A DNA stretch of 41,193 nucleotides, from contig JAGXGV010000101.1 of assembly GCA_024636635.1 (NCBI GenBank), positions 1-41,193 of the forward strand, given 5' to 3'. Both the position numbers and the translations under genes were made by a program. The stretch comes from Puniceibacterium sp. Its GTDB lineage: Bacteria > Pseudomonadota > Alphaproteobacteria > Rhodobacterales > Rhodobacteraceae. A model generated the notes under the pieces. The model saw nothing but the letters and a program-made list of their open reading frames with translations, did not search any database and was not told the DNA's origin. Positions 1 to 41,193 of this stretch are shown here, piece by piece; positions within the stretch are counted from its first letter, which is position 1, and every line of letters starts with the position of its first letter.

Positions 1-2
1 CG

Positions 3-272
3 CCAAGACGATACGAGTCCGGCGAAACCAGCAGAAATGGACGCATCTCGAAGCAGGGTGACAAGATGGTCCGAAAGCACCTCTATGAGGCGGCAACAAC
101 CTTGCTGACGCGCAACCTGCGATCTTCGCCCTTGAAGATCTGGGGCATGAAGTTGGCGAAAGTGTCCGGCTTCAAAAAGGCGCGTATTGCGGTCGCCCGA
201 AAACTTGCTGTGGTTCTTCACGCAATGTGGAAAACCGACACGCCATTCCGTTGGACACAGTCGGCAGCATGA
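3..272 (+). CDS. IS110-family transposase, C-terminal part, cut by the window edge
   Basis: The frame is open from base 3, so the gene begins outside the window. About 89 residues are visible. They contain the stretch SKQGDKMVRKHLYEAA and then a basic helical tail (VARKLAVVLHAMW), which is the typical end of the Transposase_20 (IS116/IS110/IS902) domain. Members of this family are DEDD-type transposases of about 320-400 residues; only the C-terminal part can be judged here. Whether the whole element is intact cannot be told. It is the first of several mobile-element pieces that bracket the oxidase operon and probably explains the broken genes just downstream. Confidence 0.75.
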   Translation, partial: PRRYESGETSRNGRISKQGDKMVRKHLYEAATTLLTRNLRSSPLKIWGMKLAKVSGFKKARIAVARKLAVVLHAMWKTDTPFRWTQSAA

Positions 273-544
273 TCGGGGATAAGTTGCACGACTAAGCCAG
301 CGGACGCGTCCCCGCCGGGACGTATGGCGCGGATCAGACCGTCCCTCTGAATGCACGGCACAATGAAGCAAGTGCGAGGACCACTTAGGTCGATCCGACC
401 ATCCGACGCCAACATGCGGCGATCCGTCGAGGTCGACCGCGGAGAGAACCATGAACCCGGCGCACGCTAAGGCAACAATCAAAGAACTTGACCAATGCGA
501 TTAGAGAACTTCAGTGGGGGCATTCCAATGGCTTGCAACGCCCA
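273..544. other. Non-coding stretch behind the IS110-type transposase
   Basis: No convincing gene is seen. The short open frames on both strands lack ribosome binding sites and do not resemble known proteins. It probably comprises the 3' non-coding end of the IS110-type element and degraded sequence leading into the IS3-type fragment. The exact end of the element could not be placed because IS110 elements usually have no terminal inverted repeats. Confidence 0.4.
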
Positions 545-622
545 GAATTGGCCGAGATTGCGACCCTGAAGAATTAGGTCGCCAAGCTCAAGGCGGAGCG
601 TGACATCCTAAAAAACTGTTCC
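545..622 (+). pseudogene. IS3-family OrfA remnant
   Basis: One frame reads ELAEIATLKN, a stop, then VAKLKAERDILKNC. This is the leucine-zipper-like end of IS3-family OrfA, where a run such as LKxERDILKK is characteristic. The in-frame TAG and the absence of any OrfB sequence after it show that only a short dead fragment remains. It sits immediately beyond the point where the binding-protein pseudogene on the other strand is cut off, so this insertion or a deletion at it is the likely cause of that truncation. Confidence 0.5.
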
Positions 623-734
623 GGGGTGCGGCCCGCCTGTGCGCGGTATAAACAGCCTGTGCTATGCTGTGCCCGAAGGGCAGTTGCCGATGGCTTATTG
701 ATGGGCTGGACCCCGTTAAAAGACGTGGCACATG

Positions 735-1133
735 TGCCGATGCGCACTTGAGAGTGGTGAGGCCGCCATCGCGGCGATGCCGGTGATGCCTTCGGGGGTT
801 TCCCTTGCGCACCACGATAGCCGAGGGACGCAGATGCAGTGGCGTAACGTTGTCGGGCAGAATCATGGCGATTGCACCGATGGAATCGCCCACCATGTTT
901 TGCGACCCACTGAGGATCGCATCTGCATCGGTCTTTGCCGCATCCACCCATTGCGGCGTTGGTCCGGCGGCCACGGTGACTGCGATGCCCGTCTCGGTCT
1001 CAAAGGCTTGCGACGCTTCGCGCATGGGAGTGATGGGTCCGCCGGGGCCGAAGTTTGCGATATCGGCCTGCGCAGTCGTCACGCTGCCGCACAGCGCGAT
1101 GGCAAGCGCCGTAGCTATGGTCCTGTATTTCAT
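735..1133 (-). pseudogene. Truncated, frameshifted periplasmic substrate-binding protein (ModA-like fold)
   Basis: The ATG at 1133 starts a protein with a clear Sec signal peptide (hydrophobic ATALAIALCG, then AQA). The mature part begins ANFGPGGP, includes PTPQWVDAAKTDADA and VVRKGNP, and matches the N-terminal lobe of molybdate/sulfate-type binding proteins (extracellular solute-binding, ModA-like). After RKGNP the frame breaks at a run of five G on the plus strand (794-798); removing one base restores EGITGIAAMAA. The sequence then ends near 740, so roughly the second half of the protein is missing. It has the same orientation as the oxidase operon upstream and may once have been its last gene. 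Ligand unknown. Confidence 0.65.
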
Positions 1134-1276
1134 CAAAGGATCTGATTCTTTTTAGGGTGCCCGGTAGTTCAGATAGGCAGGCATTTAGGACAAAGCCGCA
1201 AGATGGCGGGTTGATCCGGTAGGGCCAACGTGCAACAGGTCCGCTGTGGTCTGGCTTCACGTTCCGGTACTGGTGG

Positions 1277-3424
1277 TCACGCAGTGCCGTTGGGTCTGAT
1301 CGCAACAAGATCCCCGTGGGTATTGCGGCTACTGCTGGCAACTGGCGCGACGCTCATCCGCGCTGCGTTGGCGGTGACCGACAGCGAACTGGCCGCCATG
1401 GCGAGCGCGGCGGCACCCGGTCCGACATGGCCCAAGGCGAGTAGCGGCAGAAGCCCTGCGTTGTAAATGACTGCCAGCGCGAGGTTTTGGCGCCCGATCC
1501 GCCGCGCCTTGCGGGCAAGCGTCAGAATGGCGGGAAGGCGGTCAATCCCGCCCTGCTCGATCACCAGATCAGCGGTCAGCCGCGCCGAGGGGTGAGCCGA
1601 TGCCACCGAGATGCCGCAGGCGCTGGCAGCAAGGGCCGGGGCGTCGTTCACGCCGTCCCCCACGAAGGCCACCCGCCCCCCCAGCGCGCGGATCAGCGCC
1701 GCCTTCTGCTGCGGGGTCTGCCCGGCCGCGATATGGTCCGGGGCCACCCCCAGGGCCGTGCCCGCGCGCAATGTCGGCCCAACTGCATCGCCAGAAGCGA
1801 TGTGGATGCCAAGGCCCCACCGCCTGAGGGTTGCAAGAACGGGGGCCGCCTCGGGCAGGATCCGGTCGGCAAAGGTCAGGCGGCCGAGCAGCGCACCGTC
1901 GCGCGTCACATGCAGAACCGTGCCCGTTGCGTCTGCCTCGGCGGCAGCGCTGACGCGGATGTGCCCACCCCCGTCGTCCACCGCCTCCGCATGACGGTCG
2001 GCGCGCTGGCCCCCAGGTCCGCGTTCACCCGTGACAGCGGTGATGGCACGCGCCAGCGGATGGGTCAGCCCGGTTTCGGCCAGCGCGGCGCTATTCATCA
2101 GCATCTCACGGCTGACCCCGGGTGCGGGGCTGGCGGATACAAGCCGTGGCTGGCCTTCTGTCAGGGTACCGGTCTTGTCGAGGACAACCGTCGTGATGGC
2201 GGCCAGCCGCTCGAAAGCCTCCGGTTCGCGGATGCGTAGACCCTGCTGCCCGGCCACCGCCGCGGTGTGCATCCGCACCAGCGGCACGGCCAGCGCCAGC
2301 GCGCATGGACACAGGCCGACTATCACCGTCAGCGCGGTGACAAGGGCCGGAAAAACGTCGTCGCCCCGCAGCAAGCCGAAGGCAAGCGTGGCAAGGGCCA
2401 AAACCGGCATGGCGCGGGTCATGGCCGCGGCCCACCGGTCCGACAAACCTGCCTCCGCCCCACCACGGGCGATTTCCAGCGCGATGGCCCCGCCGATCCG
2501 GTCGATGTCGCGGTCGCCCGGTTCCCGGTCCGCGCGCAGGGTCAGGCGCCGTTCCAGATTGATGCTGCCCGCCGCGACCCGGTCGCCGGGACCGACCGCC
2601 ACGGGGCAGGCTTCGCCGGACAGGACGGCGCGATTGACAAGGCTGTGGCCGGAGGTCACGACGCCATCCACCGTGACGGCCGCACCTGCATCGACAATGA
2701 CGTCCGCATCGACCGGCACCTGTGCCGCCGGTTGCAGGACGCGGTTCGCCCCGATCCGGACCTGCGCCATGTCGGGGGCGGCCTGCTGCATGGCGATCAA
2801 GGCGCCAAGGGCCGCGCGGCGTCCCTGCAGATCGATCAGACGCGCGAGCAGCAGGAGCATGATCAGCATGGCCGCCGCGTCGAACCAGACCTCGGACCGG
2901 CCCTGCGCCAGTGCGGCCACCGACAGGACCACAGCACCCAGCGTTCCTGTCGTGATCAGAAGGTCCATCGTAGGTTCACGCAGTTGCAGCGATTTCCACC
3001 CCATCCACAGAATCCCGCGCCCGGCCCACAGGACCGGCAGGCCAAAGGCGCCGGACGCCGCAGCCAGCCACCAAGCGGTGCGCGGGTCAAGCGGGGTGGT
3101 ATAGAGAACGATGGCAATGGCCATGCTCCACATGCCCGTCAGCGCCGCGACGGCCAGCCGGATGGCGGTGTTCGTCATCTGTGCCTGAAGACCCTGGATC
3201 AGGTCTTCGGGACGGTGCCGGTCAACAAGGCGGTATCCCGCCTTCTGCACGGCGTCTGCGATGGCGCTGCGATCAAGGCTGGCATCATCCCAGTCCAGCA
3301 GGACGGACCCGGTCAGATGATGGACCCGCGCCATCCGCAAGCCGGGCAACAGCGACAGGTGCCGCTGCAACCCACGGGCGCATCCGGCACAGGCCATGCC
3401 GTCCACGGCAAACAACTGCCGCAT
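1277..3424 (-). CDS. ccoI: Heavy-metal (Cu) P-type ATPase, CcoI/FixI-like
   Basis: This 715-residue membrane pump has the domains of a P1B-type ATPase in order. It has an N-terminal metal-binding GMACAGC motif (Cys12, Cys15) and an A-domain loop with SGE (269-271) instead of the usual TGE. The transmembrane CPC motif lies at 372-374, the phosphorylation motif DKTGT at 416-420, HP at 455-456, and the hinge GDGVND at 589-594. A last membrane pair carries YN and SSLSVTANA. CPC indicates Cu(I) transport. As the fifth gene behind ccoN/ccoO-like genes, six bases after tsdA, it most likely supplies copper to CuB of the adjacent oxidase, the role of CcoI/FixI. A general CopA-type efflux role is the alternative; the gene position favours CcoI. 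Confidence 0.8.
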   Translation of the reverse strand: MRQLFAVDGMACAGCARGLQRHLSLLPGLRMARVHHLTGSVLLDWDDASLDRSAIADAVQKAGYRLVDRHRPEDLIQGLQAQMTNTAIRLAVAALTGMWSMAIAIVLYTTPLDPRTAWWLAAASGAFGLPVLWAGRGILWMGWKSLQLREPTMDLLITTGTLGAVVLSVAALAQGRSEVWFDAAAMLIMLLLLARLIDLQGRRAALGALIAMQQAAPDMAQVRIGANRVLQPAAQVPVDADVIVDAGAAVTVDGVVTSGHSLVNRAVLSGEACPVAVGPGDRVAAGSINLERRLTLRADREPGDRDIDRIGGAIALEIARGGAEAGLSDRWAAAMTRAMPVLALATLAFGLLRGDDVFPALVTALTVIVGLCPCALALAVPLVRMHTAAVAGQQGLRIREPEAFERLAAITTVVLDKTGTLTEGQPRLVSASPAPGVSREMLMNSAALAETGLTHPLARAITAVTGERGPGGQRADRHAEAVDDGGGHIRVSAAAEADATGTVLHVTRDGALLGRLTFADRILPEAAPVLATLRRWGLGIHIASGDAVGPTLRAGTALGVAPDHIAAGQTPQQKAALIRALGGRVAFVGDGVNDAPALAASACGISVASAHPSARLTADLVIEQGGIDRLPAILTLARKARRIGRQNLALAVIYNAGLLPLLALGHVGPGAAALAMAASSLSVTANAARMSVAPVASSSRNTHGDLVAIRPNGTA

Positions 3425-3430
3425 GGCGGA

Positions 3431-4513
3431 TCAGTTCTGCGGCTCTGCGGCAGACGGCGTCGCCATTGTCGCCGCCCGTGCGGGGGACGGACCCGTCCCC
3501 TGCCCCAGCAGCACCCCGTTCACGACCTGACCATAGAGGATCTCGTCCCCGTCGTGATTGGCAAGGCGGTTTTCCTCGATCGTGCCGGTCTGGCGGGGGT
3601 CCCTGGGGCGTTCGTGGCTGTCTAGATAGGCGGCCACATCCCAGGCCTCCTGATCGGTTAGGCTGCCCGGCTGCGACAGGGGCATGTTGTTCTTGATGAA
3701 CGCCGCCGCCGTATCGATGCGTGACATGCCGGCCCCCCAGTTGTAGCTGTCGGGCCCCCACAGGGGCGGAAAGGTGTAGTCGCCGTTGATGTCGCGCTGA
3801 CCCTGCCCGTCCTCGCCGTGGCAGACGGCACAGTTGGCCGCGAAGACATCCGCGCCGCGGGCCAGGTCATATCCGCCTTCGGGTTTCGGCACCTTGCCAA
3901 AGCCGATCCCGTCCAGCGACACGTTGGTCGGGGCTTTGCTGGCCAGCCAGAAGAAATAGCTTTCTAGATCGCGGTAGATGTCGTCGCCATGCGGCGGCGG
4001 GCCGCCGGCGGGCGAATACTGGGCGTTCATCGAATAGGTGAAACAGCCCATCACCCGATCTTCCATCGTGTTGATCTGATCGTTCTTGGCGCGATATTTC
4101 GGATAGGTCACCCAGGCGGCCCACATCGGGGCCGACAGGGGGTGACGCCCCCCATCAAGGTGGCAGTTCGAACAGGACAAACCGTTGCCGACGTGATCCC
4201 CCGCGTTGGTCGCGGTGTTGGTGAAGATCGCCTCGCCCCGGCGGACGGCATCGCCGAAGGGGCTGTCAGGGATGGCGTCGCGGGCGGGCGGCGTGAATTG
4301 ATCGTCCGGCGTGGTCGCAGCGGCCGTCTCTTCGATGGATGATCCGGCACCGATCAGCCACCGGGGCACGACATCAAGCTGCACCGCCGCCGTCGCCAGC
4401 GCGATCAGGGCAAGTCCACCGCCTGCGGCGTAGATAGCCTTGCGCGTCCCGCCGCCCGACTGCGCATCGCGCGGCGTGTCGGAGGCGCGGTCCCTGGGGT
4501 CATTGGTCATCAT
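3431..4513 (-). CDS. tsdA: TsdA-type di-haem thiosulfate dehydrogenase
   Basis: A 360-residue di-haem cytochrome c. Residues 25-46 form a hydrophobic segment that could be a signal anchor. Haem-binding motifs are CSNCH (114-118) and CAVCH (228-232). The family hallmarks are present: TNTATNAGDHVGN before haem 1, a GCF cysteine (Cys157) at the position that ligates the active-site haem in TsdA, FPPLWGPDSYNWGAGM, and NNMP with a candidate Met ligand (Met277). TsdA joins two thiosulfates into tetrathionate in the periplasm, passing electrons to c-type cytochromes; some homologues work in reverse. Its start overlaps the end of the tri-haem cytochrome gene by 14 bases, with GGAG upstream. Residue ligation is assigned by family analogy. 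The location inside an oxidase operon favours the oxidative direction. Confidence 0.85.
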   Translation of the reverse strand: MMTNDPRDRASDTPRDAQSGGGTRKAIYAAGGGLALIALATAAVQLDVVPRWLIGAGSSIEETAAATTPDDQFTPPARDAIPDSPFGDAVRRGEAIFTNTATNAGDHVGNGLSCSNCHLDGGRHPLSAPMWAAWVTYPKYRAKNDQINTMEDRVMGCFTYSMNAQYSPAGGPPPHGDDIYRDLESYFFWLASKAPTNVSLDGIGFGKVPKPEGGYDLARGADVFAANCAVCHGEDGQGQRDINGDYTFPPLWGPDSYNWGAGMSRIDTAAAFIKNNMPLSQPGSLTDQEAWDVAAYLDSHERPRDPRQTGTIEENRLANHDGDEILYGQVVNGVLLGQGTGPSPARAATMATPSAAEPQN

Positions 4514-5741
4514 CTGTCTCCATACGGGTCATCGTGGCTGCAACGGCCGGCACCGGGGGCCGCGTGGCAAGATAGTCTGCGACGGCGCGGCGGTCCTGCG
4601 TCGACAGCGCCCCGGAAATCTCGGCCATCAGGCCAAGCGGATCGTTGTGGCGTTCGCCTCCGGCCCAGTTGGCCAGCTGGGCGGCGGTATAGGGGGCATG
4701 TTGGGCCGCGAGACCGGGAAAACCGGGCGCAACGCCAAAGCCGGACGCGCCGTGGCAGGTGAAGCAGGCCGGGACACCGATCGACCAGTCGCCCTGAAGG
4801 GCCAGCTCCTCGCCTCGCGCAAGATCGCCGGACAGCACCGCGCCTGCATTGCTGGGCACGCGCAGGGTGGCGAAATATGTGCCGAGGGCGGTCATTTCGC
4901 CTTTCGTCAGGCCAGAGGCGACCAGGTGCATCGATTCGTTGACACGCGTGCCTTCGCGGAAGTCGTGCAGCTGCTTGGTGATGTAGGCGGCAGGCAGGCC
5001 GGCAAGACGCGGTGTGGTTTCGTCGCCCTGCCCCAGATCACCGTGGCAGCTGGCGCAGGACCAGACTTCATCACGGCCCGCGAACACGAGTTGCAGCACA
5101 TCGGCGTCATCCCTGGGCGCGGCGGATGGGGCTGGCATCGGCGGTTGCGGAGGCAGGGACGGGATCAGCCTTGCCAGTTCCATGCCGCCGGCAAAGCTGC
5201 CCAGATCGGCCACCTCGCCGCGCAGGTCGGTCACGTCGTCAGCCGACGACGCGGCGCCGTCCGGGCCGTTCGCCCAGCGGGTCGTGACATAGGACGCCAG
5301 CCGCGCGATTTCCGCGTCGCTCAGCGCACTGGCAAAGCTGGGCATGTGACCGTCGTAGGTCGCGTCGGCCACGGTCAGCGGTCCGTCGATGCCGCGCAGC
5401 AGGATGCGGGCAATTATCCCCGGCCCTGCCGCCACGACTTCCGATCCCGCCAGCGGCGGCACCGCATCGCGCAGACCTTCGCCGTCGGGCTGGTGGCAGG
5501 TGGCGCAGTTCGCCTCGAACAGGGACGCCCCTTCGTCGGGGGTCACGTTGGCCAATGCCTCGCTGTCCTCCGCGCGGTCGTTCAGCGACACGCGGACGCT
5601 GTCGCCCGTATCATACAGCATCAGCACCCCCCAGAAGGCCAAGGCGATGGCGATCCAGATGACCGGCAAGGGCACCCCGGCTTGTTCCTCGTAAGGCTCG
5701 TAGATCTCGGCGGGACGTTTCGGGTCGGATTTGTGCGCCAT
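4500..5741 (-). CDS. Membrane-anchored tri-haem cytochrome c (CcoP-like role)
   Basis: A 413-residue protein with one N-terminal membrane helix (about residues 24-43) and three c-haem motifs: CATCH (79-83), CASCH (229-233) and CFTCH (326-330). The first is in a class I cytochrome c domain with GHMPSF supplying a likely Met ligand. The second and third form a tandem resembling di-haem cytochrome c4/c553-type modules, separated from the first by a Pro/Ala-rich linker (about 195-212). It starts 2 bases after the ccoO-like gene ends and overlaps tsdA. Classic CcoP has two haems and two N-terminal helices; neither a CcoP nor a CcoQ gene is present here, so this protein probably serves as the electron-entry subunit. 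That role is inference from position. Confidence 0.75.
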   Translation of the reverse strand: MAHKSDPKRPAEIYEPYEEQAGVPLPVIWIAIALAFWGVLMLYDTGDSVRVSLNDRAEDSEALANVTPDEGASLFEANCATCHQPDGEGLRDAVPPLAGSEVVAAGPGIIARILLRGIDGPLTVADATYDGHMPSFASALSDAEIARLASYVTTRWANGPDGAASSADDVTDLRGEVADLGSFAGGMELARLIPSLPPQPPMPAPSAAPRDDADVLQLVFAGRDEVWSCASCHGDLGQGDETTPRLAGLPAAYITKQLHDFREGTRVNESMHLVASGLTKGEMTALGTYFATLRVPSNAGAVLSGDLARGEELALQGDWSIGVPACFTCHGASGFGVAPGFPGLAAQHAPYTAAQLANWAGGERHNDPLGLMAEISGALSTQDRRAVADYLATRPPVPAVAATMTRMETDDDQ

Positions 5742-5743
5742 GC

Positions 5744-6388
5744 TCAGCGGGCCTCCTCTGCAGGAGTGGGTTCAGGACCTTCGGAACTACCGTAACCATG
5801 GTCCCGCAGGCCGTTTGTCGGCGCGGGATAGGTCCGGTCGAGCGCCACCAGGTAGGCGGTCAGATCAAGCGCCTTCTGCGACGCGACGATGACGCCATCC
5901 GCAGGTGCATGGGCGGCAGGCAGCGCCACGACGACATCGCCCGGTCCGGCCGTATCTTTGTGGTCGAACAGATATGGGTAGCTCGGCATGATCGACCAGT
6001 CAAAGATCGCGCGGGGCTGATACAGATGGGTCAGATGCCAGCCTTCCGAAGGTAGACGCGCGCTCACGTTCAGAAGGTCCGGCCCGGTCCGCATCGTGCC
6101 CAGCTGGTGCGGCTGGTCATAGGCATAATCCTCTGCGACTGAAGGACGCCCCCAGCCGCGTTCGCCATCGGGGGCTTGGTCGCCGGATCGCGGTTGCTGG
6201 CTGTGGCAGTAAAGGCACCCGAGCGAAACATAGACCTCACGCCCGCGTGCCTCTGCCTCTGTGTAGGGGCGCAGACCCTCGGGTGCGGGGCGGGCGTTGA
6301 TCTGGATACCCGGCGCGATGACCAGCATCAGCGTCGCGAACGCCAGAATGGCAAGCGCGAGGATTGAAAGAGGCAGGTAGCGGTTCAT
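5744..6388 (-). CDS. ccoO: cbb3-like oxidase mono-haem subunit (CcoO/FixO family)
   Basis: A 214-residue protein anchored by one N-terminal helix (about 5-27), with the periplasmic CcoO signature: haem motif CLYCH (58-62) followed by SQQPRS, the block AYDQPHQLGTMRTGPDL, GWHLTHLYQPR, and a Met ligand in SIMPSYPYL (Met134). It carries electrons to the catalytic subunit of a C-family haem-copper oxidase. The sequence differs from standard CcoO, which usually has CYNCH and SQMIRPF, and so belongs to a divergent branch. The start ATG overlaps the stop of ccoN as ATGA. Shorter than some CcoO proteins, but complete. Confidence 0.82.
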   Translation of the reverse strand: MNRYLPLSILALAILAFATLMLVIAPGIQINARPAPEGLRPYTEAEARGREVYVSLGCLYCHSQQPRSGDQAPDGERGWGRPSVAEDYAYDQPHQLGTMRTGPDLLNVSARLPSEGWHLTHLYQPRAIFDWSIMPSYPYLFDHKDTAGPGDVVVALPAAHAPADGVIVASQKALDLTAYLVALDRTYPAPTNGLRDHGYGSSEGPEPTPAEEAR

Positions 6389-7962
6389 TCTGCGGCCACT
6401 GGTGCTTGGGTATGCCGCGGCGCGTAAAAGGCGAGCCCGAGGAGGTTCACGGCAAAGACCAGATGGCCGAGCGTCATGAGCGAGCCGCCGATGCTGCGCG
6501 CCTCAAGATAGGGTTTCATCAGTTCGACCGATTCGGAGAAGGGTCGTGTGGCGTCCAGCATCGCCAGACCCTGCAGGACACCGCCGATGGTAAGCGAGAA
6601 GAAATACACCGCAAACCCGATCGTGACCAACCAGAAATGCGCCTTCAGCAGGCCGGGCCACGGGAACGCACGCCCCGTCGCCCGCGGCAGGATGTAGTAG
6701 GCCGCCCCGAACATGACGATCGACACGAAAGCATAGGCCCCCAGATGGGCATGGGCGACCGTGTAATGGGTAAAGTGGGTGATCGAATTGACCGAGCGCA
6801 GCGCCTCGATCGAGCCCTGAAAGGAAGCCATCGTATACATCAGCGCCCCGAACGAGATGAACCGCAGCGGGACCGATTCCTTCAGCGCCCACAGGTTCTG
6901 CGCGACCGTGACGTGCTGGTTGATCGCCACCGCGATCACCGGCAGGAACATCATGACTGAATGGACAACAGACAGCGTCACGACCCAAGTCGGCACCGGT
7001 CCGCCGATCAGGTGATGAATCCCGACCTGGCTGTAGAACAGCGCCAGCCCCCAGAAGCCCAGCAGCGACACGGCGTAGCTGTAGATCGGTCGCCCGATGA
7101 TCTTGGGGATCAGATAGTAGGCCGTGCCCACGCCCAGCGGTGTCAACCACAGGCCCAGCACGTTGTGGGCGAACCACCAGTTGACGGTTGCCTCCTCGAC
7201 ACCGGAATACAGGCCGGGGATGTTGGCGACAATGAACAGCACCGGAAACCACAGGATCGCCGCAAGGAAATACCAGCCCGAGACATAGATGTGATGCACG
7301 TCGCGCGCCCGCGCCGTGCGCACCAATGGCGCGATGAAGCAGGCACCGGCAGCGGCGAGGAGCATGTCGATTTGCCACGGGATCTCCAGCCATTCCTCGC
7401 CATCGGTCCAGCCGCTGGCGATGGCCAGCCCGCCAAGCGCAACGGCGATGTTCCACAGGACTGCACCGATCAGCACCAGCCGCGGGCTCTTCAACGGTAC
7501 GTGGAAGATTCGCGGGATGATCCACATGACTGAGGCCAGCCCCGACAAAGACAGCCAGCCGTAGATCACGAGGTTAAGGTGCAGCGTCCGCATCCGACCG
7601 AAGGTCAGTGGCGCAGACTGGTTCAGCCAGTCCGGCAAATGCAGCTTCATCGAGGCCACAAGCCCGAAGATAGACCCCAGAACCAGCCACACCGTCGCCG
7701 TTCCCAACAGGATGATCACGGGTCTGGCCGAGACCGCGTCGATGCCCGCAGCGACCGGGTCGAAAACATGGCGCCGCTCCGCGTCACCCGCTTCCGTTCC
7801 CTGATTGTCGATCCGCCCCTGTTCGCCATCGGCAAAAATGGTTTCGGCATCGCCTTGGTCCACCGTGATCTGGCGATTCGAAATTGCCCAGATCAAAAAG
7901 GCAAGCGCGGCCAGCGACACGACGAAGCTGAGCGCCAGCATGAGGCCAAGAGTGATGGGCAA
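6385..7962 (-). CDS. ccoN: cbb3-like haem-copper oxidase catalytic subunit (CcoN family)
   Basis: A polytopic protein of about 525 residues and the catalytic core of a C-family terminal oxidase. Visible ligand motifs include RTLHLNLVIYGW (low-spin haem His), WWFAHNVLGLW (CuB His), VGIHHLIGG (the CuB His pair) and TVAHAHLGAYAF (haem histidines). I place the start at a TTG at 7962 because GGAG lies 7 bases before it; an earlier in-frame start at 7998 has no such site. Between the first two helices is an acidic loop rich in Asp/Glu/Gln. It heads a compact five-gene operon without ccoQ or a normal ccoP. Proton pumping and oxygen affinity cannot be read from sequence alone. Confidence 0.85.
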   Translation of the reverse strand: MPITLGLMLALSFVVSLAALAFLIWAISNRQITVDQGDAETIFADGEQGRIDNQGTEAGDAERRHVFDPVAAGIDAVSARPVIILLGTATVWLVLGSIFGLVASMKLHLPDWLNQSAPLTFGRMRTLHLNLVIYGWLSLSGLASVMWIIPRIFHVPLKSPRLVLIGAVLWNIAVALGGLAIASGWTDGEEWLEIPWQIDMLLAAAGACFIAPLVRTARARDVHHIYVSGWYFLAAILWFPVLFIVANIPGLYSGVEEATVNWWFAHNVLGLWLTPLGVGTAYYLIPKIIGRPIYSYAVSLLGFWGLALFYSQVGIHHLIGGPVPTWVVTLSVVHSVMMFLPVIAVAINQHVTVAQNLWALKESVPLRFISFGALMYTMASFQGSIEALRSVNSITHFTHYTVAHAHLGAYAFVSIVMFGAAYYILPRATGRAFPWPGLLKAHFWLVTIGFAVYFFSLTIGGVLQGLAMLDATRPFSESVELMKPYLEARSIGGSLMTLGHLVFAVNLLGLAFYAPRHTQAPVAAE

Positions 7963-7993
7963 GAAGGATCTCCAAGTCAGGCAGAAACGGAAA

Positions 7994-8037
7994 TTCAAGA
8001 TTAACTTGAAGCTTCAATCTTAAGGCTACCTTAAGGT
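7994..8037 (-). promoter_or_regulatory. Cluster of palindromes upstream of the oxidase operon
   Basis: Four dyads are packed in 44 bases directly upstream of ccoN: TTCAAG-N5-CTTGAA (7994-8010), TTGAAGCTTCAA (8006-8017, perfect), CTTAAG (8019-8024) and ACCTTAAGGT (8028-8037, perfect). Such crowding is typical of operator DNA; the spacing of the first resembles MerR/SoxR-family sites but is one base longer than the SoxR box. No FNR-type TTGAT-N4-ATCAA box was found. Which regulator binds is unknown. Confidence 0.5.
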
Positions 8038-8236
8038 TGGGCGTATGTCAGCCCCCCTAGCGGGTGGGTGACAGCACGCTCTCCGCGGTGATGCGCAGAA
8101 TAAGCCTGCGGTGCCGCAGACGGGTTTAGTCTATTGTCGGGCAGAGGTGAAACGTCTGCTGCACAGGACGAATGCGTAGGATAGCAGGCCTGTTGCTCCC
8201 ACAAAGTTGCCTCATGCTGCATCAAATCATAGGAAT

Positions 8237-8838
8237 TCAGGAAACTTTGCGAGTGTCGGGCAGATCGATCCAGATGGTCTGTCCCCGGTCCGGTTGCCCC
8301 ATTTCCAGATGCCCCCCCCCATTCGCGCCACGGCGGCGGCAGTAATCGAGACTCCCAGCCCGTTCCCCCTGACCGGTCGGCGGGGCTCCGCGCCAGAAGC
8401 GTTCGGTTACACGGGCATGATCCTGCGGCAGGATGCCCGGCACTTTATCGCTGATGATAAATCGCAGTCCCCCGGAGCGCACTTCGGCGCTCAGGCGGAC
8501 GGTGCCATCTGGTGGCGAATGCTGGATCGCGTTCTCCACCAGATTGCGCAACGCGCTGTGGATCAGCACGCGAGGACCATGCAGCACCGGCAGGTCGCGC
8601 CCCGCGATCACGAGGTGGACCCGTGCAGCGGCGGCCTGCAGGTAGGCCGCCTGCGCGATGTCGGCCATGAGGGCGGCGGGGTCCAGCGGTTCGGCCGCAG
8701 CGGCCTCGTAGTCGATAGCCGCCAGATCCAGAAGTTGGCGGACCATCCGGTCGCTGCGGTCGACGGATGTGGCGATCGCCGTCAGCGCTCCGTCGCGGGT
8801 CGCCGCATCCTCTGCCCGTTGCGCGATCTTTGTCGCGG
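8237..8838 (-). pseudogene. Sensor histidine kinase fragment (QseC-like), truncated and frameshifted
   Basis: Only the C-terminal half remains. From the upstream side it reads KIAQRAED, SVDRSDRMVRQLLDLAAID (end of the dimerisation domain), then ALRNLVENAIQHSPP (N box), a degraded G1 region, FWRGA, and a terminal HLEMGQPDRG. The usual G2 box, GNGLGVSI, is found only in another frame: one extra base in the C-run at 8365-8369 leaves the frame and the nine-C run at 8312-8320 brings it back. The sensor part and the HELRTP histidine are missing, cut at a junction with an lgt fragment near 8838. It cannot work as a kinase. No response regulator gene is adjacent. Confidence 0.75.
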
Positions 8839-9045
8839 GCTTTTGTCGAGTTTTTCCGACAGCCGGACCTCGAATTTGTCAGCGTTGACAATCCGGTGGG
8901 CTATGCCTTGCAGATTGGGGACTGCGGTCTGACGACGGGCAAGGTGCTGTCCTTGCCGATGGTGATCGTCGGACGGGCGAGGATCGGGTGGTCTTTGCAG
9001 CAGGTCCGTCATGACCCACAGGCTGCCTCAAGCACCACAGCGTGA
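8838..9045 (+). pseudogene. lgt: C-terminal fragment of prolipoprotein diacylglyceryl transferase
   Basis: The plus-strand frame contains FVEFFRQPD, then VDNPVGYALQIG, then GLTTGKVLSLPMVIVG. This is the end of Lgt, where VEFFRxPD and LTxGQxLSLPM are conserved. Everything before FVEFF is missing, and the tail after IVG looks degraded. Lgt is an essential membrane enzyme of about 270-300 residues, so a functional copy presumably exists elsewhere and this is a displaced piece. It lies back to back with the kinase fragment, marking a rearrangement breakpoint close to 8838. Confidence 0.65.
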
Positions 9046-9136
9046 CGCCGTCGGATATGGAACGCACGCAATGGCGCGCAAGACCGGATCAATAAGGTGT
9101 TCAGCATTACGGCGACGCCAACCCTAGCCGCACCTG

Positions 9137-10181
9137 ATAGGTTGCAGGATGGTGCGGGTGTTGAAGCGCTGCCGCTCGACCATATTTCGCGAGCTCAAGC
9201 GCAATCATTTCTCCGATCCATGCATGCCGAAGTGCGATGGCTATTACGGTGCTGCCGCGCAGTTGCGGACGGCCAATCGCCGTGCGAGGGAGCGCAAACT
9301 CATCCGCCATCCCGACTTGCTCGCGCGCGTCATCGAGAGGTTGAAGAACGGATGGACCCCCGAGCAGATCTCCAACCGAATGCAACATAAAGTCGCTCGG
9401 CTGCGCGTGTGCCAGGAGACCATCTACCGCTACTACTCGCGCGAGGGAATCCGGGATGACCTGCGATGGTATCTGCCCAACCACTGCTCGGCACGCCGTC
9501 CGCGGCACGCGCGCAAGCGTTTGCCGCCCAGATTCCACCGCGATGTCAGCATCCTGTTCCGGCCGGACGACCTCGCGCACCGGCGTCAGTTCGTCCATTG
9601 GAAAGGTGACCTCGTCCTATTCAAGCAAAGCTTTGGCCAGTCCAACGTCACCTCGCTGGTAGAATGTGTCAGCCGATTCGCGCTGCTGCTGAAAACCCCC
9701 AGCAGGCACAAGATGCCGGTCATGGTCAAGATCGTGGCAGCGATCCGCGACCTGCCGTATCCGGCCCAGAAGTCGATCACCTTAGATCGGGGTACCGAGT
9801 TTGTCTCGCGGCCGCACCCGCAGGCCGAAATCGGCACGCACACGTGGTTCTGTGATCCCTCCTCACGGTGGCAGAAGGGCACGGTCGAGAACACCAACCG
9901 ACGCGCCGGTCGCTGGCTGCCGCGCACCTTTGATATTCGCAAGCTCTCGGATCACGAAATCAAGGTGAAAGGCTTCTGTGGTTGCCGCCCGTGATGCAAG
10001 AAGTTTCTGACCTTGTTGACGTGTGATCGAAAGCGGTCTTCTGTCAGGCCTCGTTATGCGGCATTTCCAGAAGCCTTTCAAGGTGATTTGCGACCGGCTC
10101 AACAATACGCCCCGCAAATGCCTGCGCTGGAAGACCCCCGTAGAGGTCTGCCGCGAAAAGATGACGGAGAAATTGCGATGA
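9137..10181 (+). pseudogene. IS30-family transposase, 5'-truncated and split by a small insertion
   Basis: The visible protein has STIFRELKRN (helix-turn-helix), YYGAAAQ, GWTPEQIS, RVCQETIYRY, HWKGDL, SITLDRGTEF, WFCDP and KGTVENTNRR, the ordered motifs of IS30 DDE transposases. The usual first 30 or so residues are missing. At IKV the frame is broken by a 109-bp insertion with a 9-bp target duplication (9960-10086). After removing 118 bases the frame continues ICDRLNNTPRKCLRW to a stop at 10179-10181, the normal IS30 ending. Losing the 5' end and gaining the insertion both inactivate it. Left and right element ends were not identified. Confidence 0.85.
9969..10077. mobile_element. 109-bp MITE-like element with terminal inverted repeats
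   Basis: The element starts AAGGCTTCTG and ends CAGAAGCCTT, a perfect 10-bp inverted repeat that extends imperfectly to about 20 bp (16 of 20 matching, both ending in TGCCGC). It is flanked on each side by TCAAGGTGA (9960-9968 and 10078-10086), a 9-bp target-site duplication. It has no coding capacity, so it must have been moved in trans. A 9-bp duplication with ends close to GGCTT is reminiscent of the IS903 group of IS5-family elements, but the parent element is not in this window. Confidence 0.8.
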
Positions 10182-10225
10182 GACCCCTACCCTCACACCG
10201 ACAAGAGTCGCGCTTCCGATATCGC

Positions 10226-11104
10226 TCAAATCAGGAGCCTGTCGACAAACGCCTCTGCGGCAAGCGAGAGTTTTTTCCCCTTCCGCCACGCGACATGCCA
10301 ATGGCGAATGATAGGGAACGGCGCTACGGTCAATTCCACCAAGTAGCCGTGCCGGAGTTCCAGCTTCACGGTTCCGCGGCTCAGGACCGCGATACCCAGA
10401 CCCGCGATGACACCTTGCTTGACCGATTCGTTCGCGCCCAGTTCCATCCTGACATTGGGTGTCGTGTCCGCAGCTTCGAAACTGCGCTCTGCGGCAAGTC
10501 TGGTGCCGGAGCCACTTTCGCGCATCAGAAATGGGTATGCCGCAAGGTCGCGCATCGTCAGGCCAGATCGCGCCGTCAGCGGATGGTCGCGGGGTGCCAC
10601 GACCACCAAGGGGTTTTCGGAATACCGCTCGATCTCGGCGTCCATGTCTGGCGGCGGTGTGCCCAGGATGTAGAGGTCATCGGCATTGGTTGCAAAACGC
10701 GACAGCAAGTCTTCGCGGTTCCCGACGGTCAGCGCGATCTCGATCCCCGGAAACGCGCTGGTGAAGGCGCCGATGCGGGCGGGAATTTCATATTTCGCGG
10801 TGGATACGACAGCCAGTCGCAACCGCCCCGTGACAAGGCCCTGCAACTCGGCCAGCGTCATGTCGAGATTTTCGGTCTCCTCCATCAGCCGCTGTGCGGA
10901 TTTCAGGACGATCTCTCCCGCCTGGGTCAGGGATAGGGTCTTGCCCAGACGGTCGATGAGCTTGTGCCCGAGGTGATCCTCCAGTTGGCGGACCTGCGCG
11001 AAGGTGGCCGGCTGGGTCAGGTTCAACGCCTTGGCCGCGCGCGTGTAGGACAGCTGCGCCGCAACCTCCCGAAAGATCTGCATTTGCCTCAGGGAATACC
11101 TCAT
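10226..11104 (-). CDS. cbbR: CbbR-type LysR regulator, divergent from cbbLSQO
   Basis: A 292-residue LysR-family activator. Residues 1-60 are the winged helix-turn-helix (LRQMQIFREVAAQLSYTRAAKALNLTQPA), followed by the effector-binding domain with VSTAKYEIP, SGSGTR and the GANESVKQGVIAGLGIAVLS block shared by CbbR proteins, which sense metabolites of the Calvin cycle. It is transcribed away from cbbL with about 125 bases between the starts, the classical arrangement. The start is the only one giving the usual N-terminus, but no Shine-Dalgarno sequence precedes it; a perfect dyad reaches into the start codon, suggesting autoregulation and possibly a leaderless message. Confidence 0.9.
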   Translation of the reverse strand: MRYSLRQMQIFREVAAQLSYTRAAKALNLTQPATFAQVRQLEDHLGHKLIDRLGKTLSLTQAGEIVLKSAQRLMEETENLDMTLAELQGLVTGRLRLAVVSTAKYEIPARIGAFTSAFPGIEIALTVGNREDLLSRFATNADDLYILGTPPPDMDAEIERYSENPLVVVAPRDHPLTARSGLTMRDLAAYPFLMRESGSGTRLAAERSFEAADTTPNVRMELGANESVKQGVIAGLGIAVLSRGTVKLELRHGYLVELTVAPFPIIRHWHVAWRKGKKLSLAAEAFVDRLLI

Positions 11105-11157
11105 GAATAGAGCATGGTCTATTCATGTCATAAAAACAATTCATTTTAGATTATTGA
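11103..11157. promoter_or_regulatory. cbbR-cbbL control region with two dyads
   Basis: Two symmetrical motifs occupy the intergenic DNA. ATGAATAGA (11103-11111) and TCTATTCAT (11118-11126) form a perfect 9-bp inverted repeat with a 6-base centre, overlapping the cbbR start codon. TCA-N11-TGA (11141-11157) contains the T-N11-A core recognised by LysR-type proteins and sits on the cbbL side. Together they look like recognition and activation sites for CbbR. A clear sigma-70 promoter could not be assigned; TTGACC at 11154-11159 is a possible -35 box without an obvious -10. Confidence 0.55.
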
Positions 11158-11229
11158 CCGGGTGTGGTGTGCTGACTCCGAGGAAGTTGAACGGGCCGTC
11201 TGGCGGTCCACCGGGAGGAGATGACGGCC

Positions 11230-12660
11230 ATGAATGTGCAGCCGAAGAAGAAGTATGACGCTGGGGTAAAGGATTACCGGTCGACGTATTGGGAGCCTGA
11301 CTATTCGGTCAAGGAGACCGATATTCTGGCTGTCTTCAAGGTCATCCCCCAGGACGGTGTCCCGCGCGAGGAGGCGGCGGCAGCGGTCGCCGCCGAGAGT
11401 TCGACGGGAACCTGGACGACCGTCTGGACCGACCTTCTGACCGACCTTGACCACTACAAGGGCCGCGCCTATCGGATAGAGGACGTACCGGGGCAGGATG
11501 AGGCCTTCTATGCCTTCATCGCCTATCCCGCCGACCTGTTCGAGGAAGGTTCGGTCGTGAACGTGTTCACGTCGATCGTTGGCAACGTGTTCGGCTTCAA
11601 GGCCGTGCGCAGCCTGCGGCTGGAAGACGTGCGCTTTCCGATCTGGTTCGTCAAAACCTGTTTCGGTCCGCCGCACGGCATTCAGGTCGAGCGCGACAAG
11701 ATGGACAAATACGGCCGTCCGCTTCTGGGCTGCACCATCAAGCCCAAGCTGGGTCTGTCGGCCAAGAACTATGGTCGTGCGGTATACGAGGTGCTGCGCG
11801 GCGGCCTCGATTTTTCCAAGGACGACGAGAACGTCAACTCTCAGCCGTTCATGCGCTGGCGCGACCGTTTCCTGTTCTGCCAAGAAGCGATTGAGAAGGC
11901 GCAGGCGGAAACGGGCGAGCGCAAGGGTCACTACATGAACGTGACCGCACCGACTGTGGAGGCGATGTTCCAGCGCGCCGAGTTCGCCAAGGAACTTGGA
12001 ACGCCGATCATCATGTCCGACTACCTGACGGTTGGCTGGGCGGCGCACAACTCGCTGTCCAAATGGTGCCGTGACAACGGAATGCTGCTGCACGTCCACC
12101 GGGCCATGCATGCCGTGATGGACCGCAACCCGAACCACGGGATCAACTTCCGCGTTCTGGCCAAGATGCTGCGTCTGCTGGGCGGTGACCACCTGCATTC
12201 GGGGACGGTTGTCGGCAAGCTGGAAGGCGACCGCAACGCGACGTTGGGCTGGATCAACCTGATGCGCGACAAGTTCGTCAAGGAAGACCGGTCGATGGGG
12301 GTGTTCTTCGATCAGGACTGGGGCTCCATGCCGGGGGTCTTCCCGGTTGCATCCGGCGGGATACATGTCTGGCACATGCCGGCGCTGGTCTCGATCTTCG
12401 GCAACGACTCGGTCCTGCAATTTGGCGGCGGCACACTGGGCCACCCCTGGGGCAATGCGGCGGGCGCCGCGGCCAACCGTGTCGCGTTGGAGGCCTGCGT
12501 GCAGGCGCGTAACGAAGGTCGCGAGATCGAGAAGGAAGGCAAGGACATCCTGATCGCTGCCGCGAAGCATTCGCCCGAACTGAAGTCGGCGATGGAGACC
12601 TGGAAAGAGATCAAGTTCGAGTTCGACACCGTCGACAAGTTGGACGTGCAGCACCGCTGA
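11230..12660 (+). CDS. cbbL: RuBisCO large subunit, form IA (green-like)
   Basis: This 476-residue protein catalyses carboxylation of ribulose 1,5-bisphosphate. Catalytic residues are intact: Lys171 in TIKPKLGLS, Lys197 in DFSKDDE (carbamylated Lys, followed by the metal ligands Asp and Glu), and loop-6 Lys330 in [12 protein letters not shown]. The sequence follows the form IA pattern, unlike the red-type form IC common in Rhodobacterales. The GGGAGGAG site directly abuts an ATG at 11221 but lies 9 bases before the ATG at 11230, so the later start is chosen. cbbS follows after 32 bases, then cbbQ and cbbO, the IAq arrangement. No carboxysome shell genes are nearby, so the enzyme is probably cytosolic. 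Confidence 0.96.
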
Positions 12661-12692
12661 ATTCTCAAACGCACACACAAAGGACCAACACG

Positions 12693-13049
12693 ATGAGCTA
12701 CATTCAGGACTACCCCTCGCGTCTTTCCGATCCTGCCTCGCGCAAGATGGAGACGTTCTCCTACCTGCCGGAGATGACCAAGACGCAGATTCGGGCACAG
12801 GTGCAATGGATCGTCGATCATGGTTGGAACCCGGGCATCGAACATACCGAGCCGGAAAACGCCACCGACTACTATTGGTACATGTGGAAACTGCCGATGT
12901 TCGGCGAAACCGATGTCGATGCGATCCTTGCTGAGATCGAGGAATGCCACAAGGCCAACCCCAAGCACCATGTCCGCCTGCTGGGCTACGACAACTTCAC
13001 CCAAAGCCAAGGCGCGAACATGGTCGTGCGTCGCGGCAAGATGGTCTGA
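12693..13049 (+). CDS. cbbS: RuBisCO small subunit, form IA
   Basis: A 118-residue protein that caps the L8 core to form the L8S8 enzyme. Recognisable blocks are [10 protein letters not shown] near residue 20, [27 protein letters not shown] and a C-terminal [12 protein letters not shown]. Length fits green-type small subunits; it lacks the C-terminal beta-hairpin extension of red-type ones. It starts with ATG after a moderate AAAGGA site and is followed by a strong hairpin that separates it from cbbQ, so it is likely co-transcribed with cbbL at high level. Confidence 0.95.
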
Positions 13050-13053
13050 CACC

Positions 13054-13082
13054 GCGCGGCCCGCATACCCTGCGGGCCGCGC
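13054..13082 (+). terminator. Strong hairpin between cbbS and cbbQ
   Basis: GCGCGGCCCGCA (13054-13065) pairs perfectly with TGCGGGCCGCGC (13071-13082) around a 5-base loop. It begins 4 bases after the cbbS stop codon and has no following T-run. It could protect the cbbLS message from 3' decay or partly terminate transcription, giving much more RuBisCO than CbbQ/CbbO, which are needed in small amounts. Confidence 0.65.
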
Positions 13083-13114
13083 CAATCGACGCTGACAAAC
13101 GGGAGAATGCAACC

Positions 13115-13918
13115 TTGAAGGACGTGCTTGACGACTTTCGCGTGACGAAAGCCCCCTACTGGCGCGAGACGGGCGACGAGATCGCCCTGTTCACGGCAGC
13201 CTGGGATGCGCGCATTCCGATCATGCTGAAGGGGCCGACCGGCTGCGGCAAGACACGGTTTGTCGAACATATGGCCTGGAAACTGGGCCGTCCCCTGGTG
13301 ACTGTGGCCTGCAACGAGGACATGACGGCATCGGACCTCATCGGGCGCTATCTGCTGGATGCCGATGGCACGCGGTGGCAGGACGGGCCACTGACCTTTG
13401 CCGCCCGCCATGGTGCGATCTGCTATCTCGACGAAGTGGTGGAAGCGCGTCAGGACACGACGGTCGCAATCCATCCGCTAACCGACGACCGCAGGGTGCT
13501 ACCCCTGGAGAAGAAGGGCGAATTGCTGAAGGCGCATCCTGATTTCCTGATTGTGATCAGCTACAACCCCGGCTACCAGTCCCTGATGAAGGACCTGAAG
13601 CAATCGACCAAGCAACGCTTTGGCGCGATGTACTTCACCTGGCCCGGCGCGGATGTGGAAACCGAAATTGTTGTCCATGAGGCGGGCGTGGATGCCGACA
13701 CGGCCCGGAAGCTGGTCGAAATCGGCGCGCGGTCGCGCAACCTAAAGGGGCATGGGCTGGACGAAGGTGTCTCCACGCGGATGCTGATCCATGCCGGACG
13801 CCTCATCAAGGGCGGGATCGCACCAAAGGCGGCCTGCTCCATGGCGCTGGTCCATTCGATCACCGACGATTCTGACATGCGGGATGCGCTTGATGCCGCC
13901 GTCTCCACCTGGTTCTGA
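13115..13918 (+). CDS. cbbQ: RuBisCO activase AAA+ subunit CbbQ
   Basis: A 267-residue MoxR-type AAA+ ATPase that, with CbbO, remodels inhibited form I RuBisCO to release tight-binding sugar phosphates. The P-loop GPTGCGKT lies at 40-47, Walker B CYLDE at 103-107, and the sensor/SRF-type region VISYNPGYQ and KQRFG follow. The start is a TTG at 13115 with GGGAG 9 bases upstream; the upstream ATG in the same frame lies inside cbbS. The end overlaps cbbO by 26 bases, which indicates translational coupling of the two partner proteins. Confidence 0.92.
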   Translation: MKDVLDDFRVTKAPYWRETGDEIALFTAAWDARIPIMLKGPTGCGKTRFVEHMAWKLGRPLVTVACNEDMTASDLIGRYLLDADGTRWQDGPLTFAARHGAICYLDEVVEARQDTTVAIHPLTDDRRVLPLEKKGELLKAHPDFLIVISYNPGYQSLMKDLKQSTKQRFGAMYFTWPGADVETEIVVHEAGVDADTARKLVEIGARSRNLKGHGLDEGVSTRMLIHAGRLIKGGIAPKAACSMALVHSITDDSDMRDALDAAVSTWF

Positions 13919-16199
13919 TGCCCTGCCCGCAGGGCACGGCGATCTGATCGAAACCCTTTCGCCGCCCGTCGTGGCGGTCCTGCTGGCCAGTCTGCCAGAC
14001 GCGCTGCGCAAGCTTTCGCCCAAGGGACTGGACACCTGGCTGGGCGGCACCGCTTCATTGACGCGGTTGGGGCGCGGCGACGAAACCGTCGTTGCCTGGA
14101 TCGAGGCGGCGCCCGCCCTTGCGCATGATCTGGGCGAGGACGTGTTGACCGACCTGCTACCGCTGATCCTCGGGTTTGCCTCGCGCACCTCGGGTGCCGT
14201 CATTGCCAGACTGCTTGATACGGCGCCGCGCGCGGCCCGTCGGTTGGGCGATGCGACCTTGTTCCGGCAGTATCTGCGGTTCATAGAACATCTGCTGGCC
14301 CGCGCGCCGCGTGCCGTCCGCCCGATGCTCGACCACCTCGCCGACCTGCTGGAAGTGCTCACGCTGGGCGGGCTGCGTCGCTGGGCCGACTGGGGCGTCG
14401 ATGCACACCGGACCGACGTCAAGGAATTGCAGCGCTACTTTACGCTCGACAGCGAGGAATCGCGCGCCGTCATCCAGCGCGAGCGCAAGGGCACGCTGCT
14501 GGTTGACGTGCAGCGGCGGCTGACGATGTATCTGCGGGCGCTGTGGGGTCGTGATTTTATGATCACGCCGACGGCGGGCGATTTCGAAAGCCGCACCGGC
14601 CTCCGCCCTTACTATGAGAATTACAGCCTGCATCTGCCCGACGCGCTGGACGACTGGCACGGCGAACTGGCGCTGGACCTGTTTCGCGCCCAATCGGCGC
14701 ATCTGGCAGCCCATATGGCCTGCATGCGCAAGCCGATCCAAGGCGAAGGGCTGAATGCGCTGCAAACAACCTGCATCGGGCTGGTCGAGGACGCCCGCGC
14801 CGAGGCGCTGGCCGTCGCGCGCCTGCCCCGCCTGCGGGACCTTTGGGCGCGATTCCACACCGAGACGGCCAGCGGCATGGCGGGAGAGTTCGATCAAATC
14901 GCCCGCGCGCTGCTGATGCCGGATCGTCCCGCCGAGAGCGCGCTGGCCGCTTGGGCGCAAGAGGATTTCACGGCACGGGATCTGACCGACATCGACGCCG
15001 CGCGTGATCTGGGGCTGCGCCTGGCGGATCGCCTGCGGGCAAACTCGTTTTCCGCCTATACCGATCACCCGTCCTGCCCGTATCGCTGCGACAACCGCCT
15101 GCTGTGGGACTTCGAGGAGCTGGATTTCGACACGGGCTATCTGCCGCAGCCGCAGGTGCGCAGACATGTCTCCGTGTCCGAGATGGTGAACGAGGTCGAG
15201 GTCGAGACCGCGGGCGACGACGCCCAGGAAATCTGGGTCCAGTCCGCCGAATTCTTCGACGACGACGGACAGAGCTTCAACGAAAAAGAGGGCAAAGCCC
15301 AGGTCGCCCCGCCGGTTCTTTATGACGAATTCGATCACACGATCCAGATGATGCGGCCCGCCTGGGCGATAATTCTGGAACGGCGCGCGAGGCTGGGCGA
15401 TCCGGCCGGGGCAGCGGCGATCCTGGACACACACCGCCCGGTCATGCAGCGGCTGAAGCACCGCCTGGATGCCATGCGGCCGCAAGGGGTCCAGCGCATC
15501 CGCAAGCTGGAGGATGGCGACGAGATCGACATCGCGGCGGCGATCACGGCGGCGATCGACATTCGCATGGGCCGTCAGCCGGATCCCCGCGTGATGATGC
15601 GTCAGATCCGCAAGACCCGCGACACCGCCGTGATGGTCCTGCTGGACCTGTCAGAATCCACCAACGATCCAGTCGGCGCTGACAGCACGGTCATGGACCT
15701 AACCAAATCCGCCTGCATCCTGCTGTCGGAGGCGATCAGCCGGGTCGGCGACGCCTTTGCCATCCACGGCTTCTGTTCCGACGGGCGCGCGCAGGTCTAT
15801 TACGAGCGGTTCAAGGATTTCGACCAGCCGTGGGAAGATCTGGCGAAGGCCCGGCTGATGGGCGCCGAGGGGGCGCTGTCGACCCGCATGGGCACCGCGA
15901 TCCGCCATGCCACCGCGCAGATGTGCAAGGTCAAGGCCACGCGCAAGCTGATGCTTGTGCTGACCGACGGTGCGCCTGCCGACATCGACGTGCGCGATCC
16001 GCAGTATCTGCGCGCGGATACCCGCCGCGCGGTGGAGGAAGCGCAGCAAAGCGGTGTGACGCCCTTCTGCTTGACGCTGGATCCGGGGGCCGACACCTAT
16101 GTCCGCCGCATCTTTGGCCAGAACAACGCGATGATCCTCGACCGGGTGGAGCGTCTTCCCGAACGCCTACCGCAACTTTACGCGGCGCTTACCCGCTGA
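13893..16199 (+). CDS. cbbO: RuBisCO activase adaptor CbbO (VWA domain)
   Basis: A 768-residue protein with a long helical N-terminal part that binds CbbQ hexamers and a C-terminal von Willebrand A domain, roughly the last 200 residues, with a MIDAS motif DLSES followed by LTDGAPAD. The domain is thought to dock on an acidic surface residue of RuBisCO. Length is normal for CbbO. The ATG at 13893 is chosen for its coupling to cbbQ; alternatives further upstream lie deep within cbbQ. The stop lies 11 bases inside the convergent second cbbR gene. Confidence 0.9.
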   Translation: MPPSPPGSDALPAGHGDLIETLSPPVVAVLLASLPDALRKLSPKGLDTWLGGTASLTRLGRGDETVVAWIEAAPALAHDLGEDVLTDLLPLILGFASRTSGAVIARLLDTAPRAARRLGDATLFRQYLRFIEHLLARAPRAVRPMLDHLADLLEVLTLGGLRRWADWGVDAHRTDVKELQRYFTLDSEESRAVIQRERKGTLLVDVQRRLTMYLRALWGRDFMITPTAGDFESRTGLRPYYENYSLHLPDALDDWHGELALDLFRAQSAHLAAHMACMRKPIQGEGLNALQTTCIGLVEDARAEALAVARLPRLRDLWARFHTETASGMAGEFDQIARALLMPDRPAESALAAWAQEDFTARDLTDIDAARDLGLRLADRLRANSFSAYTDHPSCPYRCDNRLLWDFEELDFDTGYLPQPQVRRHVSVSEMVNEVEVETAGDDAQEIWVQSAEFFDDDGQSFNEKEGKAQVAPPVLYDEFDHTIQMMRPAWAIILERRARLGDPAGAAAILDTHRPVMQRLKHRLDAMRPQGVQRIRKLEDGDEIDIAAAITAAIDIRMGRQPDPRVMMRQIRKTRDTAVMVLLDLSESTNDPVGADSTVMDLTKSACILLSEAISRVGDAFAIHGFCSDGRAQVYYERFKDFDQPWEDLAKARLMGAEGALSTRMGTAIRHATAQMCKVKATRKLMLVLTDGAPADIDVRDPQYLRADTRRAVEEAQQSGVTPFCLTLDPGADTYVRRIFGQNNAMILDRVERLPERLPQLYAALTR

Positions 16200-17124
16200 C
16201 CTGCGGCAGAAAGGTTCCGTTCAGGGCCTCGATTTCCCGCGCGCACCGCTGCGCGGCCTTTGACGGCTCCGTCCCTTCCGTACTGCCATACAGAAGATAC
16301 CAGTGCCGCATGATTGGAAAGCCCTGACCGCGCAACAAGGTCAGCCGCCCGTCGGCCAGTTCGTCATGCACGGTGTGCAGCGACAGGAATCCGACCCCCA
16401 GTCCCGCGATGACCGCCTGCTTGATCGTCTCGTTGGATTGCATGACCACCCGTTTCGGCCTGTGCCCTTCGGCCAGACGGTCGATGAACCGCTCCATCAG
16501 GATCCGCGTTCCCGATCCGTCCTCGCGGCTGAGAAATGTCTCCATCAGCAAGGCGGCGGGATCATAGCCGTCCTGCCGGGCCAACGGGTGATCGGGTCGC
16601 AGGACGATCCCGTGCGGATGCGGACCCAGGGGCAAGGCCTGATTCATCGTCCGCCTGGGTGGCCGACCCATGATCGCAAGATCGTATTCGCCCCGGTCGA
16701 GGGCAGCGATCACCTCGCTACGGTTGGCGATCCTTAATTCAACCTCGATATCGGGAACGGCATCCTGAAGTTGCCGCACAAGTCTGGGCGCGAAATATTT
16801 GGCCGTCGACACGGTGCCAAGGACGACATGACCGGTCAGTCCCTTGAACAGGGCCGCCAACTGCTGCTCGGCCTGCGACAAGTTGGCGTCGATCCGGTGC
16901 GCCGCGATCAACAGGGCGTCCCCTGCTGGGGTAGGGGAGAATCCGCCGCCTCCGGTGCCGCGAGTCAGCAACGGCTGACCGACTGTAGCCTCCAAGTTCT
17001 TGATCTGGCTGTGAATCGTAGGCGGGGTCTGGTTCAGGATCGACGCCGCCCGCGTCAGCGAGCCGGTCTGTGCAACGGTTTTGAGGGTCCGCAATTGCTT
17101 GAGCGTGATGGCATCGGTGCGCAT
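16189..17124 (-). CDS. cbbR: Second CbbR-type LysR regulator, divergent from cbbF operon
   Basis: A 311-residue LysR protein starting at MRTDAITLKQLRTLKTVAQ, the standard position of the helix-turn-helix; a longer frame upstream lacks a ribosome site. The effector domain has VSTAKYFAPRLV, EDGSGTR and SNETIKQAVIAGLGVGFLS, the blocks seen in CbbR. It is clearly different from the first CbbR in the window. It faces away from cbbF with a 93-bp AT-rich gap, so it probably controls the cbbFPTGKA operon. Its 3' end overlaps that of cbbO on the opposite strand by 11 bases. Confidence 0.88.
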   Translation of the reverse strand: MRTDAITLKQLRTLKTVAQTGSLTRAASILNQTPPTIHSQIKNLEATVGQPLLTRGTGGGGFSPTPAGDALLIAAHRIDANLSQAEQQLAALFKGLTGHVVLGTVSTAKYFAPRLVRQLQDAVPDIEVELRIANRSEVIAALDRGEYDLAIMGRPPRRTMNQALPLGPHPHGIVLRPDHPLARQDGYDPAALLMETFLSREDGSGTRILMERFIDRLAEGHRPKRVVMQSNETIKQAVIAGLGVGFLSLHTVHDELADGRLTLLRGQGFPIMRHWYLLYGSTEGTEPSKAAQRCAREIEALNGTFLPQVSG

Positions 17125-17217
17125 TTTAGAGTTTCTCGAAAGTCGATTACATTTTCTTAACTTCTTTAAAAATTCAAATTCTTGCAAGTTAAATCTACTC
17201 TGGGAGGAGAACAGAAA
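17125..17217. promoter_or_regulatory. Divergent control region of second cbbR and cbbF
   Basis: This short AT-rich gap contrasts with its GC-rich surroundings. TTAACTT (17157-17163) and AAGTTAA (17186-17192) form an inverted repeat separated by 22 bases, which may be part of a CbbR operator. GGGAGGAG at 17202-17209 is a near-ideal ribosome binding site for the ATG at 17218. No promoter boxes could be fixed with confidence. Confidence 0.45.
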
Positions 17218-18219
17218 ATGACCGCGTTAGATCAGTTACCTGCGGGTCTTGAGCCGAAGCTCTGTGATGTATTGGACCGTCTGGCTTCAGTCTTTGTGTC
17301 TATGTCTGCGCGGATCGCGCGCGGCGGCATCGACGAAAATCTTGCGGGGGCTGCCGGAACGAATACCGACGGCGACGCGCAGAAGGCCCTCGACGTGATC
17401 GCCGACGAGATGTTCATGACGGCACTGTCCGGCAGCGACATTCGCTACTACGCCTCGGAAGAGCAGGAAGGAGTCGTCACGCTGAACGACTCCGGGGCGC
17501 TTGCCCTTGCCATCGATCCGCTTGACGGATCGTCGAACATCGACACAAACGTGTCGATCGGCGCGATCTTCGGCATCTTCCCCGCGGCTGACGATCCCAA
17601 TGGATCATTTCTGCGCAGGGGACGGGATCTGCTTGCATCCGGTTACGCGATTTTCGGGCCGCAGTGCGCACTGATGCTGACTGTTGGCGATGGCGTGCTC
17701 AAGTTCGTCCTCGATTCCCGGACCAAGCGCTTCGTGTCGCTGGGTCGGATTGCGCCGATCCCCCTCGATTCGGCGGAATACGCGATCAATGCATCCAACT
17801 ACCGACACTGGAATACCGCTATCCGTGCATATGTCGATGATCGCGTTTCCGGGTCAGAAGGTCCAACGGGAATCAATTTCAACATGCGCTGGATCGCCTC
17901 GCTCGTGGCAGAGACTCACCGCATTCTTACCCGGGGCGGCATCTTCCTTTATCCGGGCGATGCACGGCCCGGATACGAGCACGGGCGCTTGCGTCACGTC
18001 TATGAATGCGCGCCCATTGCACTTCTGATCGAACAGGCAGGCGGCAGTGCCACCGATGGTCAGGAACCCATTCTCGACCATGTTCCGAATGCGTTGCATG
18101 CTCGGACTCCGTTCGTGTTCGGTTCGAAGAACAAGGTCCAGCGTGTCGCGACCTATCACGATCTTCCTCCTGACGAGACGTCCGCGCTCTTCGGAAAACG
18201 CGGCCTTTTCCGCGTCTGA
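17218..18219 (+). CDS. cbbF: Fructose-1,6-bisphosphatase, class I
   Basis: A 333-residue class I FBPase that hydrolyses fructose 1,6-bisphosphate, and in many autotrophs also sedoheptulose 1,7-bisphosphate. Metal-site motifs are YYASEEQE and [12 protein letters not shown]; the substrate-binding region includes NFNMRW and GGIFLYPGD, and [15 protein letters not shown] is the C-terminal signature. A strong GGGAGGAG site 8 bases before ATG marks the start. It heads the operon and is followed 21 bases later by cbbP. No separate sedoheptulose bisphosphatase gene is present, which supports a dual role by inference. Confidence 0.95.
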
Positions 18220-18240
18220 CAGACAATTTCAGGAGCCATC

Positions 18241-19119
18241 ATGAGCACAAAGCATCCCATCATCAGCGTGACCGGTTCTTCCGGGGCAGGCACATCGACC
18301 GTCAAGAAAACGTTCGATCAGATCTTTCGTCGGGAGCAGATCACGGCCGTATCCATAGAGGGCGACGCGTTTCACCGGTTCAACCGTATCGACATGCGCG
18401 CCGAACTGGAAAAACGCAAAGTCGAAGGGGACGAAACCTTTTCGCATTTTTCCTTTGGTGCCAACGAGCTGGGCGAGCTTGAGCGGGTGTTTCGGGAATA
18501 TGGCGAAACCGGCAAGGGGCGCACAAGGACCTACGTCCATGATGCGCAGGAGGCAGAAAAGACCGGTGTGCCCCCGGGAGAGTTCACAGCTTGGGCACCG
18601 TTTCCCGACAACTCCGACCTGCTGTTCTACGAGGGTCTGCACGGCTCTGTCGTGAATGACGAGGTCAACCTTGCCCGGCTGGCCGATTTCAAGATCGGGG
18701 TGGTGCCGGTCATCAATCTGGAATGGATCCAGAAAATTCACCGTGATCGCGAAAGCAGAGGCTATTCCACCGAGGCCGTGACCGACACGATTCTGCGCCG
18801 CATGCATGCCTATGTGCACTGCATCTGTCCGCAGTTCACCGAGACCGACATCAATTTTCAGCGCGTGCCGATGGTCGATACGTCCAATCCCTTCATCGCG
18901 CGCTGGATCCCGACGCCGGACGAAAGCCTGATCGTCATCCGTTTCAGAAATCCGCGCGGGATCGACTTTCCTTATCTCACCTCGATGATCAACGGGTCGT
19001 GGATGAGCCGGGCCAATTCCATCGTGGTGCCGGGCAACAAGCTCGATTTGGCCATGCAGCTGATCCTGACACCCCTGATCGAACGCCTTGTCACGACCGC
19101 ACGCAAACAGCGCCGCTAA
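18241..19119 (+). CDS. cbbP: Phosphoribulokinase, bacterial class I
   Basis: A 292-residue kinase that makes ribulose 1,5-bisphosphate from ribulose 5-phosphate and ATP. The P-loop [10 protein letters not shown] begins at residue 11. The class I pattern follows: [31 protein letters not shown], and [12 protein letters not shown]. This is the NADH-activated octameric type found in proteobacteria rather than the plant type. It is preceded by AGGAG 7 bases from the ATG and followed closely by cbbT. Confidence 0.96.
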
Positions 19120-19129
19120 GGAACACGCC

Positions 19130-21106
19130 ATGGATGCCAACACACAGACAATCGACGAACGACACATGGCCAATGCCATCCGGGCTCTGGCGATGGATGC
19201 GGTTCAGGCGGCCAATTCAGGCCATCCCGGTATGCCGATGGGCATGGCGGATGTCGCCACCGTCCTATTTAACCGGTTCCTGAACCTGGACCCCGCGGCC
19301 CCGGACTGGGCCAATCGTGACCGGTTCGTTCTGTCCACGGGCCACGGGTCGATGCTGCTTTACGCCATCAACCACCTGCTTGGCTATGACGACATGGGCA
19401 TGGATCAGATCCGCAATTTTCGCCAGCTCGGCTACCGCACGGCAGGTCACCCCGAATACGGCCACGCCAAGGGGGTCGAAGTGACCACCGGCCCGCTGGG
19501 TCAGGGGTTGGCGACGGCCGTTGGCATGGCGCTGTCCGAACGGCTTGGCCATGCGCGGTTCGGAGACCTGATCGACCATTATGTCTATACCATCGCCGGC
19601 GACGGCTGCCTGATGGAAGGGGTCAGCCATGAAGCCATCGACTTGGCCGGCCACCTGAAGCTCGGTCATCTGATCGTTCTGTGGGACGACAACAGGATTA
19701 CCATCGACGGCGACACGAACCTGTCGACGTCCACCGACCAGCAGGCGCGTTTTGCCGCCTCCGGCTGGCATGTCCTGTCCGTTGACGGTCATGGCCTCGA
19801 ACAGATCGCTCAGGCGCTGGAGACCGCCCGCGACGATCCGCGACCCAGCCTCATTGCCTGCCGGACACTGATCGGCTTTGGTGCCCCCAACAAGCAAGGC
19901 GGTCACGACGTGCACGGCGCACCGCTCGGCGATGCTGAGATCGTTGCTGCGCGCGCCTATCTGGGTTGGAACCATCCGCCGTTCGAAATTCCTGACGACG
20001 TTTATGACGCTTGGCGCAAGGCAGCTGCGCGGGGTGCGGACGCGCGCAAGGATTGGAACGTTGCCCTTGCCGCCTCGCCCAAGGGCGACGCATTGCAGGT
20101 GCATCTCAGGGCAGACATGGCGCCGCTGAACCGCGCAATGGCCGACTACAAGGCCAAACTGGCCGCGGACCTGCCCAAGGTTGCCACACGCAAGGCCAGC
20201 CAGATGGCGCTTGAGGTCGTCAACAGCACCCTGCCATTCACCATCGGCGGTTCGGCCGATCTGACGGGGTCGAACCTGACCCAGACCAAGGACATGGCGG
20301 CCGTCAACGCGGCGGATTTCAGCGGACGCTATATCAACTACGGCATCCGCGAATTCGGGATGTCGGCGGCGATGAACGGCCTGTCCCTTGCTGGATTGTT
20401 CAAGCCCTACGGCGGCACGTTCCTGGTGTTTGCCGACTATGCCCGTCCCGCGATCCGGCTGGCTGCGTTGATGGGGCTGCCGACCATCTTCGTCATGACG
20501 CACGACAGCATCGGCCTTGGCGAAGATGGCCCGACCCACCAGCCGGTCGAGACGCTCGCCAGCCTGCGGGCCATTCCCAACCTGACAGTGCTGCGCCCCT
20601 GCGACGCGATGGAGACGGCAGAGGCCTGGGAAATCGCGATGGCGTCGAAAAGCACGCCCGTCCTGCTGGCGCTGTCGCGTCAGGGCTTGCCAGCCTTGCG
20701 CAAAACGGCAGAGGCCGAGAACCTTTCTGCCAGGGGGGGCTACGTCCTGCGTGAGACCGATGGCGCAAGGGATGTCACCCTGATCGCCACCGGCTCCGAG
20801 GTCGAGATCGCGATGAAGGCCGCTGATGTCTTGGCAAAGGACGGAATCAGGGCCGCCGTGGTGTCGGCTCCGTCATTCGAGCTGTTCCGCGAACAACCCG
20901 ACGCCTATCGCGCCGACGTCCTTGGCACTGCGCCGCGCATCGGCGTGGAGGCCGCCATCCGCATGGGCTGGGACGCCGTGCTGCGCACCGACGACGGCTT
21001 TGTCGGGATGACGGGCTTTGGTGCCTCCGCCCCGGCCGATGCGCTCTATCAGCATTTCGGCATCACGCCTGATGTCGTCGCTACCGCCGCGAAAGCCCTG
21101 CTCTGA
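19130..21106 (+). CDS. cbbT: Transketolase
   Basis: A 658-residue thiamine-diphosphate enzyme moving two-carbon units between sugar phosphates in the regeneration phase of the cycle. Motifs include [10 protein letters not shown] near the N-terminus, the ThDP/metal motif GDGCLMEG, and the pyrimidine-domain [13 protein letters not shown], followed by a C-terminal domain with LIATGSEV. The ATG at 19130 lies 11 bases after the cbbP stop and gives the standard N-terminus. Normal full length. Its place between cbbP and cbbG marks it as the Calvin-cycle copy. Confidence 0.95.
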
Positions 21107-21137
21107 CACCCGGACTAGAAACGAGGAAAGACACCCC

Positions 21138-22139
21138 ATGACTGTGAAAGTTGCCATCAACGGCTTTGGCCGTATCGGTCGGAATGTGCTGCGCGGAATC
21201 ATCGAATCCGGCCGCACCGATATTGAGGTGGTCGCGATCAACGATCTCGGTCCCGTAGAGACAAACGCGCACCTGATCCGCTTCGACTCGGTCCACGGCC
21301 GTTTGCCCGGCCAGGTCACGACTGGCGAAGACTGGATCGACGTCGGCCGTGGCAGGATCAAGGTCACGGCGATGCGCGACCCCAAGGATCTGCCCTGGGG
21401 CGATGTCGATATCGCCATGGAATGCACCGGCATTTTCACCGCGCGCGACAAGGCCGCGTTCCATCTTGAGAACGGCTCCAGGCGTGTGCTGGTCTCGGCC
21501 CCGGCGGCAGGTGCCGACAAGACCATCGTCTACGGCGTGAACCACGGCAGCCTGACGGCCGACGACCTGATCGTGTCGAACGCATCGTGCACGACCAACT
21601 GCCTGTCGCCCGTCGCAAAGACGCTGAACGACGCCATCGGCATCACCAAGGGTTTCATGACCACGATCCACAGCTATACCGGCGACCAGCCGACGCTGGA
21701 CACCATGCACTCCGATCTTTACCGTGCTCGTGCGGCCGCCCTCTCGATGATCCCCACATCCACTGGTGCGGCGAAAGCGGTAGGGCTGGTTTTGCCGGAA
21801 CTAGCCGGCAAGCTCGATGGGGTCGCGATCCGCGTGCCGACACCGAATGTCTCGGTGGTCGATCTGGTGTTCGAGGCCAGCCGGGACACCAGTGTCGAGG
21901 AGATCAACGCGGCGATCCGCGCCGCTGCCGACGGCCCGATGAAGGGCGTTCTGGGCTATACCGACATGCCCAACGTATCGATCGACTTCAACCACGATCC
22001 CCATTCCTCGATCTTCCACATGGACCAGACCAAGGTCATGGACGGTCGCTTGGTCCGCATCCTGAGCTGGTATGACAACGAATGGGGCTTCTCCAACCGG
22101 ATGGCGGATACCGCCGTCGCGATGGGGGCGCTGATCTGA
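21138..22139 (+). CDS. cbbG: Glyceraldehyde-3-phosphate dehydrogenase, type I
   Basis: A 333-residue NAD(P)-dependent dehydrogenase. The dinucleotide fold begins INGFGRIGRNVLR, the catalytic cysteine lies in SNASCTTNCLSP, and the phosphate-binding regions HSYTGDQ and WYDNEWGFSNRM are intact. Asp in VVAINDLG at the end of the second strand suggests a preference for NAD, although the Calvin cycle enzyme may take either. Its TGA overlaps the cbbK start by one base (TGATG), coupling the two enzymes that work in sequence. Confidence 0.95.
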   Translation: MTVKVAINGFGRIGRNVLRGIIESGRTDIEVVAINDLGPVETNAHLIRFDSVHGRLPGQVTTGEDWIDVGRGRIKVTAMRDPKDLPWGDVDIAMECTGIFTARDKAAFHLENGSRRVLVSAPAAGADKTIVYGVNHGSLTADDLIVSNASCTTNCLSPVAKTLNDAIGITKGFMTTIHSYTGDQPTLDTMHSDLYRARAAALSMIPTSTGAAKAVGLVLPELAGKLDGVAIRVPTPNVSVVDLVFEASRDTSVEEINAAIRAAADGPMKGVLGYTDMPNVSIDFNHDPHSSIFHMDQTKVMDGRLVRILSWYDNEWGFSNRMADTAVAMGALI

Positions 22140-23347
22140 TGGGTGTGCCGTCGATCATGGATGTCGATGTGCGCGGCAAGACGCTTGTGGTGCGGGCCGA
22201 CCTGAACGTCCCCGTCGAGGGGGGCAGCATCACGGATGCCACCCGCATCACGCGGTTCGCGCAGGGCATGAAACCGCTGCTTGACCGCGGTGCGCGGCTG
22301 GTGATCCTGACCCATTTCGGCCGTCCCGCACCGAACGTACTGGACCCTGCGTTTTCCGTCGACAAGCTGCGGCCCGCGCTGGCCAAGGCGCTTGGCGTGC
22401 CGGTGACTTTTTCGGACACCTGTGCCACGGATGCAGCGAAACTCCACGCAAGCGGGCTCGCGGACGGTCAGGCGCTGCTGTGCGAGAATCTGCGCTACAA
22501 CCCCGGCGAAACCGCGAACGACAAGGCGTTTGCCGAAAAGCTCGCGGCCTTAGGGGACATCTATGTCAACGATGCCTTTTCCTGCGCGCATCGCGCCCAT
22601 GCCTCGACCGAGGCCATTGCGCGGCTGATGCCCGCCTATGCCGGGCCGCTTCTCGAGGAAGAGATGCGGATGCTGGCGGCGGCGCTGGAGGCACCCCGGC
22701 GGCCGTCCGTCGCCATCGTCGGTGGTGCCAAGGTGTCGTCCAAGATCGCGGTGCTGAGGAACCTTGTCGCCAAGGTCGATCACATCATCATCGGCGGCGG
22801 CATGGCTAACACCTTTCTGTTCGCCAATGGCGCACCGATGGGCAAATCGCTGCATGAAGCGGCCGAGGTCGCGACGGTGCGCGACATCCGCGCGCTGGCC
22901 GCCGCGGCGCACTGCACCCTGCACCTGCCCGAAGAGGTAGTCACCGCCACGGATTTCGCCGCCCATGCCGCCCATGTGGTCGTTCCGAACGACCAATGCC
23001 CGCCTGTTTCGATGATCCTCGACGCCGGGCCAAAGGCGCTGGCCGCCTTTCAGGCGGTTCTGGCCGATTGCAGGACGATCCTGTGGAACGGACCCCTCGG
23101 CGCTTTCGAGATACAACCGTTCGACACGGCGACCATGGAACTTGCCCGGACCGCCGCCGACCTGACCCGCAAGGGCATGGCGGTATCGGTCGCGGGCGGC
23201 GGCGATACGGTCGCCGCGCTCAACGCGGCCGGTGTGGCCGATGACTTCACCTATGTCTCCTCTGCTGGGGGGGCGTTCCTCGAATGGCTGGAAGGCAAGA
23301 CGCTTCCCGGCATTGCCGCATTGCAAGACGCCGCCAAGGCGGCCTGA
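22139..23347 (+). CDS. cbbK: Phosphoglycerate kinase
   Basis: A 402-residue enzyme that phosphorylates 3-phosphoglycerate in the reductive direction. Family signatures are [12 protein letters not shown] near residue 20, [40 protein letters not shown] and the nucleotide loop VAGGGDT. Chosen start is the ATG overlapping the cbbG stop. Full length, with no odd features. cbbA follows 11 bases later with AAAGGA as ribosome site. Confidence 0.95.
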
Positions 23348-23358
23348 AAGGACCAATA

Positions 23359-24408
23359 ATGGCTTTGATCACACTTCGCCAACTTCTCGATCACGCTGCC
23401 GAAAAAGGCTATGGCGTGCCGGCCTTCAACATCAACAACATGGAACAGGGTCTGGCGATCATGAAGGCCGCCGCGGCCTGCGATGCGCCGGTCATCATGC
23501 AGGCCAGCCGCGGCGCGCGGTCCTATGCCGGCGACATCATGCTGCGCCACATGATCCAGGCACTGTCGGAGATGTATCCCGATATCCCGATCTGCATGCA
23601 TCAGGATCACGGCAACAACGAGGCGACCTGCCTGTCCGCCATCCGCCACGGCTTCACCTCCGTGATGATGGACGGCTCGCTCAAGGAAGACATGAAGACC
23701 CCCGCCGACTGGGACTACAATGTCGCCATCACCGAACGCGTCGCGCGCATGGCGCATTGGGTCGGTGCGTCGGTCGAAGGCGAGCTGGGCGTGCTGGGCA
23801 GCCTCGAGACCGGCGGAGCGGCAGAGGAAGACGGATCGGGCGCGGTGGGCAAGCTGAGCAAGGACCAGTTGCTGACCGACCCGGACGAGGCGGCGGAGTT
23901 CATCAAGCTGACGAAGGTCGATGCGCTGGCGATCGCCTGCGGCACCAGCCACGGTGCCTACAAGTTCAGCCAGAAGCCCACGGGCGAGACATTGGCGATC
24001 CAGCGGATCGAAGAGATCCACGCCAGGATCCCGGACGTGCATCTTGTCATGCACGGTTCCAGTTCTGTGCCGCAGTATCTGCAGGACCTGATCAACAGTG
24101 CAGGCGGCGAGATGCCCCAGACCTATGGTGTTCCTGTCGAAGAAATCGAACGCGGCATCAAGTCGGGCGTGCGCAAGGTCAATATCGACACCGACATCCG
24201 CATGGCGATCACCGGACAGTTCCGCAAGGTGGCCAAGTACAAGCCGAAGGAATTCGATCCGCGCAAGTTCACCATCCCAGCGATGGAAGAGATGGAAAAG
24301 CTCTGCAAGGATCGGTTCGAGAGATTCGGCACCGCAGGCAATGCCGGCAGCATCACGGTGATTCCGCTGGATGACATGGGCCGCCGTTACGCGGATGGCA
24401 GCCTGTGA
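23359..24408 (+). CDS. cbbA: Fructose/sedoheptulose-bisphosphate aldolase, class II
   Basis: A 349-residue zinc aldolase that condenses dihydroxyacetone phosphate with glyceraldehyde 3-phosphate or erythrose 4-phosphate. Zinc and catalytic motifs: [29 protein letters not shown] and VMHGSSSVP, then [10 protein letters not shown] for phosphate binding. This is the CbbA type with the TGNAGSI-like C-terminal segment. It begins with [13 protein letters not shown], the normal N-terminus. A hairpin follows the stop codon, and the next confident gene (cbbE) starts 353 bases later. Confidence 0.95.
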
Positions 24409-24421
24409 ATGACGACCGCAA

Positions 24422-24445
24422 GGGCCAGCAGGATCATGCTGGCCC
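24422..24445 (+). terminator. Hairpin after cbbA
   Basis: GGGCCAGCA (24422-24430) and TGCTGGCCC (24437-24445) form a perfect 9-bp stem with a 6-base loop, 13 bases past the cbbA stop codon. No T-run follows, so it may be an mRNA-stabilising or attenuating structure rather than a full intrinsic terminator; it would reduce expression of the cbbE-to-kinase group relative to cbbF-A. Confidence 0.5.
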
Positions 24446-24469
24446 GCAATTGCAGACCGGGACGCGCAG

Positions 24470-24765
24470 ATGAGCCCCAAGACCCATGCAATCGAAAACC
24501 GGAAGATGACCGGCACGATGGCCGATGATCCGGTGGTCCAGACGATTGCGCCTGTGGTGTTGGGCGACTTTTCGGCAGGACGGCTGGCGTATGCGAGTGC
24601 CGAAACGCAGGCCGCTGTGCGCCAGGGTCTTGCAGTCTCAGGCCTGCGGGCCTTCTGTAGCGGTGTCAACGCGCGCAGGATCGTCGCGCCTGCCGAGGGG
24701 AATGGCGCAGTCCTGACCCAAAGACATTCATTCCGATCATCAACGCCCTGGAGGCGCCGCCATGA
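24470..24765 (+). pseudogene. Possible small frameshifted gene between cbbA and cbbE
   Basis: From an ATG at 24470 an open frame with fairly coding-like codon use runs through TMADDPVVQTIAPVVLGD and AYASAETQAAVRQGL to about 24715, then loses sense and overruns cbbE. In another frame the sequence from 24718 reads PKTFIPIINALEAPP and stops with TGA at 24763-24765, overlapping the cbbE ATG as ATGA. A one-base shift near 24712-24720 would join both into a protein of about 97 residues coupled to cbbE. I do not recognise the family. The alternative is plain intergenic DNA with chance open frames. Confidence 0.35.
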
Positions 24766-25442
24766 CATTCGACCGTTCCATCAAGATCGCACCATCCATC
24801 CTGTCCGCCGATTTCGCGAATTTCGGCGCAGAGATTCAGGCGATTGAGGCGCAGGGCGCCGACTGGGTCCATATCGACGTGATGGACGGACATTTCGTGC
24901 CGAACCTGACCTTCGGTCCGATGGCGGTGAAGGCGTTCCGCCCGCATGTGAAAACGGTCATGGACGTGCATCTGATGATCGCGCCGGTCGATCCCTATAT
25001 CGACGCCTATGCCGATGCCGGGACCGACATTCTGACCGCCCATGTGGAGGCCGGGCCGCATATTCACCGCACGCTGCAGGCGATCCGCGGCGCGGGCATG
25101 AAGGCCGGTGTCGCGCTAAATCCTGGCACACCGGCCGAGGCGGTGGTGCATCTTCTGGATCTGACCGACCTGATCTGCGTGATGACGGTCAATCCTGGAT
25201 TCGGCGGGCAGAAATACATCGACATGACCGCTAAGGTGCGCCGACTACGCGAGATGGTGGGCGATCGCGAAATTCATATCGAGATCGATGGCGGCATGGA
25301 CCCGAACACCGCACCTGGCATGGCCGCAGCCGGGGCCGACGTACTGGTGGCGGGCTCTGCCGTGTTCCGCGACGGATCCGTCCAGAAACCCGAGGTCTAC
25401 GGCGCCAACATGCGCGCGATCCGGTTTGCGGTGGCGCGCTGA
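24762..25442 (+). CDS. cbbE: Ribulose-phosphate 3-epimerase
   Basis: A 226-residue TIM-barrel enzyme interconverting xylulose 5-phosphate and ribulose 5-phosphate. Signatures: SILSADFANFG, HIDVMDGHFVPNLTFG, DVHLMI, TVNPGFGGQKYI and EIDGGM, with GSAVF near the end; the metal-binding histidines and aspartates are in place. Start ATG has GGAGG 8 bases upstream. The stop overlaps the next gene by one base (TGATG). In the cycle it feeds cbbP with ribulose 5-phosphate. Confidence 0.95.
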   Translation: MTFDRSIKIAPSILSADFANFGAEIQAIEAQGADWVHIDVMDGHFVPNLTFGPMAVKAFRPHVKTVMDVHLMIAPVDPYIDAYADAGTDILTAHVEAGPHIHRTLQAIRGAGMKAGVALNPGTPAEAVVHLLDLTDLICVMTVNPGFGGQKYIDMTAKVRRLREMVGDREIHIEIDGGMDPNTAPGMAAAGADVLVAGSAVFRDGSVQKPEVYGANMRAIRFAVAR

Positions 25443-25996
25443 TGGCCGTCTCTGCCCCGGTTTGCGATTTCGGATGGAACGCCCCGGACTTCGCATTGCC
25501 CGCGACCGGCGGCGGCATGGTCAGTCTGGCAGATGTTGCCGGCCCGCGCGGCACGCTGGTGATGTTCATCTGCAATCACTGTCCCTATGTGCTGGCGGTC
25601 CTTGATCGGATCATCCGCGATGCCCGCGACCTTCAGGCCTTGGGCATCGGCGTTGTCGCGATCTCGTCGAACGACGCGGTGGCCTATCCGCAGGACAGCT
25701 TTCAGAACATGGCGCTGCTGGCCGCTGACCGAGGCTTTCCGTTTCCGTATCTCCAAGACGCGGATCAGACGGTCGCCCGTGCCTATGGTGCCGCCTGCAC
25801 CCCCGACTTCTTCGGCTTCGACGCCGGCGGCGGGCTGCAATATCGCGGACGCCTTGATGCCTCGCGCAAGGAGGCGGGGCCGCCGGACCTGCGCCGCGAC
25901 CTGTTCGAGGCCATGAAGACCGTGGCCGGGACGGGCAAGGGGCCGATCACGCAAATCCCGTCCATGGGCTGTTCGATCAAATGGAAGGACGCCTAA
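25442..25996 (+). CDS. Thioredoxin-fold (AhpC/TSA/redoxin-like) protein
   Basis: A 184-residue protein with the redoxin fold. It begins PVCDFGWNAPDFALP, and at about residues 43-50 carries FICNHCPYV, a CxxC motif placed where thioredoxins have theirs. QDSFQNMA and GAACTPDFFGFD follow. This subfamily is usually cytoplasmic and of unknown function; no signal peptide is seen. It is translationally coupled to cbbE and followed 2 bases later by cbbZ, so it belongs to the cbb operon. A redox role toward Calvin-cycle enzymes is tempting but only an inference. Confidence 0.75.
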   Translation: MAVSAPVCDFGWNAPDFALPATGGGMVSLADVAGPRGTLVMFICNHCPYVLAVLDRIIRDARDLQALGIGVVAISSNDAVAYPQDSFQNMALLAADRGFPFPYLQDADQTVARAYGAACTPDFFGFDAGGGLQYRGRLDASRKEAGPPDLRRDLFEAMKTVAGTGKGPITQIPSMGCSIKWKDA

Positions 25997-25998
25997 CG

Positions 25999-26655
25999 AT
26001 GGCACGAATCGTCTTTGACCTCGACGGCACGCTGATCGACAGCGCACCCGACATCCACGGAATTGCGAATGCCCTGCTGCGGACCGAGGGCAAAGACGCG
26101 ATCACGCTCGATCAGGCCCGGGACTTCATCGGCAACGGTGCATCCGTCTTTGTCGCCAAGATGCGCACGGCGCGGGACATCGCCGATGATCAGCACGCCC
26201 GGCTTCTGGCCGATTTCATCGCCCGCTACGACGACGCCGTCACCTTGACCCACCCTTACCCCAATGTCGCCGCGGCCCTGCAAAGCCTGATCGACGCAGG
26301 CCACACGCTGGGTGTCTGCACGAACAAGCCAATCCGCCCGACCAAGGCGGTGTTGTCCCATCTGGCGCTGGACGGGTTCTTTCAGACCTTTTGGGGGGGT
26401 GACAGCCTGCCGGTCCACAAACCCGATCCGGCACCGCTGAACGCGGCCTTCGATGCGCTGCCCGAGGGGCAGGAGATCTATGTGGGTGACAGCGATGTGG
26501 ATGCGGAAACGGCGCAGCGCGCGAAGGTGCCATTCCTGCTTTTCACCGAAGGCTATCGCAAGCAACCCGTCGCCGCGATGCCGCATACCGTTGCCTTCTC
26601 CGACTTCACGGAGCTGCCGGCACTGGTAGCGCGCGTGCTGGCAGAAACATCATGA
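25999..26655 (+). CDS. cbbZ: Phosphoglycolate phosphatase
   Basis: A 218-residue HAD-superfamily hydrolase. Motif I is DLDGTLIDSAPD with both catalytic aspartates, motif II CTNKP, motif III HKPDP and motif IV YVGDSDVDAE. It matches Gph/CbbZ, which removes 2-phosphoglycolate made by the oxygenase side reaction of RuBisCO. The ATG at 25999, two bases after the preceding stop, gives the standard start; an earlier in-frame ATG lies within the redoxin gene. It ends overlapping cbbY as ATGA. Confidence 0.92.
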   Translation: MARIVFDLDGTLIDSAPDIHGIANALLRTEGKDAITLDQARDFIGNGASVFVAKMRTARDIADDQHARLLADFIARYDDAVTLTHPYPNVAAALQSLIDAGHTLGVCTNKPIRPTKAVLSHLALDGFFQTFWGGDSLPVHKPDPAPLNAAFDALPEGQEIYVGDSDVDAETAQRAKVPFLLFTEGYRKQPVAAMPHTVAFSDFTELPALVARVLAETS

Positions 26656-27347
26656 CCCTCAAGGCCATCATCTTCGACGTAGACGGCACGCTTGCCGAAA
26701 CGGAGGAAGCCCACAGGGAGGCATTCAACCGGACATTCATGGAAGCGGGGCTGGCGTGGCACTGGACGCAGGAGGATTACACGCGCTTGCTCCGCACGAC
26801 CGGCGGAAAGGAGCGGATGCGCAGGCACCGCGACGATCTGAGGACAACACATCCCGAAGATGAACGGATCGCCACCTTGCACGGGCGCAAGACCTCCATC
26901 TATGCGCAAATCGTCGCCTCTGGCGGGCTGCGTCTACGGCCCGGCGTCGCCGACTTGGTGGCGGATGCCCGTGCGGCGGGTATCCGCGTTGCGGTTGCCA
27001 CAACCACGAACACCCCCAACGTCGAGGCACTGTGCCAGGCCTGCTGGTCACAGCCCGCCGATGTGGTGTTCGACGTGATCGCTGCTGGCGACGAAGTGGC
27101 CGCCAAGAAGCCCGCGCCGGATGTCTTCCTGCTAGCGCTGCGCCGTCTGAACCTGAGCCCGCAAGACTGCATCGCCATAGAGGATAGCCGGAACGGCGTG
27201 CTTTCGGCCCATGCCGCAGGCCTGGACGTCGTGGTCACACCCAGCGCCTACACAATACATGAAGAGTTTTTGGAGGCAACGCATGTGATCACCGATCTTG
27301 CATATGCGAACCTGCCCGAAATCCTTCGGCTGCGCCGTGTCCCGTGA
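26652..27347 (+). CDS. cbbY: CbbY-type HAD phosphatase (xylulose-1,5-bisphosphate)
   Basis: A 231-residue HAD hydrolase. The N-terminus has FDVDGTLAETEEAHREAFN, the CbbY pattern. GGKERMRRH in the cap is typical of the substrate loop of CbbY, and ATTTNTPNVEALC, KKPAPDVF and AIEDSRNG complete the motifs. CbbY proteins dephosphorylate xylulose 1,5-bisphosphate, a misfire product that inhibits RuBisCO, to xylulose 5-phosphate. Overlaps with the genes on both sides mark it as part of the salvage section of the operon. Confidence 0.9.
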   Translation: MTLKAIIFDVDGTLAETEEAHREAFNRTFMEAGLAWHWTQEDYTRLLRTTGGKERMRRHRDDLRTTHPEDERIATLHGRKTSIYAQIVASGGLRLRPGVADLVADARAAGIRVAVATTTNTPNVEALCQACWSQPADVVFDVIAAGDEVAAKKPAPDVFLLALRRLNLSPQDCIAIEDSRNGVLSAHAAGLDVVVTPSAYTIHEEFLEATHVITDLAYANLPEILRLRRVP

Positions 27348-28602
27348 CCAAGTCCACATCGGCATCGACATCGGCACCGGTGGCGTCCGATGTTGCGCGA
27401 TCAACCCGGACGATGCAATCCTGGGCGAAATCGGCACGCCGGTGTCGCAGGCCCAACGCCGCAACCCGGCTCAGGTGCTTGCGGCGGTCAAATTTGCCCT
27501 TGGCCAACTGGGCCTGATCACCGGCGGCGCGGGCACGACCCTTGCCATGGCCGGAACGTCCGGCAGTTTCCTGCCTCTTGGGGCGGATTTGCGACCCGTG
27601 GCGGACATTAGCCTCTATTCCGATCCGGCGTCCGGCGCGGCACAGCAGTCCGTCCGCGCGGTCCTGTCCGATCTTTCGGGCACGGGTGCATCGCCCTCGG
27701 TGATCACACGCCTGATCGCCTCCCTAACGGCCCCCGGCACCAAGGCGATTGCTTTCGAGGCAGATTACTTTGCATCGGTTCTGGCAGGCGAGCGACTGCC
27801 GACCGATCTGAACAATGCGCTGAAAGCTGGCGCAGATCCCCTGACCGAGGCATGGGTTCCATGGACCGGGTTTCCGAGCCTCACCGGAAACGCGCTGCCC
27901 GCGCTCGTGCGGCCGGGCGAAGTGATCGGTCAGATGACCGCATCCATCGCGCAAGAGCTTGGATTCGCAACCAGACCCTTGATCATCTCGGGCACGACTG
28001 ACGGGTGTGCGTCGGCGCTTGCGGCCGGTTTGGAACGGATTGGCGATGCGGTGACATCGCTGGGATCGACCCTGACCCTGAAAATCCTGTCGGATCGTCC
28101 TGTCCATTCGGCCCCCCACGGGATCTACAGCCACCGGATCCTCGGCCAATGGCTTGTGGGCGGGGCATCGAACACCGGCGGCTTGGTTCTGCGACATCTG
28201 TTTGGTGACGACCTCGCTTCGCTGTTGCCAACCCCCGTCGCCGATGCCCCATCCGGGTTCGATTACGTCCCGCTGATCCGCGAAGGAGAGAGGTTTCCGG
28301 TGGCGGACCCGCAGCTGGCGCCACGGCTGACACCCCGGCCAGCCGATAACGCGGCTTACTTCCTGGCTGTTCTGGACAGTCTGGTGCGATGGGAACGGCA
28401 CGGCTTTGCGGCGTTGACCGCCGTTGGCGCGCCCGAGGTCCGGCGGCTGACCGCAGTCGGCGGCGGTGTGCGCAATGCGGCCTGGATGGCAACGCGGCGG
28501 CGGGACCTGCCGGTCGATCATGTTGCGCCCAGGTTTGCGCAGCCGGCGTTCGGTGCGGCCGTGCTGGCAAGACATGCCGTCAGCCGCGGAGCGACGCGGT
28601 AG
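27337..28602 (+). CDS. FGGY-family sugar kinase, D-ribulokinase-like
   Basis: A kinase of about 421 residues with the actin-like ATPase fold. It has the phosphate-1 motif GIDIGTGGVR at the N-terminus, GTTDGCASALAAG in the middle, GSTLTLKILSDRPV and GGASNTGGLVL, and the adenosine motif GGGVRNAAWM near the end. This layout resembles the cyanobacterial/plant kinases shown to phosphorylate D-ribulose rather than standard XylB. The best start is the GTG at 27337, overlapping cbbY by 11 bases; no clear ribosome site is seen, which fits translational coupling. It would return free ribulose or xylulose to the pentose phosphate pool. Substrate is not certain. Confidence 0.75.
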   Translation: MSRDQVHIGIDIGTGGVRCCAINPDDAILGEIGTPVSQAQRRNPAQVLAAVKFALGQLGLITGGAGTTLAMAGTSGSFLPLGADLRPVADISLYSDPASGAAQQSVRAVLSDLSGTGASPSVITRLIASLTAPGTKAIAFEADYFASVLAGERLPTDLNNALKAGADPLTEAWVPWTGFPSLTGNALPALVRPGEVIGQMTASIAQELGFATRPLIISGTTDGCASALAAGLERIGDAVTSLGSTLTLKILSDRPVHSAPHGIYSHRILGQWLVGGASNTGGLVLRHLFGDDLASLLPTPVADAPSGFDYVPLIREGERFPVADPQLAPRLTPRPADNAAYFLAVLDSLVRWERHGFAALTAVGAPEVRRLTAVGGGVRNAAWMATRRRDLPVDHVAPRFAQPAFGAAVLARHAVSRGATR

Positions 28603-28654
28603 CGCCTTGATCAGCGCACGGCAGAACGGCCCGCGACCACCGACGGATGCGCAA

Positions 28655-28687
28655 CGCCCTGTGCGACGACCTGCGTCGCACAGGGCG
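28655..28687. terminator. Bidirectional hairpin between kinase and dsrE-like genes
   Basis: A perfect 13-bp stem (28655-28667 with 28675-28687) and a 7-base loop lie between convergent genes, 53 bases after the kinase stop and 20 bases before the end of the DsrE gene on the other strand. The stem core is CCCTGTGCGAC. T-runs are weak, as is common in GC-rich alphaproteobacteria. It closes the cbb operon. Confidence 0.7.
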
Positions 28688-28706
28688 CGGTGGTGTGCTG
28701 CCTGGA

Positions 28707-29147
28707 TCAGAAGCTCATGACCTGCGTGCCGAGGGCGACGATGGCGGCACCCATCGCATCGGGGGCGGCTGCTGTCACGCTCTCAAGCAGGATGGAGGCA
28801 TCGGCGCCCTTGCCCGGCAGGTAGATCGCGCAGACCTGCACCTTCAGCGCGTTGTCGGCCATCATCTTCTGCATCAGCGCCTGTGGACTGGCACCCATCG
28901 GCGGCTGTCCTGCGGTGGCGGTTTCTGGCGCGTCCGCCAGTGCGATATCGCCCGCCGGCCCGCACAGCAGCATCTCGGCCTGTGCACCGGCCGCGATTGC
29001 GTTCATGGTCAGGACCATCGCCATCAGCTGCGTCTGCGGTTCGGGCGACGTGAGGATCGTTATCAGTTTGTTGGGGCCTTCGGCCTGCGCGGTCGTTGCG
29101 AGACCCAAAGCCATGGCGGAGGCGGCGATCAATTTGGAGTGGCGCAT
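28707..29147 (-). CDS. Periplasmic DsrE-family protein
   Basis: A 146-residue protein with a Sec signal peptide (cleavage likely after AQA at 20-22) and a DsrE/DsrF-like fold: LITILTSPEPQTQLMAMVLTMNA at the start of the domain, AEMLLCGPAGDIAL with Cys62, and VQVCAIYLPGKG with Cys106. Cytoplasmic DsrE proteins carry persulfides on a conserved cysteine; exported versions are poorly studied. It is the last gene after cydA, cydB and the DUF2474 gene, 77 bases downstream. A link between sulfur handling and protection of the bd-type oxidase is suggested by position only. Confidence 0.7.
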   Translation of the reverse strand: MRHSKLIAASAMALGLATTAQAEGPNKLITILTSPEPQTQLMAMVLTMNAIAAGAQAEMLLCGPAGDIALADAPETATAGQPPMGASPQALMQKMMADNALKVQVCAIYLPGKGADASILLESVTAAAPDAMGAAIVALGTQVMSF

Positions 29148-29224
29148 CGAGTTACTCTTTTCATGATGAGGGGTTGATCGGGGCGGCGCACCAAAAGATC
29201 CGATGGAGCGCCGCGTTTTGTATC

Positions 29225-29335
29225 TCAGGGGTTGATTGCCAGACGTATCGCATAGGCGACGACGCCGAGGGCAAGCACGCTAAAGAGCCAGATGGCCACG
29301 AACCAGCCGATTCGTCGAAACATGGACGTTGACAT
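29225..29335 (-). CDS. DUF2474 single-helix subunit of bd-type oxidase
   Basis: A 36-residue protein: short basic N-terminus (MFRRIG), then one membrane helix (WFVAIWLFSVLALGVVAYAI) and a short tail. It matches DUF2474, a micro-protein encoded next to cyanide-insensitive bd-type oxidases and analogous in position to CydX. Its ATG overlaps the cydB stop by one base (TAATG). Probably stabilises the haem-bearing subunit. Confidence 0.8.
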   Translation of the reverse strand: MSTSMFRRIGWFVAIWLFSVLALGVVAYAIRLAINP

Positions 29336-30345
29336 TAGTGGTAGCCCGCGGCGGGGTCGATCTTGCCGCGGAACACCCAGTAGGCGTAGGCGGTGTAGCC
29401 GAGTATCAGCGGGATCAGAACGAGTGTCCCGACCAGCGCGAACCATAAGCTTTCGTCAGGGGCCGCCGCGGCGGCGATGGTCAGACCCGGTGGAATCATG
29501 TTGGGATAGAAGCTGATGCCGATCCCGACAAAGCACAGCACGAACAGCGTCAGCGCCGCGAGGAAGGGCTGCACGTCGCGCCCGTCGTTCAGCCCGCGAA
29601 ACAGCCGAAAGGCGGTGCCCAGCACGGCAACCGGCATCAGCACGGTCAGCGCGCTGCCCGGCAGGTTGAACCAGCGCGCGAAATAGCTCGCGTCCTGGAA
29701 CGGCGTCAGCACGCTGACCGCGCCGATGAACACTAGCGTCAGCGCGCCAAGCCACCAGGCGTAACGCTGCATCTGGCGCTGGATGCGGTTTTCCAGCTTC
29801 ATGTTCAGCCAGGTGGCCCCCAGCAGCGCATAGCCCGCGACGACCGCCACGCCGGTCAGCAGCGAGAACGGCGTCAGCCAGTCCCACCAGCCGCCCGCGT
29901 AGGCGCGGTCCGCGATCTCGACCCCCTGCACCAGCGCGCCAAGCGTGATTCCTTGGCAGAAGGCCGCGATGACCGATCCACAGAAGAAGGCTGCGTCCCA
30001 GACCCGCTTCCAACGCGCGGTGCGCCAGCGGTATTCAAAAGCCACCCCGCGAAAGATCAGCGCCAGCAGCATCAGGATGATCGGCATGTAGAGCGCGGGC
30101 ATGATGATCGCATAGGCCAGCGGGAACACCGCAAACAACCCGCCGCCACCCAGCACCAGCCACGTCTCGTTGCCGTCCCATATGGGGGCGACAGAATTCA
30201 TCATCAGGTCGCGGTCCTGTTCCGACCGGGCGAGGGGAAAGAGGATCCCCACACCCAGATCGAACCCGTCAAGGACCACGTAGGTCAGCACGGCAAAGGC
30301 GATCAAACCCGCCCAGATGAACGACAGCTCGAGTCCAAGAAACAT
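29335..30345 (-). CDS. cydB: Cytochrome bd-type quinol oxidase subunit II (CioB/CydB)
   Basis: A 336-residue polytopic membrane protein with VVLDGFDLGVGILFP in the first helices, WDGNETWLVLGGGGLFAVFP and RGVAFEYR, the CydB signatures. It pairs with CydA to form the quinol oxidase that reduces O2 without pumping protons. It starts 3 bases after the cydA stop. Closest in style to CioB of cyanide-insensitive oxidases. Confidence 0.93.
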   Translation of the reverse strand: MFLGLELSFIWAGLIAFAVLTYVVLDGFDLGVGILFPLARSEQDRDLMMNSVAPIWDGNETWLVLGGGGLFAVFPLAYAIIMPALYMPIILMLLALIFRGVAFEYRWRTARWKRVWDAAFFCGSVIAAFCQGITLGALVQGVEIADRAYAGGWWDWLTPFSLLTGVAVVAGYALLGATWLNMKLENRIQRQMQRYAWWLGALTLVFIGAVSVLTPFQDASYFARWFNLPGSALTVLMPVAVLGTAFRLFRGLNDGRDVQPFLAALTLFVLCFVGIGISFYPNMIPPGLTIAAAAAPDESLWFALVGTLVLIPLILGYTAYAYWVFRGKIDPAAGYH

Positions 30346-30348
30346 GGC

Positions 30349-31770
30349 TCACTCTCCCGGTTGCAGGGTGGGGATGGCACCGGGGGCCATCTGGGGCAAC
30401 GGCGTGATGCCGGCGGTGCGGATCGGGCCGTCGTTCAATCCCAGGTGCGGTGTATCTGGCCGCTTGTTCATCATGCGCAGCAGATAAAAGGTGCCGGCCC
30501 CGAAGATGAAGAAATAGACCACGATGAAGGCCAGCAGCGATGCGGCGACGGCGGGCGCGGCGACCGGGCCAAGGCTGTCGGAGGTGCGCAGCACGCCGTA
30601 GACGGTGAACGGCTGACGTCCCACCTCTGTCGTCACCCAGCCAGCAAGCACCGCGACGAACCCCATGGGTCCCATCGCGATCGCGGCGCGCTGCAGCCAT
30701 GGCGCATCGACCAGCCCGCCACGCCAGCGGCGCAGCAGCGACCAGGCCCCCAGCCCCAGCATCGCAAAGCCAAGGCCGACCATGACGCGGAAGCTGTAGA
30801 AGACGATCATGACCGGGGGCTCCGCATCGTCGGGGATGGTATCAAGCCCCGCCAGCGGCGCGTTCAGATCATGCTTGAGGATCAGCGACGACAGCTTGGG
30901 CACCTCGATCGCGTAGTCGATGCGCTTTTCCGCCGGATTCGGGATGCCGAACAGGATCAGCGGCGCGCCGTCGGGATGGCTGTCGTAGTGACCTTCCATC
31001 GCCATGACCTTCTGCGGCTGGTGTTCCAGCGTGTTGATGCCGTGAAAGTCGCCCGCCGCGATCTGCAGAGGCGCGACCACGATCAGCATCCACATTGCCA
31101 TGGAGAACATGCGCAGCGCGGTCTTGTTCGTGCGGTCGCGCAGCAGGTGCAGGCCACCGACCGCGCCCACGACCAACGCGGTCGTCAGATAGGCGGCCAG
31201 CACCATGTGGACGAGGCGATAGGGGAAAGACGGGTTGAATACGATTGCCCACCAGTCCTCGGGCACGAACTGGCCCACGTCGTTGATGCCGTAGCCCGCG
31301 GGGGTCTGCATCCAGGAATTGACCGACAGAATCCAGGTCGCCGACATCAGCGTGCCGAAGGCGACCATGGCGGTGGCGAACATGTGCAGCCCCGGCCCCA
31401 CCCGTTCGCGCCCGAACAGCATGATGCCAAGGAAGCCCGCCTCGAGGAAGAAGGCGCTCAGCACCTCATAGGCCATCAACGGGCCAAGCACCGGGCCGGT
31501 CTTGTCGGCGAAGGTGCTCCAGTTCGTGCCAAACTGGTAGGACATGACGATGCCCGACACGACACCCATGCCGAAGGCGACGGCGAAGATCTTTTTCCAG
31601 TAGTCGAACAGCGTGCGATAGGTCTCGTCCCCGGTGCGCAGCCACAGCGCGTTCAGGACGGCGAGGTAACTAGCCAGCCCGATGGAGAATGCCGGAAAGA
31701 TGATGTGGAACGAGACGGTGAAGGCGAACTGCATCCGCGCCAGCGTCTCGGCGGTCAGACTTGCAAACAT
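30349..31770 (-). CDS. cydA: Cytochrome bd-type quinol oxidase subunit I (CioA/CydA)
   Basis: A 473-residue haem-binding subunit. FHIIFP near residue 22 has the haem ligand His; GVVSGIVMSYQFGTNW and GRERVGPGLHMFAT follow, and GWVTTEVGRQPFTVYG is a hallmark. The Q-loop is short, as in CioA-type enzymes, which resist cyanide and, by extension, sulfide. That property fits the sulfide-oxidising genes nearby. AGAGG lies 7 bases before the ATG. It is upstream of cydB in the same transcript. Confidence 0.93.
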   Translation of the reverse strand: MFASLTAETLARMQFAFTVSFHIIFPAFSIGLASYLAVLNALWLRTGDETYRTLFDYWKKIFAVAFGMGVVSGIVMSYQFGTNWSTFADKTGPVLGPLMAYEVLSAFFLEAGFLGIMLFGRERVGPGLHMFATAMVAFGTLMSATWILSVNSWMQTPAGYGINDVGQFVPEDWWAIVFNPSFPYRLVHMVLAAYLTTALVVGAVGGLHLLRDRTNKTALRMFSMAMWMLIVVAPLQIAAGDFHGINTLEHQPQKVMAMEGHYDSHPDGAPLILFGIPNPAEKRIDYAIEVPKLSSLILKHDLNAPLAGLDTIPDDAEPPVMIVFYSFRVMVGLGFAMLGLGAWSLLRRWRGGLVDAPWLQRAAIAMGPMGFVAVLAGWVTTEVGRQPFTVYGVLRTSDSLGPVAAPAVAASLLAFIVVYFFIFGAGTFYLLRMMNKRPDTPHLGLNDGPIRTAGITPLPQMAPGAIPTLQPGE

Positions 31771-31821
31771 GATGATGCCTCTGGGGTGAGGCGCGCCCAG
31801 GCGGACCCGGACGCGCGGGGA

Positions 31822-32274
31822 TCAATGCGTCGCGGGGTCGAAGTCGGCCGCCGTGATGCCGCCGTCGCCGTCGCGGTCGATCAGCGCCAGCCAGTCGGCG
31901 CTGTGGCCGGTGAATTCGGCCAGCGTCACCGCTCCGTCGCCGTCAGTGTCGTTGAAGGCCAGCGTCATGCCTTCCAGCATGGCGGCCTGACCCCGACCCT
32001 GATCCGGCCCGTGACCTTCGCCTGCGTTGTTCGCCATGTCGGCGACGCGGGTGTCGTCAAACAGGGCATATTCGGTGGCGTCGAGCGCGCCGTCCTCATT
32101 CGCGTCAAACATGACAAAGACCTCGCCCCGCTTGGTGGTCAGGTCGTCCAGCGACACGATTCCGTCCGCGTTCATGTCCCAGTTGGTGATGAAATGCGCG
32201 CCCGGCGTATCCTGAGCCGCGGCGGTCAGCGGGAGCAGGGCCAAGATGGCGGCAAGGTGAGTGATCCGTGTCAT
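31822..32274 (-). CDS. Exported protein with four EF-hand motifs
   Basis: A 150-residue protein with a signal peptide (LAAILALLPLTAAAQ) and four EF-hand calcium loops: DMNADGIVSLDD, DANEDGALDATE, DTDGDGAVTLAE and DRDGDGGITAAD. The ATG at 32274 is preceded by GGAG at 7 bases; further upstream codons belong to the peroxiredoxin gene. Presumably a periplasmic calcium-binding protein. It is 51 bases upstream of cydA and 25 bases after the peroxiredoxin, hence likely in the same transcript. Function unknown. Confidence 0.75.
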   Translation of the reverse strand: MTRITHLAAILALLPLTAAAQDTPGAHFITNWDMNADGIVSLDDLTTKRGEVFVMFDANEDGALDATEYALFDDTRVADMANNAGEGHGPDQGRGQAAMLEGMTLAFNDTDGDGAVTLAEFTGHSADWLALIDRDGDGGITAADFDPATH

Positions 32275-32299
32275 TACAGGTCTCCGATAGCTGGAAAGG

Positions 32300-32926
32300 T
32301 CAAAGTTTGACGGTGCGCAGGTAGGGGCGCAGCGTCTCAAACCCCTGAGGGAAGGCTTCCTTCGCCGCGTCGTCGCTGACGGAGGTCGGGATGATGACCC
32401 GGTCGCCGACCTGCCAATCGGCGGGCGTGGCGATCCGGTGCGCGTCGCCGGTCTGCAGCGCGTCGATCACGCGCAGGATCTCGTCAAAGTTGCGGCCCAC
32501 GCTCATCGGGTAGGTCATGGTCAGGCGGATCTTCTTGTCGGGGTCTATGATAAAGACCGACCTAACGGCGGCGGTGGCGCTCTGTTCCGGGTGAATCATG
32601 TCGTAAAGCCGCGCGATGCTCAGGTCCGGGTCGGCGACGATGGGAAAGCGCAGGGTTGTGTTCTGCGTGTCATCGACGTCGGCGATCCACTTCAGATGCT
32701 CCGCCGCCGTGTCGGTGGACAGGCCTAGCGGCTTGGTGTTGCGGGCCGCGAACTGCTCGGCCAGTTGCGCCGTGCGGCCCATTTCCGTCGTGCAGACTGG
32801 CGTGAAATCCCCCGGATGGCTGAAGAAGAACACCCAAGATGACCCGATCCAGTCATGCAGGGTGATAGGCCCGGTGGTGGTGTCTGCGGTAAAGTCTGGG
32901 GCGGTATCGCCGATGTGGAGAGACAT
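32300..32926 (-). CDS. 1-Cys peroxiredoxin (Prx6 family)
   Basis: A 208-residue thiol peroxidase. The active site reads HPGDFTPVCTTEMG with peroxidatic Cys45; there is no other cysteine, so the recycling thiol comes from a partner. The long C-terminal domain (WQVGDRVIIP, LRPYLRTV) is typical of Prx6. It reduces peroxides in the cytoplasm. The promoter is shared divergently with an Rrf2-family regulator gene, suggesting control by it. Confidence 0.9.
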   Translation of the reverse strand: MSLHIGDTAPDFTADTTTGPITLHDWIGSSWVFFFSHPGDFTPVCTTEMGRTAQLAEQFAARNTKPLGLSTDTAAEHLKWIADVDDTQNTTLRFPIVADPDLSIARLYDMIHPEQSATAAVRSVFIIDPDKKIRLTMTYPMSVGRNFDEILRVIDALQTGDAHRIATPADWQVGDRVIIPTSVSDDAAKEAFPQGFETLRPYLRTVKL

Positions 32927-33046
32927 GGTATAATCCTATATTATAGATGTATGTTTGTGTCGGTCATATACGCGGACCACTTGCAAATGCAATACTTCAA
33001 ATATAACTTTAGCACATCAACTTTAGCACATCAAGGGGTGCGACAA
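32927..33046. promoter_or_regulatory. Divergent prx / rrf2 control region with repeats
   Basis: AT-rich intergenic DNA containing TATAAT-N5-ATTATA (32929-32945), a perfect inverted repeat just upstream of the peroxiredoxin start and overlapping its ribosome site, and a tandem direct duplication of 14 bases, AACTTTAGCACATC (33005-33018 and 33019-33032), just upstream of the regulator gene. Both are candidate sites for the Rrf2-family protein encoded alongside. The AT richness fits promoter DNA. Confidence 0.55.
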
Positions 33047-33493
33047 ATGAAGCTGACCAGCTACACGAACTATGCGCTGCGCACGTTGCAACTGGCGGCG
33101 ATCAAGGCCCCTGCCCTTGTGCGTGTTGACGATGTGGCGCAGATTCACGGGCTGTCGCGGCCCCATATCGTCAAGATCGTGCATGAACTGGGCAAGGCGG
33201 GCTACCTTGAAACCCAGCGCGGGCGTGGCGGCGGCTTTCGCCTTGGCCGCGCGCCGCAGGACATCGTTGTCGGCGATGTCGTGCGCCTGACCGAAGGGTC
33301 GTTCGACGTCGTCGAATGCTTCAACCCCGATCGCAACACCTGCCCGCTGATCGGCGTCTGCCGCCTGTCGGCGAAGATCAAGGAGGCGACCCACGCCTTC
33401 ATGGCCGTCCTTGACGACGTGACGATCGCGGATATCGCGGGCAACCGGCAGGCCCTGCTGGACCGCATCGCGCCGATCGAGGCGCAGGCCTGA
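33047..33493 (+). CDS. Rrf2-family regulator, NsrR-like, with three cysteines
   Basis: A 148-residue winged-helix regulator starting MKLTSYTNYALRTL, the N-terminus of NsrR/IscR proteins. RGRGGGFRLGR forms the wing. Cys91, Cys99 and Cys105 (in VECFNPDRNTCPLIGVC) fit the three-cysteine Fe-S cluster site of NsrR, although the first spacing (7 residues) is larger than in E. coli NsrR (4). NsrR senses nitric oxide; other Rrf2 proteins sense Fe-S status, cysteine or redox. The start is chosen by family alignment. Divergent from the peroxiredoxin; convergent with the next gene, 4 bases apart. Confidence 0.82.
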   Translation: MKLTSYTNYALRTLQLAAIKAPALVRVDDVAQIHGLSRPHIVKIVHELGKAGYLETQRGRGGGFRLGRAPQDIVVGDVVRLTEGSFDVVECFNPDRNTCPLIGVCRLSAKIKEATHAFMAVLDDVTIADIAGNRQALLDRIAPIEAQA

Positions 33494-33497
33494 GATG

Positions 33498-34100
33498 TCA
33501 GGCGGGTTTGCGCGCGATCAGGTCGATCAGCGCCGACATGCCCGCGTGGCCGCTGCCCTCCGACACCTCGGCATCGTAGGCGTCAAGGCGCAGAATCTCC
33601 AGATCGGCGAAGGCATCTTGCAGCAAGTCTTTGGTATAGAGGTTGTCCGACTGGCGCGGCCCGCCTGTGCCATAGGCCAGTTGCGCGGGCCGGTAGCCAT
33701 GCAGCATCAGGATGCCTCCGGGCTTCAGCGCGCGTGTCATCCCCGCAAAGATCGCGTCGCGCAGCGGCGGCGGCGCGAACTGGATGAAGATGGCGACCAC
33801 GTTGTCATGGGGGATGGACCAGTCCCAATCTTCGACCGCCGCCATGCGGTGATCGACGGCAACGCCCCGGTCCATTGCCAGCGCCTGCGCCTTGGCCACC
33901 GCGACGGGCGAGGCGTCGAAGGCCGTTACCTTAAGGCCCCGTTCGGCCAGAAAGACCGAATTGCGCCCTTCGCCGTCCGCGACGGCCAGCGCAGAACCGG
34001 GTGCCAGATCGCCGGCGGCACGGGTCAGGAACGCAGCCGGCGCGGTGCCGAACAGGTAACCTTCGGCAGCGTAGCGCGTGTCCCACATGCGGTCCATCAT
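33498..34100 (-). CDS. SAM-dependent methyltransferase (TehB/thiopurine type)
   Basis: A 200-residue class I methyltransferase. It opens with WDTRYAAEGYLFGTAP, the SAM motif ADGEGRNS at about 41-48 (commonly GCGxGR), FDASPVAV, and LKPGGILMLHGY. This resembles the group annotated as tellurite-resistance or thiol methyltransferases. The ATG at 34100 has GGAAGGGA upstream and gives the family start; upstream codons in frame look non-conserved. Substrate unknown; methylation of sulfide or related thiols would fit the neighbourhood but is speculative. Confidence 0.75.
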   Translation of the reverse strand: MMDRMWDTRYAAEGYLFGTAPAAFLTRAAGDLAPGSALAVADGEGRNSVFLAERGLKVTAFDASPVAVAKAQALAMDRGVAVDHRMAAVEDWDWSIPHDNVVAIFIQFAPPPLRDAIFAGMTRALKPGGILMLHGYRPAQLAYGTGGPRQSDNLYTKDLLQDAFADLEILRLDAYDAEVSEGSGHAGMSALIDLIARKPA

Positions 34101-34235
34101 GCCAGTCCCTTCCCGTTCCTGTGCCGCGCACCAATGGATGCCTGCGGCCGATTGCATCATGGGCTATCCCTCTGCAATCATATACCAACAATTGAATGTG
34201 AAACAACGTCCGAACCCGGACACCCGGAGAACAAT

Positions 34236-34589
34236 ATGGCCTACACCGAAAAATTTCAAGCGATGGCAGATGCTGCCCGCGCGCGCGTCGATTTCGTCAC
34301 CCTCGAGGATGTGGACGGCCTGATGGCTAGTGGCGCGGTAGCGCTGGATATCCGCGACCCGGACGAATTCGCCAGCGGTCACATTCCCGGTGCGATCAAC
34401 CTCAGCCGGGGCAAGCTGGAAATGAACGTGGAGGAGACTCTGCCCGAGCCCGACACCCAAATCATCTGCTATTGCAATGCCAACAACCGCGGGGCGCTGT
34501 CAGCAGCCAGTCTGCGCGACATGGGCTATGCGAACGCCCGCTACATCGCCGGCGGCCTGAGCGCCTGGCGCAAGATCAATGACGGCTGA
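34236..34589 (+). CDS. Single-domain rhodanese sulfurtransferase
   Basis: A 117-residue rhodanese domain without signal peptide. LDIRDPDEFASGHIPGAINL is the classical N-terminal signature, and the active-site loop has Cys80 and Arg85 (CNANNR). It likely moves sulfane sulfur between glutathione persulfide and thiosulfate. It heads a run of sulfide-handling genes on this strand. Confidence 0.88.
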   Translation: MAYTEKFQAMADAARARVDFVTLEDVDGLMASGAVALDIRDPDEFASGHIPGAINLSRGKLEMNVEETLPEPDTQIICYCNANNRGALSAASLRDMGYANARYIAGGLSAWRKINDG

Positions 34590-34683
34590 TGTGAGTGCTT
34601 GTGGACACGACGGTGACAAGGTCACTGACTGTGCGTCTGCATTACCGTATGGGTGAGTCGCAACTGACAGAAGGAACTGACCG

Positions 34684-34899
34684 ATGACACACAATGTAGG
34701 CACGACTGACCGCGCCCTCCGGCTTGTTCTGGGGGTTGTCCTGCTGGCGCTCACGTGGATCGCGCCCATGGCCGTCTTTCACGGCACCCTCGCCGTCACG
34801 CTGGCGACCATCGTCGGCCTCGTGATGATCGGCACGGCGCTGTTCCGCTTCTGCCCCCTATACCGGGTGCTAGGTCTGAACACCTGCCCGGTGAAATGA
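34684..34899 (+). CDS. DUF2892 small membrane protein
   Basis: A 71-residue protein with two membrane helices (VLGVVLLALTWIAP and LAVTLATIVGLVMIGTAL) and a short tail, FCPLYRVLGLNTCPVK, with two cysteines. This is the DUF2892 module also found fused behind rhodanese in YgaP. It lies 94 bases after the rhodanese gene and its end overlaps the next gene (ATGA). Probably helps move or tether sulfur compounds at the membrane; function not established. Confidence 0.82.
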   Translation: MTHNVGTTDRALRLVLGVVLLALTWIAPMAVFHGTLAVTLATIVGLVMIGTALFRFCPLYRVLGLNTCPVK

Positions 34900-35330
34900 T
34901 GGAAACGGCGTTTACCCCCCTGCAATCTCTGGGTGGCGGTGCCCTGATCGGGCTGTCCGCCGTCATGTTGATGGGCCTGCATGGGCGCATCTTCGGGGCG
35001 ACGGGTATCCTGACGGGGCTGATCGCACCCGGCAACAGGTCCGATTTTACCTGGCGGGCGATCCTGCTGCTGGGCATGATCAGCGGCCCGCTGCTGGTCC
35101 TCGCGCTGACCGGCACCATGCCGGCGGTCGATGTGCCGGTCTCCACGGCGGCGCTGGTCGTCGGCGGTTTGCTGGTCGGTGTGGGCGTCACGTTCTCGTC
35201 CGGCTGCACGTCGGGTCACGGGGTTTGCGGGCTGGCGCGTCTGTCGCCACGATCCGCCGCCTCTGTCGTGACCTTCATGGCCGCCACCGCCGCCACCGTC
35301 TACATCATCCGCCACGTGATCGGAGCCTGA
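34896..35330 (+). CDS. YeeE/YedE-family sulfur transporter, first half
   Basis: A 144-residue membrane protein with about four helices and the conserved SSGCTSGHGVCGLARLS motif, whose cysteines bind or relay thiosulfate or persulfide in the YeeE/YedE family. It is a half-size member that works with the second half encoded next, the PmpA/PmpB type arrangement. Start: ATG at 34896 overlapping the previous stop; the adjacent ATG at 34899 is equally possible. Confidence 0.85.
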   Translation: MMETAFTPLQSLGGGALIGLSAVMLMGLHGRIFGATGILTGLIAPGNRSDFTWRAILLLGMISGPLLVLALTGTMPAVDVPVSTAALVVGGLLVGVGVTFSSGCTSGHGVCGLARLSPRSAASVVTFMAATAATVYIIRHVIGA

Positions 35331-35335
35331 CCCAC

Positions 35336-35770
35336 ATGCGTTACCTGAGCCTATATCTGACTGGCCTGATCTTTGGCGTCGGCATCGCAATCTCTGGGAT
35401 GGCGAACCCGGCCAAGGTGCTGAACTTCTTCGATCTTGCCGGAACCTGGGACCCCAGCCTCGCCTTCGTCATGGGCGGCGCGGTGATCGTGACCTTCCTC
35501 GGCTACCGCTTCGTGCTGAAGCGACCGATGCCCGTGCTGGAGGACCGCTTTCACCTGCCGACCAGCCGCGTGATCGACGTGCGCCTGTTGGGTGGGTCAG
35601 CCGTGTTCGGCATCGGCTGGGGCATCGCAGGCTTCTGTCCCGGCGGTGCGCTGCCCGCGATCGGCACGGGCGACGCGTCCGTTTTCATCTTCGTCGGTGC
35701 CCTGCTGACTGGTATCCTGCTGGCCCGCGGCATCACCGCCTCCCGCGCCCCGCGCGCAGCTACAGCCTGA
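35336..35770 (+). CDS. YeeE/YedE-family sulfur transporter, second half (DUF6691)
   Basis: A 144-residue membrane protein with GLIFGVGIAISGMANPAKVLNF at the start, DVRLLGGSAVFGIGWGIAGFCPGGALPA with the conserved cysteine, and a last helix. It is the usual partner of the preceding half-transporter, starting 5 bases after it. The pair probably imports or exports small sulfur species across the inner membrane. Confidence 0.85.
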   Translation: MRYLSLYLTGLIFGVGIAISGMANPAKVLNFFDLAGTWDPSLAFVMGGAVIVTFLGYRFVLKRPMPVLEDRFHLPTSRVIDVRLLGGSAVFGIGWGIAGFCPGGALPAIGTGDASVFIFVGALLTGILLARGITASRAPRAATA

Positions 35771-35785
35771 GAGAAGGATCGAGAC

Positions 35786-36670
35786 ATGACCGATTTCCCC
35801 GTCGACATGACCGTCACACCCGAAGTCACAGCATTTTTTGACGAGGCCACGAACACGATCAGCTATGTGGTCAAGGACCCCGCATCGACATCCTGCGCCA
35901 TCATCGACAGCGTGATGGACATCGACTATGCAGCCGGCCGCATCACGTATGACCATGCGGATGCCATGATCGCCTTCGTCCGCGACAATGGCCTGACGCT
36001 GGAATGGCAGATCGAAACGCACGTCCACGCCGACCACCTGTCTGCCGCGCCCTATATCCAGAATGCGCTGGGCGGCAAGATCGGCATCGGCGACAAGATC
36101 ATGGTCGTGCAGGAAACCTTTGGAAAGATCTTCAACGAGGGGACAGAGTTCCAGCGTGACGGGTCGCAGTTCGACGCATTGTTCAAGGACGGTGACACCT
36201 ATGCGATTGGAACCATGCCCGCCTTTGCGATCTACACGCCGGGCCATACGCCCGCCTGCATGGTGCATGTGATCGGCAACGCGGCCTTCGTCGGCGACAC
36301 GCTGTTCATGCCCGATGGCGGATCGGCCCGCGCCGATTTCCCCGGCGGCGACGCGGCGACGCTGTACGACAGTATCCAGCGGGTGCTGACGTTGCCGGAC
36401 GACATGCGCCTGTTCATGTGCCACGACTACGGCCCGAACGGCCGCGACATCCAATGGGAAACCACCGTGGGCGACGAGAAGGCCCACAACATCCACGTCG
36501 GCAAAGGTGCGTCGAAGGCAGACTTCGTCAAATTCCGCACCGAGCGGGACGCGACGCTTGCGGTGCCAAAGCTGATCATCCCGTCGCTTCAGGTGAACAT
36601 GCGCGCGGGAGAGCTGCCGCGCGACAGTGACGGAAACATCATGCTCAAGGTGCCGGTCAACGGATTGTAA
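35786..36670 (+). CDS. Persulfide (sulfur) dioxygenase, metallo-beta-lactamase fold
   Basis: A 294-residue enzyme that oxidises glutathione persulfide to sulfite with O2 in the cytoplasm. The iron site is visible: HVHADH (79-84, with His79, His81, Asp83, His84), His154 in TPGHTP, Asp171 in FVGDTLF and His213 in MCHDYG. The long insert around PDGGSARADFPGG is the PDO/Blh type. It is followed 25 bases later by the phosphatase-SQR fusion. A strong GAGAAGGA site precedes it. Also annotated in relatives as Blh or sdoA. Confidence 0.88.
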   Translation: MTDFPVDMTVTPEVTAFFDEATNTISYVVKDPASTSCAIIDSVMDIDYAAGRITYDHADAMIAFVRDNGLTLEWQIETHVHADHLSAAPYIQNALGGKIGIGDKIMVVQETFGKIFNEGTEFQRDGSQFDALFKDGDTYAIGTMPAFAIYTPGHTPACMVHVIGNAAFVGDTLFMPDGGSARADFPGGDAATLYDSIQRVLTLPDDMRLFMCHDYGPNGRDIQWETTVGDEKAHNIHVGKGASKADFVKFRTERDATLAVPKLIIPSLQVNMRAGELPRDSDGNIMLKVPVNGL

Positions 36671-36695
36671 GTGAGTTTAGGAGGAGGAAAAGGTC

Positions 36696-38366
36696 ATGGA
36701 TATTAGAGAGATCACGCAGGACGTGTCGGTCGCGCCGCAGATCGCGGTAGATGACATGGCTGCGATCAGGGCGGCGGGCTTTGCCAGCGTCATCAGCAAC
36801 CGCCCGGATGATGAAGAAGCGGGTCAGCCATCCTTCTCGGATATCCGTGCCGCAGCAGAAGCCGAGGGCCTGAAGGTGGACCACATCCCCGTCAGATCGG
36901 GTCAGATCACGGATGCGGATGTGGTGGCCTTCGGCAAGGCGCTCGCCAATCTGCCCGGCCCCGTGCTGGCCTTTTGCAAGTCCGGCACGCGGGCCGCAAC
37001 GCTCTGGACGCGGACGCAGGTGGGCAAGCAGTCTGCGTTCGACCTGGTGGTGCGCACCCAGGCGGCGGGCTACGATATGACCGCGACCGTGGCGCAGTTT
37101 GCCGCCACCGACGTCAAGCATATCGCGGCCCCCGATGTCCGCGCCGACATCGTCATCGTCGGCGCGGGGTCCGCCGGAATTGCCGTCGCCGCCAGCCTGC
37201 TGACGCGGGACAGGACGCTCGACATCACCATCATCGACCCGTCAGAGGTGCATTACTATCAGCCCGGCTGGACGATGGTCGGCAGCGGCGTGTTCGACGC
37301 AAAGGATACCAAGCGTCAGACCGCAACGCTGATCCCGGCCGGTGTGACCTGGATCAAGGCATCGGTGGCGGAATTCACCCCCGACGCGGATGCGGTCATT
37401 CTGGCCGACGGGCGCGTCGTGGGCTACGGCCGCCTGATCGTCTGTCCGGGGCTTGAACTGAACTGGGACGGCATCGCAGGGCTGAGCGAGACGTTGGGCC
37501 GCAATGGCGTCACGTCGAACTATCGCTATGACCTGGCCCCCTACACCTGGAAACTGGTGCAGGGGATGAAGACGGGCCGCGCGATCTTTACCCAGCCCCC
37601 CATGCCGATCAAATGCGCCGGTGCGCCGCAGAAGGCGATGTATCTGTCCGGCGACGCCTGGTCCCGGCGCGGCGTGCTGAAGGACATCGACATCCAGTTC
37701 ATGAACGCGGGCGGGGTGCTGTTCGGGGTCAAGGAATACGTGCCGGCGCTGATGGAATACGTCGCCAAATACGACGTGGCGCTGAATTTCTTCCATACGC
37801 TGACGGCGGTGGACGGTGATGCCAGGACCGCAACCTTCAAGGTGGCGAAGCCCGACGCCGACCCCACAGACGTCACGGTCGATTTCGACATGATCCATGT
37901 CTGCCCGCCGCAGCGGGCCCCGGCGTTCATTCGCAATTCGCCCCTTGCGGACGCGGCAGGCTGGATTGACGTGGACCAGGCCACCCTGCGCCACAAGACG
38001 CATGAGAACATCTGGAGCCTTGGCGACGTGACGAACGCGCCGAATGCCAAGACGATGGCCGCGGCGCGCAAGCAGGCCCCGGTCGTGGCCGCCAACGTGA
38101 TCGCCGACATCGCGGGCAAATCCCCGGCTGCCATCTATGACGGCTACGGGTCCTGCCCACTGACGGTGGAGCGTGGCAAGATCGTGCTGGCCGAATTCGG
38201 CTATGGCGGCAAGCTGCTGCCAAGCTTTCCGACGTGGTTGATCGACGGCACCCGGCCCAGTCGCCTTGCCTGGACGCTGAAGGCGCAGGGGCTGCCGCAG
38301 GTTTACTGGCACGCCATGCTGAAAGGCCGTGAATGGATGGCCGAGCCAGAAAAGACGCCTGCCTGA
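36696..38366 (+). CDS. Fusion of DSP-like domain with sulfide:quinone oxidoreductase
   Basis: A 556-residue two-domain protein. Residues 1-110 are the TIGR01244/DUF442 phosphatase-like domain with CKSGTR (Cys94, Arg99) as its active loop. From about residue 148 an FAD-dependent oxidoreductase begins (DIVIVGAGSAGIAVA) and continues as an SQR-like domain with HYYQPGWTMVGSG, cysteines in VCPGLEL, IKCAGAPQKAMYL and HVCPPQ, and a C-terminal FAD motif WSLGDVTNAPNAKT. SQR oxidises sulfide to polysulfide or persulfide and reduces quinone. A very strong AGGAGGAGG ribosome site precedes it. The DSP-like domain sits in Blh proteins in other species; here it is attached to the SQR. Confidence 0.87.
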   Translation: MDIREITQDVSVAPQIAVDDMAAIRAAGFASVISNRPDDEEAGQPSFSDIRAAAEAEGLKVDHIPVRSGQITDADVVAFGKALANLPGPVLAFCKSGTRAATLWTRTQVGKQSAFDLVVRTQAAGYDMTATVAQFAATDVKHIAAPDVRADIVIVGAGSAGIAVAASLLTRDRTLDITIIDPSEVHYYQPGWTMVGSGVFDAKDTKRQTATLIPAGVTWIKASVAEFTPDADAVILADGRVVGYGRLIVCPGLELNWDGIAGLSETLGRNGVTSNYRYDLAPYTWKLVQGMKTGRAIFTQPPMPIKCAGAPQKAMYLSGDAWSRRGVLKDIDIQFMNAGGVLFGVKEYVPALMEYVAKYDVALNFFHTLTAVDGDARTATFKVAKPDADPTDVTVDFDMIHVCPPQRAPAFIRNSPLADAAGWIDVDQATLRHKTHENIWSLGDVTNAPNAKTMAAARKQAPVVAANVIADIAGKSPAAIYDGYGSCPLTVERGKIVLAEFGYGGKLLPSFPTWLIDGTRPSRLAWTLKAQGLPQVYWHAMLKGREWMAEPEKTPA

Positions 38367-38373
38367 GACCTAC

Positions 38374-38398
38374 CGCGCCGGGGAACATCCTCGGCGCG
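38374..38398 (+). terminator. Hairpin between SQR fusion and SulP gene
   Basis: CGCGCCG (38374-38380) and CGGCGCG (38392-38398) pair over 7 bp with an 11-base loop, 7 bases after the stop codon. No T-run. It may separate or attenuate transcription between the sulfide oxidation genes and the transporter, but the short gap suggests that read-through occurs. Confidence 0.4.
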
Positions 38399-38422
38399 TC
38401 CCTGCCTTGAAAGTTCCCTCCC

Positions 38423-40156
38423 ATGACCTCCGCCGTGTTCGTCCGCTATCTGCCGATCCTGACCTGGGGCCGGACCTACAACCGCGCCAACCTGTCCAAC
38501 GACCTTGTCGCCGCCGTGATCGTGACGATCATGCTGATCCCGCAGTCGCTGGCCTATGCCATGCTGGCGGGCCTGCCGCCCGAGGCGGGGCTTTATGCCT
38601 CGATCGCGCCGATCATCCTGTATGCGATCTTCGGCACCAGCCGGGCGCTGGCGGTGGGGCCGGTCGCGGTCGTGTCGCTGATGACGGCGGCGGCGATCGG
38701 CAATGTCGCGGATCAGGGCACGATGGGATATGCGGTGGCAGCATTGACGCTGGCAGCATTGTCGGGCGGCATGATGATCCTGATGGGCGTGTTTCGGTTG
38801 GGGTTCCTTGCGAATTTCCTGTCGCACCCGGTCGTCGCGGGCTTCATCACCGCGTCGGGCATCCTGATTGCGCTTAGCCAGTTGAAGCATATCCTTGGCA
38901 TCAGTGCATCGGGTGACACGCTGCCGGAACTGGTGGAGACGCTGTTCGCGCATCTGGGCGACGTGAACCCGATCACGCTGGTGATCGGCGTCGGCGCGAC
39001 GGCCTTTCTGTTCTGGGTCCGCAAGGGATTGAACCCGCTGCTGCGCGGCTGGGGAGTGAAACCGGGGCTGGCCGGGGCGCTGACCAAGGCCGGGCCGGTG
39101 CTGGCGGTCGTGGTCACGACGCTTGCCGTCTGGGCCTTTGGCCTGTCGGATCAAGGCGTCAAGATCGTGGGCAGCGTGCCGCAAAGCCTGCCGCCGCTGA
39201 CGCTACCATCGTTTTCGCCCACCCTGATCGGGCAACTGTTGCTGCCGGCGCTGCTGATCTCGGTCATCGGATTCGTGGAATCGATCTCTGTGGCGCAGAC
39301 GCTGGCGGCGAAAAAGCGTCAGCGCATCGACCCGGATCAGGAACTGATCGGCCTCGGGGCCGCCAATGTGGCCGCATCGCTGACGGGCGGTTTTCCGGTG
39401 ACGGGCGGCTTTTCCCGCTCGGTCGTGAACTACGATGCCGGGGCCGACACGCCCGCTGCCGGTGCCTATACCGCCGTGGGCCTTGCCATCGCGGCCTTTG
39501 CGCTGACGCCGTTGATCTATTTCCTGCCCGCCGCGACGCTGGCGGCCACGATCATCGTCGCCGTGCTGTCCCTTGTCGATTTCTCGATCCTTCGGACAAG
39601 TTGGGCCTATTCCCGCGCGGACTTTGCCGCCGTTCTGGTCACGATCCTCGCGACCCTGTGGTTCGGGGTGGAAACCGGCGTATCGGCGGGCGTGATCCTG
39701 TCGATTCTGCTGCACCTCTACAAGACGTCCAAACCCCACATCGCAGAGGTCGGGTGCATCCCGGGCACCCAGCATTTCCGCAACATCAAGCGCCACGACG
39801 TCCAGACCAACCCCGCCATTCTGACCCTGCGCATTGACGAAAGCCTGTACTTCGCCAACGCCCGGTATCTGGAGGATTATGTCCTCGACCGCGTCACCCG
39901 CGACGGCGCGATCCGCGACGTGGTCGCGATGTGCTCTGCCGTGAACGACATCGACTTCAGCGCTCTCGAAAGCCTGGAGGCCCTGTCCACCCGCCTGTCG
40001 GACATGGACATCCGCCTGCACCTGTCAGAGGTGAAAGGTCCCGTGATGGATCGCCTGAATCGCAGCCATTTCCTCGATCATATGACAGGCAAAGTCTTCC
40101 TGTCTCAGTTCGAAGCGATTGAGAGCCTGCGCCAAAAAGTCCCCCCCGTCGCATGA
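38423..40156 (+). CDS. SulP-family anion transporter with STAS domain
   Basis: A 577-residue protein with a long membrane domain (about 10-14 helices; IVTIMLIPQSLAYAMLAGLPPEAGLYAS, FGTSRALAVGPVAVVSLMT) and a cytoplasmic STAS domain from about residue 445 (ILTLRIDESLYFANARYLE, NDIDFSALESL). SulP proteins carry sulfate or bicarbonate. Following sulfide-oxidation genes it most likely exports or exchanges sulfate or sulfite; bicarbonate uptake is an alternative given the Calvin cycle genes. Its stop overlaps an ATG of the next frame. Ribosome site weak. Confidence 0.88.
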   Translation: MTSAVFVRYLPILTWGRTYNRANLSNDLVAAVIVTIMLIPQSLAYAMLAGLPPEAGLYASIAPIILYAIFGTSRALAVGPVAVVSLMTAAAIGNVADQGTMGYAVAALTLAALSGGMMILMGVFRLGFLANFLSHPVVAGFITASGILIALSQLKHILGISASGDTLPELVETLFAHLGDVNPITLVIGVGATAFLFWVRKGLNPLLRGWGVKPGLAGALTKAGPVLAVVVTTLAVWAFGLSDQGVKIVGSVPQSLPPLTLPSFSPTLIGQLLLPALLISVIGFVESISVAQTLAAKKRQRIDPDQELIGLGAANVAASLTGGFPVTGGFSRSVVNYDAGADTPAAGAYTAVGLAIAAFALTPLIYFLPAATLAATIIVAVLSLVDFSILRTSWAYSRADFAAVLVTILATLWFGVETGVSAGVILSILLHLYKTSKPHIAEVGCIPGTQHFRNIKRHDVQTNPAILTLRIDESLYFANARYLEDYVLDRVTRDGAIRDVVAMCSAVNDIDFSALESLEALSTRLSDMDIRLHLSEVKGPVMDRLNRSHFLDHMTGKVFLSQFEAIESLRQKVPPVA

Positions 40157-40173
40157 CGTTAGCAGGAGCTGGA

Positions 40174-40803
40174 ATGATGTCGCTGCCTCACGCGATCATG
40201 GTCGGCGCCTCCATACTTCTTCTGGTCGGTTATCACGTATTTCTCTTAGTCAGAACGACCCGCACGCCCGCGGCGACGACATTTGGTCAGCACAGTATTG
40301 CCCGAAAGCACTGGCTGAAACACTACACAAGAGCGAAGTCGGAAATTCTCGTCATTCAGACTTTGCGTAATTGGATGATGTCGGCGACATTTCTGGCATC
40401 GACATCGATTCTGGTCGCGCTCGGTATCCTCGGAATTATTAGCGCCAGTGACAAGATTACGGGTCTGACTCAAGAATTGCATCTTGCTGGCGCTGCTGGC
40501 GAGCAGATATTGCTACTCAAGGTTACGATCATACTGTTCCTGTTCATGACCGCATTCTTCGCCTGCAATTTATCGACCCGATTTATAAATCATGCGGGTT
40601 TCACGCTGAATATTCCCAAGAGCCCGGATGATGATCTGCCCTTCCTTGACCGCTATTAGGACATCGAATGCGGTTCGCTATTCTACTTTTTTGGGCTAAG
40701 GTGCCTCTACCTTTCGGTGCCGATGGTCATGTGGCTGCTGGGACCGGCTTGGCTGTTGGCCGCGACCGTCGTGCTGATACTCGTCCTCTACACGTTCGAC
40801 TAA
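40174..40803 (+). pseudogene. DUF599 membrane protein with an in-frame stop codon
   Basis: The DUF599 pattern is clear: a first helix, then WLKHYTRAKSEILVIQTLRNWMM, SATFLASTSILVALGIL and FINHAGFTLNIP, typical of this family. At 40657 the frame hits TAG after FLDRY. The same frame then continues GSLFYFFGLRCLYLSVP, VMWLLGP and LVLYTFD to a stop at 40801-40803, which is the normal C-terminal helix. Without that TAG the protein would be about 210 residues, the usual size. Start chosen at 40174 because AGGAG lies at 40164-40168. Function of DUF599 is unknown. Either a recent nonsense mutation, a sequencing error, or a shortened but working protein. Confidence 0.75.
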
Positions 40804-40833
40804 TCTGGACAGAATACTATACATCTTGCCGCT

Positions 40834-41193
40834 TTAAACAACGACCACCTGCCCTGCACTCACAAGATTGGTGTCGCGGTTGGCGTTTGAAAACCAGTCG
40901 GCCAAGGCCGCGACGGCGTGAATCTCAAGATTCTGCCGCCCGCTGCCATATTTCATCGGCACTCCCTGCGCGGTGATGAAGCTGACCTGATAGGCTGTCG
41001 TAGGGTCCAACGCATGCGATCCGGCAAAGGCCTGCACGATGCGCTGCCCTTTGGGATTTTCCAGCTTGAGAAACAGGGTCAATCCGCGGAATCGTTTCAG
41101 ATAACCGCCCATCTGACCGAACGGATCGCAACTGAACGTCCGCTCGATGTTCTCTTCCATCATGTCGCAGATTTCCTGCCCTGTCAGTGTCAC
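40834..41193 (-). CDS. 5'-nucleotidase C-terminal domain protein, SoxB-like, cut by the edge
   Basis: The frame is open to the right edge; 119 residues are visible. TLTGQEICDMMEENIE, GLTLFLKLENPKGQRI and AYQVSFITAQGVPMKYG match the 5'-nucleotidase C-terminal domain, the part shared by UshA and SoxB. SoxB is the Mn-dependent thiosulfohydrolase of the Sox system. The N-terminal metallophosphatase domain is outside the window, so SoxB, a SoxB paralogue and a nucleotidase cannot be distinguished. The cluster of sulfur genes to its left favours a sulfur role. Confidence 0.6.
   Translation of the reverse strand: MTLTGQEICDMMEENIERTFSCDPFGQMGGYLKRFRGLTLFLKLENPKGQRIVQAFAGSHALDPTTAYQVSFITAQGVPMKYGSGRQNLEIHAVAALADWFSNANRDTNLVSAGQVVVV

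Follow-up and report, generated by a model that had tools for sequence, protein, structure and literature searches.

In a 41,193-nucleotide stretch of Puniceibacterium sp. DNA (assembly GCA_024636635.1, contig JAGXGV010000101.1, positions 1 to 41,193 of the forward strand; hereafter the window), we found five overlapping or adjoining genes that appear to encode a quinone-free electron route from thiosulfate to oxygen. Much the same gene set recurs in dozens of bacterial genera, often with the electron-carrier protein TsdB fused to the membrane anchor of the oxidase. The operon lies on the minus strand at 7962-1277 and comprises ccoN, ccoO, a tri-haem cytochrome gene, tsdA and the gene of a copper P-type ATPase. 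An earlier note, based on the sequence alone, had described this gene order as an oxidase operon lacking ccoP and ccoQ and had proposed that electrons pass from TsdA through the tri-haem protein and CcoO to CcoN. The gene order it described is confirmed, although the operon runs to position 1277, beyond the span 7962-3431 that it gave, and its interpretation is only partly supported.

The ccoN-like gene (7962-6385, 525 aa) begins with a TTG codon preceded by a GGAG seven bases upstream. It encodes the predicted catalytic subunit of a divergent C-family haem-copper oxygen reductase, matching the COX1 profile with an E-value of 2e-81 and, as best solved structure, the CcoN of P. stutzeri (E 2e-66), but scoring only 268 bits against a cut-off of 583 with the NCBIfam ccoN model. 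The ccoO-like gene (6388-5744, 214 aa) overlaps it by 4 bases and encodes a mono-haem membrane cytochrome c subunit with one CXXCH and a FixO match (E 1.5e-31). After a 2-base gap follows the tri-haem cytochrome (5741-4500), which contains three CXXCH motifs, and tsdA (4513-3431) overlaps it by 14 bases. TsdA, a predicted two-haem thiosulfate dehydrogenase / tetrathionate reductase, has two CXXCH motifs, a SoxA-TsdA Pfam domain and an N-terminal hydrophobic segment, and matches the solved TsdBA structure (5lo9) with an E-value of 1e-90 and A. vinosum TsdA with one of about 1e-47. Finally, after a 6-base gap, a copper-type P1B ATPase (3424-1277) with an HMA domain carrying CAGC and a CPC motif closes the operon; it would probably supply copper to the oxidase.

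The tri-haem protein comprises two parts, separated by an approximate boundary. Its N-terminal part (5741-5127, about residues 1-205) is a membrane anchor with a P-x-E ... P-x-P motif, one helix and one haem domain, and stands in the place of CcoP. It matches the ccoP model TIGR00782 (E 9e-16) only below its cut-off, and no FixP_N match was listed at E 5 in 13 proteins searched, meaning that descent of the anchor from CcoP rests on position and resemblance only. The C-terminal part (5126-4500, about residues 206-413) is a TsdB-like two-haem c4-type cytochrome. Residues 226-399 best match the TsdB half of 5lo9 (E 2.5e-34), and the CXXCH motifs, Met271 and Met372 are invariant in 21 rows. A predicted structure of the tri-haem protein, of middling confidence (pLDDT 74, pTM 0.52), was compared with solved structures using Foldseek, and the top hits for this part were 5lo9 followed by the cytochrome c4 of the P. 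aeruginosa bc1-cbb3 supercomplex. TsdB is thus present inside the tri-haem protein, contrary to the earlier note, whose statement that ccoP is lacking is half right: there is no canonical two-haem CcoP, but a one-helix, mono-haem subunit takes its place. The tight spacing leaves no room for a separate ccoQ within the operon.

We then asked whether the arrangement was peculiar to this genome, the condition under which the earlier note would have abandoned its reading. It is not. Among GTDB contigs and plasmids, tsdA follows 61 of 87 fetched copies of this CcoN subfamily; in 13 of those 61 no ATPase was detected, in some because the contig ends. Strains with the operon include Paracoccus versutus and Thioclava. 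The 79 loci of the main search are the best-scoring of at least 539, so that the 58 of 80 ccoN copies followed by tsdA among them is not a prevalence. CcoN of this clade was found in 5 of 398 genomes sampled across the phylum and 4 of 295 of the family, the source genome included in both, and in the source genome alone among 385 genomes of the class. These figures are lower bounds, as only the best three to five candidates per genome were scored, and one remnant (in genome G465, described below) was missed in this way.

Phylogenetic trees were obtained from quick IQ-TREE runs and contain some long branches. The Tsd-type oxidases form one clade (SH-aLRT 100), in which 63 of 68 rows have tsdA and one further row ends with its contig. 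Their TsdA proteins also form one clade (SH-aLRT 99) of 65 rows, 63 of them in such operons, while the 26 lone TsdAs in the tree fall outside it. CcoN and TsdA distances correlate with r 0.84 over 62 pairs, a value reached in 0 of 2000 permutations. Duplicates or near copies left out of the CcoN tree were loci L001, L013, L042, L096, L097, L098, L103, L104, L115, L116, L117 and L119. Locus L167 (genome G986) is the same contig as L054, with identical sequence, so that the 63 Tsd rows represent 62 different loci. Loci L001, L042, L103, L115-L131, L135-L138 and L140, mostly short copies replaced by longer stretches of the same places, were left out of the TsdA tree, and TsdA matches that had been given no locus were not placed. 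A comparison of signal peptides and anchors between operon and lone TsdAs was too crude to use.

TsdB is fused to the oxidase anchor in 49 of 63 rows, 37 with the mono-haem domain and 12 without it, and is a separate gene in 14 (36 three-haem rows and 48 of 62 fused when the duplicate is discounted). In the oxidase, all six His ligands to haem b, haem b3 and CuB, as well as the redox-active Tyr on helix VII (Tyr310, six residues before the CuB His pair), are conserved in 89 of 89 clade rows, their positions being taken from the alignment with P. stutzeri CcoN. However, the equivalent of the conserved Glu323 is Gln in 83 of 89. A ccoO gene stands beside ccoN, except in one clade row (L102). In TsdA, the haem-1 ligand Cys157 is present in 63 of 63 operon proteins, and the second CXXCH and the haem-2 Met277 in 62 of 63, with locus L055 having only one CXXCH.

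The divergence of the CcoN-like protein from canonical CcoN (30-37% identity, with the NCBIfam score below cut-off) and the Glu-to-Gln exchange could suggest that it acts on NO or another substrate. We consider this very unlikely and rejected a role as NO reductase, since the Tyr and all six His ligands are conserved, CcoO is present and solved NorB matches far more weakly than CcoN (E 1.6e-5 against 2e-66). We also rejected, with reserve, that the clade is simply the second cbb3 type of genomes with two copies. CcoNs mostly from one family (f188), several of whose genomes gave two matches, are only 32-36% identical and fall outside the clade; however, only one CcoN per genome (23 in all) entered that tree, one of them (L168, 37%) has an unsure place, and the 'distal' type could not be named for certain.

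The region upstream of ccoN (7963-8236) contains a tandem CTTAA-N6-CTTAA site. Such a site precedes 30 of 63 operons, against 0.03 expected from first-order resampling of each sequence, although the loci are related and the 30 are therefore not independent. Beyond it, 8237-8746 on the minus strand encodes the C-terminal remnant of a sensor histidine kinase, 62% identical over the match to the intact kinase beside the same operon in Paracoccus indicus (L032).

Taken together, these observations are best explained, with fair confidence, by a dedicated thiosulfate:oxygen electron chain. In this view, inferred for TsdA from its family and conserved residues, TsdA would join two thiosulfates to tetrathionate at its Cys-ligated haem, and electrons would pass through TsdA haem 2 to the TsdB domain. 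Because TsdB is covalently tied to the CcoP-position anchor, they would go on, through the extra haem where present, to CcoO haem c and then to CcoN haem b and the b3-CuB site, where oxygen would be reduced. Quinone and bc1 would be by-passed and the ATPase would supply copper. The gene order, domain make-up, fusions, residue conservation, clades and their congruence are seen directly in the sequences, while the catalytic activities and the direction of TsdA, electron flow, oxygen reduction, proton pumping, copper supply, a physical complex and any dependence of thiosulfate oxidation on ccoN are inferred. The route proposed in the earlier note fits this comparative evidence, even though it had overlooked TsdB and the CcoP-position subunit.

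The tetrathionate couple lies at +198 mV (PMC5146829). This is too positive to suit ubiquinone, at about +0.1 V. In Erythrobacter flavus 21-3, a thiosulfate-induced cluster holds tsdA with tsdB before it, and deletion of tsdA almost completely stops sulfur-globule formation (PMC7608252). A Pelagerythrobacter locus (L053) shows ccoN, ccoO, the three-haem gene, tsdA and the ATPase gene followed by a 5'-nucleotidase on the other strand, which fits the tag order of that cluster; that E. flavus has this ccoN is inferred.

Alternatively, TsdA and TsdB may reduce a common periplasmic cytochrome pool feeding all oxidases, the operon being shared only because both functions are wanted together. The separate TsdB in 14 of 63 rows is in line with this. 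In addition, genome G637 keeps the tri-haem protein and tsdA with no oxidase of this clade (7 of 7 candidates scored), and G465 keeps ccoO-TsdB-tsdA-ATPase with only two ends of ccoN left, so TsdA may work without the oxidase. Of 29 TsdA-like loci fetched from the phylum sample besides the window, 18 have a two-haem TsdB-like gene beside tsdA, and none of the 13 of these viewed over 14-16 kb has a clade ccoN. Also against a dedicated chain, loci L065, L068 and L084 are Tsd-clade oxidases with TsdB but no tsdA, and the source genome also has SoxB (840 bits) and another cbb3 oxidase. Nevertheless, the fusions, including those without the mono-haem domain, the congruent trees and the position of the lone TsdAs outside the operon clade argue against this alternative, which we regard as unlikely.

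It is still less likely that TsdA works mainly as a tetrathionate reductase or as a mere electron donor to the oxidase. TsdA is bifunctional and runs as a tetrathionate reductase in C. jejuni, where the related CccC donates electrons to the cb-oxidase (PMC5146829), and the Asn-Met pair at haem 2 is like that of CjTsdA. However, CccC has Met in place of the haem-1 Cys, whereas here Cys is present in 63 of 63, which led us to reject a CccC-like donor without a catalytic Cys. The same Asn-Met pair is found in the best match, M. purpuratum TsdBA, named as using thiosulfate as electron donor (PMC5146829), and coupling to an oxygen reductase would favor oxidation.

A further possibility, which we hold only tentatively, is that the operon makes one stable membrane complex, a thiosulfate:oxygen oxidoreductase that is a whole respiratory chain in itself, with TsdA docked on TsdB and TsdB covalently part of the oxidase in place of CcoP's own haems, without quinone or bc1. 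It would belong to a wider clade of C-family oxidases with exchangeable donor modules (TsdBA here, a SorAB-like sulfite module on two Paraburkholderia plasmids), passed on as units between classes of Proteobacteria and often under a QseBC-like two-component system.

Full-text literature searches (papers examined included PMC9032823, PMC9426585, PMC6504805 and PMC8788666) showed no description of this arrangement. In the literature seen, the destination of electrons from tetrathionate-forming thiosulfate oxidation is only guessed at, with TsdB as a possible donor to cbb3 oxidases (PMC9237845). Here, evolution seems to have written an answer into gene fusions, with TsdB becoming part of an oxidase of its own. 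If correct, this would represent a transferable respiratory module that lets bacteria gain energy from thiosulfate without a low-potential entry point, may explain the electron sink of clusters such as that of E. flavus 21-3, and offers a compact complex for structural work. It also marks a C-family oxidase clade whose active-site surroundings differ at a conserved Glu.

Compared with the cbb3-type (C-family) cytochrome c oxidase CcoNO(Q)P, the operon shares the CcoN family with all oxygen-site ligands and the helix-VII Tyr, CcoO, and a copper-type P-type ATPase beside the oxidase. It differs in the 30-37% identity to canonical CcoN and its own clade, the absence of a two-haem CcoP and of room for ccoQ between the genes, the change of Glu323 to Gln, here Gln382, with a new Glu, Glu386, four residues on, and a dehydrogenase of its own in the operon. 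With the TsdBA fusion of Marichromatium purpuratum (5lo9) it shares both TsdA and TsdB, each having 5lo9 as best solved match, but TsdB is fused to a membrane anchor plus a mono-haem domain of an oxidase instead of to TsdA, and the operon carries the terminal oxidase. The P. aeruginosa bc1-cytochrome c4-cbb3 supercomplex (8smr) likewise has a c4-type two-haem cytochrome held at a cbb3-type oxidase, whereas here the c4-like TsdB would deliver electrons from TsdA, not from bc1, and is covalently tied. Finally, the rus operon of Acidithiobacillus and DoxBCE/DoxDA of Acidianus also link a donor-specific dehydrogenase with a terminal oxidase, but use Fe(II) with an aa3 oxidase, or thiosulfate via quinone with a quinol oxidase, and their dehydrogenases and oxidase family are unrelated.

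The ccoN-like gene (7962-6385), the ccoO-like gene (6388-5744), a tri-haem cytochrome gene (5741-4500), tsdA (4513-3431) and a copper-type P-type ATPase gene (3424-1277) lie in succession on the minus strand, with overlaps of 4 and 14 bases and gaps of 2 and 6 bases. The genome to which they belong comprises 174 contigs, is 79% complete, and also encodes a second, ordinary cbb3 CcoN on another contig, 33% identical, as well as a full SoxB. The operon has a chemolithoautotrophic setting, as the region at 11221-40156 holds RuBisCO, other Calvin-cycle genes, cytochrome bd and genes resembling sulfide:quinone oxidoreductase, persulfide dioxygenase, sulfur transporters and SulP, all named by inspection of the translations. 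At 588-1136 we found a gene for a solute-binding protein (SBP_bac_11) that matches only positions 4-93 of a 227-position profile and is therefore probably broken. Finally, a weak SoxB-like match (36 bits) at 40972-41190 runs to the end of the contig.

To assign the tri-haem protein, we searched its sequence against solved structures, which gave the TsdBA fusion of Marichromatium purpuratum (5lo9) as first hit, covering residues 226-399 of the tri-haem protein aligned to the TsdB half (E 2.5e-34). The TsdA of the window, on the other hand, hits the TsdA half (E 1e-90). A structural model of the tri-haem protein, predicted from 21 rows with a pLDDT of 74, again gave 5lo9 as first match, followed by the cytochrome c4 of the P. 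aeruginosa bc1-cbb3 supercomplex. TsdB is thus contained in the tri-haem protein. The N-terminal 160 residues or so comprise a hydrophobic helix and one haem domain, which matches the ccoP model below its cut-off. Since a search for FixP_N did not find this domain, we designate this part a CcoP-position subunit by place and likeness only.

The first relatives were obtained from plasmid records. A scan of GTDB contigs, from which the best 79 of at least 539 loci were kept, gave together with the seven plasmid loci 87 copies of ccoN of this clade, of which 61 are followed by tsdA. In 13 of these 61 no ATPase was detected, with Thioclava and Alcaligenes among them and others lying at contig ends. 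The set used for the trees has 63 Tsd-type rows, corresponding to 62 different loci. Classes could be named for 56 of them (33 Alpha-, 11 Beta- and 12 Gammaproteobacteria), and 25 named families and 34 named genera are represented. In even samples the clade is rare, being found in at least 5 of 398 genomes of the phylum and at least 4 of 295 of the family. TsdA-like matches were found in 43 of the 398 genomes; of those placed in the tree, the window and two genomes, G465 and G637, belong to the operon clade.

TsdB is tied to the oxidase in three different ways. Of the 63 rows, 37, among them the window, have the anchor, the mono-haem domain and TsdB in one chain. Another 12, of which 11 are Betaproteobacteria, have the anchor and TsdB with no mono-haem domain, while the remaining 14 have an anchored mono-haem protein and a separate TsdB. 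The anchor motif and helix were found by pattern in 62 of 63 rows, locus L079 being the miss, and also in 18 of the 26 other rows of the clade. TsdB thus stands in for, or is added to, the cytochrome domain of the oxidase itself, which is the strongest hint that it hands electrons to CcoO.

In the CcoN tree, the Tsd-type oxidases form one clade of 68 rows (SH-aLRT 100), 63 of them with tsdA. The five rows without it are L033, whose contig ends 1.5 kb on, L065 and L068, which have TsdB but no tsdA, L084, which has TsdB and the ATPase but no tsdA, and L102 (8932-11269), a Marinobacter MAG locus in which ccoN is followed directly by an ATPase remnant and the genes between were not found. Other groups of the wider clade carry other modules, namely SCO-type proteins (Azoarcus, Cupriavidus and others), a molybdenum oxidoreductase plus cytochrome c like SorAB, or only the ATPase (mostly Marinobacter). 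The SorAB-like module occurs on two Paraburkholderia plasmids (L029 and L031, about 9000-15870), where the oxidase is followed by the mono-haem subunit, a P-type ATPase and the molybdenum oxidoreductase with its cytochrome c, with SLAC1/TDT-type transporters in the same loci, possibly a sulfite:O2 counterpart. When 23 CcoNs of other cbb3 types were added, the clade stayed separate (99).

The TsdAs of the operons likewise form one clade (99) of 65 rows, made up of the 63 operon rows and the G465 and G637 loci (L148 and L149), apart from the 26 lone TsdAs. The distances of CcoN and TsdA correlate at r 0.84 over 62 pairs, with 0 of 2000 permutations as high, a sign of joint descent and transfer. 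In loci L035-L040, a tri-haem cytochrome of 446-450 aa followed by a 303-aa TsdA-like protein (33-36% identical, in a clade of its own, with the haem-1 Cys kept) stands just before the operon, starting about 2.4 kb upstream of ccoN. Similar TsdA-like genes lie further off in L025, L026, L042 and L166.

A perfect tandem CTTAA-N6-CTTAA site stands upstream of 30 of the 63 Tsd-type ccoN rows, against 0.03 expected from resampled sequences, although the loci are related and the occurrences are hence not independent. It is present in 1 of 26 other rows, that one being L033 of the Tsd clade. Such repeats are typical of QseB/PmrA-type regulators. A response regulator like that of the Pelagerythrobacter locus L053 lies within 22 of 57 Tsd-type loci of 11 kb or more, and in 3 of 20 others, two of which (L033 and L102) belong to the Tsd clade. 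In the window only the C-terminal end of the sensor kinase is left, at 8237-8746, with an integrase-type (rve) ORF at 9149-9994, some 400 bases beyond it, whereas an intact kinase and regulator lie in the same locus as the operon in Paracoccus indicus (L032).

We then looked for links to experimental work. In Erythrobacter flavus 21-3 a gene cluster, D0Y83_01340-01450, rises with thiosulfate; its tsdA is 01395, a proposed tsdB precedes it at 01390, and a 5'-nucleotidase is 01405. Deletion of tsdA almost completely stops sulfur-globule formation (PMC7608252). In Pelagerythrobacter (L053) the order is ccoN, ccoO, the tri-haem protein gene, tsdA and the ATPase, then a 5'-nucleotidase on the other strand. 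The spacing of the E. flavus tags fits this order, although the correspondence rests on the tags rather than on the E. flavus sequence, and the word oxidase does not occur in the main text of either paper on this bacterium. A 5'-nucleotidase gene also adjoins the tsd operon in L037, and a full-length solute-binding protein gene lies near the operon in L053. Furthermore, Guyparkeria SCN-R1, which has the operon (L091), is said to hold a tsdA homologue of uncertain function (PMC9032823); the oxidase beside it is not mentioned in the parts of that text examined.

The tetrathionate/thiosulfate couple lies at +198 mV (PMC5146829), and electrons at that potential would suit a direct path to cytochrome c and oxidase rather than the quinone pool. 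Gene order, domain content, conserved residues and trees are what the analysis establishes, while everything beyond sequence, including the passage of electrons along this route, is inference. Several loci speak against a strict chain. In G637 (L149, 6623-8875) the tri-haem fusion and tsdA are present but no oxidase of the clade was found in the genome, and in G465 (L148, 460-5900) ccoO, TsdB, tsdA and the ATPase are kept but only two ends of ccoN remain. TsdB-TsdA pairs without this oxidase are also found, in 13 of 13 such loci viewed over 14-16 kb.

A search of the full-text literature showed no paper describing this operon, although many journals are not covered by the library searched and prior mention is therefore possible. 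The nearest idea seen in print is that TsdB might donate electrons to cbb3 oxidases (PMC9237845). An independent meeting of the two systems was found at L160 (3747-8323), a locus of another genome where a different tsdA lies about 460 bases upstream of a canonical ccoN-ccoO-two-haem (ccoP-like) set.

To compare the oxidase with canonical CcoN, we examined its active-site residues. All six His ligands and the helix-VII Tyr are kept in 89 of 89 clade rows, so this is an oxygen reductase by sequence. TsdA, for its part, has its catalytic Cys in 63 of 63 rows. The residue matching Glu323 of P. stutzeri CcoN, which is Glu in 9 of 9 canonical rows, is Gln in 83 of 89 rows of the clade (residue 382, window 6817-6819), and a new Glu stands four residues on in 84 of 89 (residue 386, window 6805-6807). 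Finally, Asp340 is replaced by His or Gln in all 89.
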